A stretch of DNA of 64,000 nucleotides. Source: Anaerosolibacter sp. (GTDB lineage Bacteria; Bacillota; Clostridia; Peptostreptococcales; Thermotaleaceae). Positions 1 through 64,000 of this stretch are shown piece by piece (the first letter of the stretch is position 1; every line of letters starts with the position of its first letter). The notes under the pieces are model-generated. The model did not search any database. It worked only from the letters and a program-made list of their open reading frames with translations, and was not told the DNA's origin. Location: positions 62,001-126,000 of the forward strand of contig NZ_JARBTM010000005.1 in the NCBI RefSeq assembly GCF_029240175.1, given 5' to 3'. The position numbers were made by a program, and so were the translations under genes.

Positions 1-209
1 GGATAGGGTATTCGCCCAGGAACACAAAGGACATCACCAGGGAATATGATGTTGGGATTTGGAATATGAGGATTATTTACTGCAAGGGCTTCTATTCTTA
101 CTCTGAACATTTGCCCGATCATAAAAAAAGTATCACCTGGCTGAACCGTGTATCTTCCTTGGAATGCAGGTGGACAATTTTGAGGAACTCGTGATTGCTG
201 CCTAAACAT
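1..209 (-). CDS. LysM-domain protein, partial (C-terminus outside the window)
   Basis: The reverse strand reads from an ATG at 209 through the left edge with no stop (69 codons seen). An AGGAGGT Shine-Dalgarno lies at 217-222, seven bases before the start. The residues include YTVQPGDTFFMIGQ and later PNIIFPGDVLCVPG, the two halves of a LysM peptidoglycan-binding repeat. No signal peptide is visible; the N-terminus is short and rich in Gln and Pro. Similar small LysM proteins in clostridia are spore- or cell-wall-associated, but this role is inferred. The rest of the protein, possibly more LysM repeats, is unseen. Confidence 0.8.
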   Translation of the reverse strand, partial: MFRQQSRVPQNCPPAFQGRYTVQPGDTFFMIGQMFRVRIEALAVNNPHIPNPNIIFPGDVLCVPGRIPY

Positions 210-316
210 AAACGATACCTCCAAACTATATGTTTATTTACATAGATTAAAAGTTAAGCATGATCTCAACCTTTAGAAATTGATAGAATATAATATGAAA
301 TAGAATGGAAAAATTC

Positions 317-372
317 AACCCCCATCTTGTGAATTTCCTCACTTTGAGAAGAAAAATCACGGGATAGGGGTT
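317..372 (-). terminator. possible weak terminator stem
   Basis: The arms at 317-326 and 363-372 pair at nine of ten positions around a long loop that holds a small CTCA/TGAG hairpin. Read on the minus strand, the stem is followed by a short T-rich run. It lies downstream of the LysM/FMN gene ending at 415. The large loop makes this a weak call. Confidence 0.3.
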
Positions 373-414
373 AAATATATTCAGGATTAAATTCTAACAA
401 TGATATGTAAAGGA

Positions 415-1461
415 TTATTTAACAGGAATCACAACTTCTACGCGGTTTTCATAAGCATTAGCCACAGCGCCTAGGAAATCGCCATGAGCATCTCTAACGG
501 ACATGGTAGCACCGGAAACCACGTCAGCAAGGACAGCCTTTTCTGCGTCAGTAAGCTTGGCTAGCTTTGCAAGCTCATCTTCTTTTTTTGTCGAAGCTTT
601 TATTGGGCGACCTGCTGCAGTTGTATTCTTTTGGAACCATTCTTCTAACTCAGCTACAGTTTTGCCAACAAAGAATTTTTGGAAGAAATCCATTTGCTTA
701 TACCATTCATTGGATGGATTCATATGGTAGCTGTCTCCACGTTGACGCTTTGTTTGCCATGCAGCAACTTCAGCAGCAGCGGATTCTTTTGTGTTAACAG
801 ATACACCAGACACTTTTTCGGTATCGTGATCTGTTACATTGTACCCTTCTTTATCAGGCCAACCTGAGAAATGAGGCATTGATGCACCGTCATAGTTTGG
901 TGTAGAAACTTCATAACCATCTATGTATACGCTAAGGATTCTTCCTTCTGCATCGAAGGTAGCTTGAGCCATAGCAATATTGAAGCTATATACCGGTACG
1001 CCTTCACTGTCTGAGCCAGGGCCATTTCTGAAAGCAGTAGTATATCCTAACCCTTGATAAACTTTCACGTTTCCAGCTGGAGCAGGAGCTGCAGCAGCGA
1101 CTGGAGGCGTATGCTTAACAATGATTTGTTGGCCTACAGATAATTGATTTGGATTCTTTAATTGTGGGTTAAGTGCTAAAAGCTGTTCAAGGGTAAGATT
1201 ATGCTTCTGGGCAATCTTCCAAAGAACATCACCGTTTACGACGACATATACCTGGTGGTCCCCTGAAACAGGAACTACTGTTTCAGTTTGTGTTACCTTG
1301 GGCGTTGTTGCTTTTGGAGCCGGTGCAGGTTTAACTGGCGCTTCTTCTACCCATGTAGTAGCTGCGGCAACAGTATCTACATGGGATGGTGGTTCAGCAT
1401 AAACTACGGCTGACGATAGGAGAAGCAACAGTGTTAGAGTTTTTGCAATTTTCTTTTTCAC
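415..1461 (-). CDS. secreted LysM and FMN-binding domain protein
   Basis: This 348-residue protein starts at GTG, with GGGGG eight bases upstream. It has a signal peptide (residues 1-22, ending VVYA), a Pro/Ala/Lys/Thr linker, and one LysM repeat (about 69-115: VNGDVLWKIAQ to LSVGQQIIV). The C-terminal domain (about 130-348) resembles FMN_bind modules. Near its end lies VVSGATMS, the motif in which ApbE-type transferases attach FMN to the threonine (here T319). The domain also shares EWYKQ...GKTVAELE with the tandem lipoprotein at 35.6 kb, so the two are paralogues. Inferred role: a peptidoglycan-held flavoprotein outside the membrane carrying electrons. Flavinylation is predicted from the motif, not shown. 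Confidence 0.8.
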   Translation of the reverse strand: MKKKIAKTLTLLLLLSSAVVYAEPPSHVDTVAAATTWVEEAPVKPAPAPKATTPKVTQTETVVPVSGDHQVYVVVNGDVLWKIAQKHNLTLEQLLALNPQLKNPNQLSVGQQIIVKHTPPVAAAAPAPAGNVKVYQGLGYTTAFRNGPGSDSEGVPVYSFNIAMAQATFDAEGRILSVYIDGYEVSTPNYDGASMPHFSGWPDKEGYNVTDHDTEKVSGVSVNTKESAAAEVAAWQTKRQRGDSYHMNPSNEWYKQMDFFQKFFVGKTVAELEEWFQKNTTAAGRPIKASTKKEDELAKLAKLTDAEKAVLADVVSGATMSVRDAHGDFLGAVANAYENRVEVVIPVK

Positions 1462-1714
1462 GTGTGATACCCCCTACAATAAATTTAGCGTTGATTAACT
1501 TTTCATGAAGAATTAAAATTAAATTTCACAAAGAATTAATCGCTGATTAAATATTAGCACCTTTTGGAAGAATATTCAATTTATTTCCTGCAACACCAAT
1601 CGATAAAATATGTCAAAAAATTAGAACTAGAGGGAGATTTAGCAACCTTACATTCGTGTATGGGTTTTAGAAATACAAATGAACTGAACTGGATAATATT
1701 TTACATGGAGTCAG

Positions 1715-1754
1715 AAAAAACACCTTACTATGAATGTATCATAGTAAGGTGTTT
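1715..1754 (-). terminator. intrinsic terminator of the small minus-strand gene
   Basis: A perfect 16-bp stem (1718-1733 with 1739-1754) and a five-base loop lie just beyond the stop at 1793. On the minus strand the stem runs into a TTTTTT tract. On the plus strand no T-run follows, so it acts for the minus-strand gene. Confidence 0.85.
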
Positions 1755-1792
1755 GTGGTGCATTGGTTCATGAGAGTCAAACCTAATAACGA

Positions 1793-1969
1793 CTAGTCTT
1801 GGTATCCAGATAGTTGTTGTTGTGCAGAATTAAGTGAATTTATTGCTTGTTGAATTCTATTCTTATTATCTTGCTTTTCCGCTGAACTAAGAGCTTGTTG
1901 TAACGAGCTAACTGCTGTTTGAACAGTGGCCATGGTTTGATCAACTTGTTGCTTTGCTTTTCCAGGCAT
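1793..1969 (-). CDS. small Gln-rich helical protein of unknown function
   Basis: This is a 58-residue, Gln/Ala/Ser-rich protein starting MPGKAKQQVDQ and predicted to be almost entirely helical, possibly a coiled coil. I chose the ATG at 1969 because AGGAGGT (1977-1983) lies seven bases upstream; a GTG three codons earlier sits too close to that site. There is no signal peptide and no recognisable domain. It is monocistronic, with its own strong terminator. Abundant small proteins of this kind are common in spore formers, but nothing here proves a spore role. Confidence 0.65.
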   Translation of the reverse strand: MPGKAKQQVDQTMATVQTAVSSLQQALSSAEKQDNKNRIQQAINSLNSAQQQLSGYQD

Positions 1970-2170
1970 AGGTTTCACCTCCTTGATTTAAACACCTCAG
2001 AAATAGTATGATCTAAGTTCAAAAATCTATTCATTTTCTTTTATCTATACGTATTAGATAATCATATTCAATATTAATGAGTTACGATGATATGGGTGTA
2101 CGTTAGCACATCTTCGCCAGAAAAGACATATGATAACAATAAATCTGAATTACTTTTGGAGGGGAATTGT

Positions 2171-2896
2171 GTGTACAATTGGTATCGTAATCCAAACCCG
2201 ATGAATCCAAGAATTGTGTATTCTACGTGGGGAGATGTAAACGGTGATGGTATACTCGATCATGTCTATCTTACTGGAGTAACAACTCCTGATAGTCCAT
2301 TTACTCAGAAAATTACGCTTATGATTCAAGACGGGAGTACAGGGATGACTCAACATGTTCCTCTTAAATCTGATGCTGGATATAATCCAACGCTGTTTTT
2401 AGGGGATTTCACAGGTGATGGGATAAAAGATATACTGATCAGCATTAATTCTGGTGGAAGCGGTGGAATCACATACTATTATGTGTATTCTGACGTCATG
2501 AACACACCTAGGTTGCTATTTGACTATGAAGTCTTTAACGATGCCTATAAGTATGATGTAGCCTATAAAGACCATTACAAGGTAGAAGTTGTTAACACCA
2601 CGGAGCATACAAGATATTTGATTGATATCTCTGACAGAGGAAAAGACTACCTGAGTGAAATATATGATAAAAACGGTAAGCTGAAGGCACCTATTGAAGG
2701 TTGGGTAAATCCTTTAAGCGGTCTTTATCCAGTCGATTTTGATGGAGATGGTGTATATGATCTGTTTGGATTCCAAAAGATTGCAGGCAGGTACAATGCA
2801 GATTCATTGGGCTATGTTCAAACCACGTTGTATTGGGATAAAAGGCAATTTAATCTTTTAGACCAGTATGTAGCTATTTTCGGGTCAAAAAAATAG
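2171..2896 (+). CDS. VCBS/FG-GAP repeat protein
   Basis: This protein of about 241 residues has three aspartate-rich calcium-loop motifs: GDVNGDGILD, GDFTGDGIKD and FDGDGVYD. These mark FG-GAP/VCBS beta-propeller-like blades. The stretch YLSEIYDKNGKLKAPIEG and AGRYNADSLGYVQT match a conserved Bacillus/Clostridium family of unknown role, from memory. The open frame continues upstream to an ATG at 2087, but that has no ribosome site. GGAGGGG at 2158-2164 lies six bases before the GTG at 2171, so I prefer that start, which also gives the usual short N-terminus. No signal peptide is evident. It is monocistronic with a terminator at 2952. Confidence 0.7.
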   Translation: MYNWYRNPNPMNPRIVYSTWGDVNGDGILDHVYLTGVTTPDSPFTQKITLMIQDGSTGMTQHVPLKSDAGYNPTLFLGDFTGDGIKDILISINSGGSGGITYYYVYSDVMNTPRLLFDYEVFNDAYKYDVAYKDHYKVEVVNTTEHTRYLIDISDRGKDYLSEIYDKNGKLKAPIEGWVNPLSGLYPVDFDGDGVYDLFGFQKIAGRYNADSLGYVQTTLYWDKRQFNLLDQYVAIFGSKK

Positions 2897-2951
2897 CATG
2901 TGATAGGATAAAAAGGGTTTTATATTGATAGTTAAGATAGAAATTCGCCAG

Positions 2952-2981
2952 AAAACTGAAGGGAAGTCCTTCAGTTTTTTT
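2952..2981 (+). terminator. intrinsic terminator
   Basis: CTGAAGG (2956-2962) pairs with CCTTCAG (2968-2974), extended by AAAA/TTTT and followed by a run of seven T. It ends the VCBS-repeat gene. Confidence 0.9.
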
Positions 2982-3096
2982 GATGCTCAGCAAATATTAC
3001 AATTCCATGATAAATGGTTAAAAGAGGAGGTTGTTTAGACAGATATGTAGAAATATTGTACATATGATTGTTTTACTAAAAGATGAGGGGTGAACC

Positions 3097-6006
3097 ATGA
3101 AAAAGACAGCAAAAATCACTATGTTTATTATTCTGGTTACGATGTTCCTGCATATGCTGCCTTCTGAAATTACTTCTAATGCAATGGCAGAAGATGAGAT
3201 GCGGGGAGTATGGGTGGCAACGGTGCTAAATATTGATTATCCATCCCAAGCAACCATCGAACCTGAGGTTCTGAAGAATGAAGCCGTGCAAACACTTGAC
3301 CATGCCGTTGATACGGGATTCAATGCTGTTTTCTTACAGGTTCGACCATCTTCAGATGCAATTTATAAATCAAAAATTTTTCCCTGGTCAAAGTATTTAA
3401 CTGGAGCCCAGGGGTTGGCACCGAAAGATGATTTTGATCCTCTAGAATTCTGGGTTGAAGAAGCCCATAAGAGGGGGATAGAATTGCATGCGTGGATTAA
3501 TCCTTATAGAGGAACAAAAAAAATAGCTGGAGAGCCAAATCATGACATAGCTGTACTAGATTCTTCAAATCCTATTCGTATGCATCCTGAATGGATCGTG
3601 AATCATTCTGATGGAAATCTATACTATGACCCAGGTCTTCCAGAGGTTAGAAAGCTAGTTATCGATGGTGTTTTAGAAATCATTGAGAATTACGATGTTG
3701 ATGGAATTCACTTTGATGACTATTTTTACCCAGGCAAGGACTTCAATGATAAAGAGACCTATGAGAAATATGGTGGAGCCTTCGGAAATATCAGCGATTG
3801 GCGAAGAGAAAATGTTAATATACTTATTCGAGAGTTATCTCAAGCTATAAAGAGCACAGGAAAAGATGTGAGATTTGGGATTAGTCCTGTGGGTATATGG
3901 GCAAATAAAAAAACAAATCCCTTAGGCAGTGATACCCAGGGGATGCAGGCATATTATGATCAATTCGCTGATTCGAGAAAATGGGTAAAAGAGAAATGGA
4001 TTGATTATATTGCACCTCAGATTTACTGGAATATTGGATACACAGCAGCAGATTATAGTAAATTATTGTCTTGGTGGAAGGCTACAGTCCAGGGTACAGG
4101 AGTAGACCTATATATTGGACAAGCAGCTTATCGGGCAGGAAATGCCAATCCATCCAGTCCATGGCATGGCAACTTGGAAATTGAAAGACAGCTTAAACTT
4201 AATGCGGATCATACGGAAATAAAAGGAAGCATCTTTTTTAGTCAAAAATCTTTGGTGAATAATCCAAGCCTTACTGCAATGATCACAGTTATGTATCAGC
4301 AGAAGGATGAAATGATTGCAAAGAAACCGCTAAGCATTTCGAGGCCCTCTGATAATATTCGAACAAGTTTAGAACAATTTTATTTGAATGGTTCTTCAGA
4401 CCCACAGCAGCCGCTGCTTGTGAATGGACAATCAGTGGATAATCGAACGAAACAGGGATATTTCGGCGTGCTTGTGCCCCTTATTGAAGGGGAAAATGAA
4501 TTTGTGTTTACCCAAGAGGGCACGCAAGTTATTCGGATAATCCATAGAGAGTCTTCTTCTACGACGCCAAAAGAAATGAACGAGGTAGAAATTCCTTCAG
4601 ATTCTGTTTTTCCACAATCTCAGCAGTACTGGACGTCGGGAGAAAAAATAACCTTCTCTTGCCAGGCACCCATGGGAGCAGATGTAACAGTGAAGATTGA
4701 TGGGAAAAGCTATGCTATGAAGCCATCAGGATTAGCACTCAAGGGAGAAAAAATTTATAAGGATACCTATACCTATGAATACACTATTTCTGACTATAAA
4801 GGTACACCCCGTAATATTGACCTAGGGGCGCCAGTATATACGATGAATTATAAGGGCACAGTAAATACACGAACGGCTCCTGAGAAGGTGGGTGTAATCA
4901 TGAAGAACTCCCCTTTCTATGCTGAAGTAATCAAGGAGGTCATAGACACCTATGGGGTACCGACTTCATCTAATGGAGCGGAGTACGAAATCTACAGTGG
5001 AATGACTGATTACATTACGGGCATGACAGGTAACTTTTTACGATTATCTTCAGGGCAATGGGTAAATAAGGAAGGTGTGAAAACCTATACAACACCAGCT
5101 CAATTGCAAGGGGAGGTTAAGGCTGCTGAATATAGCATAGGGGAAAAATGGGATACGCTTAAAGTGAACATTTCATCCCCAGTAACAGCATTTTCAGCTT
5201 TTGATGGAAGATCCATCAGTCTTGATATCTTAAATACTTCATCGGCAGTGAAACCCGTTTTGCCAGAGGGAGCTCTCTTCTCATCTGTTGACTTTGTAAG
5301 CAATGGCAATAAAGCACAATATATATTGACATTAAAAGATCGTCATAGGATTGACGGATATTACATCGAAAAAATAGATACGGGGCTGATGCTGCATGTC
5401 AAGAGACCAGTAGCTGCGAAGGAAGGAGCAACACCCCTTGCTGGAATAACAATCATGGTCGATCCGGGCCATGGAGGAAGTGATACAGGCGCCCAAGGTC
5501 CTTTAGGACAGGCGTACTCAGAAAAAATAATAAACCTAAATACTGCCATGAAGCTGCGGATAGAGTTGGAGAAACTTGGAGCCGATGTTCTGATGACAAG
5601 GACTGAGGACAAGAATGTAACCCTTCAAGAACGCCTTTCAGCCTCAAGAAGTGCGAAACCCGATCTGTTTATCTCCATCCATGGGAACAGTATGGGGGAC
5701 AATGTAGATATATCGAAGGTAGATGGATTCTCAGTCTTTTATCGAGAAAAATTTGCTCAGCACCTTTCAGAAGAAGTTTTGAATCATACGGTAAATAAAT
5801 TGGGGAGAAATAACAAAGGAATTCACAATAAAAATCTTTATGTTACCAGGGCTACATGGGCACCCTCTGTATTAATCGAAAGTGGGTTTGTACCCAACCC
5901 ATATGAGTTTGAATGGTTAATTAACAAAAACGAGCAAAAACGATTGGCAAAGACCATAGCAGATGCTGTTCTTCAATATTTTAGCATAAATAAGGATGTT
6001 GAATAA
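3097..6006 (+). CDS. GHL10-type glycoside hydrolase fused to N-acetylmuramoyl-L-alanine amidase
   Basis: This 969-residue secreted protein has a signal peptide (about 1-31). A family-10-like glycosyl hydrolase domain (YngK/DUF187 type) starts at MRGVWVATVLNIDYPS and runs to about residue 345, with VDGIHFDDYFYPG typical of its TIM barrel. A beta-rich middle of about 430 residues has no domain I can name. The C-terminus (about 784-965) is Amidase_3, with zinc ligands H792 (DPGHGG), E809 and H862 (SIHGNS) and catalytic E928. It should cut peptide stems from peptidoglycan, while the GHL10 part may act on glycan strands. The next gene overlaps its 3' end or abuts it, suggesting cotranscription. 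Confidence 0.85.
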   Translation: MKKTAKITMFIILVTMFLHMLPSEITSNAMAEDEMRGVWVATVLNIDYPSQATIEPEVLKNEAVQTLDHAVDTGFNAVFLQVRPSSDAIYKSKIFPWSKYLTGAQGLAPKDDFDPLEFWVEEAHKRGIELHAWINPYRGTKKIAGEPNHDIAVLDSSNPIRMHPEWIVNHSDGNLYYDPGLPEVRKLVIDGVLEIIENYDVDGIHFDDYFYPGKDFNDKETYEKYGGAFGNISDWRRENVNILIRELSQAIKSTGKDVRFGISPVGIWANKKTNPLGSDTQGMQAYYDQFADSRKWVKEKWIDYIAPQIYWNIGYTAADYSKLLSWWKATVQGTGVDLYIGQAAYRAGNANPSSPWHGNLEIERQLKLNADHTEIKGSIFFSQKSLVNNPSLTAMITVMYQQKDEMIAKKPLSISRPSDNIRTSLEQFYLNGSSDPQQPLLVNGQSVDNRTKQGYFGVLVPLIEGENEFVFTQEGTQVIRIIHRESSSTTPKEMNEVEIPSDSVFPQSQQYWTSGEKITFSCQAPMGADVTVKIDGKSYAMKPSGLALKGEKIYKDTYTYEYTISDYKGTPRNIDLGAPVYTMNYKGTVNTRTAPEKVGVIMKNSPFYAEVIKEVIDTYGVPTSSNGAEYEIYSGMTDYITGMTGNFLRLSSGQWVNKEGVKTYTTPAQLQGEVKAAEYSIGEKWDTLKVNISSPVTAFSAFDGRSISLDILNTSSAVKPVLPEGALFSSVDFVSNGNKAQYILTLKDRHRIDGYYIEKIDTGLMLHVKRPVAAKEGATPLAGITIMVDPGHGGSDTGAQGPLGQAYSEKIINLNTAMKLRIELEKLGADVLMTRTEDKNVTLQERLSASRSAKPDLFISIHGNSMGDNVDISKVDGFSVFYREKFAQHLSEEVLNHTVNKLGRNNKGIHNKNLYVTRATWAPSVLIESGFVPNPYEFEWLINKNEQKRLAKTIADAVLQYFSINKDVE

Positions 6007-6007
6007 G

Positions 6008-6670
6008 ATGGTACGCATGAAGGTAGAAATAGATCAAGGTGTTATAGAGTGCGATATCCAATATGGAAATCGGAAGAAATTATCCATTCACATGGATGCC
6101 ATCGGTCTCATAACAGTGAAAGCGCCAAAAAATCTTAGTGAAGAGATTATTATAAATGCCATAAAGCAGAATGGCCAATGGATACAAGGAAGATTGGATG
6201 AAATTTCAAAGCTGCAAGAAACACCCCAAAAAAGAGCCTATGAGGATCATGGGAAATTCTTATACCTCGGCAAAGAGTATTCTCTCCATGAATTGATAAA
6301 GACAAGGGATTTGGAAGAGGAAGAACTAAAGAAGAATCTCAAAAAATTCTACATTACCAGCTGTACAAAAATTATTGGAGAACGAATAAAGATCTATCAG
6401 CAGCAGTTAGGCGTAAAGCCAAAAGCCGTTGAAATAGTTGAATCTGACAGCCAATGGGGAAGTTGTAATTCATCCAAAAAAATAACTTTCAACTATAGGC
6501 TTGCCATGGCCCCTATGGACGTCATTGATTATGTAATAGTCCATGAACTATGTCATTTGATTCATATGAACCATGATCGATCTTTTTGGCGACGTGTAGG
6601 GAGCATTGTACCTGACTATAAAAAAAAGCAGGAGTATTTGGCCAGGTTTGGGCATTATATGACACTATAA
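6008..6670 (+). CDS. YgjP-like zinc metallopeptidase (DUF45/M48 type)
   Basis: This is a protein of about 220 residues with HELCHLIHMNH near the C-terminus: H179, E180 and H183 form a zincin site and H189 is a likely third ligand, followed by SFW. The N-terminal half (RKKLSIHMD, VKAPK, QNGQWI) matches the YgjP family. Possible starts are ATG at 5996, 6008 or 6017. I chose 6008 because AAGGA (5992-5996) is the only Shine-Dalgarno-like site at workable spacing. Translation is probably coupled to the upstream cell-wall hydrolase, whose stop is at 6004-6006. It has no signal peptide, so it is probably cytoplasmic. The substrate is unknown. Confidence 0.8.
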   Translation: MVRMKVEIDQGVIECDIQYGNRKKLSIHMDAIGLITVKAPKNLSEEIIINAIKQNGQWIQGRLDEISKLQETPQKRAYEDHGKFLYLGKEYSLHELIKTRDLEEEELKKNLKKFYITSCTKIIGERIKIYQQQLGVKPKAVEIVESDSQWGSCNSSKKITFNYRLAMAPMDVIDYVIVHELCHLIHMNHDRSFWRRVGSIVPDYKKKQEYLARFGHYMTL

Positions 6671-6673
6671 GAA

Positions 6674-6737
6674 AATAGAGAAGAAGTCCTAATTAGCATG
6701 GTTTAAGCCCATGTCGATTAGGACTTCTTCTATTTTA
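6674..6737. terminator. bidirectional terminator between convergent genes
   Basis: Long arms at about 6675-6694 and 6717-6736 pair, with one two-base bulge. An inner CATGG/CCATG helix fills the loop, and A and T tracts flank both sides. It separates the convergent metallopeptidase and lipoprotein genes. Confidence 0.8.
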
Positions 6738-6742
6738 AAATA

Positions 6743-7321
6743 TTACTGCTGTAATTTCGTTTCACCAGTTACCTTGCTGTTATCATCCATTTTGAAAGTA
6801 TCTTGAGCTTCCTTTGTAGTAAAGAATAGGTTGCCTTCAACCGTTGCATCAACAAGTTCAAAGTTTTGAGCAGAAACATAAACATCGCCTTTAAAAGTAC
6901 CGCTTTGAATTCTGGCATTAGGGCTATTGATTGTCAATTTTGGTGCTGTCAAAGTGAATCGTGCAGTTACTTTACGATTCTCATCTTGGGTGTAAAGGGC
7001 GATTTTACGTTGAATAATATCTTTACCCGCATCATCCTTCTTTCCATTTTTGAATTCTCCATCAAGAACAAGATCATTCTCTGTGGAGATGTCATTTACA
7101 GTAGCGATAAGCCATGTACCACTGTTGCTTATGGCTGCTTCAAAAGCTTCAGCATTGTCTACGATGGATGCTGTGGTGGTCACATCTGGTGTAGTTTCTG
7201 GCGGTGTTGTTTGTGGTGGTGGTGTTGGGTCTGGAGCAGGTGCTGGCGCAGGCTGCTGTGTACAGCCTACAAAAAGTGAAGTAATTAGAAAGAATGTTAA
7301 TAATAAAGCTTTAACTTTCAT
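6743..7321 (-). CDS. lipoprotein with Pro/Thr linker and beta-solenoid-like domain
   Basis: This 192-residue protein has a lipobox LFVGC, giving a lipidated C20. A Pro/Thr/Ala linker (about 22-50) is typical of proteins spanning the cell wall. The C-terminal 140 residues contain short repeated strand-like segments (LTINSPNARIQSGTFKGDVYVSAQNFELVDATVEGNLFF), suggesting a right-handed beta-helix somewhat like bactofilin-type folds. No catalytic motif is seen. AAGGAGG lies seven to eight bases before the ATG. It is monocistronic, divergent from the MerR regulator and convergent with the metallopeptidase. The function is unknown. Confidence 0.65.
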   Translation of the reverse strand: MKVKALLLTFFLITSLFVGCTQQPAPAPAPDPTPPPQTTPPETTPDVTTTASIVDNAEAFEAAISNSGTWLIATVNDISTENDLVLDGEFKNGKKDDAGKDIIQRKIALYTQDENRKVTARFTLTAPKLTINSPNARIQSGTFKGDVYVSAQNFELVDATVEGNLFFTTKEAQDTFKMDDNSKVTGETKLQQ

Positions 7322-7463
7322 TGAAAATCCTCCTTACAATAGTTTGATTTTTACTTCAAAAACATTATTTCCAAAATGATAGAAATTAATGTAACATGTC
7401 GTGCTTTTACACGTTTACGCCTATTGTCATATATTTATTGCAGAAAAAAATTGAAAATATCCG

Positions 7464-7494
7464 TTGACATTCACGTTACGTAAAGGTGTATAGT
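7464..7494 (+). promoter_or_regulatory. MerR-type promoter with 19-bp spacer
   Basis: A perfect TTGACA (7464-7469) and TATAGT (7489-7494) are separated by 19 bp. This is the overlong spacer that MerR-family activators correct by DNA distortion. The spacer holds the palindromic core ACGTTACGT. It drives the MerR gene that starts 23 bases downstream, so autoregulation is likely. Confidence 0.8.
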
Positions 7495-7516
7495 TGTATT
7501 ATCAGGAGGTGATCAC

Positions 7517-8281
7517 ATGGAATATACAGTGCAGAAGTTAGGAAAGTTAGCAGGTGTGAGTACGAGAACGCTGCGATATTATGACGAAATAGGAATTCTT
7601 AAGCCGGCAAGGATCAATTCGTCAGGATATCGTATTTATGGCCAGGGTGAAGTAGATCGATTACAGCAGATATTGTTCTACAGAGAATTGGGGGTCAGCT
7701 TAGAAAATATCAAGGAAATTGTGACTTCACCTTCCTTTGATGGAGCAAGCGCACTTAAGGAACATCGTGAAAAGCTTCTTGAAAAGAGAACACAATTAGA
7801 TTTATTGATAGCCAATGTTGATAAAACCATTGGACGCATAGAAGGGAGAATAAGTATGACAGATAAAGAAAAATTCGAAGGATTTAAGCAGAAAATGATT
7901 GATGACAATGAAACGAAATATGGAAAAGAGATTCGAGAAAAATATGGTGATGATGTAGTAAACAAGTCCAACGTGAAATTAAAAAATATGACCCAGGAAG
8001 AACATGAAGAAATTACACGATTGGCGGAACAAGTAATAAAAACCTTGGCTGAAGCCTTTAAGAATGGTGATCCAGCCAGCCCGTTAGCACAAAAGGCGGC
8101 CGATTTACACAAGAAATGGTTAACTTATTATTGGACTGAATACAGCAAAGAGGCCCATGCGGGGCTAGCACAAATGTATGTGGACGATGAAAGGTTCAAA
8201 GCTTACTACGATAAAGAACAGCCAGGTACAGCAGAATTTTTAAGAGATGCCATTTTGATTTACACAGGGATGACAAAATAG
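7517..8281 (+). CDS. MerR-family regulator with TipAS-type ligand domain (TipAL-like)
   Basis: This 254-residue protein has an N-terminal MerR winged helix (TVQKLGKLAGVSTRTLRYYDEIGILKP, residues 4-30) and a dimerisation helix to about 110. The C-terminus is a TipAS domain (about 115-254; KKWLTYYW, GLAQMYVDDERFKAYYD), which binds peptide or other antibiotics in known members. AGGAGGTGATCAC precedes the ATG. An internal ATG at 7856 (residue 114) has its own AGGGAG seven bases upstream, at exactly the DNA-binding/ligand-domain junction. In Streptomyces tipA the ligand domain is also made alone from an internal start. The likely role is a self-activated drug-sensing regulator. Confidence 0.88.
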   Translation: MEYTVQKLGKLAGVSTRTLRYYDEIGILKPARINSSGYRIYGQGEVDRLQQILFYRELGVSLENIKEIVTSPSFDGASALKEHREKLLEKRTQLDLLIANVDKTIGRIEGRISMTDKEKFEGFKQKMIDDNETKYGKEIREKYGDDVVNKSNVKLKNMTQEEHEEITRLAEQVIKTLAEAFKNGDPASPLAQKAADLHKKWLTYYWTEYSKEAHAGLAQMYVDDERFKAYYDKEQPGTAEFLRDAILIYTGMTK

Positions 8282-8291
8282 GTTCGTAGGG

Positions 8292-8336
8292 AATATGAAA
8301 AAGCCATTGTAAAAAAAGCAATGGTTTTTTCATATT
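8292..8336 (+). terminator. intrinsic terminator
   Basis: A near-perfect stem of about 17 bp (8292-8309 with 8319-8336) contains a T-tract in its 3' arm. It ends the TipAL-like gene. Confidence 0.8.
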
Positions 8337-8420
8337 GCTTAGAAGAAAAACAATATCTTATGCAGAAGGAACATAGAATATGATAAAATTTAAGAAAAGG
8401 TTGTGATAGGGGGATTGTCT

Positions 8421-9284
8421 TTGAAAATAATTGATGCACATCTGCATTTTTCCAACCACGATGGACTAAAAGAAACTGCCAGAGAAATTGGGCAGGTTGA
8501 TTATAGTGCAAAAGGACTTATAAGAGAGTTTAAGGAGGCAAATGTGGTTGCGGGCATTGTAATGACCACGCCAAGGGATGATGGAAGTCAATGTGATGAC
8601 ACCATGTGGATGGATTTGAAGAAAGAGGCACCAGATCTGTTGTTTTCTTGTGTGGGGATTAACCCTATTCGATTACAAGAAGATCCCAACGAATTGGGTA
8701 GAATTGAAAAAGAACTAAACAAAAGCCATGTAGTGGGAATTAAGCTCTACGCTGGATATTTTCACTGTTATGTCTATGATCAAGTGTATAATCCTATCTA
8801 TGGGTTAGCTCGAAAATATAATGTTCCAGTGGCGATCCATTGTGGTGATACCCAATCCCCACGGGGGGTATTGAAATATTCCCATCCGTTAACCGTTGAT
8901 GAGTTAGCTGTAGCCCATCAGGATATTCATTTTATCATATGCCATTTAGGTGTTCCTTGGGTGATGGATACATCAGAATTGATTTTAAAAAATCCCAATG
9001 TCTACACCGATGTATCAGGACTTATTGCTGGAAACAAGGAGCATGTGAAGGAAATGAAAAACACAAGATTTTTTACAGATCCTGTTCAACAGGGATTCGT
9101 GTACGCCAATCGATATGATAAGATTCTATTCGGAACGGACTGGCCTCTAGCGCCGATTAAGCCCTATGTAGAATTTGTTAAACATATCATACCAGAGCGA
9201 TATCAAGAGGATGTATTTTATAATAACGCCCTAAAGGTATTCCCTAAAATGAAAAGTATGATTGATGCTCAAACAAATAAATAA
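8421..9284 (+). CDS. amidohydrolase-family metal-dependent hydrolase (Amidohydro_2)
   Basis: This 287-residue TIM-barrel protein begins MKIIDAHLHF, whose H7-x-H9 pair binds the first metal. Later motifs are VAIHCGD, ICHLG and FGTDWPLAP, the last giving the conserved metal aspartate. The start is a TTG at 8421 preceded by GGGGGA at a six-base spacing; the frame opens a little earlier at a GTG without a suitable ribosome site. The family includes decarboxylases and hydrolases of ring or acyl compounds, and the substrate cannot be told from sequence. It stands alone between terminators. Confidence 0.78.
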   Translation: MKIIDAHLHFSNHDGLKETAREIGQVDYSAKGLIREFKEANVVAGIVMTTPRDDGSQCDDTMWMDLKKEAPDLLFSCVGINPIRLQEDPNELGRIEKELNKSHVVGIKLYAGYFHCYVYDQVYNPIYGLARKYNVPVAIHCGDTQSPRGVLKYSHPLTVDELAVAHQDIHFIICHLGVPWVMDTSELILKNPNVYTDVSGLIAGNKEHVKEMKNTRFFTDPVQQGFVYANRYDKILFGTDWPLAPIKPYVEFVKHIIPERYQEDVFYNNALKVFPKMKSMIDAQTNK

Positions 9285-9295
9285 ATGATAAAAAT

Positions 9296-9325
9296 CGATA
9301 AAGGCACCTATAGGTGTCTTTATCG
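9296..9325. terminator. stem-loop, possible terminator
   Basis: A 13-bp stem with one G-T pair (9296-9308 with 9313-9325) and a TATA loop lies after the amidohydrolase stop. The plus strand lacks a clear T-run, so termination may be partial. Confidence 0.45.
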
Positions 9326-9447
9326 GTCATTAGGAAAGATTTTCTTATTGAAAGAGGATTGCATGATATGGCGTTGAACTATTATATGTACACTTAGAAA
9401 AACGGTAATACCTATGGATGAAATGATCGTGTCGAGAGGAGAACTTC

Positions 9448-10569
9448 ATGTTTGCTATAAAGAGAATTAGATACAAAAGCGCTTTAATCTTGATATTGGT
9501 GATTATTATGATGGTCTTCCCAGCGAGTAGAGGTTCTGGCTTAGTAGATTCCAGTTTAGAAGTACAGAAAAAGCTGGCTGAGATTTCTGATGAGGAAAGA
9601 GAAATTCTTCAAAACTTATTTACCATAACCCAGGAAATCAAGGAACTAGAGAAAGAAGAAGAAGAAATCTCCTTGGAGAAGGGTATTATTGTAGAGGAAA
9701 TTGAAGCTTTAAAAACGGTATTGAAAAATGAAACGATAGATTTTGAAAAAAAGAAAACCGTGTTAAAAGAGGTACTCAAGAGCTATCAAAGGAGAGGCCC
9801 AGGAACATATTTAGAGATTATTCTAGACTCGGACAGCCTGGTGAGTCTTCTAAGACGGATCAATGCTTTGCGTGATCTTACCCATAACACAGGGGAATTG
9901 CTTGATGGTTTGGAAGCAAGCAGAGGAAAACTAGCTATTGAAAAATCAGAATTAGAGGAAAAGCTAGCCTTAGCGGAAGAAAAACAAAAAGCTATAGATG
10001 AAACTTTAGGGAAAAAGTTACTGCGCATAAAAGACCTAGAGATTTATTTAGCATCACTTAAAGATGAAAAAGATTATTATCAAGGACAACTAGGGAATAT
10101 TGAAAAGATGTGGGAGGAGCTCAAGGTTGTTTTCATGGATATTTCTCAAGAATTCTCTTCTATGATTGAATCTAATAATCTACCACCAAAAGCTATAAAA
10201 ATGAGCATTTCTTTATTTGGGGTAAAAGGATCTGTAGAGGAACAAGTATTTAACGAAATAATTGTAGACAATCCTCGCCTTCCAAAGTTGACCCTTTATT
10301 TTTATCCAGGCCAGGTTAAAATGGATATACCTGAAAAGAATCTTGTACTGACAGGGACATTTATTATTGTAGAAGGGAACAAGCTGCAGTTTAATGTTGA
10401 TGAAGGCAGTTTCTATGGGATTGCTTTGGGTCACGGGGCCTTGGAGGACTTGATGGAAGGTGGCTATCCTACTTTGGATCTGAAACCATTGTTAGGTAAT
10501 TATGTGATGAAGTCTTTGCAAATAGAAGAGGGACAATTAGAATTTGTAGTAACACCTAAATCATTTTAG
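9448..10569 (+). CDS. secreted or anchored coiled-coil FtsEX partner without a hydrolase domain
   Basis: This 373-residue protein has a signal or anchor segment (about 12-32) and long heptad-rich helices (about 35-115 and 140-235). They include SYQRRGPGTYLEIILDSDS, then LRRINALRDL, resembling the coiled-coil domain of PcsB/CwlO/EnvC. Those proteins are held and activated by FtsX and normally carry, or recruit, a peptidoglycan hydrolase. Here the C-terminal part (about 240-373) is beta-rich with no NlpC/P60, CHAP or M23 catalytic motif. GAGAGGAG precedes the ATG. It is followed after 23 bases by ftsE, so the three genes form an operon. It may activate a hydrolase encoded elsewhere. Confidence 0.7.
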   Translation: MFAIKRIRYKSALILILVIIMMVFPASRGSGLVDSSLEVQKKLAEISDEEREILQNLFTITQEIKELEKEEEEISLEKGIIVEEIEALKTVLKNETIDFEKKKTVLKEVLKSYQRRGPGTYLEIILDSDSLVSLLRRINALRDLTHNTGELLDGLEASRGKLAIEKSELEEKLALAEEKQKAIDETLGKKLLRIKDLEIYLASLKDEKDYYQGQLGNIEKMWEELKVVFMDISQEFSSMIESNNLPPKAIKMSISLFGVKGSVEEQVFNEIIVDNPRLPKLTLYFYPGQVKMDIPEKNLVLTGTFIIVEGNKLQFNVDEGSFYGIALGHGALEDLMEGGYPTLDLKPLLGNYVMKSLQIEEGQLEFVVTPKSF

Positions 10570-10592
10570 TACAGGGCTAGGAGGAGAACAAC

Positions 10593-11261
10593 ATGATCGA
10601 AGCACAAGGTGTTTGTTTAAAATATGGGGATGGAACGGTAGCATTAAACGATGTTGACTTACAAATTGACTATGGTGAGATGGTATATATTACTGGGCCC
10701 AGCGGTTCTGGAAAGACAAGTCTTCTAAAGCTTCTTATGGCGGTAGAATACCCTACATCAGGGTCTTTAAGGGTATTAGGTCAATGTATGAAGCCAAATC
10801 ATGAAATAGATATTCAGAGATTGAGAAGGCGTATTGGCCCTGTATTCCAAGAGTTCAAGCTCATAAAGGGAAGAAGTGCCATGGAGAATGTGATGTTAGG
10901 TATGCGCTTTCTAGATATACATCCCAATAAGATAAAAGAAGATGCCTATCATGCGCTTGTAAAGGTGGGACTAGCACATAAACTGTCCGCCTCAGTAGAA
11001 AATCTATCTTGGGGTGAAAGCCAGCGAGTTGCCATTGCCAGGGCAATCGCTAGAAAACCAGCGCTTATTTTAGCCGATGAACCTACGGGTAATTTGGACA
11101 CAGACAATGCTTTAAATATATTGGAGCTTTTGGCCTCCCTAAAAGATGAACAGACATCCGTAGTGATTACTACCCATGCAACCCACTTAATTGATGATAG
11201 AAACCTCGACAAACTTATTCAGGTTGATGGTGGGCGTGTTTGCTGTGAAAGGCTGGGATAA
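10593..11261 (+). CDS. ftsE: cell-division ABC transporter ATPase FtsE
   Basis: This 222-residue ABC ATPase has Walker A GPSGSGKTS (about 36-44), Q-loop VFQEFKL, Walker B ALILADEPTGNLD and an H-loop TTHATH. The signature is LSWGESQR rather than the usual LSGGEQQR, an unusual Trp in place of the first Gly. FtsE drives FtsX conformational changes that switch on peptidoglycan hydrolases at the septum or side wall. AGGAGGAG lies seven bases before the ATG. The next gene, ftsX, begins two bases after its stop codon or a few codons later, so translation is coupled. Confidence 0.88.
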   Translation: MIEAQGVCLKYGDGTVALNDVDLQIDYGEMVYITGPSGSGKTSLLKLLMAVEYPTSGSLRVLGQCMKPNHEIDIQRLRRRIGPVFQEFKLIKGRSAMENVMLGMRFLDIHPNKIKEDAYHALVKVGLAHKLSASVENLSWGESQRVAIARAIARKPALILADEPTGNLDTDNALNILELLASLKDEQTSVVITTHATHLIDDRNLDKLIQVDGGRVCCERLG

Positions 11262-11262
11262 T

Positions 11263-12156
11263 GTGAAGATGAAAAATTTTTTAAATAATATAGGATATTT
11301 TGTTAGAGAGGCGAAAACGACCATCAGATTAGATCTAACGTCTAATATTTTTTCACTTTTCAGTACCACGTTGATTTTCTTTATCCTTGCCATGGTCATA
11401 TCTGGATGGTGGATGAGCAACCAAGTTATTGAAGTCATTCAAGGCGAAGCAGAAATAAATGCTTATTTCGATGAGCAACTTGAAAAGAAAGATATAATAG
11501 AGCTGGTTGAAAGTATGAATTCCATAAAGGGTGTGGAGGCAGCGCGATTGGTGGGTGAAGATGAAGCCTATGGGCGTATGGCAGAAATTCTAGGGAAGGA
11601 TGCTCAGGTATTGGCGTATTTTGAGGATAATCCCTTCCATTCATTCGTAGAAGTAAAGATCCACTTGGATGAAATGGATTCTGTTCTATCCCACATAAGC
11701 GCCATGGAGGGGGTTTCCTATGTAAGGGACAACAGGGAAGTTTTAGAACGTCTTCATCACATAGCGGGAATATTGGAACTGCTAGGGTATGTGGTGGTAG
11801 GCGCTGTAGGAATATCCACTTTGGTTATTATATCCCATATCATTCGACAGGGGATATACAGCAATAGGGAACAAATAAATACCCTAAGGCTTCTTGGTGC
11901 CCCTGAAATGTTTATAGCGTTCCCTTTCGTATTGGAAGGATTGTTTCTATCGGCAGCAGGGGGGAGTTTGGCGGTAGTGTTGGCAGGCTTCTCCATAAAA
12001 TATATGTATGTTCAAATGGCTGGGCCTCTTCCCTTTATTCCATTACCTTCCCAGGAAGTGTTGATAGTGAATATGGGGATATTGATCATAGGACTAAGTG
12101 CCTGCATGGGTATCATAGGAAGTATGATGGGGTTATCATCGGCAAAGAAAAATTAA
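11263..12156 (+). CDS. ftsX: cell-division ABC transporter permease FtsX
   Basis: This protein of about 297 residues has the FtsX plan: a cytoplasmic N-terminus, TM1 (STTLIFFILAMVISGWW), an extracellular domain of about 110 residues that would contact the coiled-coil partner, then three C-terminal TM segments. REQINTLRLLGAPEMFIAFPFVLEG is the family's conserved coupling region. The start is GTG at 11263 or ATG at 11269 (MKNFLNNIGYF, more typical). The frame extends upstream inside ftsE, but that is unlikely to be used. Together with ftsE and the coiled-coil protein it forms a transmembrane switch for wall hydrolysis. Confidence 0.88.
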   Translation: MKMKNFLNNIGYFVREAKTTIRLDLTSNIFSLFSTTLIFFILAMVISGWWMSNQVIEVIQGEAEINAYFDEQLEKKDIIELVESMNSIKGVEAARLVGEDEAYGRMAEILGKDAQVLAYFEDNPFHSFVEVKIHLDEMDSVLSHISAMEGVSYVRDNREVLERLHHIAGILELLGYVVVGAVGISTLVIISHIIRQGIYSNREQINTLRLLGAPEMFIAFPFVLEGLFLSAAGGSLAVVLAGFSIKYMYVQMAGPLPFIPLPSQEVLIVNMGILIIGLSACMGIIGSMMGLSSAKKN

Positions 12157-12164
12157 GAGTGTAA

Positions 12165-12206
12165 ATAATAGTAAGAGCAGGCTTTTTAGCCTGCTCTTAC
12201 TATTAT
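12165..12206. terminator. long perfect stem-loop after ftsX
   Basis: A perfect 19-bp stem (12165-12183 with 12188-12206) with a TTTT loop follows the ftsX stop. It has no T-run afterwards. It probably terminates or protects the ftsEX transcript. Confidence 0.65.
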
Positions 12207-12576
12207 GGCATAAAAATGTATACAGGATTCAATATACTATTCGACAAAATTCGAGTAAGTTGACAAATGGATAACAAGCAAACTTGCAAAATTTATTGAA
12301 ATTCAGATCTGCCAGCATGATTAAAATGGCCAAAACCGTTGAAAGTAGTTAAAAAAATAACGCTAAAAAGTTATTGGAATTTTCAAAAATAAGAAGGAAT
12401 AATGAAATATAAATTGAATAAACTTCTATATGGTCAGACCATCGGATGGATGGATGACTATAATAAAAGAAAGGAGGATTTAATGGAAGATTGACATCAG
12501 ATGAGTAGGCGATCTATTCTCAGGGGTGGGCAAACGTTACCAGCAGGATTAAATAAGAAAAAGGGGGTCTTTTTCA
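12207..12576 (+). promoter_or_regulatory. control region and leader of lactate operon 1
   Basis: This is 370 bases without a real gene. It holds the TGGTCAGACCA operator (12431-12441), a TATAAT box (12459-12464), and a strong Shine-Dalgarno AAGGAGG (12471-12477) placed before a three-codon reading frame, ATG-GAA-GAT-TGA (12483-12494). About 80 further bases lead to the permease ribosome site GGGGG (near 12563-12567). No known riboswitch pattern is recognised. The AT-rich part before 12420 shows nothing definite. Confidence 0.5.
12431..12441. promoter_or_regulatory. FadR/LldR-type operator upstream of lactate operon 1
   Basis: TGGTCAGACCA is a perfect TGGT-N3-ACCA palindrome, the form bound by FadR-subfamily GntR regulators such as LldR. 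It lies 18 bp upstream of a TATAAT box, over the expected -35 position, so binding should repress. The same form occurs twice upstream of lactate operon 2. Confidence 0.75.
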
Positions 12577-14259
12577 ATGTTAGCTATTTTAGCAGCAATA
12601 CCGATTTTACTAACGATAGTATTAATGGTTGGCTTTAACTGGCCAGCAAAAAAGGTTATGCCTGTGGCATGGGGTGTAGCAGTGGTTTTGGCCGCACTTA
12701 AATGGGGAGTGTCATTCCAATGGTTGGCAGGATCTACTGTATTCGGTGCCCTAAGTGCATTTAATATTCTTATCATTGTGTTTGGTGCAATATTATTGAT
12801 GAATACACTAAAAAACAGCGGTGCAATCAAGGCGATCAATAAGACTTTCTATGGTATCAGCCCCGACAGAAGGGTTCAGGCTATTATAATTGCTTTCTTA
12901 TTTGGTGCATTTATTGAAGGGGCTGCTGGCTTTGGTACGCCTGCAGCGTTGGCAGGACCACTACTGGTTGGCCTTGGTTTCCCACCATTGGCAGCAGCTA
13001 TGCTGGCTTTGGTAGGAAATAGTACACCTGTAAGCTTTGGAGCAGTTGGCACACCTATTTTAGGTGGTGTATCTTCCATATTGGGCTCCCCTGAAATTAT
13101 GGCAAAACTTGAAGCAGCAGGATTTACAGGACCTAGCTTCCTTCAAAATGTAGGGATATGGGCAGCATTACCCCATGCGATCATGGGCACATTTATGCCT
13201 TTGATCATCGTATGTATGATGACAAAATTGTTTGGTGAAAAGAAATCCTTTAAAGAAGGTTTTGAGGTTGCACCTTTTGCCATCTTTGCAGGTCTTGCAT
13301 TTGTTGTACCTTACGTATTTATTGCATTTGTATTTGGTCCGGAACTACCTTCTTTAGCCTCTGGATTAATTGCCATTGCCATCGTTATCACAGCTACAAA
13401 AAATGGTTTTCTTCAGCCAAAAACAACTTGGGATTTCGCCAATAGCAGCAAATGGGACAGCTCATGGTTAGGTGCATCTGAAAGTGCAGCTACAACAGAA
13501 GATGATACCCCAGAAGTTAGCAGTTTCTTAGCTTGGCTTCCGTACATTCTCGTATCATTGATATTGGTTGTTACAAGGATTCCACAGCTAGGATTAAAAG
13601 CGATTTTAACAGGTCCAACCTTTACAATCTATTGGAAAGAAATCTTAGGAACGAAGTTGAATTATTCCTTACAATACTTATATTTGCCTGGAACAATAGC
13701 ATTTATCTTGGTATCAGTTATCACAATCTTTATGCACAAAATGAGCAGCGTTAAGGTGAAAGAAACATGGAGAACCTCCTTTAAGCAGGTGATACCAGCG
13801 GCTATCGCTTTAAGCTTTGCAATTGCAATGGTGCAGGTAATGTTAAACTCAGGTAATAACGGCACGGGTGAAGTAGGTATGATGGTTGCGTTGTCAAGAA
13901 CAACAGCTGATATTTTCCAAGGCGTATGGCCTATCTTTGCACCGTTTATTGGTATATTGGGGGCTTTCATGTCTGGTAGTAATACCACATCCAATATTTT
14001 ATTCTCAGGCTTCCAATTTGGGGTAGCCGATCAAATAGGCATGTCTAGACTGATCATTCTTGGCCTGCAAGTAGTTGGCGGCGCAGCTGGAAATATGATT
14101 TGTATACACAACGTGGTGGCTGCATGTACAACCGTAGGCGTACTAGGTAAAGAAGGTAAAGTAATCCGTACCAACGTCATACCTTGTTTCGCATACGCTT
14201 TGGTAGCTGGTATTTTTGCTTACCTTGCCATGTATCTCTTCGTACCAGGACTATTCTAA
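12577..14259 (+). CDS. lctP: L-lactate permease (LctP family), copy 1
   Basis: This 560-residue integral membrane protein has about 12-14 TM segments. It carries the LctP hallmarks [21 protein letters not shown] and, near the C-terminus, [24 protein letters not shown] and [15 protein letters not shown]. It imports lactate (or glycolate) with protons. GGGGG lies nine bases before the ATG. It is the first gene of an operon with etfB, etfA, lctD and larA; a stem-loop at 14291-14326 separates it from etfB and may set different mRNA levels. The second permease at 42.9 kb is clearly homologous along its whole length. Confidence 0.93.
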
Positions 14260-14290
14260 AACAATCATGGCATAAATAGCTATTCAATAA

Positions 14291-14326
14291 AAGATGCAGG
14301 ACGACTAGAAGCGTGTCCTGCATCTT
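14291..14326 (+). other. intercistronic stem-loop between lctP and etfB
   Basis: A perfect 12-bp stem (14291-14302 with 14315-14326) with a 12-base loop and no T-run. It is more likely an mRNA processing or stability element than a terminator, since the downstream genes belong to the same pathway. A comparable hairpin lies at the dehydrogenase/permease boundary in operon 2. Confidence 0.5.
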
Positions 14327-14357
14327 AACAATCAATCATGATGAGGAGGGAATGAAA

Positions 14358-15155
14358 TTGAACATTATTATTCCAATTAAGCAGGTCCCCGAAACGAGTA
14401 ATGTAAAGATGGATAAGGAAACAGGCACTATGATCCGGGATGGAGTAGTAAGTGTAATAAATCCATTGGATCTCTATGCTATTGAGGCGGGCATTCAACT
14501 AAAGGAGCAGTTCGGCGGTAAGGTAACCGTATGTACAATGGGACCACAAACAGCTACAAAGGCATTAAAAGAAGCAATCGCTATGGGCTGTGATGAGGGA
14601 ATCCTTATTTCTGATAGAAAGTTTGCCGGGGCTGATACATGGGCTACCTCCTATACATTGTCAGAAGCAATTAAGCATATAGGCGATTATGACTTGGTTC
14701 TTGCAGGAGAGCGGGCTACCGATGGTGATACTGGTCAAGTAGGCCCTGGGATTGCAGCATGGTTGAATATTCCCCTGGCTACATATGTCAGTAAGATCGA
14801 TGAGATTACAACAGAAAGCATTACGGTTGAAAGATTGGTTGAAGATGGGTATCAGGTATTGCAAATGCCTCTGCCGGCGTTGCTAACGGTAGTGAAAGAA
14901 ATCAGTAATCCAAGGCTTCCTACCCTTAGAGGTAAGAAAAAAGCAAGAGTAAGCGAAGTTCCAGTCATGTCAGCTGCAGATTTACAGTTAGAGGAATCTT
15001 ATATCGGATTAAAGGGATCTCCTACAAAGGTAGTAAAGATTGGATATCCAAAGGTTACAAGGGGCGGCCAAGTTGTAAAGGCTGCAGGCGAAGAGGGAGT
15101 CAATGAGGCAGTCGAAGAATTGATTAGATTCTTGGAAGCAAAAGAATTGATATAG
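14358..15155 (+). CDS. etfB: electron transfer flavoprotein beta subunit (EtfB), lactate module 1
   Basis: This 265-residue protein starts MNIIIPIKQVPET from TTG at 14358. AGGAGGG lies seven bases upstream; the ATG two codons earlier sits one base from that site and is unlikely. Family motifs include DLYAIEAG, CTMGPQTA, FAGADTWATSYTL, AGERATDGDTGQVGPG and LPTLRGKKKA. The ATDGDTGQVG segment contacts the flavin/AMP site, and in electron-bifurcating or confurcating Etfs this site binds FAD and NAD. With EtfA and LctD it should pass electrons between lactate, NAD and ferredoxin as in Acetobacterium woodii LctBCD. Confidence 0.92.
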   Translation: MNIIIPIKQVPETSNVKMDKETGTMIRDGVVSVINPLDLYAIEAGIQLKEQFGGKVTVCTMGPQTATKALKEAIAMGCDEGILISDRKFAGADTWATSYTLSEAIKHIGDYDLVLAGERATDGDTGQVGPGIAAWLNIPLATYVSKIDEITTESITVERLVEDGYQVLQMPLPALLTVVKEISNPRLPTLRGKKKARVSEVPVMSAADLQLEESYIGLKGSPTKVVKIGYPKVTRGGQVVKAAGEEGVNEAVEELIRFLEAKELI

Positions 15156-15167
15156 GGGGGATTATAG

Positions 15168-16169
15168 ATGAGTTATGTATGGACGATTGCCGAGCAAAGT
15201 AAGGGCAAACTAAGGGAAGTTTCCTTCGAACTATTAAGCAGAGGAAGAAAATTGGCTGATAAAATGGATACAAAGCTTTGTTCAGTTTTATTGGGCAGCA
15301 ATGTTTCTGATGAAACGTTACAAGAGCTGATATATAGAGGCGCTGATGAAGTATATTTTATAGACGACCCGCAGTTAGAAAACTTTATTGTTGAGACTCA
15401 CAGCAATGTATTGTCGGATTTAATCAAGACGTATCATCCCCATTCAATTCTAGCTGCTGCCACTTCAAGCGGAAGAACCTTGATGCCCTATGTAGCTATT
15501 CAAGTGAGTACTGGTTTAACTGCAGATTGTACTGAACTAGACATTGAAGAAGGAACAAATCATCTACTACAAACACGTCCGGCCATTGGTGGGAATATTA
15601 TGGCTACGATTAAAACACCAAGTCATAATCCACAGATGGCTACAGTAAGACCGAAATCCAGCAGGCCATTACCACTGGATACGAGTAGAGAAGGTAAAAT
15701 CATACGGTTAGTATTGAAAGATGAACTTGTAGATCATCGTGTAAAAATGGTAGGCTTTAGAAAAGATGTAGAGGAGTTTGTGAACATTGAGGAAGCAGAA
15801 GTAGTTATCGCTGGTGGTAAGGGGATGAAAAAACAAGAAAACTTTGCTCTTCTGCGGGATTTAGCCAAGCATTTTGACGGGGTATTGGGCGCTAGTAGAG
15901 ATGCCGTAGATAGGGGTTGGCTGCCATATCCTCATCAGATTGGTCTAAGCGGAAAGACAATTTCACCGAAATTATACATCTGCGCTGGTATCTCTGGCTC
16001 TATTCAGCACTTGGCAGGAATCAAAACCTCTGAATATATTGTGGCAATCAATCAAGATCAGGATGCAAATATATTCCAACTGGCAGACTTTGGTATCGTA
16101 GGTAATCTCTTCGAAGTGATTCCAAAGATTAATGCCAGGTTGGAAGCGTATAAGAAGGAGGCGAAATAA
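15168..16169 (+). CDS. etfA: electron transfer flavoprotein alpha subunit (EtfA), lactate module 1
   Basis: This 333-residue protein follows etfB after 12 bases with GGGGGG before its ATG. Domain I is N-terminal. The C-terminal FAD domain has TGLTADCTELDI, TRPAIGGNIMATI, PQMATVRP, GRKGMKK-like GGKGMKKQEN, QIGLSGKTISPKLYICAGISGSIQH and AINQDQDANIFQLAD. It lacks the N-terminal four-cysteine FeS domain that is present in the EtfA of module 2 (40.2 kb), the main difference between the two modules. It forms the EtfAB heterodimer that docks to LctD. Confidence 0.92.
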   Translation: MSYVWTIAEQSKGKLREVSFELLSRGRKLADKMDTKLCSVLLGSNVSDETLQELIYRGADEVYFIDDPQLENFIVETHSNVLSDLIKTYHPHSILAAATSSGRTLMPYVAIQVSTGLTADCTELDIEEGTNHLLQTRPAIGGNIMATIKTPSHNPQMATVRPKSSRPLPLDTSREGKIIRLVLKDELVDHRVKMVGFRKDVEEFVNIEEAEVVIAGGKGMKKQENFALLRDLAKHFDGVLGASRDAVDRGWLPYPHQIGLSGKTISPKLYICAGISGSIQHLAGIKTSEYIVAINQDQDANIFQLADFGIVGNLFEVIPKINARLEAYKKEAK

Positions 16170-16170
16170 G

Positions 16171-17586
16171 ATGAGATATAATCCCGTTACCATAGAGATT
16201 GTCGAAGAGTTGAAGGGGATCGTAGGCGCTAAAAATGTTTTCAGTGATGAAGAAAAAATGGAAGCCTACTCCCATGATGAAACAAATGCAGAAGAATATG
16301 GTCATATGCCTGAGGTAGTTGTTACACCATCCACAGCAGAAGAGATCGCACAAATTGTTAAACTTGCGAACCGAGAGCTTATTCCCATAACACCAAGGGG
16401 TGCAGGCAGTGGTCTTTCAGGCGGAGCTATACCAATATTTGGGGGAATTCTTTTATCTGTGGAAAAAATGAACAAGGTTCTGGATATAGATTATGGAAAT
16501 ATGATGTTGACGGCTGAGACAGGTATCGTAACCAACGAGATCAACTCACTTATAAAAGAAAACGGACTCTTCTACGCTGGCTATCCAATGAGCTTGGAGA
16601 CTTGTTACCTGGGTGGTAATATAGCTGAGAATGCTGGTGGCGGTAGGGCTGTAAAATATGGCGTAACTGGCCGATACATTATGGGAATGGAACTTGTTAC
16701 ACCGAAGGGCGAAATTGTAAACCTAGGAGGTAAGCTGTCTAAAGATGTTACGGGTTATGATCTTAAGCAGTTGGTGGTAGGTTCTGAAGGAACACTAGGA
16801 ATTGTTACGAAGGCAACGATTCGATTGACTGGTTTGCCTACAGCGAAATCTAATCTTCTTGTGTTATATAAAACACCAAAAGATGCCATCGACACTGTAC
16901 CTGTTATTATGGCCAAAGGAACTATTCCAACTAGTATGGAATTTATGGATAAGTTGTCCGTTCAGACCGCTTGTGAATACCTGAATGAAAGTTTGCCATA
17001 TCAGCAAGCGGGAGCCATGTTATTGATTGAAGTTGATGGTACAAACCAAGAACAGGTTGAGCTAGACGCAGAGGCTATAGGTGATCTGTGTATGGAAAAT
17101 GGAGCCATCGAGGTTTATGTTGCCGATAACTATACGACCCAAGAGAGGATATGGAGCGTTAGAAGGAATATTGCTGAGGCGTTTAAAGTAGTGAGTCCAA
17201 TTCAAAGCTTAGAGGATATTGTTGTGCCTATAGCAGCCATCCCTGATATTATTCCTGAGTTGGATCGTATTTCTGAGAAGTATGATATAAAGATTCCTTG
17301 CTATGGGCATGCAGGTGACGGCAATCTCCATGCAACCCTTGTAAAGAATCCAAATCATACCTTGGAGCATTGGCATGAAATCGAGCCAAAGGCTTTGAGG
17401 GAACTATATCTGGCAACGAAAGAACTGGGTGGTAAGATCAGCGGTGAGCATGGCATCGGTGTGAAACGTAAAGGTTATATGTTGGAAAATATGGACCCGG
17501 CTGAATTAGATTTAATGAAAGCAATCAAAAAAGCATGGGATCCAAACTATATCATGAACCCTGGAAAAATGTTTGATTTAGATTAA
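16171..17586 (+). CDS. lctD: FAD-linked lactate dehydrogenase (LctD/GlcD type), module 1
   Basis: This 471-residue protein has a PCMH FAD-binding domain (ITPRGAGSGLSGGAIP, about 80-95; [19 protein letters not shown]) and a C-terminal FAD-oxidase domain with [14 protein letters not shown] and GGKISGEHGIGVKRKG, as in GlcD and D-lactate dehydrogenases. The ATG at 16171 follows the etfA stop by one base, with GGAGG about ten bases upstream. It oxidises lactate to pyruvate at FAD and, through EtfAB, drives NAD reduction at the expense of reduced ferredoxin in known confurcating complexes. Whether it uses D- or L-lactate cannot be told, but LarA downstream would supply either. Confidence 0.9.
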   Translation: MRYNPVTIEIVEELKGIVGAKNVFSDEEKMEAYSHDETNAEEYGHMPEVVVTPSTAEEIAQIVKLANRELIPITPRGAGSGLSGGAIPIFGGILLSVEKMNKVLDIDYGNMMLTAETGIVTNEINSLIKENGLFYAGYPMSLETCYLGGNIAENAGGGRAVKYGVTGRYIMGMELVTPKGEIVNLGGKLSKDVTGYDLKQLVVGSEGTLGIVTKATIRLTGLPTAKSNLLVLYKTPKDAIDTVPVIMAKGTIPTSMEFMDKLSVQTACEYLNESLPYQQAGAMLLIEVDGTNQEQVELDAEAIGDLCMENGAIEVYVADNYTTQERIWSVRRNIAEAFKVVSPIQSLEDIVVPIAAIPDIIPELDRISEKYDIKIPCYGHAGDGNLHATLVKNPNHTLEHWHEIEPKALRELYLATKELGGKISGEHGIGVKRKGYMLENMDPAELDLMKAIKKAWDPNYIMNPGKMFDLD

Positions 17587-17594
17587 TACAGATG

Positions 17595-17618
17595 GGAGTC
17601 TTCTATGAAGGAGACTCC
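17595..17618 (+). other. intercistronic stem-loop between lctD and larA
   Basis: GGAGTCT (17595-17601) pairs with AGACTCC (17612-17618), with further pairing inside the loop. There is no T-run, so read-through into larA is expected. Confidence 0.4.
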
Positions 17619-17660
17619 TGCCAATATTTATCTGTAGGAAAATAAAAGGAGGTACTGACT

Positions 17661-18938
17661 GTGGCGACTATAAAAATACCCTATTCCAAAGGCTTTGTTG
17701 ATTTAGAAGTAGCAGATAAGAATCTGTTGGCTGTATTAGAATCCAAAGCTCATCATTATAAGACAGATGAGGACCAAGTGACCATTGCAAGGAAAGCACT
17801 AGAGAATCCTATCGAATCACCTAGATTGAAGGAACTGGCAAAGGGAAGAAACAATGTGGTCATTATTACCAGTGACCATACAAGACCTGTACCCAGTAAA
17901 ATAACACTGCCATTACTGTTAGAGGAAATTAGATCGGGTAATCCCAATGCGGATATTACCATATTAATTGCTACGGGTTTTCATCGATTAACAACTGAAG
18001 AAGAAATGATCAATAAATTTGGAGAAGAAATCGTTAGGAACGAAAAGCTCGTAAACCATGATTGTCGGGATAAAAGCAGCTTGGTGGATGTAGGGATATT
18101 GCCATCGGGCGGAAAACTGATATTGAATAAGCTGGCCATGGAGGCAGACTTGCTGGTGGCAGAAGGATTCATTGAACCCCACTTTTTTGCTGGTTTTTCC
18201 GGTGGCAGAAAAAGTGTACTGCCAGGTGTAGCTGCTGGTACAACCGTACTCGCCAATCATTGTTCTAAATTTATCGCCAGTGAATACGCTAGAACGGGAA
18301 TCCTAGATGGAAATCCGATTCATAAGGATATGGTATATGCAGCAGAGGTTGCCAAGCTAGCATTCATTTTTAATGTGGTCATCGACAGCGAAAAAAGAAT
18401 CATAAATGCATTCGCTGGCAATCGGGTAGCGGCCCATGAGAAAGGCTGCGGTTTTGTTGCTGAATTGGCCAGTGTGAAGGCCCAGCCGGCAGACATTGCG
18501 ATTACATCAAATGGCGGATATCCATTAGATCAAAATATTTATCAAGCGGTAAAAGGTATGACAGCAGCAGAGGCTACTGCGAAAGAAGATGGGATCATAA
18601 TTATTGCAGCTGCATGCAACGATGGGCATGGTGGCAAAGCCTTCTATGATACCTTCTTAGAAAACGCCACTGCCCAAATCATCATGGATAAAATTATGGA
18701 GATTCCCATGGAAAAGACGATTCCTGATCAATGGGAATCACAAATATTGGCAAGAATACTTATAAATCATAAGGTGATTCTTGTTACCGATCAATGTGAT
18801 CCAAAGATGGTAACAGATATGCATATGCTCCATGCCTATACCCTAGAGGAAGCATTAAAGATGGCCTACGAAATAAAAGGAGCCGATGCAACCGTTACAG
18901 TTGTACCCGATGGTGTTTCAGTTATCGTACAAAGCTAG
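17661..18938 (+). CDS. larA: lactate racemase LarA (nickel-pincer enzyme)
   Basis: This 425-residue LarA-family protein starts at GTG, eight bases after AAAGGAGG. It has SDHTRPVP, ATGFHR with H108, EPHFFAGFSGGRK with H174 and K184, and ANH with H200. These fall at exactly the residue numbers known for Lactobacillus plantarum LarA, where K184 carries the nickel pincer nucleotide, H200 binds nickel, and H108/H174 are the catalytic bases. It should interconvert L- and D-lactate so that one dehydrogenase can use both. The cofactor genes larB, larC and larE are not in this window. It is the last gene of operon 1. Confidence 0.92.
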   Translation: MATIKIPYSKGFVDLEVADKNLLAVLESKAHHYKTDEDQVTIARKALENPIESPRLKELAKGRNNVVIITSDHTRPVPSKITLPLLLEEIRSGNPNADITILIATGFHRLTTEEEMINKFGEEIVRNEKLVNHDCRDKSSLVDVGILPSGGKLILNKLAMEADLLVAEGFIEPHFFAGFSGGRKSVLPGVAAGTTVLANHCSKFIASEYARTGILDGNPIHKDMVYAAEVAKLAFIFNVVIDSEKRIINAFAGNRVAAHEKGCGFVAELASVKAQPADIAITSNGGYPLDQNIYQAVKGMTAAEATAKEDGIIIIAAACNDGHGGKAFYDTFLENATAQIIMDKIMEIPMEKTIPDQWESQILARILINHKVILVTDQCDPKMVTDMHMLHAYTLEEALKMAYEIKGADATVTVVPDGVSVIVQS

Positions 18939-18950
18939 ATTAGTCTGTTG

Positions 18951-18975
18951 AAAAAAGAGCCAAGGCTCTTTTTTT
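18951..18975 (+). terminator. intrinsic terminator of lactate operon 1
   Basis: AAAAAAGAGC (18951-18960) pairs with GCTCTTTTTT (from 18965) across a CAAG loop, running into a T-tract. Confidence 0.9.
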
Positions 18976-19013
18976 CTTGGAAAGTAAAACGTGTCGAATT
19001 GTAAAAGAATGTG

Positions 19014-19042
19014 TTGGAGATTTAATGTATTTATGGTATATT
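19014..19042 (+). promoter_or_regulatory. sigma-A-like promoter of the hemerythrin gene
   Basis: TTGGAG (19014-19019), a 17-bp spacer and TATATT (19037-19042) lie 43 bases before the start codon. Confidence 0.5.
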
Positions 19043-19084
19043 ATTGATATTATGTAACTACGGTGGTGGAAGGGAGAAATCTAC

Positions 19085-19477
19085 ATGTTGGTATGGAAAG
19101 AGGAGTATGCCATAGGCGTTGAAATGATTGATGCCCAGCATAAACATCTCTTTGAAATTGGCAATAGTGCCTATAAGCTTCTAAGAGATGAGTTTTGTAC
19201 GGATAAGTATGACAAGATTGTTGAAATCATCGAAGATTTGCGGCAGTATACCATGTTTCATTTTAAGTCGGAAGAAGAATACATGAAGAAAATTAATTAT
19301 CGCAAATATTTTAGTCAGAAGGTAGAACACGACGATTTTATTAGAAAAGTCAATGCAATAGATTTTGATAATGTGGACGAAAATCCTGAAAAATACTTAG
19401 AGGATATATTGGCGTTTATTTTTAACTGGACATTAGAGCATATATTACAAAAGGACAAGTTAATCAAAGCAGAGTGA
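19085..19477 (+). CDS. bacteriohemerythrin
   Basis: This is a 130-residue, single-domain hemerythrin. All di-iron ligands are present: H19 (DAQHK), H59 and E63 (HFKSE), H82 (EHDDF), H119 and D124 (HILQKD). AGGGAG precedes the ATG. Such proteins bind oxygen reversibly, and in anaerobes they are thought to buffer or sense oxygen. It has its own promoter and a shared terminator with the convergent prfC. Confidence 0.92.
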   Translation: MLVWKEEYAIGVEMIDAQHKHLFEIGNSAYKLLRDEFCTDKYDKIVEIIEDLRQYTMFHFKSEEEYMKKINYRKYFSQKVEHDDFIRKVNAIDFDNVDENPEKYLEDILAFIFNWTLEHILQKDKLIKAE

Positions 19478-19478
19478 T

Positions 19479-19527
19479 AAAAAAAGCCCACTACTTGAGG
19501 AATTACCGATGGTAGTGGGTTTTTTTA
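19479..19527. terminator. bidirectional terminator
   Basis: GCCCACTAC (from 19486) pairs with GTAGTGGG (19512-19519), flanked by A-run and T-run. It serves hemerythrin (plus) and prfC (minus). Confidence 0.9.
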
Positions 19528-19532
19528 TTAAT

Positions 19533-21137
19533 TTATTTACGTAAGGATATTTCTTTTAGGACAGCATTTTTGTTTCGATCCTTTACTTGATTGATGGACC
19601 ATTCGTTTTGGAATAACAACACTGGATGTCCATCTTCATCTTCAACAATCATTGTATCCATGGTAATGCTAAAGGTCTTTGGATCAAAACGATCCATTTC
19701 AACCCAGCGGATATATCGATAGGGAAGATTTTGCATAATGATTTCCACCCCATACTCATTTTTAAGACGGTATTCCAAAACTTCAAACTGAAGGGCACCC
19801 ACTACACCAACGATCAATTCCTCTACACCAATATCAGGTCGTTTATAAACCTGAATGGTACCTTCTTCAGCCAATTGGGTAATTCCTTTGATAAATTGCT
19901 TGCGTTTTAGAGCATTCTTTGTATATATTTTAGCAAAATGCTCAGGGGCAAATAAAGGTATACCTTCATACTGTAGTTTTGATTGATCCTGGCATAGGGT
20001 ATCACCTATTTTAAAAATTCCTGGATCATGGATTCCGATGATATCGCCAGGATATGCAGTTTCTACTACAATACGATCTTGGGCTAAAAACTGCTGGGGT
20101 TGTGACAATCTTACCTTTTTGTTTTCTTGCACATGATTAACAGACATACCCTTTTCAAACTTTCCAGAACAAATCCGTAAAAAAGCAATTCGATCTCTGT
20201 GGGTAGGATTCATGTTGGCCTGAATTTTGAAGATAAAGCCAGAAAAATTATCTGATTCTGGGTTAATTTCACCTAAATTGCTTGGACGGGGCGTTGGAGG
20301 CGTGGTGATGTTTAAAAATGATTCTAGAAAAGGTTCAACGCCAAAGTTTGTCAAAGCACTTCCGAAGAATACAGGTGTTAGCTCACCATTTAAAATCTGC
20401 TCTATATTGAATTCATCTCCGGCCACATCCAATAGGCTGATATCATTCATCAATTGTTCATGAAGGTCTGCGCCTAGGAGATCTCTAAATTTTTCATCAG
20501 TAATGTCTCCCACCATAGCTTTGGCAATGGATTGTCCGTGATTGCCATCACCAAAGAGCTCAATTTGCTTTTTCTGACGATTGAAAACCCCTTTAAAATT
20601 TCTGTCAGTACCAATGGGCCAATTCATAGGGCAAGAGCGAATGCCTAAAACGTTCTCGATGTCTTCTAAAAGTTCAAAAGGATCTCTTCCGGCACGATCG
20701 AGTTTATTAATAAAAGTAAAGATGGGAATGCCCCTCATTTTGCATACATGAAATAATTTTTTTGTTTGATCTTCGACCCCTTTAGAGCAGTCAATCACCA
20801 TAACGGCACTGTCAGCAGCCATAAGGGTTCGATAAGTATCTTCACTGAAATCCTGGTGACCAGGTGTATCCAAGATGTTAATGCAATAGCCATTGTAATC
20901 AAACTGGAGCACACTGGAAGTAACAGAGATACCTCTTTGTTTTTCAATTTCCATCCAGTCAGATACGGCATGATTCTGGGCTCTTCTTGACTTAACAGAT
21001 CCGGCCAAGCGGATAGCGCCACCGTATAATAATAGTTTTTCTGTCAGGGTAGTTTTACCTGCATCGGGATGAGAAATGATTGCAAAGGTTCTTCTTCTTC
21101 GCACTTCATCTATAAAGCTTAAAGTTTCTTCAGCCAT
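19533..21137 (-). CDS. prfC: peptide chain release factor 3 (RF3)
   Basis: This 534-residue translational GTPase has G1 SHPDAGKTT, G2 region RGISVTSS, G3 DTPGHQDFSEDTYRTL and G4 NKLDR. The N-terminus (FIDEVRRRRTFAIISHPD) and total length match RF3 rather than EF-G. RF3 recycles RF1/RF2 from the ribosome after termination. GAGG lies six bases before the ATG. It is monocistronic. Confidence 0.95.
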   Translation of the reverse strand: MAEETLSFIDEVRRRRTFAIISHPDAGKTTLTEKLLLYGGAIRLAGSVKSRRAQNHAVSDWMEIEKQRGISVTSSVLQFDYNGYCINILDTPGHQDFSEDTYRTLMAADSAVMVIDCSKGVEDQTKKLFHVCKMRGIPIFTFINKLDRAGRDPFELLEDIENVLGIRSCPMNWPIGTDRNFKGVFNRQKKQIELFGDGNHGQSIAKAMVGDITDEKFRDLLGADLHEQLMNDISLLDVAGDEFNIEQILNGELTPVFFGSALTNFGVEPFLESFLNITTPPTPRPSNLGEINPESDNFSGFIFKIQANMNPTHRDRIAFLRICSGKFEKGMSVNHVQENKKVRLSQPQQFLAQDRIVVETAYPGDIIGIHDPGIFKIGDTLCQDQSKLQYEGIPLFAPEHFAKIYTKNALKRKQFIKGITQLAEEGTIQVYKRPDIGVEELIVGVVGALQFEVLEYRLKNEYGVEIIMQNLPYRYIRWVEMDRFDPKTFSITMDTMIVEDEDGHPVLLFQNEWSINQVKDRNKNAVLKEISLRK

Positions 21138-21493
21138 CGTTTACCTCTTTCTTTATCTTAAATAATCTATGATAATGGAATTTATGTTTTAATACAACCT
21201 TTTAAATTTTATACTTCTATTCCTGCTGTGTCAATTGCTATTCTTAAGAGAAAAAAATTTAAGGAAAAGTGAAACCTTTATCATGTAGAGATTATAACAT
21301 GATAAAGTATGATATATACATGGATATTAAAGGGAGTATGAATGATAAATTAGTAGATCGCAAACTAGTAAGAAGAGAAACAATCGAATAATGATTGAAA
21401 AAAATAAATGGAATGTCGAAAGTTGCTATAAAAATATAGAGGACATCTTTCTTCCTTAGAGAATCAACACAGAGTAAGGAGCGTGATTGAAAA
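21138..21493. other. intergenic region between divergent prfC and CPBP gene
   Basis: This is 356 AT-rich bases with no open frame of note. It must hold both divergent promoters. Several TATA-like stretches occur but none with a clear -35 partner. I see no repeat or structured RNA. Confidence 0.4.
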
Positions 21494-22132
21494 GTGGATC
21501 AAAGGGCATATGTATCGAGATTTGTGAGCATGCTCATCGTACTTGTTGCATCAGCCATTATTTTAAAGCCAGTATTAATAATGCAACATCAATCATCTAT
21601 ATTTGAGATTATTTTATTTGAAATAATGGTTATTAGCATTACAATTATCTTGGGCATACAAGTAAGTAATAAACTGGAGATTGCAATTTGGAAGAAGTCT
21701 TCTGACACAAAAAGAACAATTGTTATTGGAGCACTTTGCACATTTGTGAACATGAGCATTTACTTTATTAGCAGAGATCAGGTTCTTCAATGGATGCCTT
21801 TTATGGAGACATTGACTCCTGTGGATGCGATAGCTCTATCTGTAAGGGCTGCTATACAGGAAGAGATTGTTTATCGTGTATTTCTTATGCCTTTATTTGT
21901 TTTGATTCTCAGAAGTTTTAAAATTGATACTAACCGTATAGTAGCTATAGGGGCTATTTTATCTAGTATTTTCTTTGGCTTAAATCATCCAGGATTTTTT
22001 ATTGCCTTTTCTTATGGATTGGTATTGTGCTATGTTTATTATAAAGATGGTTTATTGCCAGCTATGATTGTACATTTCTTTGCTGATGCAGGTCCTTTCC
22101 TTTTGTTAACAGTGATGCAAAAGGGTTTATAG
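21494..22132 (+). CDS. CPBP-family intramembrane metalloprotease
   Basis: This 212-residue membrane protein has about six TM segments. It carries the CPBP (CAAX protease / bacteriocin-processing) motifs: EEIVYR (motif 1, about 119-124), a histidine in FFGLNHPGFF (motif 2) and HFFAD (motif 3). The start is GTG at 21494, with AAGGAG upstream at a somewhat long spacing. A LuxR-type regulator follows after 23 bases, so the two are cotranscribed. Members process peptides, prenylated proteins or anti-sigma factors; no substrate is evident here. Confidence 0.85.
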   Translation: MDQRAYVSRFVSMLIVLVASAIILKPVLIMQHQSSIFEIILFEIMVISITIILGIQVSNKLEIAIWKKSSDTKRTIVIGALCTFVNMSIYFISRDQVLQWMPFMETLTPVDAIALSVRAAIQEEIVYRVFLMPLFVLILRSFKIDTNRIVAIGAILSSIFFGLNHPGFFIAFSYGLVLCYVYYKDGLLPAMIVHFFADAGPFLLLTVMQKGL

Positions 22133-22155
22133 AACATTTTCAGGGGTGAGATAAT

Positions 22156-23697
22156 TTGATAGAAAAAAATAGATTACAGATGGAATTAGAGGATCTTATT
22201 GATAAGAGATCCCTACAGGAGCTTTACATTTTTATGGAAAATCACATCATTGAATTTTTTTCAACGCCTGATATTTCAAAGTATTATAAAACCCTTAAAA
22301 ATGTTGATTATTCAGAAACAAAGAAATTAACGCCCAAAATAATGCTGGCATGGATGGCGTTCTTGAGTGGCGATCATGGCAATCTGTTTTTAATCATTCG
22401 GGACATCGATGAAATGGCTTTGAAAGGTCCGGAAGAAAGTTCTTTATTTTATTCGCTGAAGGCAATGATTGGGTATATGATGAATCCTACAGAAGGGCTT
22501 CGTTATGCCAAGCTATCCATTGATATACTTTCAAAAGAAAAAACAAGCTTTTATATGGGGAATGCTAAGTTAACCTACGGACAAATGCTGGCCAATACGA
22601 ACCAATATCGTTTGGCTTCTGAAATGTTTTCAGCATCTCGTGGGATATTTCAAAGATTAAATCATCATTTCTTAGCTTTGATCGCAATGATAAATGAACT
22701 TTTGAATCGATATAAGCTTGGTGAATTCGAGTTTGTAGTAGATAAATGTAAAGAAGAACTCTTTATGGCAAGCAGCTATACGGAAGAAATGCAGACGTAC
22801 GTAAATGCTATACATCTTCCCCTAGGTATGTGCTATTATGAGATGAATAGACCCCATTTGGCTATCAAGCATCTAGCCTTGGCGAAGGATAGCATTGATC
22901 AACTAGGCTTATTTCATATGCATGGACTGATAGAATTATATCTTTTTAAAGCGTATTACGTGACATCGGATACTTTGGCTATGGAGCAGTTAAAAAATGA
23001 AATGATCCTGACCTTTGAAAAGATGAATTACAGGCAGACGGATTTGTTGATATCTATGTTCAAGGTTTTTACAGCTGAAAAAGGTGGATTGCATCTGGTT
23101 GAAGTGGATATAGAGAAATTTGAATTGGAGTTTGGAAAAAGTGGAATTGACAGTCATTCTATCATCATTGAGTCCCTTGTTTACCTAAAGCTGAAGGGCT
23201 TTAGCCATATGATTCGTATTCAAGATATTGAAAAAAGACTGGAGAATCTAAAGTATATTGGAATGATCCCCCATATACAAATGACAATGCTCCAGCTGGC
23301 TGAATTGTATTATTTGGAAAAAAATAAAAAAATGGCAGTTTATTATTTAAAGGAAGCGATACAAATCTATAAAGACTATGGGATCTGTGGCTGTTTTTGT
23401 GCATTGCCCCTCCATACCACAGCAATACTACAAGAAACAGATGAGAGGTTTTATTCCATGATACATAAGAACGTAAAAGCCATAGACATAGTCAGGGTAG
23501 ATTCCATGCTGACTGCAAGGGAAAAAGAAATCATGAACCTTATAGCCGCGGGCAAAACCAATGAAGAGATTAGTAAGATATTGTTTATCAGTATTGGGAC
23601 AATAAAATGGCATACGAATCATATTTTTGGAAAGCTAGAAGTGAAAAATAGAGTACAGGCTATTCAAAAAGCAAAAAAGCTTGGTGAAATAACATAA
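22156..23697 (+). CDS. LuxR-type regulator with TPR-like sensory region
   Basis: This 513-residue protein has a C-terminal LuxR helix-turn-helix (about 449-513: TAREKEIMNLIAAGKTNEEISKIL and VKNRVQAI). It is preceded by about 430 helical residues with TPR-like repeats (QMLANTNQYRLASEMFSAS, AELYYLEKNKKMAVYYLKEA). There is no AAA-type ATPase domain, unlike MalT, so it resembles a shortened MalT C-terminal half. The TTG start follows AGGGGTGAG. Its position downstream of a CPBP protease and upstream of two methyltransferases suggests it controls this small cluster, but that is inference. Confidence 0.82.
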   Translation: MIEKNRLQMELEDLIDKRSLQELYIFMENHIIEFFSTPDISKYYKTLKNVDYSETKKLTPKIMLAWMAFLSGDHGNLFLIIRDIDEMALKGPEESSLFYSLKAMIGYMMNPTEGLRYAKLSIDILSKEKTSFYMGNAKLTYGQMLANTNQYRLASEMFSASRGIFQRLNHHFLALIAMINELLNRYKLGEFEFVVDKCKEELFMASSYTEEMQTYVNAIHLPLGMCYYEMNRPHLAIKHLALAKDSIDQLGLFHMHGLIELYLFKAYYVTSDTLAMEQLKNEMILTFEKMNYRQTDLLISMFKVFTAEKGGLHLVEVDIEKFELEFGKSGIDSHSIIIESLVYLKLKGFSHMIRIQDIEKRLENLKYIGMIPHIQMTMLQLAELYYLEKNKKMAVYYLKEAIQIYKDYGICGCFCALPLHTTAILQETDERFYSMIHKNVKAIDIVRVDSMLTAREKEIMNLIAAGKTNEEISKILFISIGTIKWHTNHIFGKLEVKNRVQAIQKAKKLGEIT

Positions 23698-23710
23698 AAA
23701 TTGTTAAAAA

Positions 23711-23748
23711 CCTAACCAATACCCTAACCTTGGTTAGGATTTTTTTTA
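23711..23748 (+). terminator. intrinsic terminator
   Basis: CCTAACCAA (23711-23719) pairs with TTGGTTAGG (23730-23738), followed by a run of T. It ends the CPBP-LuxR operon. Confidence 0.88.
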
Positions 23749-23796
23749 TTTGAGATATAGTACACTGAAATCAAGTAAAAAAGGAGGTTATATGAA

Positions 23797-24408
23797 ATGG
23801 AAACTTTTCAGAGTCATTATCACCAATGGGGAGCGGTGCTGTTTTTTACCGTTATATATGGATTAGCACTTTTGTTTGTACCCTTTTATAGAAAGATGGA
23901 TAGAAAGCCTGCCACGGCATATATGGCTTTTGTTTTGGCCTTTGCCATTGAAATGCATGGTATTCCTATGAGCATGTACTTGGTATCCTGGATCATTGGA
24001 AGAAACTTACCCGAGGGAGTTTTATGGGGGCATACACTGTTTCATCAGATAGGATATACAGGGATGTATATAAATATTATACTTTCTACCATCGCATTAT
24101 TTGTCATTGGTAATGGTTGGTATAATATCTATCATAAATACTGGTCATTGCAGAAAGGCAAAGGAAAGGTTGTAAAAACAGGTGTATACAGATATATTCG
24201 TCATCCCCAATACACAGGGTTTATGTTATTAACCTTAGGAATGATTATTCAGTGGGCCACTTTACCAATGCTGATCATGTGGCCATTTATTGCTAGGATG
24301 TATTACAGACTAGCCAAAAAAGAAGAACGGGATATGCTCACTGAATTCGGTGAGGAATATATGATGTACAAGAGAAAAACAAAGATGTTTCTCCCTTTCA
24401 TTGTATAG
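23797..24408 (+). CDS. membrane isoprenylcysteine/phospholipid methyltransferase-like protein
   Basis: This 203-residue protein has four to five TM segments. Its C-terminal RHPQYTGF, EERDMLTEFGEEYMMYK signature belongs to the ICMT/PEMT (NnrU-like) methyltransferase superfamily. It probably methylates a membrane lipid or small hydrophobic acceptor using SAM. AAGGAGG lies nine bases before the ATG; an overlapping ATG five bases earlier opens only a short frame. A soluble SAM methyltransferase follows after 18 bases, a pairing that suggests a shared pathway. Confidence 0.8.
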   Translation: METFQSHYHQWGAVLFFTVIYGLALLFVPFYRKMDRKPATAYMAFVLAFAIEMHGIPMSMYLVSWIIGRNLPEGVLWGHTLFHQIGYTGMYINIILSTIALFVIGNGWYNIYHKYWSLQKGKGKVVKTGVYRYIRHPQYTGFMLLTLGMIIQWATLPMLIMWPFIARMYYRLAKKEERDMLTEFGEEYMMYKRKTKMFLPFIV

Positions 24409-24426
24409 AAAGGCAGGGGAAAATTC

Positions 24427-25011
24427 ATGACCGTCCATAGAGAATATGTATTTAAGCCTTCAAAACTTGAAATTTTGCTGACGGAATCATTAGGGTATAC
24501 ATTGCTGCAAAGATACTATACCAATTTTGTAACCTATTTAGGTATAAAAGGGAATGAAAAAGTATTGGATTACTGTTCGGGTAGCGGATTCATTGCGAAA
24601 CGAGTAGCACATCGACTGAATGATGGCCAATTGATCTATGGAGATATATCCAGCAGATGGTTAAAGCTTGCTGAAAAAAAGCTATGGAAATATAAATTAG
24701 CCAAAGGGCTTCTAATCCATGATTTCACGGATCAGATAGAAGAAGGCGGCTATGATAAAATAATCATTCACTATGCGCTACACGATTTTCCGGCAGATTA
24801 TCGCATGCCCATCTTAAAACAATTGATTGAAAATCTAAATAAGGAGGGCATATTGTTCATACGAGAACCCGTGGGGATAGAACATGGGATGCAGATCTGT
24901 GAACTAATCAATCTACTTGAGAAAAACAAAGAGTTAGTATACGAATATAATATTGCGACGAGATGGGTTATGGGAGCATTTATAGATGTTAGGTGCTGGC
25001 TAAAGCCATGA
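24427..25011 (+). CDS. class I SAM-dependent methyltransferase
   Basis: This 194-residue Rossmann protein has motif I VLDYCSGSGFIA, YGDISSRWLKLAEKK (SAM ribose acidic residue region) and IIHYALHDFP. The fold resembles ubiquinone/menaquinone or phospholipid methyltransferases, but the acceptor is unknown. It starts 18 bases after the membrane methyltransferase gene and is probably cotranscribed. Its weak upstream site (AGGCAGGGG) fits coupling. Confidence 0.8.
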   Translation: MTVHREYVFKPSKLEILLTESLGYTLLQRYYTNFVTYLGIKGNEKVLDYCSGSGFIAKRVAHRLNDGQLIYGDISSRWLKLAEKKLWKYKLAKGLLIHDFTDQIEEGGYDKIIIHYALHDFPADYRMPILKQLIENLNKEGILFIREPVGIEHGMQICELINLLEKNKELVYEYNIATRWVMGAFIDVRCWLKP

Positions 25012-25128
25012 GGTCGATAGAATATTCTTTAAAATATGCTGTAAGTATAAAGGAAATTTTAAAAAAGTCTAGAATAGTTACAAATGTATAATAATATTCT
25101 GAAAATTATCATAAGGAGGACTGAATAC

Positions 25129-25305
25129 ATGGAGGATGTGCTAACCCGTTTGGAAGATGAGTTGATCTTGCTATGTATTCAGGTAATTGATATGCTTGAT
25201 CGTTTAAAAGCAGCGGGGATATTAAGCGAAGAGGAGTATCAAAAGCATATGAGAGAAAAACAAGCCTTTCTCGATAAGAGATTTCATCAAGAACTATCGT
25301 TGTAG
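25129..25305 (+). CDS. small acidic helical protein of unknown function
   Basis: This is a 58-residue protein beginning MEDVLTRLEDELILLC. It is mostly helical, with a GILSEEEYQKHMREKQAFLD segment like a SHOCT-type short helical hairpin. I chose the ATG at 25129 because AAGGAGGA (25113-25120) lies eight bases upstream; an in-frame ATG 15 codons earlier has no ribosome site. No signal or TM segment is seen. Confidence 0.6.
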   Translation: MEDVLTRLEDELILLCIQVIDMLDRLKAAGILSEEEYQKHMREKQAFLDKRFHQELSL

Positions 25306-25531
25306 GGGATGAAGAGAATATTTATCACAAAAATAGGAATACCTTTGACAGTATAACTAATAAGATTCGGATTATTTGAAAATTTAAATAGGTGCTAATT
25401 TTATCGAAAGGCAAACAAAAAAGCTACCCGCGTGAGCGGGTAGGAAAAAAGAAGGGTTTAAATGTAGGACAAAGGGGATTTGTCCCAGTACATCATATAC
25501 ATAGGATGAAAAACAGTTACAAAATCATAGA
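25306..25531 (+). other. intergenic stretch with unexplained RNA-like hairpins
   Basis: No convincing gene. CTACCCGC-GTGA-GCGGGTAG (25422-25441) is a perfect eight-bp GC-rich stem with a GNRA tetraloop, out of keeping with the AT-rich surroundings. It is followed by GGACAAA-N5-TTTGTCC near 25469-25487. The run GAAAGGCAAAC before the first hairpin faintly recalls a c-di-GMP-I aptamer, but the rest of that consensus is missing. It ends at the large palindrome at 25532. Confidence 0.35.
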
Positions 25532-25589
25532 ATATACACTAAAAATAAAACCACTGAGTTTTTTCAGTGGTTTTATTTTTAGTGTATAT
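25532..25589. terminator. bidirectional terminator, 26-bp perfect inverted repeat
   Basis: Arms 25532-25557 and 25564-25589 are perfectly complementary around a six-base loop. The core CCACTGA/TCAGTGG is flanked by A-rich and T-rich arms, so it can terminate in both directions. It includes the stop codon of the sensor kinase gene. Confidence 0.85.
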
Positions 25590-26850
25590 CGGGTAACTCA
25601 ACATGAAAGGTAGTTATATCATTTGGAATACTTTTTACTGATATTTTCCCATTATGCTGATTTATGATTGTTTTGGCAATAGCTAGTCCTAGACCATAGC
25701 CCCCCGTTTGGCGAACGCGGGATTTATCGGGGCGATAAAATCTGTCAAAGACCCTGTGAATATGTTCTAATGAAATTCCTTCACCGGTATTGGAAACAGA
25801 TAATACGATATGCTTATGGTGCTTTTTCAACGATATATCGATGATTCCTTTAGGGTTGGTATATTTTATAGCATTGTCCAGAAGAATCATAGCTGCTTGC
25901 TGAATCTGTTCACGATTACCATGGATCATCAAGTGTGGTTCTATATCGTATTTTAATGAAACATTGCTTTCGAAGAATACAGCTTCCATGGTCAATATGA
26001 CATTTTCAACCAATTCGCTGAGATTAAAATCTGTAAAAATCATTTTTATATCGGAATAATCCACTTGCGTCAGGTACAGAAGATCATTTGTCAGCTTTGT
26101 CATTCTTTCAGCTTCGGATTTGATGTAGTAAAGCCATTTTGATTGTTGATAAATAGCATCTTCCCCATTAGATAAGAGTACATCGACATTGGTATTGATG
26201 ACAGCTAAAGGGGTTTTTAACTCGTGAGATGCATCAGCAATAAATTGTTTCTGTTTATCAAAGGATTCCTGTATGGGTTGTATAGATTTATTTGCGAAGA
26301 ATCTACTGATAAAGAAAATAACAATCAGCATAATCACTGCAACAACACAGAAGGTATAAATAAGATTCGTTAGAATTGCTTGCCGGGCAGTAATATCTAA
26401 GAAAACTATTCGAAAGCCCTCTGGAAAAGTCTTTATGATAAATGCCCAATGATTATCTTCTAATTTGAACTTGCCTGTACTGGACGCAGAGGAGAGAGCG
26501 GCATTTTTGGCAGCTTCATAGAAGCTATCATCCATATCGAAGATGGATATGATTTTCATCGTATTCCATTGTGGATCAGTCACTAGGGTAAAAGAGACTG
26601 ATCGATCTGGTGGCTGAGGACGATCGTAATCTGATGAAGGTTGTCCCATATTAAAATCATTAGGCGGTGCTGTGTCAATATCCATATTGGATTTACGCTT
26701 CATATCAGAAACCTTATGAAGTTCCATAGAAATATCCCTCGATACATTGTTGTAGGTAATTAGATAGATGGATGCAAAGGCAATGATCATCATGACAGAA
26801 ATAATGACCAGATTCAGGATAAGAAATCTATTTCTAAGTTGTTTAAACAT
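25579..26850 (-). CDS. membrane sensor histidine kinase
   Basis: This 423-residue kinase has TM1 (about 10-33), an extracellular sensor of about 125 residues rich in Pro/Asp near its start, and TM2 (about 161-183). A HisKA helix follows with H209 in DASHELKTPLA, then HATPase_c with LLDNAIKYTNP (N box), VSNTGEGI and GGYGLGLAIAK (G boxes). It autophosphorylates H209 and passes phosphate to the OmpR-type regulator encoded immediately upstream, whose stop codon abuts its ATG. The signal is unknown. Confidence 0.92.
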   Translation of the reverse strand: MFKQLRNRFLILNLVIISVMMIIAFASIYLITYNNVSRDISMELHKVSDMKRKSNMDIDTAPPNDFNMGQPSSDYDRPQPPDRSVSFTLVTDPQWNTMKIISIFDMDDSFYEAAKNAALSSASSTGKFKLEDNHWAFIIKTFPEGFRIVFLDITARQAILTNLIYTFCVVAVIMLIVIFFISRFFANKSIQPIQESFDKQKQFIADASHELKTPLAVINTNVDVLLSNGEDAIYQQSKWLYYIKSEAERMTKLTNDLLYLTQVDYSDIKMIFTDFNLSELVENVILTMEAVFFESNVSLKYDIEPHLMIHGNREQIQQAAMILLDNAIKYTNPKGIIDISLKKHHKHIVLSVSNTGEGISLEHIHRVFDRFYRPDKSRVRQTGGYGLGLAIAKTIINQHNGKISVKSIPNDITTFHVELPDIH

Positions 26851-27528
26851 CTATCTTTCCCCCTCTAATACATAGCCGATCCCCCGGACGGTTTGTATTG
26901 ACACAGCTGATTCTAAGAAAGTCAATTTTTTTCTTAAAAAAGAAATATATACTTCCACATGATTATGCTCTACCTCAGCATCAAAACCCCAAAGTTTTTC
27001 GATGATCAATTCTTTGGAGGACACAAGCCCTTTCCGCAAAACAAGAAACGCAAAAAGCTCGCTTTCTTTTAAAGTGAGTTTAACCTCTTTATTGTCCTTT
27101 GATAACTTTAAGATTGAGGTATTCAATTCGATATCCCCGTATTTCAAGGCGCTATCTACGATGATCTCTCCTTTTCGTCTTGTCATGGCTCGTATTCTTG
27201 CCAACAGTTCTTCAGTTGCAAATGGTTTTGCCAAATAATCATCGGCGCCGCTGTCCAAACCGGTTACCTTATCGGAAACTTCCCCCTTTGCAGTGAGGAG
27301 TATAACTGGTGTTGTGAGTCCTTCTTTTCTTATGTTTTGCAATACGCTGATACCATCCACCTTTGGAAGCATGATATCTAATATGATTAAGTCATAGATA
27401 TTAGACAAAGCATTATCTAATCCAGATTCCCCATCATGGACTGCATCGACAGAATAATGGTTCTTCTTTAATATTTGAACCAATGCTTCTGCCAAATGAA
27501 GTTCGTCTTCTACCAATAGTATGCGCAT
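26851..27528 (-). CDS. OmpR-family response regulator
   Basis: This 225-residue protein has a receiver domain (phosphoacceptor D51 in LIILDIMLPKVDG; VEDE acidic pocket; K in LAKPF) and a C-terminal winged helix (ELFAFLVLRKGLVSSKE, HNHVEVYISFLRKKL, VRGIGYVL). GAGGTGATATC precedes the ATG. Upstream lie two TTTAAGG direct repeats in 11-bp register just before its -10 box, typical OmpR-type sites, so it is probably autoregulated. Divergent from it is the DUF4956 gene, a likely target. Confidence 0.93.
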   Translation of the reverse strand: MRILLVEDELHLAEALVQILKKNHYSVDAVHDGESGLDNALSNIYDLIILDIMLPKVDGISVLQNIRKEGLTTPVILLTAKGEVSDKVTGLDSGADDYLAKPFATEELLARIRAMTRRKGEIIVDSALKYGDIELNTSILKLSKDNKEVKLTLKESELFAFLVLRKGLVSSKELIIEKLWGFDAEVEHNHVEVYISFLRKKLTFLESAVSIQTVRGIGYVLEGER

Positions 27529-27566
27529 GATATCACCTCGGATTTTATTTCCTCTTTCGCATTAGT

Positions 27567-27600
27567 ATTATATCATGGCAATCCTTAAAACAACCTTAAA
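27567..27600 (-). promoter_or_regulatory. response-regulator promoter with 11-bp-spaced direct repeats
   Basis: On the minus strand TTTAAGG-N4-TTTAAGG (27600-27594 and 27589-27583) lies ten bases upstream of a TATAAT box (27572-27567). The repeats overlap the -35 position, as expected for an OmpR-family activator site. More TTAAGG copies lie at 27650-27656 and 27675-27681, facing the DUF4956 gene. Confidence 0.6.
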
Positions 27601-27718
27601 TGTGAGGAATCTGAGAATTATAATATTCTCCTGAAATATTTAAGCTTCCTTTAAGGTTTCATTCTTAAAATGGAATTAAGGAAAAACAAACATTTATATT
27701 GAAAGGAGAAAGAAAACC

Positions 27719-28405
27719 ATGATTGAAACAATATTCAACACAACATCAGCGAGTGGCTCAATATCTTTAAGCAGCGCAATCCTTACAATCGCTGTATCGT
27801 TCCTTTTAGGAGGACTGATTAGCTTAACTTATATGAAGACCAGCAATAAAATTGCCTATTCTCAGAACTTTTCACTCACACTAATCCTTGTACCTACAGT
27901 GATCGCTATCATTATTCTTTTGATTGGAAGTAACGTAGCAAGGGCATTCAGCTTGGCAGGCGCATTCTCTATCATCCGGTTTAGAAGCGCCCCTGGAGAT
28001 CCAAAGGATATCGCATACGTCTTGCTTACCATGGCCACAGGGCTGGCATGCGGAACAGAGCTTTACGGGTACGCTATCTTGTTTACCACAGTCCTATGTC
28101 TTTTAATGGCCACGTTACATTTCACGAATTTTGGAGGGAAGAAATTTTCTCAGAAACTGTTGAAAATAATTATCCCAGAGGACTTAGATTATGAAGGCGC
28201 ATTTGATGAGGTATTTGAAAAATTTACAATAAGCCACGACCTTAGAAAAGTAAAGACCACAGATTTAGGAAGTCTTTATGAGCTTGTGTATATGGTGTCA
28301 CTAAATGAAAATGTGAAGCAAAAAGAATTCCTTGATGCACTGCGGTGCAGGAACGGAAATCTAAACATTACACTATCAATGGCTGCCGATGCAGCAGAAT
28401 ATTAA
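27719..28405 (+). CDS. DUF4956 membrane protein
   Basis: This 228-residue protein has four TM segments in its first 150 residues, with the family core GAFSIIRFRSAPGDPKDIAYVLLTMATGLACG. The C-terminal cytoplasmic tail is about 70 residues. AAAGGAGAAAG precedes the ATG. DUF4956 genes are often found with VTC-type polyphosphate polymerase and two-component genes. Here only the divergent two-component pair is present, so the function stays open. TTAAGG repeats in its promoter suggest control by that regulator. Confidence 0.85.
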   Translation: MIETIFNTTSASGSISLSSAILTIAVSFLLGGLISLTYMKTSNKIAYSQNFSLTLILVPTVIAIIILLIGSNVARAFSLAGAFSIIRFRSAPGDPKDIAYVLLTMATGLACGTELYGYAILFTTVLCLLMATLHFTNFGGKKFSQKLLKIIIPEDLDYEGAFDEVFEKFTISHDLRKVKTTDLGSLYELVYMVSLNENVKQKEFLDALRCRNGNLNITLSMAADAAEY

Positions 28406-28615
28406 AAATGTAGGAAAACAAGATAGTCATCAATAGTGCCATGAGAGGTAATAGAGAGCATTTATCGAATGAGATAGATGCTTTCCATGTTCAGTGCATT
28501 GCAAAGAAAACATTAGATGCGGCATAAATGATAATAACTTTGATTATTCCATCTGTTCATGATAAAATTTTAAGGGTACAACTACTTCATGATAACAGGG
28601 AAAGGAGTTCTATAT

Positions 28616-29563
28616 ATGACAATCGACAGCTTTTTAAAACTAGTAGAAATTCAAACAAAGGTAGCAAGTATCATTCCCTTCTTACTTGGTACCTTTTATG
28701 CTGTATATCGATTTGATACGTTTAATCTTAAAAATTTCCTGCTGATGCTTGTATCACTATTGTGTATAGATATGGCCACAACAGCCATCAATAATTATCA
28801 GGATTTTAAAAAGGCAAAGAAAAAGCATGGTTATGGATATGAAAGCCATAATGCCATGGTGAGCCATAACCTAAAAGAATCTACAGCATTGGCTGTGATC
28901 TTTATTCTTTTAGGGACGGCTATTGTATTTGGGCTCTTATTGTTTTTAAATACAAACATTACAGTATTAATCTTGGGGGTAGTATCCTTTGGGATTGGGG
29001 TACTTTATTCCTTTGGCCCTATTCCCATATCCCGTACGCCGTTCGGAGAGATTTTCTCAGGTGGATTCATGGGATTTATCATCCCTTTTATTGCCATATA
29101 TATTCATGTGTTTGATTTGAATGTAGTCAATATCGCCTTTGATGGGGGGAGAATCAGCCTAGATATGAATCTGCTGGAAATGCTATTCATATTTCTCATA
29201 TCCTTGCCGTCAACGGTTGGAATATCTAATATTATGCTTGCAAATAACATATGTGATATCGAAGATGATATTGAAAACAAAAGGTATACCCTGCCAATTT
29301 TTATCGGAAAAAATTCTTCATTGAAAATTTTCAGAGCGTTGTATTATATCGGATATATTGCTTTGATTATATTATTAGTGCTAGGGGTAGCGCCTTTGGT
29401 TACTGCAATTACGTTAGTCACTTTTGTCCTTGTGAATAAGCATATAAAGATTTTTTATGAAAAACAGAGCAAAAAAGATACTTTTATCGTAGCAGTTAAA
29501 AATTTTGTGGTGATGAATATGACATTTGTTGTTACCTTTGCTGTAGCATTAATCATCAAGTAA
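28616..29563 (+). CDS. UbiA-family prenyltransferase, MenA-like
   Basis: This 315-residue membrane protein has eight to nine TM segments. Its two aspartate-rich motifs are present in variant form: NNYQDFKKAKK and DIEDDIENKRYTLP. The length and TALAVIFILLG-type context fit 1,4-dihydroxy-2-naphthoate prenyltransferase (MenA). AAAGGAG lies eight bases before the ATG at 28616; the frame opens nine codons earlier without a ribosome site. No other quinone genes are nearby. In Listeria a demethylmenaquinone pool feeds flavin-based extracellular electron transfer, which is interesting given the FMN-binding proteins in this window, but the link is speculative. Confidence 0.82.
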   Translation: MTIDSFLKLVEIQTKVASIIPFLLGTFYAVYRFDTFNLKNFLLMLVSLLCIDMATTAINNYQDFKKAKKKHGYGYESHNAMVSHNLKESTALAVIFILLGTAIVFGLLLFLNTNITVLILGVVSFGIGVLYSFGPIPISRTPFGEIFSGGFMGFIIPFIAIYIHVFDLNVVNIAFDGGRISLDMNLLEMLFIFLISLPSTVGISNIMLANNICDIEDDIENKRYTLPIFIGKNSSLKIFRALYYIGYIALIILLVLGVAPLVTAITLVTFVLVNKHIKIFYEKQSKKDTFIVAVKNFVVMNMTFVVTFAVALIIK

Positions 29564-29596
29564 GAGCGATAGTATAAACAAAATTATGACTGTGGT

Positions 29597-29640
29597 AGAC
29601 ACTCTAAATCCTCAAAAGGGATACAGAGTGTCTTGTTCTA
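29597..29640 (+). terminator. probable terminator after the prenyltransferase gene
   Basis: AGACACTCT (29597-29605) pairs with AGAGTGTCT (29625-29633), with ATCC/GGAT inside, followed by a T-rich stretch. Confidence 0.6.
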
Positions 29641-29764
29641 TTGTTATAGCATTCAGTTGATAAGCAAATAATACTTCCATCACTGTATTCAATATAGAAA
29701 ATGAGAAATAATTATAATACAATATAGTTATATGAGCCAAAGAAGATAAGCTTGGGGGGATATT

Positions 29765-30991
29765 ATGTCAAAGTTTTCTAAGGGTTATTTTACGATGAAG
29801 GAAGCAGATGTCCTTGAATACGCAAAGGATGTGTTGAATTGCTTTGATTTCGATGCAGTGCTAAGCTGTAAGGAGATTGGGGATGGAAACCTCAACTATG
29901 TCTTTAGGATTGCAGATGAAAAATCCGGGAAATCTATTATACTTAAGCAAGCAGGACCCTGTGCTAGAATTTCAGAAGAATTCAAGGTGTCGCCAGACCG
30001 TAATCGAATTGAGAGTGAAATACTTCAGCTTCAATATCAATTGGCAGAGGGGTTTGTTCCTAAAGTTTTTAAATATGATCCAATCATGAATTGTTGTATC
30101 ATGGAAGATTTATCGGATCATGTCATTATGCGTAAAGCTTTAATGGAATATAAAAAATTTCCCCTCTTTGCAGACCATATCACCACCTTTATGGCAAGGA
30201 CACTGCTCTTAACCTCGGATGTGGTGATGGATCACAAGGCAAAGAAAGCCCTCGTAAAGAACTTTATTAATCCCGAACTATGTGAGATTACGGAGGATCT
30301 TGTCTACACTGAACCTTTTTTTGACTGCTCTAGAAACGACGTATTTTCAGCCACTAGGGAATATGCGAAGAGAGAACTTTGGGCTGATGAGACCCTTCTT
30401 CTAGAAACCGCCAAACTGAAGTTTGAATTTATGACAAATGCCCAATCATTGCTCCATGGAGATTTACATACGGGATCCATTTTTATTAAGGAAGATTCCA
30501 CCAAGGTGATAGACCCAGAATTTGCATTTTATGGACCTGCAGGCTACGATGTAGGGAATGTGATTGCCAATTTGATTTTTGCCTATGAACATGCGGAGGC
30601 AGCCTTAGAAGATCAGCAGCAGAAGATGGATTATAAGGGATGGTTGGAAGAGACGATCATTCAAGTGATGGATCTATTTGTTCAAAAGTTTATGGCGTTA
30701 TGGAAAGAACACGGAACTGAGAGAACCTCAAAGTATAAAGGATTCGACAGCTATTATCTCGATAATATCCTTCGAGATACGGCGGCTGTGGCAGGCTGTG
30801 AATTGTGTCGTAGAATTTTAGGGATTGCCCATGTGAAGGATATCACTTCTATTGAGAATTTAGAAAAAAGAGCTCGGGCAGAAAAAATCTGTCTCTCCAT
30901 CGGAAAGACTTTTATACTCCAGCGTGGAACATTAAAAAGCGGTAGAGACTTTATGGATATTGTGAAGAATTGGGAAGAAAAAATAAAGTAA
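29765..30991 (+). CDS. mtnK: 5-methylthioribose kinase MtnK
   Basis: This 408-residue APH-fold kinase has GDGNLNYVFRI in the nucleotide loop, LLHGDLHTGSIF (H231 to H235, catalytic D233) and VIDPEFAFYGPAGYDVGN (D250, metal). These match MtnK, which phosphorylates 5-methylthioribose at C1; 5-deoxyribose is a possible second substrate. GGGGGG lies five bases before the ATG. It is the first of five close-packed genes: mtnA (32-base gap), split transketolase and a RuBisCO-like protein. A TATAAT at 29713-29718 may be part of the promoter. Confidence 0.92.
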   Translation: MSKFSKGYFTMKEADVLEYAKDVLNCFDFDAVLSCKEIGDGNLNYVFRIADEKSGKSIILKQAGPCARISEEFKVSPDRNRIESEILQLQYQLAEGFVPKVFKYDPIMNCCIMEDLSDHVIMRKALMEYKKFPLFADHITTFMARTLLLTSDVVMDHKAKKALVKNFINPELCEITEDLVYTEPFFDCSRNDVFSATREYAKRELWADETLLLETAKLKFEFMTNAQSLLHGDLHTGSIFIKEDSTKVIDPEFAFYGPAGYDVGNVIANLIFAYEHAEAALEDQQQKMDYKGWLEETIIQVMDLFVQKFMALWKEHGTERTSKYKGFDSYYLDNILRDTAAVAGCELCRRILGIAHVKDITSIENLEKRARAEKICLSIGKTFILQRGTLKSGRDFMDIVKNWEEKIK

Positions 30992-31023
30992 TTAAAATAT
31001 GGTTTCAATAGGAAGGTGCAAAA

Positions 31024-32100
31024 ATGGAAAAATACATGGAGGCAGGTGCTACAGTTGTTCAATCAGTACGGTTGGATGATGAAAAGGATGTATTGATCAT
31101 TCTTGATCAAACGCTGCTGCCAAACGAGAAAAAATTCTTAGAGATTCATAAAATAGAGGATTTATGGGAGGCTATTCATTCCCTAAGAGTAAGAGGTGCA
31201 CCAGCCATAGGCATCGCAGCAGGCTATGGTGCTTACTTGGGCATTAAGGATTGTGATGCAGCTACTTATGAGGAATTGTATGAAGCGTTTAAAAAGGTAA
31301 AGACCTATCTAGGCTCTTCTAGACCTACTGCTGTGAATCTTTTTTGGGCTCTTGATCGAATGGAAGCACGACTAAAGAGGGAGGAAGGTAAAGCTATAGA
31401 ACAAATCAAGACATCCCTCAGAGAAGAGGCTGAAAAAATTCGTATTGAGGATGAAAAGGTGTGTGAGGCCATCGGGAATTATGCCCTTTCCCTTTTGGAG
31501 CCAGGGTGGGGAATACTTACCCATTGCAATGCAGGTACCATAGCAACAGCGAAATATGGCACTGCTTTGGCACCAATCTATTTGGGACATGCCAAGGGAT
31601 ATGACTTTAAGGTATATGCAGATGAAACGAGACCCCTGCTGCAGGGTGCTCGATTGACTGCCTGGGAGTTAAAGGAAGCTGGTGTGGATGTAACGCTGAT
31701 TTGTGACAATATGGCATCCATCGTTATGAAGGAAGGTCGTATACAAGCCGTGTTGGTAGGCTGTGACCGTGTCGCCGCCAATGGGGATGTTGCCAACAAA
31801 ATAGGAACCTCTGGGGTTGCGATTATGGCCAAGCACTATCAAATTCCTTTTTACGTTTGTGCACCTCTATCTACTATCGATATGAATTGTAGTGATGGTG
31901 AAAAGATTCATATCGAACTTCGCAGTGATGAGGAAATTACTTCAAAATGGTATGAAAAACCAATGGCACCGGCTGGTGTGAAGGCATATAATCCTTGCTT
32001 TGACGTAACAGACCATGGATTGATTACAGCCATCATTACAGAAAAAGGTATCGCTTATCCACCGTATCACGAGAGTTTATCCACCATGTTTAATAAATAG
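31024..32100 (+). CDS. mtnA: methylthioribose-1-phosphate isomerase MtnA
   Basis: This 358-residue eIF2B-related isomerase has RGAPAIGIAAGYG, CNAGTIAT (C168), DETRPLLQGARLTAWEL, CDNMAS and GCDRVAANGDVANKIGT (D248); C168 and D248 are the expected catalytic pair. It converts 5-methylthioribose-1-phosphate to 5-methylthioribulose-1-phosphate. The usual next enzyme, the dehydratase MtnB, is absent, as are MtnD/MtnX-type enzymes. Instead the operon continues with transketolase subunits and an RLP. Confidence 0.95.
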   Translation: MEKYMEAGATVVQSVRLDDEKDVLIILDQTLLPNEKKFLEIHKIEDLWEAIHSLRVRGAPAIGIAAGYGAYLGIKDCDAATYEELYEAFKKVKTYLGSSRPTAVNLFWALDRMEARLKREEGKAIEQIKTSLREEAEKIRIEDEKVCEAIGNYALSLLEPGWGILTHCNAGTIATAKYGTALAPIYLGHAKGYDFKVYADETRPLLQGARLTAWELKEAGVDVTLICDNMASIVMKEGRIQAVLVGCDRVAANGDVANKIGTSGVAIMAKHYQIPFYVCAPLSTIDMNCSDGEKIHIELRSDEEITSKWYEKPMAPAGVKAYNPCFDVTDHGLITAIITEKGIAYPPYHESLSTMFNK

Positions 32101-32111
32101 GAGTGAAACAA

Positions 32112-33083
32112 ATGATGAAAAATAAAACAGATGAACAAATGACGCCTTTACAGCAAAGGATTTATCAAGCTGCAGAAGGCATCAGACACAGGGTAATGGA
32201 GCATACCATAAAAAACAATGGTGGTTATCTCAGTCAAGCTTGCTCAGCAGCGGAAATATTTGCAACCTTATATTTAGATGTTTTACATATGGGAATGCCT
32301 GAGCAGCCTTTGCTGCCTGGATCATTTCTAGGCGTACCAGGTCCTGAAAATCCCAACCATCTTACAGGATCAGCCTTTCACGGCATAAAGGCACCAGAAT
32401 ACGATAGATTCTTTTTGTCACCGACCCATTATTCATTGGTATTGTATGCTGCCCTTATTGAAGCGGGCCGCATGGATGTCAAAGGATTAGATGCGTTTAA
32501 TAAGGATGGCAGCGTCGTAGAGATGATTGGTGCTGACCATTCTCCAGGGATGGAAATTATGACGGGCTCACTGGGACAAGGAATCAGCCAGGCTGCAGGA
32601 ATTGCATTAGGTAGAAAGATGAAAAATGAAACTGGTAGAGTGGTTGTATTCCTATCCGATGGAGAATGCCAATCAGGTCAATTCTGGGAGGCTGTACAAG
32701 CCATGTCTTATCATAAGCTCGATAATATGTTGGCCTATGTAGATATTAATGGATATCAGTGTGATGGAAAAACCACAACTGTCATGAATATCGAACCCTT
32801 TGATAAACGGCTGGAGTCATTTGGAGCGAGAGTCTTTAGAATCAATGGCCATGATGTGAATGCTTTAGCAGAATTAGGAAAGCTTAAGCCCGATGGAAGA
32901 CCTACCTTCGTCCTCTGTGATACAGACCCATGCAGAGGAGTAGATATTTTGAAAAATCGGATTCCTAAGCTTCATTATGTACGATTTAATAACGAGGAAG
33001 AACGGGAACAGTACAGAACGGTCTTTCATAATATGGCGGATTTCGCTGGGCAAGGAGGGAAGCTAAATGGAGATATTATCTAA
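32112..33083 (+). CDS. transketolase N-terminal (TPP-binding) subunit
   Basis: This 323-residue subunit holds the thiamine pyrophosphate domain. SDGECQSGQFWEA followed by VDINGYQCDG is the TPP-magnesium motif, with GSLGQGISQAAGIALG and SPTHYSLVLYAAL (substrate-side histidine). The ATG at 32112 has AGGAG eight bases upstream. It pairs with the next gene, which supplies the pyrimidine-binding half. Split transketolases are common, but their place between mtnA and a RuBisCO-like gene points to a dedicated ketose donor, perhaps a methylthio- or deoxy-pentulose phosphate, rather than the pentose phosphate pathway. Confidence 0.9.
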   Translation: MMKNKTDEQMTPLQQRIYQAAEGIRHRVMEHTIKNNGGYLSQACSAAEIFATLYLDVLHMGMPEQPLLPGSFLGVPGPENPNHLTGSAFHGIKAPEYDRFFLSPTHYSLVLYAALIEAGRMDVKGLDAFNKDGSVVEMIGADHSPGMEIMTGSLGQGISQAAGIALGRKMKNETGRVVVFLSDGECQSGQFWEAVQAMSYHKLDNMLAYVDINGYQCDGKTTTVMNIEPFDKRLESFGARVFRINGHDVNALAELGKLKPDGRPTFVLCDTDPCRGVDILKNRIPKLHYVRFNNEEEREQYRTVFHNMADFAGQGGKLNGDII

Positions 33084-34074
33084 GGTTCATGCAAAACATC
33101 TAGTAAAATGGGCAGCTGATAAACCAGAGGTAGTGGTACTTTCCGCAGATTTAACAAGTTCTACAGAAATTGATGCATTCAGAGATACCTATCCCCAACG
33201 CTTTTTCTCTATGGGAATCGCTGAGCAGAATATGATGAGCTTTGCAGGGGGACTTGCTAGGGAAGGTTATAAACCATTTATTCATACCTTTGCTGTTTTC
33301 ATCTATAGAAGGGCATATGATCAGATTGCCATGTCCATTGCTTATCCAAACCTACCGGTGATCATGTTTGGATTTCTGCCTGGAATTATGACACCGGGTG
33401 GAGCAACCCATCAAGCAATAGAGGATATATCGGTTATGAGGTCACTGCCCAATATGACCATTCTTGAGTGTGGGGATGCAACAGATGTAGAATCTGTCTT
33501 GGATGTAGCAAATAGTATAGACGGTCCTGTTTATATCAGAATGCTCCGGGGAGAAATACCACGTCTTTTCCCTGCATCAGAGGCAATGGAACTTGGAAAA
33601 TCAAGACTCGTCAGCGAAGGGGAAGACATTGTTCTCTTGACCAGCGGAATTTGTACGGAAGAGGCACTACGGGCGTCAAATGCATTGAAGTCAAGAGGCA
33701 TATCGATCCATCACAGACATGTCACAACCCTCAAGCCATTCAATGATCCAGCTATCATGGAAGCCATTGCTGGATCAAAATACGGTGTAATTACCATGGA
33801 GAACCACTCTATCATAGGGGGTCTGGGAACGATTGTTGCTGAAAAAATGGCAGAAGCAGGCATGGGAAAAAAATTGACCAGGATCGGTATTAAGGACACC
33901 TTTGTCCATGGAGCCAGCAAGCAGTATTTAATGAAAGAATATGGTTTGGACGCCATAGCTTTAATAAACGAAATTGAAAGAATGATAGGCAGAGAGTTGA
34001 ATATCAATGAGGATGAGTTAACGGAAGCATTTATTGTAGAGGTTCACAGCAAGGCAAAAGCAGAAGCACTGTAA
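33067..34074 (+). CDS. transketolase C-terminal (pyrimidine-binding) subunit
   Basis: This 335-residue subunit overlaps the preceding gene by 17 bases, with AAGGAGGG upstream of its ATG, so the two are translationally coupled and form a heterodimer. The catalytic glutamate is in GIAEQNMMSFAGGLA. PGGATHQAIEDISVMRSLPNM replaces the usual DGPTHQ segment of canonical enzymes but keeps THQ and the following Glu. The C-terminal transketolase domain follows (GITMENHS-like VITMENHSIIGGLG). Small changes around the acceptor site fit an unusual substrate. Confidence 0.9.
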   Translation: MEILSKVHAKHLVKWAADKPEVVVLSADLTSSTEIDAFRDTYPQRFFSMGIAEQNMMSFAGGLAREGYKPFIHTFAVFIYRRAYDQIAMSIAYPNLPVIMFGFLPGIMTPGGATHQAIEDISVMRSLPNMTILECGDATDVESVLDVANSIDGPVYIRMLRGEIPRLFPASEAMELGKSRLVSEGEDIVLLTSGICTEEALRASNALKSRGISIHHRHVTTLKPFNDPAIMEAIAGSKYGVITMENHSIIGGLGTIVAEKMAEAGMGKKLTRIGIKDTFVHGASKQYLMKEYGLDAIALINEIERMIGRELNINEDELTEAFIVEVHSKAKAEAL

Positions 34075-34097
34075 CATAATTGAAAGGGGTCTATAAC

Positions 34098-35258
34098 ATG
34101 TTTTTTTCAGGTATGAGCAAACTAGCCTTGCCCAGTGAGCGGTTTAGGGTTAACTATAGAATTTTAGGGAGCGAGAAAGAAGCCTATGACAAAGCAAAGG
34201 ATATCTGTCTTGAGCAGACAGTAGAGTTTCCTGAAGAACTAGTGCCACAGGGCGTAATTGCTGATCATATTGTGGGAAGGATAGAATCCTTTGAAGCCTA
34301 TGACAGTGAGAGCTTTTGTGTAGAGATAAGCTATCCTGTAGACTGTGCCGCCAACGAGTTGACCCAGCTGCTAAATGTGGTATTTGGAAATATCAGTATC
34401 AAACCTGGTATAAAGGTTCTAGGTTTAGATCTTCCAGATTCAATACTGAATGATTTCAAGGGACCTCGTTTTGGCAGGGAAGGACTGAGAAGACTGTTGG
34501 GTGTGGCGGAGCGTCCACTACTCTTTACAGCATTGAAGCCCATGGGCCTTACCAATGAAGAACTTGCGGAGCTTGCTTATAAATTTGCTCTTGGCGGGAT
34601 TGATATCATAAAAGACGATCATGGTCTCTCCAATCAATCCTTTTCAACATTTGAAGAAAGGGTGAAGCTATGTGCTGAGGCAGTACATAGGGCCAATCAT
34701 GAGACGGGAAATCGAAGCATTTATATGCCAAATATCACAGCGCCCTACGGGGAAGTTCTTGATAGAGGAAGGCTTGCCAAAAGTTTGGGTGCAGGCGGTC
34801 TATTGATTGCCCCGGGCCTTACAGGACTGGATGCCATGAGAGCTGTGGCCGAGAACGATGATATTGGGCTGCCCGTCATGAGTCACCCTGCTTTTCAAGG
34901 CAGTTATGTCCTTGGAGACAGTGGTCTTTCCCATCAGGTACTGTTTGGTCAGATTCCACGCTTGGCAGGGGCTGATGGTACTGTTTATCCGAATTTTGGG
35001 GGGAGATTTTCCTTTAGCAGAGAAGAGTGTCAAGGAATTGCAAGGGCAAGTATGCTGCCTATGGGACAATTAAAGCCTATTTTCCCATGTCCAGCCGGGG
35101 GAATGAGCCTTCAAAGTATTCCGGAATCCTTAAAGGTATATGGAAAAGATGTCATATTCTTGATAGGAGGCGGCTTGTTTAAGCAAGGACCTGACATCAT
35201 TGAGAATAGTAGATATTTTAAGAAGCTTGTGGAAGAAATAAGCAACAAAGCAGAATAA
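34098..35258 (+). CDS. RuBisCO-like protein (form IV)
   Basis: This 386-residue RuBisCO-fold protein starts at ATG 34098, eight bases after AAAGGGG; a TTG six codons earlier is rejected. TALKPMGLT carries the conserved K147. GGIDIIKDDHGL carries the lysine that is carbamylated in true RuBisCO (K172) and D174, but the metal-binding glutamate is replaced by H175. The loop-6 lysine region reads YPNFGGRFSF, so carboxylation is not expected. Known RLPs in methionine salvage are enolases (MtnW) or the Rhodospirillum MTRu-1-P 1,3-isomerase; relatives with KDDH also occur in acid-sugar pathways. Here, after MtnK and MtnA and next to a transketolase, isomerisation of a pentulose-1-phosphate to a pentulose-5-phosphate is the best guess. 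Confidence 0.88.
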   Translation: MFFSGMSKLALPSERFRVNYRILGSEKEAYDKAKDICLEQTVEFPEELVPQGVIADHIVGRIESFEAYDSESFCVEISYPVDCAANELTQLLNVVFGNISIKPGIKVLGLDLPDSILNDFKGPRFGREGLRRLLGVAERPLLFTALKPMGLTNEELAELAYKFALGGIDIIKDDHGLSNQSFSTFEERVKLCAEAVHRANHETGNRSIYMPNITAPYGEVLDRGRLAKSLGAGGLLIAPGLTGLDAMRAVAENDDIGLPVMSHPAFQGSYVLGDSGLSHQVLFGQIPRLAGADGTVYPNFGGRFSFSREECQGIARASMLPMGQLKPIFPCPAGGMSLQSIPESLKVYGKDVIFLIGGGLFKQGPDIIENSRYFKKLVEEISNKAE

Positions 35259-35265
35259 TACTTTG

Positions 35266-35318
35266 AATTCACACACTCGGGTTGATTTGTTTAACGATAG
35301 AGTGTGTGAATTTTTTAT
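35266..35318 (+). terminator. intrinsic terminator of the mtnK-RLP operon
   Basis: AATTCACACACTC (35266-35278) pairs perfectly with GAGTGTGTGAATT (35300-35312), followed by T-rich sequence. Confidence 0.9.
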
Positions 35319-35561
35319 TTATTTTTTGACTGAAATCTATAGTGATCATTATTTTGATTTTGATTCTAAATTTTAATTGCATATATACAAGCATTGGAAA
35401 AACTATATTATAAATAATTTTAAAAGGATAAAGATTATCTTCAAACAATGGGTATTATTTCATAAATAAACTTTTACTTCCAATAATATTGTTTATTTTT
35501 AAACAATGTGTTATGATTAAATCGTAGTACATATTATATTTTAAAAATTGGAGGGGGAACC
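35319..35561 (+). promoter_or_regulatory. AT-rich upstream region of the FMN-binding lipoprotein
   Basis: About 240 very AT-rich bases with no open frame. They presumably hold the lipoprotein promoter; no clear operator or structured RNA is seen. GGAGGGGG lies at the 3' end just before the start codon. Confidence 0.4.
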
Positions 35562-36680
35562 ATGAAAAAAGCACTATCGATTTTTTTAGTACTTATGTTA
35601 ACGCTTTCCTTAGTCGTAGGCTGTTCAGCACCAGCTCCGACTACAACTGAGACACCTGCGCCAGCAGCACCGGAAGCACCGGCGGCTAGTGATACAGGTA
35701 TCGTAAAAATGGGTATCGGCCACAGTACTTCAATTGCTAAATCGAAGGATCTTGGTACAGATAAGGATGGTAAGGAAGTTCTTCCACTTGGCCAAGTTGA
35801 CACTGTAATTGTTGCAGCAGCCTTTGACAAAGATGGAAAGGTTGTTTCTGTGACAATAGACAATGCCCAGACAAAAGTCAATTTTGATAACAAGCTACAA
35901 TTAACATCTGATCCAAAGGGTGAGTATAAAACAAAGGTTGAACTCGCTGGTGAATATGGAATGATTAAAGCTTCCAGCATCGGCAAAGAGTGGTATGAGC
36001 AAGCTGCAGAGCTTGAAAAGTGGATGATTGGAAAGACACTGGATGAAATTAAAGCAATGAAGACAAAGCAGAGAGATGAAGCCCATCCTGCAGTACCTGA
36101 TGTTCCAGAACTTGCATCTACAGTTACGATCACAATTCAGGATTATGTAGGTGCATTGGAAGAAGCATATAACAATGCTGTTGAAATTGGAAGCGGTGCA
36201 GAGAAATTAGGTCTTGGACACAATATTGCTATTGGAAAGTCTAAGGGTCTTGCTACACAAGATGGTAAGGAGGTTCTTCCTCTTGCCCAGGTGGATACAG
36301 TAATGGCAGCAGCAGCTTTCGATAAAGACGGCAAAGTAGTAGGTGTTGTGATTGACAATGCCCAAACAAAAATCCAATATGACAAAGATGGTAAAGTAAC
36401 TTCTGATAAGAATGCTGAATACAAAACGAAGGTTGAGCTTGGTATGGAATACGGCATGGTTAAGGCTTCTACCATTGGAAAAGAGTGGTTCCAGCAGATA
36501 GCCGAGCTTGAGAAGTGGATGGTAGGAAAGACAGTTGAAGAAATCCAAGGCATGAAGACAAAGGCAAAGGATGAAGCCCATCCAGCAGTGCCAGATATTC
36601 CAGAGCTTACATCTTCTGTAACCGTATCTGTTGAGCATTATACGGAAGCTGTAGCTGAGGCCTTTGACAACGCGAAATAA
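35562..36680 (+). CDS. lipoprotein with two tandem FMN-binding-like domains
   Basis: This 372-residue protein has a lipobox LVVGC (lipidated C21), a Pro/Ala/Thr linker, then two closely similar repeats of about 160 residues (about 46-208 and 211-372). Each runs from a GHxxxIxKSK start through LPLGQVDTV, AAAFDKDGKVV and GKEWxxQxAELEKWM to a C-terminal xxTVT/SSVT stretch. The same layout in the LysM protein at 415-1461 ends in SGAT, the FMN attachment site. Here the repeats have STVT and SSVT, keeping the threonine (T189, T354) but losing Gly-Ala. The ApbE flavin transferase is encoded next. Probable role: a surface electron carrier or flavin protein; actual flavinylation is uncertain. Confidence 0.8.
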   Translation: MKKALSIFLVLMLTLSLVVGCSAPAPTTTETPAPAAPEAPAASDTGIVKMGIGHSTSIAKSKDLGTDKDGKEVLPLGQVDTVIVAAAFDKDGKVVSVTIDNAQTKVNFDNKLQLTSDPKGEYKTKVELAGEYGMIKASSIGKEWYEQAAELEKWMIGKTLDEIKAMKTKQRDEAHPAVPDVPELASTVTITIQDYVGALEEAYNNAVEIGSGAEKLGLGHNIAIGKSKGLATQDGKEVLPLAQVDTVMAAAAFDKDGKVVGVVIDNAQTKIQYDKDGKVTSDKNAEYKTKVELGMEYGMVKASTIGKEWFQQIAELEKWMVGKTVEEIQGMKTKAKDEAHPAVPDIPELTSSVTVSVEHYTEAVAEAFDNAK

Positions 36681-36691
36681 TAACATCTGAT

Positions 36692-36722
36692 AAACTCCCT
36701 CATGTTAATGGGGGAGTTTTCA
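36692..36722 (+). terminator. intrinsic terminator
   Basis: AAACTCCC (36692-36699) pairs with GGGAGTTT (36712-36719), followed by TTTTC. It ends the FMN-binding lipoprotein gene. Confidence 0.8.
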
Positions 36723-36809
36723 ATATTTAGGAGATGACTCTAGTATAGCGTTCTTATATGTATTTGAATTCTTATTTCCTTTTTGATAGGATAAAAGTAG
36801 GTGATGAAT

Positions 36810-37892
36810 ATGAAAAAAAAGGTAATTATGCTGATCATTATAGGGTTGAGTGGGTTATTCTTAAATGGGTGTCAGCCAAAGTATACTAAATATAGCGAGA
36901 GTTTTTTCGATACATTCGATACCATGACACAAGTCGTTGGTTATACAGAAACAGAGGAAGAGTTTAAGGGGCATATACAAAAGATTCATCAACGTTTTGA
37001 AGAGCTTCACATGCTTTACGATAAATATAATGATTATGACGGGATAAATAATATCAAAACCATCAATGATTATGCAGGAATCAGACCAGTGAAAGTAGAA
37101 AAAGAAATCATAGACCTCATACTTTTTGCGAAGGACTGGTATATCAAAACCGATGGAAGGACCAACATTGCCATGGGTTCAGTTCTTGAGATATGGCATA
37201 GGTATCGTGATGAGGCTAACTATGACCCCCGAAATGCCAAAATCCCTTCCATGGAGGAGCTTTCAGAAGCTTCAAAACACATGGATATAAACAAGATTAT
37301 TGTAGATGTGGAAAACAGCACTGTATATTTAGCCGATGGAAGGATGAGCCTTGATGTTGGTGCTATTGCAAAGGGATATGCCACTGAGATTGTAGCCAGG
37401 GAAATCATGGAAGCGGGCTTTGGTTCCGGCATTATTAGTGCTGGTGGAAATATCCGTGTGCTGGGTAAGCCTCTTGATGGGGTTCGCGAAAGATGGGGTG
37501 TAGGCATCCAAAGTCCTGATCGAGCGGTGGTTTTTGATGAGGAAAATATGCTGGATACCATTTTTGTGAACAATGCTTCTGTAGTTAGCAGTGGAGATTA
37601 CCAAAGATATTATATCGTGGATGGAAAGGTAATACATCATCTGATTGATCCAAGTACCCTTATGCCAGGTGATTATTATCGTGCAGTAACTGTGCTTTCT
37701 GAAGATTCTGGGGTAGCAGATGCCTTGTCCACGGCAGTGTTTTTAATGCCGTTTCCAGAGGCGAAAGCCCTTATTGAAAGTTTGGAAGGAACAGAGGCCA
37801 TATGGGTAATGGATGATGGCAAAATAGAAGCTACTGGTGGCATGAAAGGAATTATGAAGAGCTATGGTGCTACAGGAGCCAAAGCAAAGTAG
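36810..37892 (+). CDS. apbE: FAD:protein FMN transferase ApbE, lipoprotein
   Basis: This 360-residue lipoprotein has lipobox FLNGC (C21). ApbE motifs are FDTFDTMTQV, LDVGAIAKGYATE, ISAGGNIRVLG, SSGDYQRYY and HHLIDPSTLMPG; the acidic and threonine/aspartate residues near the C-terminus (DALSTAVFLM) bind magnesium. It cleaves FAD and attaches FMN to Ser/Thr in SGAT-type motifs of exported proteins. Three candidate substrates lie in this window (T319 of the LysM protein, the tandem lipoprotein, T118 of the protein at 49.3 kb). I chose the ATG at 36810, eight bases after TAGGTG. Confidence 0.93.
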   Translation: MKKKVIMLIIIGLSGLFLNGCQPKYTKYSESFFDTFDTMTQVVGYTETEEEFKGHIQKIHQRFEELHMLYDKYNDYDGINNIKTINDYAGIRPVKVEKEIIDLILFAKDWYIKTDGRTNIAMGSVLEIWHRYRDEANYDPRNAKIPSMEELSEASKHMDINKIIVDVENSTVYLADGRMSLDVGAIAKGYATEIVAREIMEAGFGSGIISAGGNIRVLGKPLDGVRERWGVGIQSPDRAVVFDEENMLDTIFVNNASVVSSGDYQRYYIVDGKVIHHLIDPSTLMPGDYYRAVTVLSEDSGVADALSTAVFLMPFPEAKALIESLEGTEAIWVMDDGKIEATGGMKGIMKSYGATGAKAK

Positions 37893-38107
37893 CTTGATGC
37901 TATGGCATTGGAGAAATTTAGAACAACAAAAATTAAAACCATTATTATAAAATAAATCTATTTGGAATTATACAATTAGTTGAATCAGAGGGGCCAGTAT
38001 GATAGACTTAATTCTATCAAGATATATATGGACGAATAGCTTTTTATGATACAATAAGAATAGTTAGGAATAGCTTTAAATTTTGCGGGCGAAAGAGGTA
38101 AGTTTAC

Positions 38108-38812
38108 ATGTTTACACCAATAAAGAGTAAAAAAGTCTATCAGCATGTAATTGAACAGATCCAGGTCATGGTTATGGATGGAACCCTAAAGAAGGGGGAT
38201 AAACTGCCTGCAGAGAGGGAACTGGCAGAGACTTTGGGTGTCAGCAGGACATCCATTCGAGAGGCCCTGCGGGTATTGGAGATTATAGGAACCATTGAGA
38301 GTCGACAAGGCGAGGGGAATTTTATTACAGCTAGTATGGAAAAAAGCCTTTTTGAACCTTTATCTGTTATGTTTAAGATTCATCAAGGTAAGTCTTTGGA
38401 CATCTTAGAGCTTCGAATTATCATTGAGAATGAAGCTGCAAGGATTGCAGCAGAGAGAATTGAACAGGAAGATATGGATGTTTTAAATGAGCTGATTCAG
38501 GCCCTTGCAGAGGCGAAGGATGAAAATGAAAGTACGATCATCGATAAAGAAATTCATTATAAGATTGCAGAAATCACAGGAAATTATCTTATTCTAAGTG
38601 TATTAAATGCGATCTCCACATTAATGGAATCATTTATAAAGGAAGCAAGAGTAAGGATCATCAACTGGAGAAAAGAAAGAAATCTATTGCTCCAACAGCA
38701 CCAGGAAATATGTGCATCAATCATTGCCAAAGATCCAGACCGTGCATATAGAGCCATGCAAGCCCATTTCCAATCAGTTATCGATAGTATGAAGGACTTG
38801 GAAACCGAATAA
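38108..38812 (+). CDS. FadR-subfamily GntR regulator (LldR/LctA-like)
   Basis: This 234-residue protein has an N-terminal GntR winged helix (KKGDKLPAERELAETLGVSRTSIREALRVLEIIGTIESRQGEGNF is the segment, about 23-70) and a C-terminal all-helical FCD ligand domain. The FCD metal residues lie in the IEN and later H-containing helices (HYKIAEITGN; QQHQEICASI; MQAHFQSV). It sits just upstream of lactate operon 2. TGGT-N3-ACCA operators of the kind this family binds precede both lactate operons. It is therefore the likely lactate-responsive repressor of both. No such operator is seen before its own start. Confidence 0.9.
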   Translation: MFTPIKSKKVYQHVIEQIQVMVMDGTLKKGDKLPAERELAETLGVSRTSIREALRVLEIIGTIESRQGEGNFITASMEKSLFEPLSVMFKIHQGKSLDILELRIIIENEAARIAAERIEQEDMDVLNELIQALAEAKDENESTIIDKEIHYKIAEITGNYLILSVLNAISTLMESFIKEARVRIINWRKERNLLLQQHQEICASIIAKDPDRAYRAMQAHFQSVIDSMKDLETE

Positions 38813-38824
38813 ACAAAACAAATT

Positions 38825-38864
38825 AAAACCACACAGTAGGTTACTGGGTGGTTTTGTTATTTTT
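38825..38864 (+). terminator. intrinsic terminator of the regulator gene
   Basis: AAAACCAC and GTGGTTTT arms with CAGTA/TACTG pairing inside, followed by GTTATTTTT. Confidence 0.75.
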
Positions 38865-39028
38865 AAGACAAAGAATGATGACAGAATAGAGTAAATAGAT
38901 TTTTTTTTTGTCAACGAATAAAAATTGCAAGGTAAACCAATGAATTGAATTATTTTATGAAAGATAAATCTGTTAATTAATAAACAATTATAGAAATATT
39001 ATTAATATTATGATATTTTATTTAAAAG

Positions 39029-39039
39029 TGGTATTACCA
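39029..39039. promoter_or_regulatory. FadR/LldR-type operator, distal, lactate operon 2
   Basis: TGGTATTACCA is a perfect TGGT-N3-ACCA palindrome, 330 bases upstream of etfB2 and immediately followed by another partly overlapping dyad (GGTATTACCATAGTACC). Confidence 0.7.
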
Positions 39040-39090
39040 TAGTACCATTACTGTGAATATGGGGTAAAATTTTTAACAGGAATTCATCAT

Positions 39091-39204
39091 ATGAAACGAA
39101 GGGGTGTGAAGGTGAATGAATACCTGTTAGATATAGCCAATGGGAAAGCGTTATCAAAAATAAAAATTCTGTTGGCAGCCCCATCCCTTGAATTCTTTGG
39201 ATAG
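39091..39204 (+). CDS. possible leader peptide or small protein (uncertain)
   Basis: An ATG at 39091 opens a 37-codon frame (MKRRGVKVNEYLLDIANG to PSLEFFG). An internal in-frame GTG at 39112 has a better ribosome site, AAGGGG at a seven-base spacing, giving 30 residues. It lies in the leader of lactate operon 2 between two operators. No homologue is recognised and the codon signal is too short to judge. It could be a leader peptide, a small protein or chance. Confidence 0.25.
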   Translation: MKRRGVKVNEYLLDIANGKALSKIKILLAAPSLEFFG

Positions 39205-39317
39205 AGATATGCTCAATTCCCTAATTTAGCAATAAATGTTTACTCGAGGGCTTCCATAGAAATGAAACTTTATCATTTATCTCAAGTGCTGCAGAGCACT
39301 TCTTTAAAAAAGAAAAT

Positions 39318-39328
39318 TGGTAAGACCA
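39318..39328. promoter_or_regulatory. FadR/LldR-type operator, proximal, lactate operon 2
   Basis: TGGTAAGACCA lies 30 bases before the etfB2 start codon, 289 bp from the distal copy. Binding here could block transcript elongation or, with the distal site, form a repression loop. Confidence 0.65.
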
Positions 39329-39358
39329 TAATACCACAAAATAAAAGGAGGATATTCA

Positions 39359-40147
39359 ATGGAAATACTTGTCTGTATTAAGCAGGTGCCTGGGACTTCT
39401 GAGGTAGAAGTAGACGAAAAAACAGGTGTATTAAAGAGGGACGGCATTGATTCAAAGCTCAATCCATATGATCTATATGCGATTGAAACAGCATTGAAAA
39501 TGAAAGAAGAAAAAGGCGCTAAAGTCAATGTGATCACCATGGGACCACCTCAAGCGGCTGAGATTATTCAGGAAGCATTCATGATGGGTGCTGACAACGG
39601 TGCATTACTAACGGATAGGAAGTTTGCAGGTGCCGATGTGTTGGCAACGGCGTATACCTTATCTCAAGGGGTTAAGAAAATGGGGAATATTGATTTGATC
39701 ATCTGTGGAAAGCAGACGACAGATGGAGATACTGCCCAGGTGGGACCTGAAATGGCAGAGTTTCTTGGTATACCCCATGTGGCAAATGTAAGAAGAATTG
39801 TTGAGCTAAAGGAAGAGTCCATTGTTGTTGAGATGGATATGCCGAACACCATCGAAGTGGCAGATGTAAAGTTTCCATGCTTGATTACTGTGGAAAAGGG
39901 TATTTTCCAACCAAGGCTGCCATCCTTTAAATTAAAGATGGCTACCAAGGATAAAGAAATTCCTTTCTACAGCATGAATGACTTCGAAGATCAAAACGAA
40001 AAGAATTACGGTTTAAATGGATCACCAACCCAGGTTTTAAAAATATTCCCGCCAGAAGCAAATACCGATCATGAAATGTGGGAAGGCACAGGGGAAGACC
40101 TTGCCGATCGATTGTTAACAAAATTAAAAGAACTAAAATTTGTATAG
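39359..40147 (+). CDS. lctB: electron transfer flavoprotein beta subunit (EtfB), lactate module 2
   Basis: This 262-residue EtfB begins MEILVCIKQVPGTSEV and has DLYAIETALKMKEE, VITMGPPQA, FAGADVLATAYTL, CGKQTTDGDTAQVGPEMAEFLG and FQPRLPSFKLKMATK. AAAAGGAGG precedes the ATG. It is homologous to the EtfB of module 1 (14.4 kb) but clearly diverged, so the two modules are not a recent duplication. It is first in the order etfB-etfA-lctD-lctP, the same as lctBCD in Acetobacterium woodii, whose complex uses ferredoxin and lactate together to reduce NAD. Confidence 0.92.
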   Translation: MEILVCIKQVPGTSEVEVDEKTGVLKRDGIDSKLNPYDLYAIETALKMKEEKGAKVNVITMGPPQAAEIIQEAFMMGADNGALLTDRKFAGADVLATAYTLSQGVKKMGNIDLIICGKQTTDGDTAQVGPEMAEFLGIPHVANVRRIVELKEESIVVEMDMPNTIEVADVKFPCLITVEKGIFQPRLPSFKLKMATKDKEIPFYSMNDFEDQNEKNYGLNGSPTQVLKIFPPEANTDHEMWEGTGEDLADRLLTKLKELKFV

Positions 40148-40158
40148 GAGGGAATAGT

Positions 40159-41379
40159 ATGGCGAAAATAATTATTCATCAAGATAAGATAACAAGCCCT
40201 GAGGAATTGGTAAAACTTTGCCCCTTTAGTGCGATAGAATATGATAACCAATATTTGTCTATAAATGCTGCTTGCAAAATGTGTAAGATCTGTATCAAAA
40301 AAGGATCTGGAGTATTTGAATGGGTAGAAGAGGAAGTTTTAGGTATAGATAAAAGCAAATGGAAGGGCATAGCTGTCTATGTAGACCATGTGGAAGGAGA
40401 GATCCATCCAGTTACATTAGAATTAATTGGAAAAGCAAAGGAATTGGCTGCAAAAATAAATCACCCTGTTTATTGTGTATTTATGGGTCATGAGATCAAA
40501 GAAAGAGCCAATGAGCTTCTCCATTATGGTGTAGATGAGGTATTCGTTTATGATGATGAAGCCCTAAAGGATTTTAGAATAGAGCCATATACAGCAGTGT
40601 TTGAAGATTTTATTCAGAATTTACAGCCAACCATCGTATTGGTTGGGGGAACCACCGTGGGAAGATCCCTTGCACCAAGGGTAGCGGCAAGATTTAGAAC
40701 AGGTCTTACAGCGGACTGTACAATATTAGGGGTTCAGGAAAACACAGATTTAGACCAGATTAGACCGGCATTCGGCGGAAATATTATGGCGCATATCTAC
40801 ACACCAAATCATAGACCACAATTTGCGACAGTTAGATATAAGATATTTTCAGCACCTGAAAGAATAGAAAGTCCTACAGGAAAAATAACAGTCTGTGAAA
40901 TTGGCAAGGAAGCACTGGCATCAAAAATCACAGTACTTGATGTAAAACAAAAAGAAAAAGAGATGAGCATTGAGGACGCAGAGGTTGTGATTGTGGCTGG
41001 AAGAGGTATAAAGAAACAAGAAGATCTGGACATGATCCACAAATTGGCAGATATTTTGGGTGCCCATGTAGCAAGTACACGCCCGTTGATCGAGGCAGGC
41101 TGGACGGACCCTAGAAAACAAATCGGACTTAGCGGTAGAACCGTAAAACCAAGATTGATTATTACATGTGGTGTTTCAGGAGCAATTCAGTTTGTTGCTG
41201 GGATGAACAATTCGGAATGCATCATTGCCATTAATCAAGATGAAAACGCACCAATCTTTAAGGTAGCTCACTATGCCCTAAAAGGTGATATTTATGAGAT
41301 CATTCCAAAGCTTGTACAGAAATTGAACAGCCTTGGAACCAGTATATCTATCGAACATTTGAAGCAAGTTGTATCATAA
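40159..41379 (+). CDS. lctC: EtfA with N-terminal FeS domain, lactate module 2
   Basis: This 406-residue protein starts at ATG 40159 after GGAGGG. The first 70 residues form a ferredoxin-like domain with C21 (LCPFSAI) and C39-x2-C42-x2-C45 (CKMCKIC), enough for one [4Fe-4S] cluster. The remainder is a full EtfA: TGLTADCTIL, RPAFGGNIMAHI, FATVRYK, GRGIKKQEDL, QIGLSGRTVKPRLIITCGVSGAIQF, AINQDENAPIFKVAHY. The FeS domain is the probable entry or exit point for ferredoxin electrons, as in LctC and CarE. The EtfA of module 1 lacks it. Confidence 0.93.
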   Translation: MAKIIIHQDKITSPEELVKLCPFSAIEYDNQYLSINAACKMCKICIKKGSGVFEWVEEEVLGIDKSKWKGIAVYVDHVEGEIHPVTLELIGKAKELAAKINHPVYCVFMGHEIKERANELLHYGVDEVFVYDDEALKDFRIEPYTAVFEDFIQNLQPTIVLVGGTTVGRSLAPRVAARFRTGLTADCTILGVQENTDLDQIRPAFGGNIMAHIYTPNHRPQFATVRYKIFSAPERIESPTGKITVCEIGKEALASKITVLDVKQKEKEMSIEDAEVVIVAGRGIKKQEDLDMIHKLADILGAHVASTRPLIEAGWTDPRKQIGLSGRTVKPRLIITCGVSGAIQFVAGMNNSECIIAINQDENAPIFKVAHYALKGDIYEIIPKLVQKLNSLGTSISIEHLKQVVS

Positions 41380-41401
41380 AAAGTGAATGGGAGGGAATCG
41401 C

Positions 41402-42796
41402 ATGAATTATAAAGCAATAGATAGTCAGGATATCGAATACCTGATTTCAGTTTGTGGAAAAGGGCGGGTATTTGTAGGAGAAGAGATCAATGAAGATTTT
41501 GCCCACGATGAGCTAGGTGGTATTGAGAGATTGCCAGAGGTTATGGTAGAGGCAGTTTCTACGGAAGAAGTGTCTAAGATTATGAAATATGCCTTCGATC
41601 ATCATATCCCTGTAACACCAAGGGGACAGGGAACTGGACTGGTAGGAGGTTCCGTTGCAATCCATGGCGGAATCATGTTGAATTTAACCAAGATGAATAA
41701 AATTCTAGAACTGGACGAGGAAAATCTAACATTAACGGTTGAGCCAGGGGTTCTATTGATGGAAATTTCAAAGTTTGTTGAAGCCCATGACTTGTTCTAT
41801 CCGCCAGATCCAGGCGAAAAAAGTGCTACCATTGCAGGAAATATCAATACCAATGCAGGTGGTATGAGAGCTGTGAAATATGGTGTGACCAGGGACTATG
41901 TAAGAGGTCTTGAAATCGTTCTGCCAAATGGAGAAGTAATGGAAGTAGGCGGAAAAATCGTAAAGAACAGCTCTGGCTATAGCTTAAAGGATATGATAGT
42001 TGGTTCAGAAGGAACTTTAGCTATCGTAACAAAAGCTGTATTGAAATTGTTACCGCTGCCTAAAAAAGCCATCAGTTTATTGATTCCTTTCCCTGATTTG
42101 GCCATGGCTATTGAGACGGTTCCTAAAATCATCAAATCCAAAACAATCCCAACAGCAGTAGAGTTCATGGAAAGCGCTGCCATATTGGCAGCAGAAGAGT
42201 TTTTGGGTATGAAGTTCCCAGATAAATCCTCTGATGCATATCTGCTCCTTACCTTTGATGGAAACAGCAAGGAAGAAATAGAGAGGGCTTACGACAAGGT
42301 AGCTCATATTTGTCTAGATTCAGGTGCCTTGGATGTACTGATTTCAAATACCCAAGAGAGGCAAGAGTCCATTTGGAAGGCTAGGGGTGCTTTTCTTGAG
42401 GCAATCAAAGCTTCAACCACAGAAATGGATGAATGTGACGTAGTTGTGCCAAGAAATAAGGTTGCTGACTTTATAAAATACACCAATGAGCTGCAATCAC
42501 AGTTCCAGGTTAGAATTAAGAGCTTTGGACACGCAGGAGATGGAAACCTCCACGTATACGTACTAAGAGATGAGCGGACAGAAGAAGAGTGGAAAAAGAC
42601 CCTTGGGGATGTATTTGAATGTATGTATAGCAGAGCTAGAGAATTAGGTGGTCAGGTATCGGGAGAACATGGTATCGGCTATGCAAAAAGACCGTTCTTG
42701 ATTGAGTCTATGGGTGAAAATGGCATGCAGCTATTAAAGAATATTAAATTAGCCTTTGACCCAAAAAACATTTTAAACCCAGGAAAAGTTTGTTAG
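41402..42796 (+). CDS. lctD: FAD-linked lactate dehydrogenase (LctD), module 2
   Basis: This 464-residue protein has PCMH FAD binding ([44 protein letters not shown]) and the FAD-oxidase C-terminus ([35 protein letters not shown]). The ATG at 41402 follows GGGAGGG at a six-base spacing; the frame opens five codons earlier without need. It oxidises lactate to pyruvate in complex with the EtfAB encoded immediately upstream. Confidence 0.92.
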
Positions 42797-42807
42797 ATAG
42801 TGAAAAT

Positions 42808-42849
42808 TTACGCCTTACCTTACCAGCAGACATTGAAGGTAAGGCGTAA
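42808..42849 (+). other. intercistronic stem-loop between lctD and lctP
   Basis: A perfect 14-bp stem (42808-42821 with 42836-42849) with no T-run. It sits at the enzyme/permease boundary, as in operon 1, and may tune permease mRNA. Confidence 0.5.
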
Positions 42850-42903
42850 TATTTATCATGATAGAACATAGAAAGCTACTTAAATTGAAGGGGGAACTTG
42901 ATT

Positions 42904-44559
42904 ATGTATGCATTTATGGCTTTTTTACCAATTTTACTAACCATTATCCTAATGGTAGGATTCAACTGGGCTGCCAAGAAAGCGTTACCAATCTCATGGT
43001 TGCTCGCATCCGTGATTGCCATTGGAGTTTGGAAAATGAATATCCATAACGTAATGGCCTACTCTGTCTTTGGGGTACTAAAGGCAGTGGACGTTTTGAT
43101 CATTGTCTTTGGGGCGATACTCATCTTAAATACCCTAAAACAATCGGGTGCTATGACAACCATCAACAATGGCTTTAATGGAATCACAAAAGATAGACGT
43201 ATTCAAGCGATTATTATCGGATGGATGTTTGGTGCCTTTATTGAAGGTGCTGCGGGATTTGGTACACCGGCAGCCTTGGCAGGCCCTCTTCTTGTAGGAT
43301 TAGGATTCCCTCCACTGGCAGCAGCCATGGTGGCGCTGATCTATAACAGTACACCAGTTTCCTTTGGAGCTGTTGGAACACCGATATTTGGTGCCATGAG
43401 TACCATTGCAAACAACCTACAGGGTGTAAATGCTGACCCAGAACTGTTTAAAATGACCATGACAAAATGGATTGCATTGTCCCATGGTACAGTCGGTATA
43501 TTTATACCATTGCTAGGTATCTGTATGCTAACGAAATTCTTCGGAAAAGAGAAATCAATCAAGGCTGGATTAGAGGCAGCACCATTTGCCATATTTGCAG
43601 GTTTAGCTTTCGTAGTTCCTTACATCTTAATTGCTACAATATTTGGTCCAGAATTACCATCCTTGGTAGGTGCCTTTATAGGTCTGGCAATCGTTGTCCT
43701 AGCAGCAAAGAATGGATTTTTAGTGCCGAAGAAACATTGGGACTTCCCTGATAAGTCAGAGTGGCAAGAGGATTGGAAATCTAAGGTAGATACGGGCAAT
43801 GTAGGAGAAGCGAAAATGTCTCTTCTTAAAGCGTGGACGCCTTATATACTCATTGCAATCATCCTTGTTGTTACACGTATACCATCCTTTGGATTGAAAG
43901 CATTGCTCATTGCCCAGCAAATTAAAATCCCAAATGTATTAGGTATTGAAAATCTAAATTATGGATTGCAGTGGGCGTATCTTCCAGGTACAATTCCATT
44001 TATCCTCGTTGCCCTTATTACCCATGTCATTCATGGAATGAATGGACAACAGGTGAAAACAGCTTGGTCAAGTACATTTAAGCAGCTAACTGGTGCTGCC
44101 ATCACATTGTTCGCTGGTGTCGCTATGGTACAGTTAATGCTAAATTCAGGTGTAAACAACGCAGGATTGGCTAGTATGTTAACAGAAATGGCGAAAACTG
44201 CAGCAGGATTAGCCGGATCGGCGTATCCATTCTTTGCTCCATTTATCGGTGTATTGGGTGCATTTATGTCAGGTTCCAATACCGTATCCAATATTCTATT
44301 CTCCTCCTTACAGTTTGAAACCGCAACTATTTTAAATATGCCACAGGTATTGATTGTAGCCCTTCAAGTCATTGGTGGAGCCGTGGGAAATATGATCTGT
44401 ATCAATAACGTGGTGGCTGTTTGTGCTACGGTAGGATGTGAAGGAAATGAAGGAAAGATCATTAGAAGAAATGCAGTGCCGTGTTTTATTTATGGTATTG
44501 TTGTTGCAAGTGTTGTAGCAGCCCTTATTTATAGTGGGTTTAACCCATTCCCCCTTTAG
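42904..44559 (+). CDS. lctP: L-lactate permease (LctP family), copy 2
   Basis: This protein of about 551 residues is homologous to the permease at 12.6 kb and shares [33 protein letters not shown] (region about 115-145), LGAFMSGSN and [17 protein letters not shown]. It has about 12-14 TM segments. I chose the ATG at 42904 because GGGGG lies nine bases upstream; the TTG two codons earlier is too close. It is the last gene of operon 2 and is followed by a strong terminator. Confidence 0.92.
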
Positions 44560-44567
44560 GCATGAAG

Positions 44568-44600
44568 CCGATCAATCCTATGGATTGATCGGTTTTTTTT
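44568..44600 (+). terminator. intrinsic terminator of lactate operon 2
   Basis: CCGATCAATCC (44568-44578) pairs perfectly with GGATTGATCGG (44582-44592), followed by eight T. Confidence 0.95.
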
Positions 44601-44611
44601 CACTATATAGG

Positions 44612-44664
44612 CTTTAATATAAAAAACGGTAGGAGAAGTACGCCTACCGTTTTTTATATTAAAG
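44612..44664. other. 22-bp perfect inverted repeat upstream of the hydrogenase operon
   Basis: Arms 44612-44633 and 44643-44664 are perfectly complementary across a nine-base loop. It follows a complete terminator by 12 bases, so it may be a second, bidirectional terminator or a leader element of the hydrogenase mRNA. Confidence 0.6.
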
Positions 44665-44753
44665 CACCAAAAAATGTATTAAATGATTTGAGATACGGAA
44701 ATATTAGTGGGGACAGAGATTTTTTGAAACAGTTGGAAAGGATGGTGAGTATT

Positions 44754-45266
44754 ATGACAAAACCACAGACCATTAGTGTAACAAAACCCGTAAGTGAAGA
44801 TTTGCCTGAGGAGAAGTTTAATGAATTGGAAAGCTTTATTGATCATTTAGAAACCACAAAGGGGGCATTGATCGAAATCCTTCATAAGGCCCAGGATATA
44901 TTTGGATATCTTCCAAGGGATGTGCAGTTGTATATTGCCAGAAAGCTAGGTATTCCAGGAGCAGAAGTATTTGGTGTTGTTAGCTTCTATTCTTATTTTA
45001 CAACAAAGCCAAGGGGAAAACATACCCTAAGCATTTGTATGGGGACTGCCTGCTTCGTTAGGGGTGCTGACAAGGTCATTGAGAAATTCAAGGAAAAACT
45101 GGGCGTTGAATCCAATGAAATAACGGAAGATGGCCTCTTTACCTTGCGGGATGTGCGCTGTATAGGCGCTTGCGGCTTGGCACCCGTCGTTACAGTCGGT
45201 GATAAGGTATATGGAAGGGTCAAGGAAGAAGACATAGATGAGATTATCAAAGCATATCGCGGTTAG
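44754..45266 (+). CDS. hydC: hydrogenase NuoE-like [2Fe-2S] subunit (HydC)
   Basis: This 170-residue NuoE-family protein has a helical bundle (GALIEILHKAQDIFGYLPRDVQLYIARKL) and a thioredoxin-like domain with CMGTACFVRG and CIGACGLAP, giving the four cysteines of a [2Fe-2S] cluster. It is the HydC-type subunit of trimeric or tetrameric electron-bifurcating hydrogenases. I chose the ATG at 44754, seven bases after GGTGAG. The hydrogenase genes follow in the order hydC, a small [2Fe-2S] protein, hydB, hydA. Confidence 0.9.
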   Translation: MTKPQTISVTKPVSEDLPEEKFNELESFIDHLETTKGALIEILHKAQDIFGYLPRDVQLYIARKLGIPGAEVFGVVSFYSYFTTKPRGKHTLSICMGTACFVRGADKVIEKFKEKLGVESNEITEDGLFTLRDVRCIGACGLAPVVTVGDKVYGRVKEEDIDEIIKAYRG

Positions 45267-45277
45267 GAGGAATCAGT

Positions 45278-45670
45278 ATGAAGATCAAAAGCCTAGACGA
45301 ACTAAGAAAGATAAGGGAAGAGCACTCAAATCAAGTAAGACTTCGGGAATATGGTGAAATGGCTGGAGATAAAATTGAGATATTGATTGGTATGGCCACA
45401 TGTGGAATTTCTTCAGGTGCTAGAGAAACGTTGAATGCATTTGTAAACGCGTTATCTAGTGAAGATATTGACAATATCAAAGTAGTACCTGTGGGCTGTA
45501 TAGGATATTGTCATTCAGAGCCTACGGTGCAGGTCAATATACCTGGACAAAAGCCTGTACTTTATGGGAATGTAAAGGAAAATAAGGTTCGAGATATTAT
45601 AGAAAAACATATCAAAGGCGGAAAGCCGATTGAGAATCTCATTTTGCATGTAGACTTCGAAAGAGCTTAA
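45278..45670 (+). CDS. small thioredoxin-like [2Fe-2S] protein of the hydrogenase operon (HydD-like)
   Basis: This 130-residue protein has a thioredoxin-like [2Fe-2S] fold: GMATCGISSGA supplies one cysteine and VGCIGYCHSEP two more, so three are clear. It resembles the HydD/HydE small subunits found beside hydC and hydB in acetogens and Caldanaerobacter. It starts 11 bases after hydC with TAGGAGG upstream. It probably acts as an electron relay or accessory subunit. Confidence 0.8.
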   Translation: MKIKSLDELRKIREEHSNQVRLREYGEMAGDKIEILIGMATCGISSGARETLNAFVNALSSEDIDNIKVVPVGCIGYCHSEPTVQVNIPGQKPVLYGNVKENKVRDIIEKHIKGGKPIENLILHVDFERA

Positions 45671-45758
45671 AGGATACGCAGAAACAAGGAGAATTAATTG
45701 GGACTGTGTAGATAGAAGACAATAGATTTAAAGGTAAATTAAGTAGAGGAGGTTAGCC

Positions 45759-47405
45759 ATGGCAAGCACTCGTACAAATATCATGGTTTGCTGCGGAACT
45801 GGTTGTTTGGCAAGCGAAAGTGAAAAGGTCTTAAAGAATTTAGAGGTTATTGCAAAAGCCCGAGGATATGCTGAGGAAGTACAGATTATCAAAACAGGCT
45901 GCTTTGGCTTTTGTGAACAGGGGCCTATCGTGAAGGTCGAGCCCGATAACGTATTTTATGTCAGGGTAAGCCCTAAAGATGCCAAGGATATCATTGATGA
46001 GCATATCATTAAAGGCAGAAAAGTTGAACGACTCCTATACATGGAGCCAAATGAGAATGAAAGAATAAAGAAACAAGAAGATATGCCCTTCTATAAAAAG
46101 CAGCTGAGGGTCGCCCTGAAAAACTGCGGGCTGATTAATCCAGAAGATGTCTATGAGTATATCGCATTGGGAGGATATGAAGCATTAGGAAAAGCCATTA
46201 CCAAGATGACGAGAGATCAAGTGATCGATACAGTGAAAAGGTCAGGATTAAGAGGACGAGGGGGCGGAGGTTTTCCAACAGGTCTTAAATGGGAGATCAC
46301 GAAAAAACAAGAAAGCGATGTAAAATTTATGATTTGCAATGCCGATGAGGGAGATCCAGGGGCATTTATGGATCGAAGCATATTAGAGGGTGATCCCCAC
46401 AGCGTACTTGAAGCCATGGCTATTGGGGCCTATGCCATAGGCGCTGATAAAGGGATTATTTACATTCGTGCAGAATACCCATTGGCTATCGCGCGATTGA
46501 ATACCGCACTGAAACAGGCAAGGGAGCTAGGCTTATTAGGAAAGAACATCTTTGGAACAGATTTTAGCTTTGATATCAATTTAAAATATGGTGCAGGTGC
46601 ATTTGTATGCGGGGAAGAAACAGCGTTAATCAATTCCTGTGAGGGCAAAAGAGGGGAACCTAACTTTAAGCCTCCTTATCCAGCTGAAGAAGGATATTGG
46701 GGTCATCCCACCTGTGTAAATAATGTAGAGACCTTTGCCAACATTCCTTCCATTATCATGAAGGGGGCAGATTGGTTTGCAGCTATGGGTACAGAAAGGA
46801 GTAAAGGAACAAAGGTTTTTGCTTTGGCAGGGAAAATCAATAATGTAGGACTTGTGGAAGTGCCTATGGGGATCACCCTTCGTGAAATTATCTTTGATAT
46901 CGGTGGGGGGATTCCAAAAGGAAAGAAATTCAAGGCTGTACAAACCGGCGGCCCATCGGGAGGCGTAATCACAGAGGAAGGTCTAGATACACCTATTGAT
47001 TATGACAGTCTCATTGAAAGAGGCTCTATGATGGGATCAGGTGGTATGATTGTCATGGATGAGGATGACAATATGGTAAATATTGCAAAGTTCTATCTTG
47101 AGTTTACGATGGACGAGGCCTGTGGAAGATGTGGCCCAGGGCGGATTGGTACCAAAAGACTGTTTGAAATGCTCCATAAAATATCCAGTGGAAAGGCGAC
47201 AATGGCAGACTTAGATGCTTTGAAACAGCTAGCCTATATGGTGAAGGACAGCTCCCTCTGTGGTCTATGTCAGACGGCACCAAACCCAGTAATAAGCACC
47301 ATGAAACATTTCTGGGATGAGTACGTTGCCTTGGTCAAGGATGAAGACCATCCCCAGGGAGAAGGTAGATATGTTCCGAAGAACAAGATTGGCATGAAAT
47401 CATAA
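45759..47405 (+). CDS. hydB: hydrogenase NuoF-like FMN/NAD subunit (HydB)
   Basis: This 548-residue protein has an N-terminal thioredoxin-like [2Fe-2S] domain (CCGTGCLAS, TGCFGFCEQGP). The FMN/NADH core follows (GRGGGGFPTGLKWE; CNADEGDPGAFMDRSILEGDPH; GAGAFVCGEETALINSCEG), then a [4Fe-4S] binding region (CGRCGPGRIGT with a distal LCGLCQ). The chain ends soon after, at NKIGMKS. HydB of Thermotoga and Acetobacterium (about 600-626 residues) continue into a two-[4Fe-4S] ferredoxin domain, which is missing here. This is the site of electron bifurcation between NADH, ferredoxin and HydA. GAGGAGG precedes the ATG. Confidence 0.92.
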   Translation: MASTRTNIMVCCGTGCLASESEKVLKNLEVIAKARGYAEEVQIIKTGCFGFCEQGPIVKVEPDNVFYVRVSPKDAKDIIDEHIIKGRKVERLLYMEPNENERIKKQEDMPFYKKQLRVALKNCGLINPEDVYEYIALGGYEALGKAITKMTRDQVIDTVKRSGLRGRGGGGFPTGLKWEITKKQESDVKFMICNADEGDPGAFMDRSILEGDPHSVLEAMAIGAYAIGADKGIIYIRAEYPLAIARLNTALKQARELGLLGKNIFGTDFSFDINLKYGAGAFVCGEETALINSCEGKRGEPNFKPPYPAEEGYWGHPTCVNNVETFANIPSIIMKGADWFAAMGTERSKGTKVFALAGKINNVGLVEVPMGITLREIIFDIGGGIPKGKKFKAVQTGGPSGGVITEEGLDTPIDYDSLIERGSMMGSGGMIVMDEDDNMVNIAKFYLEFTMDEACGRCGPGRIGTKRLFEMLHKISSGKATMADLDALKQLAYMVKDSSLCGLCQTAPNPVISTMKHFWDEYVALVKDEDHPQGEGRYVPKNKIGMKS

Positions 47406-47423
47406 ATTAAGTGAGGTGAAAGT

Positions 47424-49211
47424 ATGGCTGGAAGCCCAGAAAAATATAAAGATAGAAAAAAGATTCAAATTAAGATTAACGATGAGGACCTAACGGTACC
47501 AGAAGGAATAACGATTTTAGAGTCCGCCCATGAGGTAGGGGTAAAAATTCCAACTCTGTGCCATTTGGATCTCCATGATTTACAACTGTATAACAAAACA
47601 GCATCTTGTAGAGTTTGCATGGTGGAACTGGTTGATGGAGGCAATCAAAATCGAAACAAGCTGGTGCCTGCCTGTGTTACAAAGGCATATGAGGGAATGA
47701 CGATCCGTACAGATACCCTTCGCGCCATCAATGCTAGAAGAATGGCCGTAGAACTTTTGCTGTCCAATCATCCCAATGAGTGCTTTACATGCCCTAAAAA
47801 CCTTGAATGTGAGCTTCAGGCTTTGGCAGAAGAGTTGAACGTTAGGGAAATCCGTTGGGAAGGGGAACGAATGGATTATCCAAAAGATTTTTCAAGTGAC
47901 GCCATTGTAAAAGATTCTAACAAATGTATCTATTGTAGACGATGTGAGACCGGCTGTAATGAGATACAAACCTGTGGTATACTATCGGGAATCGGCAGAG
48001 GTTTTAATGCATTCGTAGGTCCTTTTGCCAATATACCTATGGTGGAATCCTCATGTACCTATTGCGGGCAATGTGTGCAGGTATGTCCTACCGCAGCCCT
48101 TACGGAAGTATACCATGTGGATAAGGTATGGGAAGCCTTAAATGATCCAGATAAACATGTCATTGTCCAGACTGCACCAGCAATTCGGGTCGCTTTAGGT
48201 GAACTATTTGGAATGGAAGCAGGAACCATTGTAACAGGAAAGATGGTAACAGCCCTAAAACGTATGGGGTTTGATGCGGTATTTGATACGGATTTTGGTG
48301 CAGACCTTACCATTATGGAAGAGGCATCAGAACTGATCTACAGAATAAAGAACAATAAGACGCTGCCGATCCTGACAAATTGCTGCCCTGCTTGGGTAAA
48401 GTTTATAGAGCATCAGTTCCCAGAACTGCTCCATGTACCGTCCACCTGTAAATCACCCCATATCATGTTTGGTACTATTGCAAAAACCTATTATGCAGAG
48501 AAAAATGGAATTGATCCAGACAATATTGTGGTGGTATCCATCATGCCATGCATTGCAAAGAAAGCAGAGGCAAAGCGTCCTGAACTGACAAAGGACGAGC
48601 ACAACAATGTAGACATCGTAATCACTACGAGGGAATTGGGCGCGATGATTAAAGAAGCAGGCATAGAATTCAATAGCCTGCCAGACAGTGAGTTTGATAG
48701 GCCATTGGGAGAGACGACAGGTGCTTCCGTAATATTTGGAACAGCCGGCGGTGTGATTGAAGCTGCGATCCGTACAGCCTATGAATGGATGACGGGTGAA
48801 ACACTAGAAAATGTTGAATTTGAACAATTAAGAGGAATGGAAGGCGTTCGAAAGGCTACGGTTAGGATCGGAGATCAAGACTTGAAAATTGGCATAGCCA
48901 GTGGATTAGGGAATGCTCGGGTAATCCTAGAAGAAATCAGAGACGGCAAGGCTGATTATCATGCCATTGAGATTATGGCATGCCCTGGAGGATGTATAGG
49001 TGGCGGTGGTCAGCCGTACCATCATGGTAACCACGAGATTGTCAAGAAACGACGTGAGGCAATTTATGAGGAAGATAGAAGAAAGAAAATTAGGAAATCT
49101 CATGAAAACCAGGAAATATTGGAGCTCTATAGAGAATATCTAGGAGAACCTTTTGGAGAACTAGCCCATAAGCTTTTACATACCCATTTTGAAGAAAGAG
49201 AAAGAATTTAG
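47424..49211 (+). CDS. hydA: FeFe hydrogenase catalytic subunit (HydA)
   Basis: This 595-residue protein has an N-terminal NuoG-like [2Fe-2S] domain (CHLD, SCRVCMVEL), a His-ligated cluster (HPNECFTCPKNLEC), and two [4Fe-4S] sites (CIYCRRCETGC; CTYCGQCVQVCP). The H-cluster motifs follow: L1 TNCCPAW (C320-C321), L2 MPCIAKKAE (C376) and L3 ACPGGCIGGGGQP (C520, C524), all four H-cluster cysteines being present. L1 has Asn where most enzymes have Ser. The C-terminal small-subunit-like domain (LAHKLLHTHFEERE) is intact. It makes or oxidises hydrogen with the HydBC diaphorase. It is the last gene of the operon. Confidence 0.95.
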   Translation: MAGSPEKYKDRKKIQIKINDEDLTVPEGITILESAHEVGVKIPTLCHLDLHDLQLYNKTASCRVCMVELVDGGNQNRNKLVPACVTKAYEGMTIRTDTLRAINARRMAVELLLSNHPNECFTCPKNLECELQALAEELNVREIRWEGERMDYPKDFSSDAIVKDSNKCIYCRRCETGCNEIQTCGILSGIGRGFNAFVGPFANIPMVESSCTYCGQCVQVCPTAALTEVYHVDKVWEALNDPDKHVIVQTAPAIRVALGELFGMEAGTIVTGKMVTALKRMGFDAVFDTDFGADLTIMEEASELIYRIKNNKTLPILTNCCPAWVKFIEHQFPELLHVPSTCKSPHIMFGTIAKTYYAEKNGIDPDNIVVVSIMPCIAKKAEAKRPELTKDEHNNVDIVITTRELGAMIKEAGIEFNSLPDSEFDRPLGETTGASVIFGTAGGVIEAAIRTAYEWMTGETLENVEFEQLRGMEGVRKATVRIGDQDLKIGIASGLGNARVILEEIRDGKADYHAIEIMACPGGCIGGGGQPYHHGNHEIVKKRREAIYEEDRRKKIRKSHENQEILELYREYLGEPFGELAHKLLHTHFEERERI

Positions 49212-49241
49212 GGATATCCAATGGTGAAAAAGGAGAAGCGG

Positions 49242-49274
49242 TGAAGGAGTAAAGCACTCCTTCATCTTTTTTTT
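49242..49274 (+). terminator. intrinsic terminator of the hydrogenase operon
   Basis: TGAAGGAGT (49242-49250) pairs with ACTCCTTCA (49256-49264), followed by eight T. Confidence 0.93.
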
Positions 49275-49334
49275 CTTATCAGAAGGAATTTTATGTCATA
49301 ATGAGAATATAAGTGATTGATGGAGGTGTTTGAA

Positions 49335-49760
49335 ATGACAAGGAAGATAAAATGGATATATATAGTAATCCCCGTGTTAATCATTGTTGGAGGGATAGGC
49401 GGTTATAGGTATGTTGATTATCACAGGACACTGGCAACGTATCGCCAAATGATTGCAGACATTACCATAGACGAGGTGGATTTGTCTAAAATCGAAGATG
49501 GTATCTATACAGGCACCCATGATGCAATCTGGGTTGGTGCGGATGTAACGGTGACTGTGAAGGATCATAGGATTACAAATATCAAACTAGAAAGGCATTT
49601 GAATGGCCATGGTGAGCCTGCGGAAGTTATACCTCAAAAGGTGATAGAGACCCAATCCTTAAAGGTAGATACCATTAGTGGTGTAACATCAAGCAGCAAG
49701 GTAATTCTAAAGGCCATTGAGAAAGCATTATTAAATCCACCAGAGTGTCTTCATAAGTGA
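49335..49760 (+). CDS. membrane-anchored FMN-binding domain protein
   Basis: This 141-residue protein has one N-terminal TM anchor (about 6-26) and an extracytoplasmic FMN_bind domain. The domain has DGIYTGTHDAIWVGADVTVTVKDHRI and ends in DTISGVTSSSKVILKAIEKAL, a near-canonical ApbE flavinylation motif with acceptor T118. It resembles the NqrC/RnfG-like FMN domain in single form. GGAGGTG lies six bases before the ATG. It follows the hydrogenase terminator, so it is a separate unit. Together with ApbE at 36.8 kb it suggests membrane-side flavin electron transfer. Confidence 0.85.
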   Translation: MTRKIKWIYIVIPVLIIVGGIGGYRYVDYHRTLATYRQMIADITIDEVDLSKIEDGIYTGTHDAIWVGADVTVTVKDHRITNIKLERHLNGHGEPAEVIPQKVIETQSLKVDTISGVTSSSKVILKAIEKALLNPPECLHK

Positions 49761-49918
49761 AGTGTTGGGTAGATAGATGTATGTTGAATAGAATATCAAT
49801 TATATGAAGCACTTCATGATTATATGGGCTGGTAGCGAAGCCATTGTATGTAGATGACATTGGCAGATTCATGTTGGGTTTTGATGATGAAACTAAACAA
49901 GTAGAGGAGCAGAAAAAG

Positions 49919-51271
49919 ATGAAGATCGAGATCCCTGAAAAACTTGAACAGATTATAGGAATATTAGAAAACCACGGTTTTGAGACATATTTGGTGGGCG
50001 GTTGCGTAAGGGATTGTTTATTGGGCAAGTCTGCCATGGATTGGGATGCATGCACCAGTGCAAAGCCGGAAAGGGTAATATCTATTCTAGAAGGGAATGG
50101 ATATAGGGTTGTACCCACAGGCTTACAACATGGTACTGTGACAGTAATTGCCCAGGGAGAGTCTTATGAGATCACCACCTTCCGGGTGGATGGGGACTAT
50201 GAAGATCATCGGCGCCCTACTCAGGTTGCATATACAACGGATATTGTACAAGATTTAGGGCGTAGAGATTTTACCATGAATGCCATGGCATATAATCACC
50301 AGCGGGGTTTGATAGATCCCTATGGGGGAAGGATAGATTTACATCATAAGATTATAAAATGTGTGGGCAGTCCAGGGACCCGTTTCCAAGAGGATGCTTT
50401 GCGGATGCTCCGAGCTATTCGTTTTTGTGCACAATTGAACTTTGCGTTAGAGAAGGACACAAGTGAAGAAATACTGAAGAATGGAAAACTACTGGAGAAA
50501 ATTAGCCAGGAACGGATTCGGGATGAGTTAAATAAAATACTTTTGACAAGTACACCTTCTAAAGGAATTTCCCACTTGATAGAAAAAGGATTAATGACAT
50601 ATATCATTCCTGAATTGTTAGCTTGTATAGGTTTTGAACAGCATAATCCCCATCATGATAAAGATGTGTTTCGCCACATACTAGAGGTTCTGGATCATAC
50701 AGAAAGGGATCTGTACTTGCGATTGGCAGCACTCCTCCATGATATCGGAAAACCCCAGACGTTTACGCTGGATGAAAAGGGAGTCGGCCACTTTTATGGG
50801 CATCAGCTGAAGGGGATGGAAATGACCAGCCATATACTGAAAAGATTAAAGTATGACAACAAGGCTATTGACATCGTACAAATGCTAGTCAGAGAGCATA
50901 TGTCAAGACTCCAGCATGTTAAACCCAAGGCTGTAAAAAGATTGATTCAGCGAGTAGGGATAGAAAATATTGATCGGTTCTTTAAATTGCAGCTGGCAGA
51001 TAAAAGGGGAGCAGACTGTGATGATAGACAAATAGTGAGGGTATGGGAAGAAGCGAAGAAAATCATACGTGAAAAACAGCCTTTATTTGTGAAAGACCTT
51101 GCTATAGATGGGACTGATTTGATAGCCATTGGGATACCACAGGGTAAGAGGATAGGGCGAGTATTAAACACGCTGTTGGAGAAGGTTTTGGAGGAACCAG
51201 ATTTAAATCATCGGGAAATCTTATTAAGGATGGGAGAACAGGACTTCACAAGGGGGCGAAGACGTGAATAG
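49919..51271 (+). CDS. cca: CCA tRNA nucleotidyltransferase with HD domain
   Basis: This 450-residue class II nucleotidyltransferase has GGCVRDCLLGKSAMDWDACTSA (GGxVRD and DxD metal residues), RRDFTMNAMAYN, DALRMLRAIRF and a C-terminal HD domain (ALLHDIGKPQTF, FYGHQLKGMEM). It adds or repairs the CCA end of tRNAs; the HD domain removes cyclic phosphates in related enzymes. The frame opens at 49844, but AGAGGAG precedes the ATG at 49919, where homology also begins. The next gene overlaps its stop by eight bases. Confidence 0.93.
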   Translation: MKIEIPEKLEQIIGILENHGFETYLVGGCVRDCLLGKSAMDWDACTSAKPERVISILEGNGYRVVPTGLQHGTVTVIAQGESYEITTFRVDGDYEDHRRPTQVAYTTDIVQDLGRRDFTMNAMAYNHQRGLIDPYGGRIDLHHKIIKCVGSPGTRFQEDALRMLRAIRFCAQLNFALEKDTSEEILKNGKLLEKISQERIRDELNKILLTSTPSKGISHLIEKGLMTYIIPELLACIGFEQHNPHHDKDVFRHILEVLDHTERDLYLRLAALLHDIGKPQTFTLDEKGVGHFYGHQLKGMEMTSHILKRLKYDNKAIDIVQMLVREHMSRLQHVKPKAVKRLIQRVGIENIDRFFKLQLADKRGADCDDRQIVRVWEEAKKIIREKQPLFVKDLAIDGTDLIAIGIPQGKRIGRVLNTLLEKVLEEPDLNHREILLRMGEQDFTRGRRRE

Positions 51272-51773
51272 GTTTGAAGATGTTTGGGAAATCTATACGG
51301 AAGCATTTCCTGTGGATGAAAGAAGAAGCCGTATCAGTCAATGTAGAATAATGAACAATACTAGATACCAAATAATACCCTATTTGAGAGAGGGACAGCT
51401 GATAGGATTTATGGGATTATGGAAACTCCCTTCATTTGTTTTTTTAGAACATTTCGCTATAAAGAAAGCGTTTAGGGGTTTAGGATATGGTACGGAAATG
51501 CTCAAAGAACTCTTGATACTTCACGGAGAAAGAGTGATTCTTGAGGTTGAGCCTCCAGAAAACCATGTGGCACAGAGCAGAATTTCATTTTATGAACGAC
51601 ATGGATTTTCACTAAATACTTATAAATATATACAACCGCCCTATGAGGATGGACAAAGGGCGTTGCCTCTATTTTTGATGTCTTATCCCAAGTCATTAGC
51701 AAAGGAAGCTTTTGATGGAATTGTGGGAGAACTCTATCAATTTGTGTATGAAGTTTCTGCAGATAAGGTATAG
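51264..51773 (+). CDS. GNAT-family N-acetyltransferase
   Basis: This 169-residue GNAT protein has FLEHFAIKKAFRGLGYGTEMLKEL, the acetyl-CoA pyrophosphate loop (GLGYGT), and SRISFYERHGFSLN. It starts at GTG inside the end of cca, with GGGGGC six bases upstream, so the two are coupled. The substrate is unknown. Confidence 0.87.
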   Translation: MNRFEDVWEIYTEAFPVDERRSRISQCRIMNNTRYQIIPYLREGQLIGFMGLWKLPSFVFLEHFAIKKAFRGLGYGTEMLKELLILHGERVILEVEPPENHVAQSRISFYERHGFSLNTYKYIQPPYEDGQRALPLFLMSYPKSLAKEAFDGIVGELYQFVYEVSADKV

Positions 51774-51919
51774 TTCTTGATAAATAGGGTTTGAAGCGTT
51801 AAAGTATTACATAAACATTAAGGTAGAGACAAGAAAGAAACGTTGGAATGGTAATGTATTTATAATAAAACTTATGTTAAGCAAGAACTTTAACTTTGCA
51901 AGGGACTGGAGGATTTTTC

Positions 51920-52108
51920 ATGAGCAGGGAAACAAAAATTATTTTGGATGAATTGAATTTCTCCATTGGAAGAATCAACGAGCAGGAGAAAAATGGAAAA
52001 CCGCTTAAGGAGAGCCAGTATTGGTATCGAGAAGGGCTAAAAACAGCGAGAGATATTGTTATTCATGTGGTGGAACTTGAAGAAAAAAGTAAAACAGAGA
52101 AAATATAA
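51920..52108 (+). CDS. small helical protein of unknown function
   Basis: This 62-residue charged protein begins MSRETKIILDELNFSIGRIN and contains ESQYWYREGLKTARDIVIHV. It is predicted helical. GGAGGATTTTTC precedes the ATG at 51920; an upstream in-frame start has no ribosome site. A bidirectional terminator follows immediately. No domain is recognised. Confidence 0.6.
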   Translation: MSRETKIILDELNFSIGRINEQEKNGKPLKESQYWYREGLKTARDIVIHVVELEEKSKTEKI

Positions 52109-52109
52109 A

Positions 52110-52166
52110 TGTTATTAAAGTTAGAGGAAGTGTAGAATTTCTACACTTCCTCTAACTTTAATAACA
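52110..52166. terminator. bidirectional terminator, about 28-bp perfect palindrome
   Basis: The sequence is perfectly symmetric about 52138, with 28 bases on each side. It begins right after the plus-strand stop (52106-52108) and includes the minus-strand gene's stop codon at 52158-52160. Confidence 0.85.
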
Positions 52167-52505
52167 GGTAAAGGTATCAATGTTGTTCAAATCCGTTCCC
52201 CAGAAAAGCCATCTGGACCCAGTCCATCGAAAACCTGCCACTGATGTAGGACCTACGTATATAATGTAAGTCCAAAATTCTTTAGGACCTGTGCTGCCTT
52301 TTTTATCTTTTAGCCAGATATAGGTAAATTGGAGCCTACAGGGTGCGATACCGGCGGGGTCTACTTTTAACGCAGAATATAATTTTTTTGGTGTCTTCCC
52401 AGGCGGAGGGCCTGAAGGCTGAGATGTACCAAAAGGTGGTCCTGGCATTTGTCTCATCATAGATTGCTGATGTGGGCATTTGAAATAAGGAAAATTGTTG
52501 TACAT
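52158..52505 (-). CDS. Pro-rich small protein of a spore-former family, function unknown
   Basis: This 115-residue protein has a Pro/Gln/Met-rich N-terminus (GPPFGTSQPSGPPPGK) and a C-terminal domain with FTYIWLKDKKG, FWTYIIYVGPTSVAGFRWTG and FWGTDLNNIDTFTC. From memory, a family with this FRW...F/YFG-D---I-SF-C pattern recurs in Bacilli and Clostridia that sporulate, with no assigned role. AAGGGGG lies seven to eight bases before the ATG. It is monocistronic, convergent with the preceding small gene. Confidence 0.65.
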   Translation of the reverse strand: MYNNFPYFKCPHQQSMMRQMPGPPFGTSQPSGPPPGKTPKKLYSALKVDPAGIAPCRLQFTYIWLKDKKGSTGPKEFWTYIIYVGPTSVAGFRWTGSRWLFWGTDLNNIDTFTCY

Positions 52506-52604
52506 GTGAATTCCCCCTTATAAAACTTATTACATCATATTCCAATCATTTGAAAATGATACGGGGGTAGTTTGTACAATTCAATGCGACTATGGTTAAA
52601 AAAT

Positions 52605-53612
52605 CTAAATCTGTCCAGTTGAAAATTGAACGACCAGGCTGACGGCAGAGACAATAAACCATACAAGGAAGCCAAGGAACATCGGCTTTACACCAGTTTT
52701 GAGCATTTTACGAAAATCTGCACTTAAGCCAATGGCAGATAGAGCCATGACAATCATAAACTTGCTTAGAAATTTAAAGGAACTTAGCCAACTGGCAGGG
52801 AATAGTCCCAGAGTATTCATCAGAGATGCTGCCAAAAACCAAAGAATGAACCATGGGAAGATGCTCATGATCCTGAATGAAACATCCTGGTTATTTTTTG
52901 CTTCCTTTTTCTTCGCAGCCGCTGTGATAAAAGCAAAAACCAAGGAAATAGGAATAATCATGGTAGTTCTGGTGAGCTTTACAATGGTAGCATAGTCCCC
53001 AGCTATGTTACTAAAAGCATAACCTGCGGCAACCACAGAAGATGTATCATTGATTGCCGTACCAGCCCATAAGCCAAAGGCTTGGTCAGACAACCCTATG
53101 AGATGGCCCAAGGGTGGAAAAATCAAGACGGCCATCACGTTAAATAAAAAAATGGTCGAAATCGAATAAGCAATTTCCATTTCATCGGCTTCGATAATTG
53201 GGGATACGGCTGCAATGGCAGAACCGCCGCAAATGGCAGTTCCAACCCCAATCAAGGAAGTAAGGCGAAACGGTATGCCCATCAGTTTTCCAAGGCCATA
53301 GGCTCCTGCAAAGGCTGCAGAGAGGGTAAAGAGCATGACATATAAGGATTCAATGCCTGTCTTCCAGACTTGAGACAAGCTTAATCCAGCACCCAATAAA
53401 ATAATAGCCCATTGAAGAATTTTTTTAGAAGCAAACTTAATTCCAGGCAGGGTATTTTCAGGTTTGCCAAAGACATTGCTGATCAAAATACCAATAAGGA
53501 TACCAAAAACGGCTCCGCCGATGATCGGAAGCATCGTACCTAGCCAAGTAGAAATGACTGCAATAGCAAACACCCGCAGCAAACCGGGAAAATTCTCTCG
53601 AATCCAATACAT
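52605..53612 (-). CDS. YeiH/UPF0324 family membrane transporter
   Basis: This protein of about 335 residues has ten or so TM segments and the family motifs LLGAGLSLSQV, GVGTAICGGSAIAAVSPII and WAGTAINDTSSVVAAGYAFS. The family is annotated as putative sulfate exporter or anion transporter on limited evidence. AAGGGAG lies nine bases before the ATG at 53612; the frame opens three codons earlier at a TTG. It is monocistronic. Confidence 0.85.
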   Translation of the reverse strand: MYWIRENFPGLLRVFAIAVISTWLGTMLPIIGGAVFGILIGILISNVFGKPENTLPGIKFASKKILQWAIILLGAGLSLSQVWKTGIESLYVMLFTLSAAFAGAYGLGKLMGIPFRLTSLIGVGTAICGGSAIAAVSPIIEADEMEIAYSISTIFLFNVMAVLIFPPLGHLIGLSDQAFGLWAGTAINDTSSVVAAGYAFSNIAGDYATIVKLTRTTMIIPISLVFAFITAAAKKKEAKNNQDVSFRIMSIFPWFILWFLAASLMNTLGLFPASWLSSFKFLSKFMIVMALSAIGLSADFRKMLKTGVKPMFLGFLVWFIVSAVSLVVQFSTGQI

Positions 53613-53918
53613 GTGCATCAACTCCCTTAATTATGATTACTATTCTATGTTATTCATATTCAATAGAGATGTCAATTTAAAGACAGGATAAAATCATCTT
53701 TAGATGAATAAATCTTTGAGGAAGTTGTTATGATACATTTAAACTTTGTTTAATTTGTTATATAATATGGATGGAAACCCTTTCATTTAGAACAAATTCC
53801 AACGATTTTTTTTGAAATATTTAGCAAGATATGATACCATAGATAGCAATAAATGATAGATTTCTATGTATTCAATATTCAATAATATGTAATAGATGGG
53901 TAAGGAGGAATAAAAGAA

Positions 53919-55658
53919 ATGGCACATGACAATGAAAAGCTGGATGTGAATCCTAAGAAAAGCGATGAAGCTTCCTCAGATTCATATCAATCAACCAATT
54001 TTATTCAAAACATCATTAATAACGATCTGGAAGAGGGGGTATATGGAAACAGGGTACATACACGTTTTCCCCCAGAGCCAAATGGGTATCTTCATATAGG
54101 ACATGCCAAATCTATTTGCTTAAACTTTGGTCTTGCTGCTCAATATGGAGGATTATGTAATCTGCGTTTTGATGATACCAACCCAATTAAGGAAGATGTA
54201 GAATATGTAGATTCTATCAAGCGAGATGTAAAGTGGCTGGGATTTGACTGGGAGGACCGAGAATACTATGCTTCTGACTATTTTGAAGATCTATATCAGT
54301 ATGCAGTACAGTTGATTAAGGACGGAAAAGCTTATGTTTGTGATTTGAGTCCTGAAGAAATGAAGGCATATAGGGGATCTTTTACAGAACCAGGGAAGGA
54401 AAGTCCTTATCGAAATCGTTCTATTGAGGAGAACTTAGACTTATTCCAGCGTATGAGAAATGGTGAATTCAAAGAAGGCTCCCGTGTGCTGCGGGCAAAA
54501 ATAGATATGGCATCCCCAAATCTAAATATGAGAGATCCGGCCCTTTATCGTATCGCCCATGTAGAGCATCATCGAACTGGGGATGCATGGTGCATTTATC
54601 CAATGTATGATTATGCCCATCCGATCTCAGATGCTATGGAAAAAATCACCCACTCTATTTGTACTTTAGAGTTTGAAGATCATCGACCATTATATGATTG
54701 GCCTTTGAAAGAGCTGAATTTTGAAGCACCGCCAAAGCAGATCGAATTTGCAAAGCTAAACCTTACCAATACAATCATGGGTAAGCGATATCTTCGTAAA
54801 CTTGTGGAAGATAACTATGTAGATGGATGGGACGATCCTAGGATGCCTACCATTTCTGGACTAAGAAGAAGAGGATACACGCCGGAATCTATCCGCAAAT
54901 TCTGTGATCTTATCGGGATATCCAAGAGTAACAGCAAGGTGGATATCGGTCTTTTAGAGCACTGTATTCGTGAAGATTTAAAGACAAAGGTGTCTACAAT
55001 TATGGCAGTATTAAAACCTCTGAAAGTAGTAATTACAAACTATCCTGAGGGGCAATCTGAAATGTTGGATGCTGAAAATAATCCTGAAAATCCTGAAATG
55101 GGCAGTCGCCAGATACCTTTTTCTCGAGAGATTTATATAGAACAAGAGGACTTTATGGAAGAACCGCCAAAAAAATTCTTCCGATTGGCACCAGGGCAGG
55201 AAGTACGCTTAAAGAATGCTTACTTCATCAAGTGTGAGGAAGTAGTCAAAGACGAGGAAACGGGAGAAATTATTGAGCTTCGTTGTACCTATGATCCTGA
55301 AACAAAGAGCGGTACTGGGTTTACAGGCCGCAAGGTAAAAGGAACGCTTCACTGGGTTTCCGCCGAGCATGCTGTAAAATCAGAGGTTCGGTTGTACGAT
55401 TATCTTGTTATTGACAAAGATGAAGAGGATACGGAAGAAAATACAGAACAGACGGTTAAATTAAATCCAAATTCTATTGAAATATTATCTGAATGCTATA
55501 TCGAGCCATCTGTAGCTGCAGCAGATCCAGGTACGAGGTATCAGTTCCTAAGACATGGATATTTCAGTGTAGATACAAAGTATTCAAAGCCAGGGGCTCC
55601 TGTATTCAATCGAATCGTAAACCTAAAAAGCTCTTGGGATAAAGCAAAAAATCAATAA
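53919..55658 (+). CDS. glnS: glutaminyl-tRNA synthetase GlnRS
   Basis: This 579-residue class Ic synthetase has [16 protein letters not shown] (HIGH), [26 protein letters not shown] and the GlnRS/GluRS-type C-terminal beta barrels ([30 protein letters not shown]). The KMSKS equivalent region [15 protein letters not shown] replaces the canonical motif. AAGGAGG precedes the ATG. Many clostridia make Gln-tRNA by amidation and lack GlnRS, so its presence probably reflects old transfer; the 30-residue N-terminal extension is Ser/Asp/Lys-rich. Confidence 0.95.
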
Positions 55659-55660
55659 AA

Positions 55661-55698
55661 CAAAAGAGTACCTCACCATTCAGTGAGGTACTCTTTTG
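55661..55698. terminator. bidirectional terminator
   Basis: A perfect 16-bp stem (55661-55676 with 55683-55698) with a six-base loop, flanked by A and T runs. It lies between convergent glnS and the DUF4173 gene. Confidence 0.92.
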
Positions 55699-55709
55699 TC
55701 TACATTCAA

Positions 55710-57212
55710 TCATTCAAATTTCCATTTAGTCAAAGTCTGGGCAGCTCTATACTTAGAAAGATTAAACTCTTTCCAGGAGGTTTTGTCCGTGATAAGTCTG
55801 CTATTGGATTCATAGTAACGACGAAGGGCCAATTGAATATCAAAATCCTTGGTGTCCAAGAGCTTTGTTAACTCAGGGGCAGCATCACAGGATAAAGAGG
55901 TAAGATAATTCATATCAATCCTTCCGGTTTCAAAATAGCGGTCGATATTGTTATGGGCAATCATAGCATCTACATTTAAATAGTTTAATCCTACATAGAA
56001 AGCAAGGGCTGTAAAGATATAAAACTTAGCCAAATGAAATTTTGGTTTAACGATGTAGTATAATGTAGCAGCCAGTAGAACAGTTTCCAATGCCAAGAAG
56101 AAATAGACGAAGATTCTCAAATAGGTATATCCATAATTTTGTTGATACAGGCTCATCCTGTAATAAGCTGAATAAATCATGATATAGGTAAATATGCCCA
56201 TGAGGATGAGGAATCCCTTTGTCCACTGCTGTCTGTTGTCATGGGCAGGATTCATACCATAGAAGCTTAGAAGGATAATGCTAAAATTCAGCATAGTAAC
56301 CAGTAGGAGTTGAAAAAATCCTTGTCGTGCATAGGCTGCATAGGTGAAGCTGCCCGGGAGGGTATTAAACCCACCATTAAAGAGGTATGCAAACTGAATG
56401 CTACAGAAAACGAGATAGACAACATTGATGACAACCAGAACCGTTAGAAGAATGGTACCATCGAAAAACTTTCTGTTGGTCTTTACAGGGGATGTAGCTA
56501 CTGCTTCACCTGTGGATGTGATTCCTACCAGTGTTTTTGCAGGTGTAAATAAAAACCAGACGAAACCATAGGCATAGGTAGCCATAAAAATGATCAATAG
56601 CAGCTGACCAATATAATCAGCAAGAACTGTGTTTTCCAACAATCTTTCCAAATTTGTTGGGATAAAGGATATCATCTCATAGAATACCATGTCTGCTGAG
56701 CTGAGCAGGGAAAGGATCACCAACAATAGGGGCAAAGAAATGAGCAGCCCTAGAAATACTTTTTTAAGCTCAGGGTAATTGTTTTCTTTTTTACCTAATA
56801 TCCACCGCTGATAAAGGTATGTATAGGGTTTGGTAAAGTAAAAAGCTGGGGCCAATATGGAGCCTAGTATTTTGAATGGAAAGTGGATATGGGCATAATC
56901 ACCTGTTTCCTTTCCGGAGAGTACTAGCATCATCCCTACAAACAAGCAAAGGATAATCACTAGGTTAAAAAAGTGAAAGATGTAATTACTGCTAAAAAAG
57001 AACCGAAAGGAAAGTAAAATAATAGGTAAGGAAAAGAACCACAGGGTATTCTTTTTAAAACGATCAGTGTCTTTTAATACTAGAATAAACAAATAAAAGG
57101 CCGTGCCCACAATCATTGGATAGGAAATCCCTACATCACTTTTATAAAATAAGAAGTTAAACAGTATACCCCATAGGATGCTGTAGGATAGTAAACGCCC
57201 TTCTTTTATCAT
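55710..57212 (-). CDS. DUF4173 multi-pass membrane protein
   Basis: This 500-residue protein has about 11-12 TM segments and a soluble C-terminal tail of about 90 residues. The middle YGFVWFLFTPAK and late NLDAMIAHNNIDRY-like NVDAMIAHNNIDRYFETGRIDMNYL match the DUF4173 (formerly DUF4153-related) family of unknown role. GGAGG lies eight bases before the ATG. It is the last gene of a three-gene minus-strand operon with an XRE regulator and a DUF2975 protein. Confidence 0.82.
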   Translation of the reverse strand: MIKEGRLLSYSILWGILFNFLFYKSDVGISYPMIVGTAFYLFILVLKDTDRFKKNTLWFFSLPIILLSFRFFFSSNYIFHFFNLVIILCLFVGMMLVLSGKETGDYAHIHFPFKILGSILAPAFYFTKPYTYLYQRWILGKKENNYPELKKVFLGLLISLPLLLVILSLLSSADMVFYEMISFIPTNLERLLENTVLADYIGQLLLIIFMATYAYGFVWFLFTPAKTLVGITSTGEAVATSPVKTNRKFFDGTILLTVLVVINVVYLVFCSIQFAYLFNGGFNTLPGSFTYAAYARQGFFQLLLVTMLNFSIILLSFYGMNPAHDNRQQWTKGFLILMGIFTYIMIYSAYYRMSLYQQNYGYTYLRIFVYFFLALETVLLAATLYYIVKPKFHLAKFYIFTALAFYVGLNYLNVDAMIAHNNIDRYFETGRIDMNYLTSLSCDAAPELTKLLDTKDFDIQLALRRYYESNSRLITDKTSWKEFNLSKYRAAQTLTKWKFE

Positions 57213-57215
57213 ATT

Positions 57216-57446
57216 TTAAGCCTCCTCCGTGGACGTTTTATGATCCGCCACATATTCTAAAATATCTCCAGGTTGACAATCAAGAATTTCACAAATGGTT
57301 TCAAGGGTAGAAAACCGAATGGCTTTCGCTTTGTTTGTCTTTAAAATAGATAGATTGGCTTTTGTGATCCCTAGCTTATCAGCCAATTCAGAAGAGCTTA
57401 TCTTCCGTTTCGCCATCATGACATCTAAGTTTACAATAATCGGCAT
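57216..57446 (-). CDS. XRE-family helix-turn-helix regulator (YozG-like)
   Basis: This 76-residue, single-domain Cro/CI-type regulator has SSELADKLGITKANLSILKTNKAKAIRFSTLETIC across its HTH (about 18-52). GGAGG precedes the ATG. It is sandwiched between DUF2975 and DUF4173 genes. This small regulator plus DUF2975 pairing recurs in Firmicutes, and it probably represses its own operon. Confidence 0.9.
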   Translation of the reverse strand: MPIIVNLDVMMAKRKISSSELADKLGITKANLSILKTNKAKAIRFSTLETICEILDCQPGDILEYVADHKTSTEEA

Positions 57447-57458
57447 GATAAACCTCCT

Positions 57459-57923
57459 CTATATAGTAAAATCATTTTCTTCCTTTACGATGACAGCTTG
57501 ATGGAATACTTCTGCCAAAATGATGGAAAAGAAGCCTGCGATAGTAAAAACCATGATAAGAATAATTGTCATGAAGGAATTAAAAAAAATCACTTTGAAA
57601 ATATAGCAGAAAGCTATCAAAAATGATGCAATACCCATTCTCTTCAGGCTTCTGACATTATCCATCATAAATGGGTCCTTTCGGGTCAAGGCTGCAAATA
57701 TTTTTCTGATTTCATAAACAATGATTAGTGCAAATATGCCTGTTATGGCTAAAAGACCTAGAAGAAAATAATAAATGTTAATACTGACGGTTGCTTGAAT
57801 ATAACTTAGATACCAGTTTACCGTTTTAGGTAAACTGAGGCAAATTCCAATACCTCCAATAAAAATTAAATCAAGCATTTGTTTTACAAAGGCAGACAAT
57901 GATTTTTCTCCCATGATGTGCAA
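57459..57923 (-). CDS. DUF2975 membrane protein
   Basis: This 154-residue protein has four TM segments and the DUF2975 core (LTRKDPFMMDNVRSLKRMGIASFLIAF). It probably starts at TTG 57923, nine bases after AGGAGG; an ATG three codons later is too far from that site. It is the first gene of the operon DUF2975-XRE-DUF4173. The function is unknown. Confidence 0.82.
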   Translation of the reverse strand: MHIMGEKSLSAFVKQMLDLIFIGGIGICLSLPKTVNWYLSYIQATVSINIYYFLLGLLAITGIFALIIVYEIRKIFAALTRKDPFMMDNVRSLKRMGIASFLIAFCYIFKVIFFNSFMTIILIMVFTIAGFFSIILAEVFHQAVIVKEENDFTI

Positions 57924-58153
57924 GGTCGTATACCTCCTTTTTATATTCTGAGATAAGTATATACCATGAAATAAAATTTATCAATAAAAAAACATCGAAA
58001 AACAATAAATAATTACCTTAAAAAAATATACTTTTATTGTTTATTATTTTAACTTCCACTATTTTATAAAACTATCCATAGATTGCCTTGTATTCATGAT
58101 TAACAGAAACAAACAATAAGGATATACGTTAAACAAATATTGAGGTGATGATC

Positions 58154-58351
58154 TTGAACAAAGGAAAAAGGGAGCAGAACAAAGGAAATGAATTAAGTAA
58201 GATAAATATGGAAGCTGGAGAAGAAATCATAGTGGAAAGAAAAATTTTTAATCGTGCAGACCTGCCTGCCAGATTGTTTGGATATGTAGGCGGCATCGAT
58301 GGAGGAAATGTACCTGGATTGATGACCAAAACCCATAAGAATGATCAGTAA
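58154..58351 (+). CDS. small protein resembling a divergent small acid-soluble spore protein
   Basis: This is a 65-residue protein starting at TTG 58154, eight bases after GAGG. It contains KINMEAGEEI, then RADLPARLFGYVGGIDGGNV. The GYVGG and preceding Ala-Arg recall the C-terminal half of alpha/beta-type SASPs, and the EAGEE stretch loosely recalls their protease-cleavage region. The match is partial, so the call is tentative; it could be an unrelated small protein. It is monocistronic with its own terminator. Confidence 0.4.
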   Translation: MNKGKREQNKGNELSKINMEAGEEIIVERKIFNRADLPARLFGYVGGIDGGNVPGLMTKTHKNDQ

Positions 58352-58376
58352 GAAAGGTGTTCGAGTAGTATATATC

Positions 58377-58404
58377 AAACCAGAGGGAATGCCTCTGGTT
58401 TTTG
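58377..58404 (+). terminator. intrinsic terminator
   Basis: AAACCAGAGG (58377-58386) pairs with CCTCTGGTTT (58392-58401), followed by TTTG. Confidence 0.9.
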
Positions 58405-58517
58405 TGATTGTGATTTGAACTATCGGATTATTCTACTCTAAACGATCAACTTATGTTATTATATAAAGGTTATAGAAGTTAAAAGTGTTGGGTTAAAATA
58501 TGATCTGGAGGAAAATG

Positions 58518-59594
58518 ATGAGAAGATTTATAGGTTTATTCCAATTTCAAAATGAAGCGAATCTACTGGATTCCAAAACCTATATTTTAAAATCATTTTT
58601 AGCAGTGGCAACGGCCTATGGTCTAGCTGTGAATAATGATATTATTCGCAGAGATATGATTTCTGTACTTTTTGGACTGATGTTAACTCTTGAACCTGTT
58701 ACTTTGACTGGGATCCGTCATGGCTGGCATCAAATGTATGCAACGATTCTCGGAGCCCTTTCAACGGCGGCGATTATAAGTATATTTGGTATAAATATTA
58801 TTACTATTTCTCTATCAGTGGCGTTTACCCTGTATGTTTGTTTGAAGATTAACTGGCGGGAAGTATCTCCTGTGGCGATCTTTACATCGATCTATATGAC
58901 CCAGTATGTTCAGGTGACAGAGACTGGAGAGCCAAGTATATTATTGACGATACAATTAAGGCTTATGGCTTTGGGCGCAGGCATAATTATTGCCATTTTA
59001 TTTAATCTACTATTTTCTTTTTTTTCTTATGGGAAAATGACCAATAAACGGATATCCTTTCTATTTAAATCTATTGTAGAACATATGGAAAAGACTTTGG
59101 ATGCGTTGAAAACAAATGATTTTTCAGGACTAGAAGAGAATCAACGTGGGATGTCCAAGTCATTCAACAATATCGATTGGGTATATGGGTTCCTGAGGGA
59201 TATGGAGGAGGAAAAGCGCATAAAGAACAGGATTATCGGTGGTTCTGCTGAAGATATGGGAAACCTTATTGAAATTGTTATGGATCTCCGCAGTATTTGT
59301 CATTTGAATTATGATATCAGTCTCAGCCTGCTTCGGAATGAAGAGGAGCGGAAACTAATTCATGATAATCAAGGTGGAATGGTTGAGAGGTTTCAACATA
59401 TAACTTTTCGCATGAGACTTTTAAAAGAAGGATTCTCCATGGAGGATAGTAGGAACTTTTCTAGAAAAAACAACATACAGCAGCATGAACATGGGAAAAA
59501 TGAACATTCGAGAGTTCTTGAAAGCTTGTATGAAATGGAGGCACTGACTACATTATTAGAATATCGCATAGGAAACCTTAAAAGATTTGATTGA
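58518..59594 (+). CDS. FUSC/aromatic acid exporter-like membrane protein
   Basis: This protein of about 358 residues has a membrane half (about 25-175, five to six TM segments) containing DMISVLFGLMLTLEPVTLTGIRHGWHQMYATILGAL, then a helical cytoplasmic half. The layout is that of FUSC/ArAE_1 family proteins, which include exporters of aromatic acids. The ATG at 58518 has GGAGG six bases upstream; two other ATGs just before are too close to or ahead of it. No neighbour hints at a substrate. Confidence 0.75.
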   Translation: MRRFIGLFQFQNEANLLDSKTYILKSFLAVATAYGLAVNNDIIRRDMISVLFGLMLTLEPVTLTGIRHGWHQMYATILGALSTAAIISIFGINIITISLSVAFTLYVCLKINWREVSPVAIFTSIYMTQYVQVTETGEPSILLTIQLRLMALGAGIIIAILFNLLFSFFSYGKMTNKRISFLFKSIVEHMEKTLDALKTNDFSGLEENQRGMSKSFNNIDWVYGFLRDMEEEKRIKNRIIGGSAEDMGNLIEIVMDLRSICHLNYDISLSLLRNEEERKLIHDNQGGMVERFQHITFRMRLLKEGFSMEDSRNFSRKNNIQQHEHGKNEHSRVLESLYEMEALTTLLEYRIGNLKRFD

Positions 59595-59726
59595 AAAGGA
59601 TTTTTATATGATGTTTAGGAGATTTATAAAAGAATAAATAGCTATTCATTAGAATGAATGCTGTACATATGGGTATTCATACTTTATCAAAACCATTGTT
59701 TAGGATTTCAGAAGGGAGAAAAAGAA

Positions 59727-60404
59727 ATGCAAGTTAAAAACTATAGTGTATTTGATATCATTGGGCCTCGAATGATTGGACCCTCTAGTTCCCATACTGC
59801 TGGTGCAGCACGATTGGGAAAGGTGGCTAGAAAGATTGGTGGAAAAGGAATTCTTGAAGTCACGTTTATTTTATATGGCTCATTTGCCCAAACCTATAAA
59901 GGGCATGGAACAGATCGTGCTTTGGTAGCTGGCGTATTAGGCATGGATCCAAATGATGAAAATTTAAGCAACTCTATGGAAATAGCCCAAAAAGATGGAT
60001 TGAAGTATGAATTTGTTCTATCAGAAGATGAAACTGCTCATCCCAACACCGTAAAGATTATCACCCGGAATGAGGAAGGACAGCAATCAGAAATCGTGGG
60101 GGCTTCCATAGGCGGCGGAAATATTATGGTCACGGAAATCAATGGATTGGCAGTAGAATTTACTGGTGAATACCCTACAATCATTATTCGACACTTGGAC
60201 AAACCAGGGGTTGTGGCGGATGTGACCCATATCATGGATGAATTTCAAATAAATATTGCATTTATGAAGGTTTTTCGTCAGCGAAAGGGTGAGGATGCCT
60301 TTATGATTATCGAGACAGACAACGACGTTCCTAAGGCAGTACTTGAAGGAATCCGTAATTTAGCAGATGAAATATTACATGTTTACTTGGTAGAAGGACT
60401 ATAG
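59727..60404 (+). CDS. sdaAB: L-serine dehydratase beta subunit
   Basis: This 225-residue protein has the serine dehydratase beta domain (FDIIGPRMIGPSSSHTAGAARLG; FILYGSFAQTYKGHGTDRALVAG) and a C-terminal ACT domain (IIRHLDKPGVVADVTHIMDEFQINIAFM). The ATG at 59727 follows AAGGGAG. It pairs with the alpha subunit gene 15 bases downstream to convert L-serine to pyruvate and ammonia using an oxygen-sensitive [4Fe-4S] cluster. Confidence 0.95.
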   Translation: MQVKNYSVFDIIGPRMIGPSSSHTAGAARLGKVARKIGGKGILEVTFILYGSFAQTYKGHGTDRALVAGVLGMDPNDENLSNSMEIAQKDGLKYEFVLSEDETAHPNTVKIITRNEEGQQSEIVGASIGGGNIMVTEINGLAVEFTGEYPTIIIRHLDKPGVVADVTHIMDEFQINIAFMKVFRQRKGEDAFMIIETDNDVPKAVLEGIRNLADEILHVYLVEGL

Positions 60405-60419
60405 AAAAGAGGTGAGTCT

Positions 60420-61313
60420 ATGATTAAGGATTTTGTAAATGGCAGTGATTTGCTTAGCTTGTGTCATAAAGAAGAAAAAAAGATATGGGAAGTAATGATT
60501 GAAAGAGAAATCTATATTTCAGGAAAATCCAAAGATGAGATCATGGAATATATGTGGGGTAATTTAAAGATCATGAAAAATGCCATTGAGAAGGGCTTAC
60601 AAGAAGATATTAAGTCTGTCAGCGGCTTGGTAGGGGGCGATGCAAAAAGGCTGCGAACATACTATGAGACAAAAAAAACCTTGTCTGGTGAACAGATGAA
60701 TAAAGCGGTTGCCAGCGCTATGGCTGTGCTCGAGGTAAATGCATCCATGGGCCAGATCGTAGCAGCACCTACGGCTGGTTCCAGTGGAATTCTACCGGGG
60801 GTACTTATCAGTGCAGGACAGGATTTTGGTTTTGACGACGAAGTAATTGTGCAAGGACTATTTACAGCAGCAGCTGTCGGTTATATTATTACAAGAAATG
60901 CCACCGTGGCTGGTGCAGAAGGTGGATGTCAAGCGGAAACAGGGGCAGCTGCTGCCATGGCAGCAGCTGGGCTAGTAGAGATGATGGGAGGAACGCCCGA
61001 ACAAGCCTTACATGGTGCAGCCATGACCATAAAGAATATTTTAGGCTTAGTGTGTGATCCCATAGCTGGTCTTGTGGAGGCGCCTTGCGTGAAACGAAAC
61101 GCTATTGGTGCTGCCAACGCTTATATATCAGCAGATATGGCTTTGGCTGGAATCCAGAGCATTATCCCATTTGATGAAGTTGTAGATGCCATGTATAAGG
61201 TAGGGCAATCGATTCCGTGTTCTCTTCGGGAAACAGCATTGGGCGGATTGGCTGCCACACCAACAGGAAAAAAGATATATGAGAAAGTTTTTGGCAGCAA
61301 AGAACAAAAATAA
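60420..61313 (+). CDS. sdaAA: L-serine dehydratase alpha subunit
   Basis: This 297-residue catalytic subunit has MGQIVAAPTAGSSGILPG, GAEGGCQAETGAAAAMAAAG and GLVCDPIAGLVEAPCVKRN; these three cysteines hold the [4Fe-4S] cluster that binds serine. AAGAGGTGAG precedes the ATG. It forms an operon with sdaAB and feeds pyruvate metabolism. Confidence 0.95.
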   Translation: MIKDFVNGSDLLSLCHKEEKKIWEVMIEREIYISGKSKDEIMEYMWGNLKIMKNAIEKGLQEDIKSVSGLVGGDAKRLRTYYETKKTLSGEQMNKAVASAMAVLEVNASMGQIVAAPTAGSSGILPGVLISAGQDFGFDDEVIVQGLFTAAAVGYIITRNATVAGAEGGCQAETGAAAAMAAAGLVEMMGGTPEQALHGAAMTIKNILGLVCDPIAGLVEAPCVKRNAIGAANAYISADMALAGIQSIIPFDEVVDAMYKVGQSIPCSLRETALGGLAATPTGKKIYEKVFGSKEQK

Positions 61314-61357
61314 TCGATTTGTATAGCTGTTTTGAATCACGGAAAATTTAAAACTAG

Positions 61358-62558
<1,201 letters not shown>

Positions 62559-62602
62559 TTGTTGAATTTATTAAGCTGAGAAGGCAGAATGACCCAAAAG
62601 GC

Positions 62603-62647
62603 GGGCAGGGAAACCCTGCCCTAAAGGAGGAAAAACGAATGATTTAG
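62603..62647 (+). other. GC-rich GAAA-tetraloop hairpin followed by SD and a two-codon frame
   Basis: GGGCAGGGAAACCCTGCCC (62603-62621) forms a seven-bp stem with a GAAA tetraloop. Three bases later AAAGGAGG (62623-62630) precedes ATG-ATT-TAG (62639-62647) at a normal spacing. A second ribosome site (GGGGG) serves the acetyltransferase start about 60 bases on. Confidence 0.5.
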
Positions 62648-62707
62648 AGAATTATTACATAAATTATCCAATATATGAAAATAATTACCAAAAGGGGGAT
62701 GAAGAAA

Positions 62708-63514
62708 ATGTTGAGAAAACTTATGGGTGAAGATCAGGAACCGCTTGTAGCATATCTTTTAGAGGAGAGTGCCATCAATTTATTTATCCTAGGAGATATT
62801 GAAAACTTTGGGATGAGTACGGAATTTATGGATATTTGGGGAGACTTTGATGAAAATGGGGATTACCAAGGGGTACTTTTAAGATATAATGATTTCTTCA
62901 TTCTTTACTCGAAGGAAAATGAGTTTGATGTAAAGGGCTTTGAAGATGTGTTGAAGAACCATGGCAAGGTTGAGTGTATATCGGGTAAAGCATCCACCAT
63001 AGAAAGATTCATACAGTCGGCTACGATGCGCCCTCAATCGGTAAAGCTTCAGTACTATGTTGGTCTGAGAAATTGTGTAAATGAACGGTTTCGTGAATCT
63101 ACTAGGGAAGCAATGAAAGGTAGTGTGAAGGATGTAGACGATGTGGCTCAACTTTTAAATACTATTGAAGAATTTGGCGGCATGTCACAAACCGCTGTTG
63201 ATGGAATAAAACGAGAAATAGAAAAGGGTGGTGCTAGACTGTATTTGATTAAAGAGGGCTCTAAAGTTGTAGCTACTGCAAGGTCAGCAGCAGAAAACAG
63301 TAGATCCGCCATGATTGTAGGTGTTGCAACAGATCCTGCATATAGGAATAACGGTTTAGCATCTGCATGTATGGCAAAACTGTGTAAGGAACTGCTGAAG
63401 GAAGGAAAGGAAATTTGTCTGTTTTATGATAATCCTAGGGCGGGTAGTATTTACAGAGCATTAGGCTTCCAGGATGTAGGTATGTGGACCATGGCAAAGG
63501 ATATTGAATTTTAA
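62708..63514 (+). CDS. GNAT-family N-acetyltransferase
   Basis: This protein of about 268 residues has a variable N-terminal half and a C-terminal GNAT fold: IVGVATDPAYRNNGLASACMAKLCKELL holds the acetyl-CoA loop, and FYDNPRAGSIYRALGFQDVGMWTMAK follows. The ATG at 62708 is eight to ten bases after GGGGG; upstream in-frame ATGs lie on or before that site. The structured leader with a minimal frame upstream hints at translational control. The substrate is unknown. Confidence 0.85.
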   Translation: MLRKLMGEDQEPLVAYLLEESAINLFILGDIENFGMSTEFMDIWGDFDENGDYQGVLLRYNDFFILYSKENEFDVKGFEDVLKNHGKVECISGKASTIERFIQSATMRPQSVKLQYYVGLRNCVNERFRESTREAMKGSVKDVDDVAQLLNTIEEFGGMSQTAVDGIKREIEKGGARLYLIKEGSKVVATARSAAENSRSAMIVGVATDPAYRNNGLASACMAKLCKELLKEGKEICLFYDNPRAGSIYRALGFQDVGMWTMAKDIEF

Positions 63515-63566
63515 ATGAGATTATAGTATAATAATTCGATGAATAGTAGAATTTTCAATATTTACC

Positions 63567-63596
63567 TTGACAGGTGAAATGGTAAGAGTATAGAAT
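63567..63596 (+). promoter_or_regulatory. sigma-A-like promoter of ileS T-box transcript
   Basis: A perfect TTGACA (63567-63572) lies 16-18 bases before TATAGAAT (63589-63596), just upstream of the T-box leader. Confidence 0.7.
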
Positions 63597-63603
63597 GATA
63601 GTA

Positions 63604-63862
63604 AAATAAAGTTGAATAATGGCGAAGAAAAGGACAGTAGTAAAAAGAAGAAGTTTACAGAGAAATAATCATTTAGTGAGAGATTATGATGGAAGCTTTT
63701 TACGAAGATCACCTTGGAGCTGGATGTCTGAAATCATAGTAGGATATTCCGCAGGCATGCGTTATCATGCATGAAGTGATGAGGTGTAGTCTATACCTCG
63801 TAAACAGGGTGGTACCGCGGTTAATTCGTCCCTAAGTCTCAATGACTTAGGGACTTTATCAT
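63604..63862 (+). ncRNA. T-box riboswitch, isoleucine-specific
   Basis: The 14-base T-box AGGGTGGTACCGCG (63806-63819) is exact. TGGT within it would pair with the ACCA end of uncharged tRNA-Ile. The terminator GTCCCTAAGTC/GACTTAGGGAC (63828-63838 with 63844-63854) runs into TTT and can be displaced by the antiterminator. In the 3' side of Stem I, GAA-ATC-A gives a specifier codon ATC (63733-63735), which is isoleucine and matches the downstream synthetase. Confidence 0.9.
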
Positions 63863-63890
63863 TTTTGAAAAACTTTGTGAGAGGAGAATA

Positions 63891-64000
63891 ATGGCGATGA
63901 AAAAGTTTAAGCCACTTTCAGAAGCACCCGTTGCAAAACGAGAAGCCATGGTTGCAGAACTTTGGGATCAAAACGATGTCCTAAAAAAGAGTATTGATAA
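63891..64000 (+). CDS. ileS: isoleucyl-tRNA synthetase, 5' part only
   Basis: The first 36 codons are in the window, reading MAMKKFKPLSEAP and AELWDQNDVLKKSI, the typical N-terminus of class I Ile/Val/Leu synthetases in clostridia. The ATG at 63891 is four bases after GAGGAG; the second ATG (63897) is ten bases away and also possible. The assignment to isoleucine rests mainly on the T-box specifier ATC and the UGGU acceptor match. The gene runs off the right edge. Confidence 0.8.
   Translation, partial: MAMKKFKPLSEAPVAKREAMVAELWDQNDVLKKSID

Follow-up and report, generated by a model that had tools for sequence, protein, structure and literature searches.

A second, dedicated FtsEX operon in Anaerosolibacter sp. 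encodes a putative coiled-coil partner with a predicted TULIP-like domain

A three-gene operon in the window (the whole 64,000-nucleotide stretch of Anaerosolibacter sp. DNA analyzed here) is a second, dedicated FtsEX, which we term FtsEX2, distinct from the canonical one. Its first gene probably encodes an FtsX-driven arm that bears a lipid-binding fold and is neither a hydrolase nor a degenerate peptidase of the EnvC type. We somewhat favor the view that the operon as a whole is a specialized FtsEX-type (type VII ABC) mechanotransmitter that handles a lipid or a lipid-linked envelope precursor.

The operon consists of three + strand open reading frames at 9448-10569 (gene 1, 373 aa), 10593-11261 (ftsE2, 222 aa), and 11191-12156 (ftsX2, 321 aa). 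For ftsX2, we prefer the in-frame ATG at 11269 (giving 11269-12156) to the alternative TTG at 11191, because the resulting 295 aa is the median length of its relatives. Gene 1 combines an anchor helix, a PcsB-type coiled-coil hairpin, and an LmeA/TULIP-like C-terminal domain. A putative signal peptide or membrane anchor takes up residues ~1-30 (9448-9537), where the sequence has a hydrophobic stretch and the full-length AlphaFold model (pLDDT 81.1, pTM 0.61) places a helix at residues 3-23, followed by residues 24-35 with pLDDT <50. The hairpin, expected to be the FtsX-binding arm, spans residues 48-238 (9589-10161), with model helices at 48-115, 117-126 (the tip), 131-205, and 208-238. The TULIP-like domain, assigned from hhalign comparison with LmeA, the AlphaFold model, and VIA, occupies residues 250-370 (10195-10557).

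The preliminary description of this locus had placed a PcsB/CwlO-type coiled coil lacking a hydrolase domain at the head of an FtsE/FtsX operon, and the profile searches bear this out. In a Pfam scan, residues 99-159 match CC_PcsB (PF24568, E 5.4e-7) with 29.8 bits, over the cut-off of 27, and PcsB itself (4cgk) aligns to positions 5-209 of the gene 1 profile with E 4.8e-10. The NCBIfam PcsB model NF046104 matches far under its cut-off (E 1.3e-8, 34.4 of 450 bits), as does the NCBIfam NlpC/P60 protein model under its own (E 0.0012), over residues 40-204 and 87-185, respectively, in both cases the coiled coil only. Foldseek, run with the full gene 1 model, puts PcsB at ranks 1-2 and RipA, EnvC, and RipC in the top 20 amid unrelated coiled coils, with a best E of 2.5e-3. 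It was used for this model in place of VIA, where PI3K p85 coiled coils are among the rows listed at Z up to 13.0, a type of match that the tool flags as a possible common helical arrangement.

The identity of the C-terminal domain comes into view with profiles. Taken alone, the window domain matches no Pfam family at E<=1, PF11209 (LmeA) included, and none of seven members' C-domains matches any family at E<=10. Single-sequence Pfam scans pick up PF11209 for just two of the 46 operon C-domains, below the cut-off and with a best E of 0.028, and PDB sequence-profile searches with the domain give weak scattered matches alone, the best at E 0.048 and 0.35. The profile comparisons use an alignment, A5, made up of the window C-domain and those of 45 named operons. 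In hhalign, A5 scores 96.8% when compared with five LmeA proteins that stand alone (E 3e-10, 108 columns), and the link runs through intermediates at 99.3% and 98.8%; the controls give 0.5% for reversed LmeA, 2.4% for the best of 50 column shuffles, and 0.1% for 10 M23 domains. Upon searching genomes with A5, these same five standalone proteins are recovered (E 3.3e-8, 4.7e-6, 1.3e-5, 7.8e-4, and 0.0059), all five of which exceed the PF11209 cut-off with E 5.8e-18 to 3.2e-21.

The relationship is confined to one half of LmeA. It is the C-half that aligns with the operon C-domain (97.2%, versus 0.15% for the N-half), the N-terminal, Chorein-N-like half being absent from the operon protein. Among 13 coiled-coil members that are more distant, seven show a PF11209 match (E 2.9e-4 to 0.054, below cut-off in every case), which runs from position 91-97 to 213-216 of 217. 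In DUF2993, the TULIP sits in the C-terminal part, according to a passage of PMC6791001, and LmeA is stated to bind phospholipids in a passage of PMC7643837. As judged by these profile comparisons, the C-terminal domain of gene 1 is distantly related to the TULIP half of the LmeA/DUF2993 phospholipid-binding proteins.

The predicted structure of the domain tends the same way, the several lines of evidence (profiles, genome search, distant members, and model) being not fully independent of one another. Structure prediction and search, which the preliminary description had proposed, yield a model of the ~130 residues with pLDDT 88.2 and pTM 0.82, for which all but one of the eight highest-ranking VIA rows are TULIPs, at Z 7.4 to 4.7, a range in which the tool warns of common arrangements (below 8); the best are YceB (Z 7.4) and BPI (Z 7.3). 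Foldseek against the PDB returns nothing at E<=0.001, its best match being BPI at E 3e-3 with a probability of 0.47. One might still suppose that the domain is a degenerate or unrecognized peptidoglycan hydrolase within an ordinary FtsEX-hydrolase set, given that hydrolase systems have such a coiled coil and such an operon and that hydrolase models match over the coiled coil. We regard this as very improbable, since Pfam scans find no peptidoglycan-hydrolase domain, the M23 comparison gives 0.1%, and the model is of the TULIP type. A degenerate M23/LytM origin, as in EnvC, was likewise rejected on the hhalign value. Of the earlier interpretation, then, the arm, the operon, and the suggested "new type of effector domain" hold, with no known catalytic domain found in the Pfam scans or by hhalign with M23; the EnvC analogy in its narrow sense is not supported.

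FtsE2 and FtsX2 are recognizable as FtsEX subunits that lie apart from the cell-division family. FtsE2 matches ABC_tran (PF00005) at E 5e-33, and motifs read by eye from its sequence are presumably the Walker motifs; against the NCBIfam FtsE model TIGR02673 it reaches 225.6 bits, below the equivalog cut-off of 264.85. FtsX2 is over the cut-offs of both FtsX_ECD (PF18075, E 2.8e-11, 44.3 bits, cut-off 23.5) and FtsX (PF02687, E 7.4e-7, 29.7 bits, cut-off 25.5) and under those of the NCBIfam cell-division FtsX models, with 146 of 255 bits for TIGR00439, 137.1 of 225 for NF038347, and 86 of 250 for NF038346. In the FtsX tree, a branch with support of 100/100 separates the FtsEX2 type from canonical FtsX. 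The ABC signature of FtsE2 (LSWGESQR in the window) conforms to LS[W/F/Y]G[E/Q] in all but two of 60 rows, as against LSGGE in 21 of 21 comparison rows. Because a canonical FtsEX-coiled coil-M23 set is present elsewhere in the genome, the window FtsEX is not the main FtsEX of the cell; in the canonical set the coiled-coil partner gene follows ftsX, while in FtsEX2 it precedes ftsE. At least two FtsX_ECD genes occur in 55 of the 61 operon-type genomes tested.

FtsEX2 is found in 30 of 393 order-level genomes. A search of genome contigs with the single gene 1 protein gave no relative, whereas the alignment A4 recovered 46 loci. The three-gene unit recurs across loci and so reflects more than chance: ftsE2 lies directly after the gene 1 relative in 58 of 59 loci at order and class level, in 15 of 15 at phylum level, and in 45 of 46 named loci, and the two loci in which it does not (L073 and L141) stop at a contig end. 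Two further matches were dropped, one at class level in G727 (E 6.2e-4) where the matching stretch of an 855-aa reading frame has no A5 profile match, and a second in G1134 (E 0.0018), a 316-aa reading frame of different character. A mobile origin was considered and rejected, the full gene 1 protein having no match in a plasmid collection and the C-domain none in a phage collection. There is also an orphan form of the coiled-coil-TULIP protein, with neither ftsE nor ftsX adjacent in all 17 orphan loci read; genomes with this form hold exactly one FtsX_ECD gene in 17 of 18 cases and have no FtsX_ECD match in the remaining one. These orphan loci, together with that one genome, indicate that the protein does not in every case require a dedicated FtsEX2. 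The presence of spoIVA in the window genome might suggest a sporulation-specific FtsEX, acting for example in engulfment or at the cortex, yet spoIVA occurs in 12 of 30 FtsEX2 genomes and in 146 of the order's other 363 genomes (Fisher p = 1.0), and we give this idea very little credence.

The genes around the operon bear on two further alternatives. In the first, the TULIP-fold head would bind a protein and, on firing of FtsEX2, recruit or activate a separate wall hydrolase, with no lipid moved, much as for EnvC. In the cases covered by passages of PMC11627006, peptidoglycan is indeed what FtsEX partners act on, and wall hydrolases stand near some of the operons: 4 of 47 loci have a glucosaminidase family (one member checked is PF01832, E 1.2e-33), and the window has the GHL10-amidase fusion at 3.1 kb. 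The preliminary description had named this fusion as a candidate partner, an idea that loses ground, since only 4 of the 46 other named loci have it close to the operon. Since no wall-hydrolase family recurs in most loci, and the C-domain is related to a lipid-binding family rather than to M23, we consider such an activator unlikely. In the second alternative, which we rate as less probable still, the TULIP-like domain would read an outer-leaflet lipid or lipid-linked precursor and signal through FtsEX2, or time wall synthesis, the lipid again not being moved. The C-domain evidence (hhalign, model, and VIA) serves this sensing switch as well as it does lipid handling, and the type VII system BceAB pairs with a sensor kinase, according to passages of PMC12646458. 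Here, too, neighbors are suggestive, with a sensor-kinase-like cluster, the best spread after the three operon genes, in 6 of 47 loci, and response-regulator-like and MerR-like clusters in three and four, all classed by eye; such regulators lie outside the three-gene unit, however, and are absent from most loci. No lipid or lipoglycan synthesis family stands out beside the operon across the 47 loci, where most neighbor clusters have no assigned family.

In the lipid-handling mechanism that we favor, FtsE2 would hydrolyze ATP and FtsX2 would change shape, its outer domain taking hold of the gene 1 coiled coil in the way that FtsX holds PcsB, RipC, and EnvC. Where the division hydrolases have their catalytic domain, this arm has the TULIP-like domain. 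Most likely, the ATP cycle would shift this domain, or open it, on the outer side of the membrane, and the domain would then take up, present, or release a lipid or lipid-linked envelope precursor. The analysis establishes which genes are present, that the operon is conserved, the remote homology with its predicted fold, and the split from the canonical FtsEX; the binding to FtsX2, the coupling to ATP, the binding of lipid, and both ligand and direction are inferred. The system would thus be a lipid-handling counterpart of FtsEX-PcsB in one-membrane bacteria. A bolder version, in which FtsEX2 uses ATP to handle lipid or lipoglycan and was re-tooled from the division machine, with the type VII pair driving a coiled-coil arm that bears a TULIP lipid-transfer domain, we put forward tentatively, as possible rather than expected. 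On that version, and with the coiled-coil-M23 and coiled-coil-DUF3048 sets that occur in the same genomes, FtsEX would be a common base for interchangeable outer tools and not a hydrolase switch alone.

FtsEX has been described as a switch for peptidoglycan hydrolysis. Among the best matches of a literature search largely outside of which subscription papers fall, we found no paper joining FtsEX or FtsX to LmeA, DUF2993, or TULIP, and no second FtsEX of this kind described in titles or abstract openings. Were the lipid-handling reading true, one mechanotransmission core would serve a further envelope task besides wall hydrolysis, and FtsEX would be tied to those members of its ABC superfamily that handle lipids. 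Lipid movement or sensing on the outer side of one-membrane bacteria would become testable, and LmeA-like domains gain a concrete role to test.

Among known systems, FtsEX2 resembles FtsEX-PcsB/CwlO/RipC in having an FtsE-like ATPase, an FtsX-like subunit with an extracellular domain, and a secreted, PcsB-aligning coiled-coil partner; it differs in that the C-domain of the partner is TULIP-like, not CHAP, NlpC/P60, or M23. From canonical FtsEX it departs by gene order, by its divergent FtsE and FtsX, and by the further FtsX_ECD gene in most of its genomes. A third FtsEX, found in two genomes (G992 and G1038), likewise joins a PcsB-type coiled coil to a domain outside the known hydrolases, but there the effector is DUF3048, FtsX falls on the canonical side of the tree, and FtsE has LSGGE. 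The LytM/M23-type domain of EnvC is degenerate. With FtsEX-EnvC the operon shares a coiled-coil arm on FtsX and the lack of a hydrolase domain of its own (predicted for the window; for EnvC, supported in part by PMC11627006), whereas EnvC has a LytM domain (same source, in a passage) to which the operon C-domain is, by the M23 comparison, unrelated.

The likeness to LmeA/DUF2993 (PF11209) and to the bacterial TULIPs YceB, DUF2140, and P47 lies in the profile relation (to LmeA) and in the predicted fold, but the operon protein, below the Pfam cut-off, has the TULIP half only, fused to an FtsX-type coiled coil. LolCDE and YbbAP-TesA, on the other hand, are type VII systems that act on lipoproteins or, as proposed, lipids, according to passages of PMC12646458. 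By analogy with LolCDE-LolA and YbbAP-TesA, FtsEX2 may share the proposed logic by which a type VII ATPase, together with an outer partner, works on a lipid embedded in the membrane, although its subunits are FtsE/FtsX-like, its partner is a coiled-coil-TULIP protein, and its setting is the Bacillota rather than E. coli.

The operon headed by gene 1 probably encodes an FtsEX system whose effector has a lipid-binding fold, and the identity of its parts is well supported. All three genes are present where the preliminary description had placed them. Gene 1 (9448-10569) encodes a protein of 373 aa with a hydrophobic helix followed by a coiled coil and then a C-terminal domain. The coiled coil matches Pfam CC_PcsB over residues 99-159 (29.8 bits, cut-off 27), and PcsB aligns to positions 5-209 of the gene 1 sequence profile with E 4.8e-10. 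The NCBIfam models for PcsB (E 1.3e-8) and for an NlpC/P60 protein (E 0.0012) match over the coiled coil only, both far below cut-off. Gene 2 (10593-11261) encodes an FtsE-like ABC ATPase, and gene 3 (11269-12156, with 11269 as the preferred start) an FtsX-like protein with FtsX_ECD and FtsX domains above cut-off; neither product reaches the cut-offs that NCBIfam sets for the FtsE and FtsX of cell division.

In Pfam scans the C-terminal domain of gene 1 by itself matched no family, and single-sequence scans found LmeA (DUF2993, PF11209) in only two of 46 operon C-terminal domains (best E 0.028), with no match in the window's own. A profile of the domain, built from the window and 45 named operon members, also brought in five standalone proteins (E 3.3e-8 to 0.0059; 229-268 aa as read), all five of which match the phospholipid-binding family LmeA above cut-off (E 5.8e-18 to 3.2e-21). 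In profile-profile comparison the operon domains score 96.8% against these five (E 3e-10, 108 columns). Because the LmeA set had been recruited by the profile itself, controls were run: reversed LmeA scores 0.5%, 50 column-shuffled copies 2.4% at most, each half of the operon set separately 96.7% and 96.6%, and M23 domains 0.1%. This last value tells against a close analogy with EnvC, leaving the earlier suggestion of an activator only partly supported; the observation behind it, a coiled coil without a matched hydrolase domain at the head of an FtsEX operon, is confirmed. The operon domains align with the C-terminal half of LmeA (97.2%) as opposed to its N-terminal half (0.15%). Among 13 coiled-coil members that are more distant, 7 are in turn matched by PF11209, from profile position 91-97 to 213-216 of 217 and hence by its C-terminal half, with E values of 2.9e-4 to 0.054 that stay below cut-off. 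According to Levine 2019 (PMC6791001), it is the C-terminal part of DUF2993 that forms the TULIP domain, which is the same half of LmeA that aligns with the operon domains.

The AlphaFold2 model of the C-terminal domain made from the alignment of the window and 45 named operon members (pLDDT 88.2, pTM 0.82) finds weak matches in the PDB with Foldseek, the best being BPI (E 3e-3, probability 0.47) and none reaching E<=0.001. VIA-align places YceB first (Z 7.4, 117 aligned), followed by BPI (7.3, 132), CETP (6.0, 129), P47 (5.9 and 5.1), a chain of the VtrA/VtrC complex (5.0, 79), BPI again (5.0) and LBP (4.7). TULIP proteins thus fill seven of the eight top rows, with later rows, from Z 4.0 downward, being of other kinds. 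A Z below 8 is no proof alone, yet the predicted TULIP fold agrees with the sequence evidence. In the full-length model (pLDDT 81.1, pTM 0.61), helices 48-115 and 131-205 form a long hairpin with a tip helix at 117-126, followed by helix 208-238 and then the TULIP-like domain. Here Foldseek ranks PcsB first and second, with RipA, EnvC and RipC in the top 20, in a list intermixed with unrelated coiled coils and at E 2.5e-3 or worse.

The five standalone LmeA genes (L176-L180) share one gene neighbourhood, in which by eye they seem to be flanked by a prfB-like gene and, across from it, by a gene of ~630-680 aa.

The window genome, assembled into 50 contigs totalling 3.87 Mb, carries two FtsX_ECD genes, the stronger of which lies elsewhere, within an ftsE-ftsX-coiled coil-M23 set. 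This set is of the ordinary hydrolase type, and its M23 domain retains the catalytic H...D and HLH residues conserved across a 10-domain M23 alignment. In an FtsX tree of 54 rows (unrooted, with long branches flagged by the tool), one branch with support 100/100 splits 32 window-type from 22 canonical sequences. Window-type FtsE (FtsE2) carries an aromatic residue within its ABC signature, reading LSWGE in 49 of 60 rows, LSFGE in 6, LSWGQ in 2 and LSYGE in 1, with the pattern unmatched in 2, some loci having been entered twice so that the rows are not all independent; canonical FtsE reads LSGGE in 21/21. At least two FtsX_ECD genes occur in 55 of the 61 genomes searched of 80 with the operon; those with one are G074, G096, G113, G722, G1067 and G1108, three of them <90% complete.

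Counting the window genome at every level, full-length relatives of gene 1 occur in 30/393 order-level genomes (E <1e-44), the weaker matches among those listed reaching position 245 of 373 at most, that is, the coiled coil. The C-terminal domain profile matches 36/391 class-level genomes, after removal of one spurious match and with a fragment only in G739, and its strong group is found in 16/398 phylum-level genomes. The closest named relative is from Anaerosolibacter carboniphilus (61% identity); others are from Alkaliphilus, Geosporobacter, Natronincola, Lutispora, a Desulfosporosinus bin and Petroclostridium. The gene ftsE2 lies directly 3' of the gene 1 relative at 58/59 order- and class-level loci (a count setting aside six class-level places), 15/15 phylum-level loci and 45/46 named loci; the two loci lacking it, L073 and L141, both stop at a contig end. 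Only the three operon genes form clusters found in the majority of loci (47/47, 46/47 and 44/47), and the ATPase cluster also includes other ABC ATPases; the next cluster reaches 6/47. Sporulation is not the context of the window-type pair (FtsEX2), spoIVA being present in 12/30 FtsEX2 genomes vs 146/363 others of the order.

Several other genes were seen near the operon. A GHL10 glycosidase-like and Amidase_3 fusion (3097-6006, plus strand) also lies nearby in 4/46 named loci, and the cluster of a lipoprotein-like gene (6743-7321, minus strand; no Pfam match at E<=0.01) in 5/47. A glucosaminidase cluster (4/47 loci) and a RelA/SpoT-type cluster (5/47) were also found, in L106 (8705-10784, plus strand) and further loci, one member of each having been checked.

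Weaker relatives by the C-terminal domain profile occur in 24/398 phylum-level genomes, with reading frames of 355-421 aa; a reading frame of 237 aa or less stands outside this count. All 17 proteins read from these 24 loci match both the C-terminal domain and a coiled-coil-only profile (E 2.7e-6 to 1.8e-17, values possibly inflated by coiled-coil composition), and all 17 have a hydrophobic N-terminal stretch. Their C-terminal domains score 98.8% against LmeA and 99.3% against those of the operon. Neither FtsE nor FtsX was found beside the gene in the 17 stretches read (L161-L174, L181, L182, L184). Exactly one FtsX_ECD gene is present in 17 of 18 such genomes tested, and none in G837; the single FtsEX region has a coiled-coil-type M23 gene in 9 of the 11 orphan genomes in which it was read, with none labelled in L199 and L204. 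The coiled-coil-TULIP protein thus has two settings, of which the operon form brings its own FtsEX.

A third FtsEX was seen in two genomes, G992 and G1038; its partner with a coiled coil (L211, 1374-2864, minus strand; L215, 3779-5179, plus strand) matches CC_PcsB (E 1.3e-10 and 1.6e-11) and ends in DUF3048 (E 1.8e-35 and 2e-36), an effector without known hydrolase identity. With partners that end in DUF3048, M23 or TULIP, FtsEX would seem to be a platform on which the outer tool can be exchanged. At two further loci (L189 and L190, in G521 and G543), canonical-type FtsEX is followed by a CtpB-like S41 protease with a PDZ domain in place of the coiled-coil-M23 gene.

As to known systems, PMC6355983 has the FtsX outer loop binding the PcsB coiled coil, and a review (PMC11627006) has the RipC hydrolase domain released on ATP binding. 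We infer that FtsEX2 would move a TULIP-type head through the same coiled-coil arm, and that, on the outside of the membrane, this head may take up, present or sense a lipid or lipid-linked polymer. LmeA is described in PMC7643837 as phospholipid-binding and as important for mycobacterial lipomannan, and other type VII ABC systems are described in PMC12646458 as working on lipoproteins or, as proposed, lipids, namely LolCDE with LolA and YbbAP with TesA.
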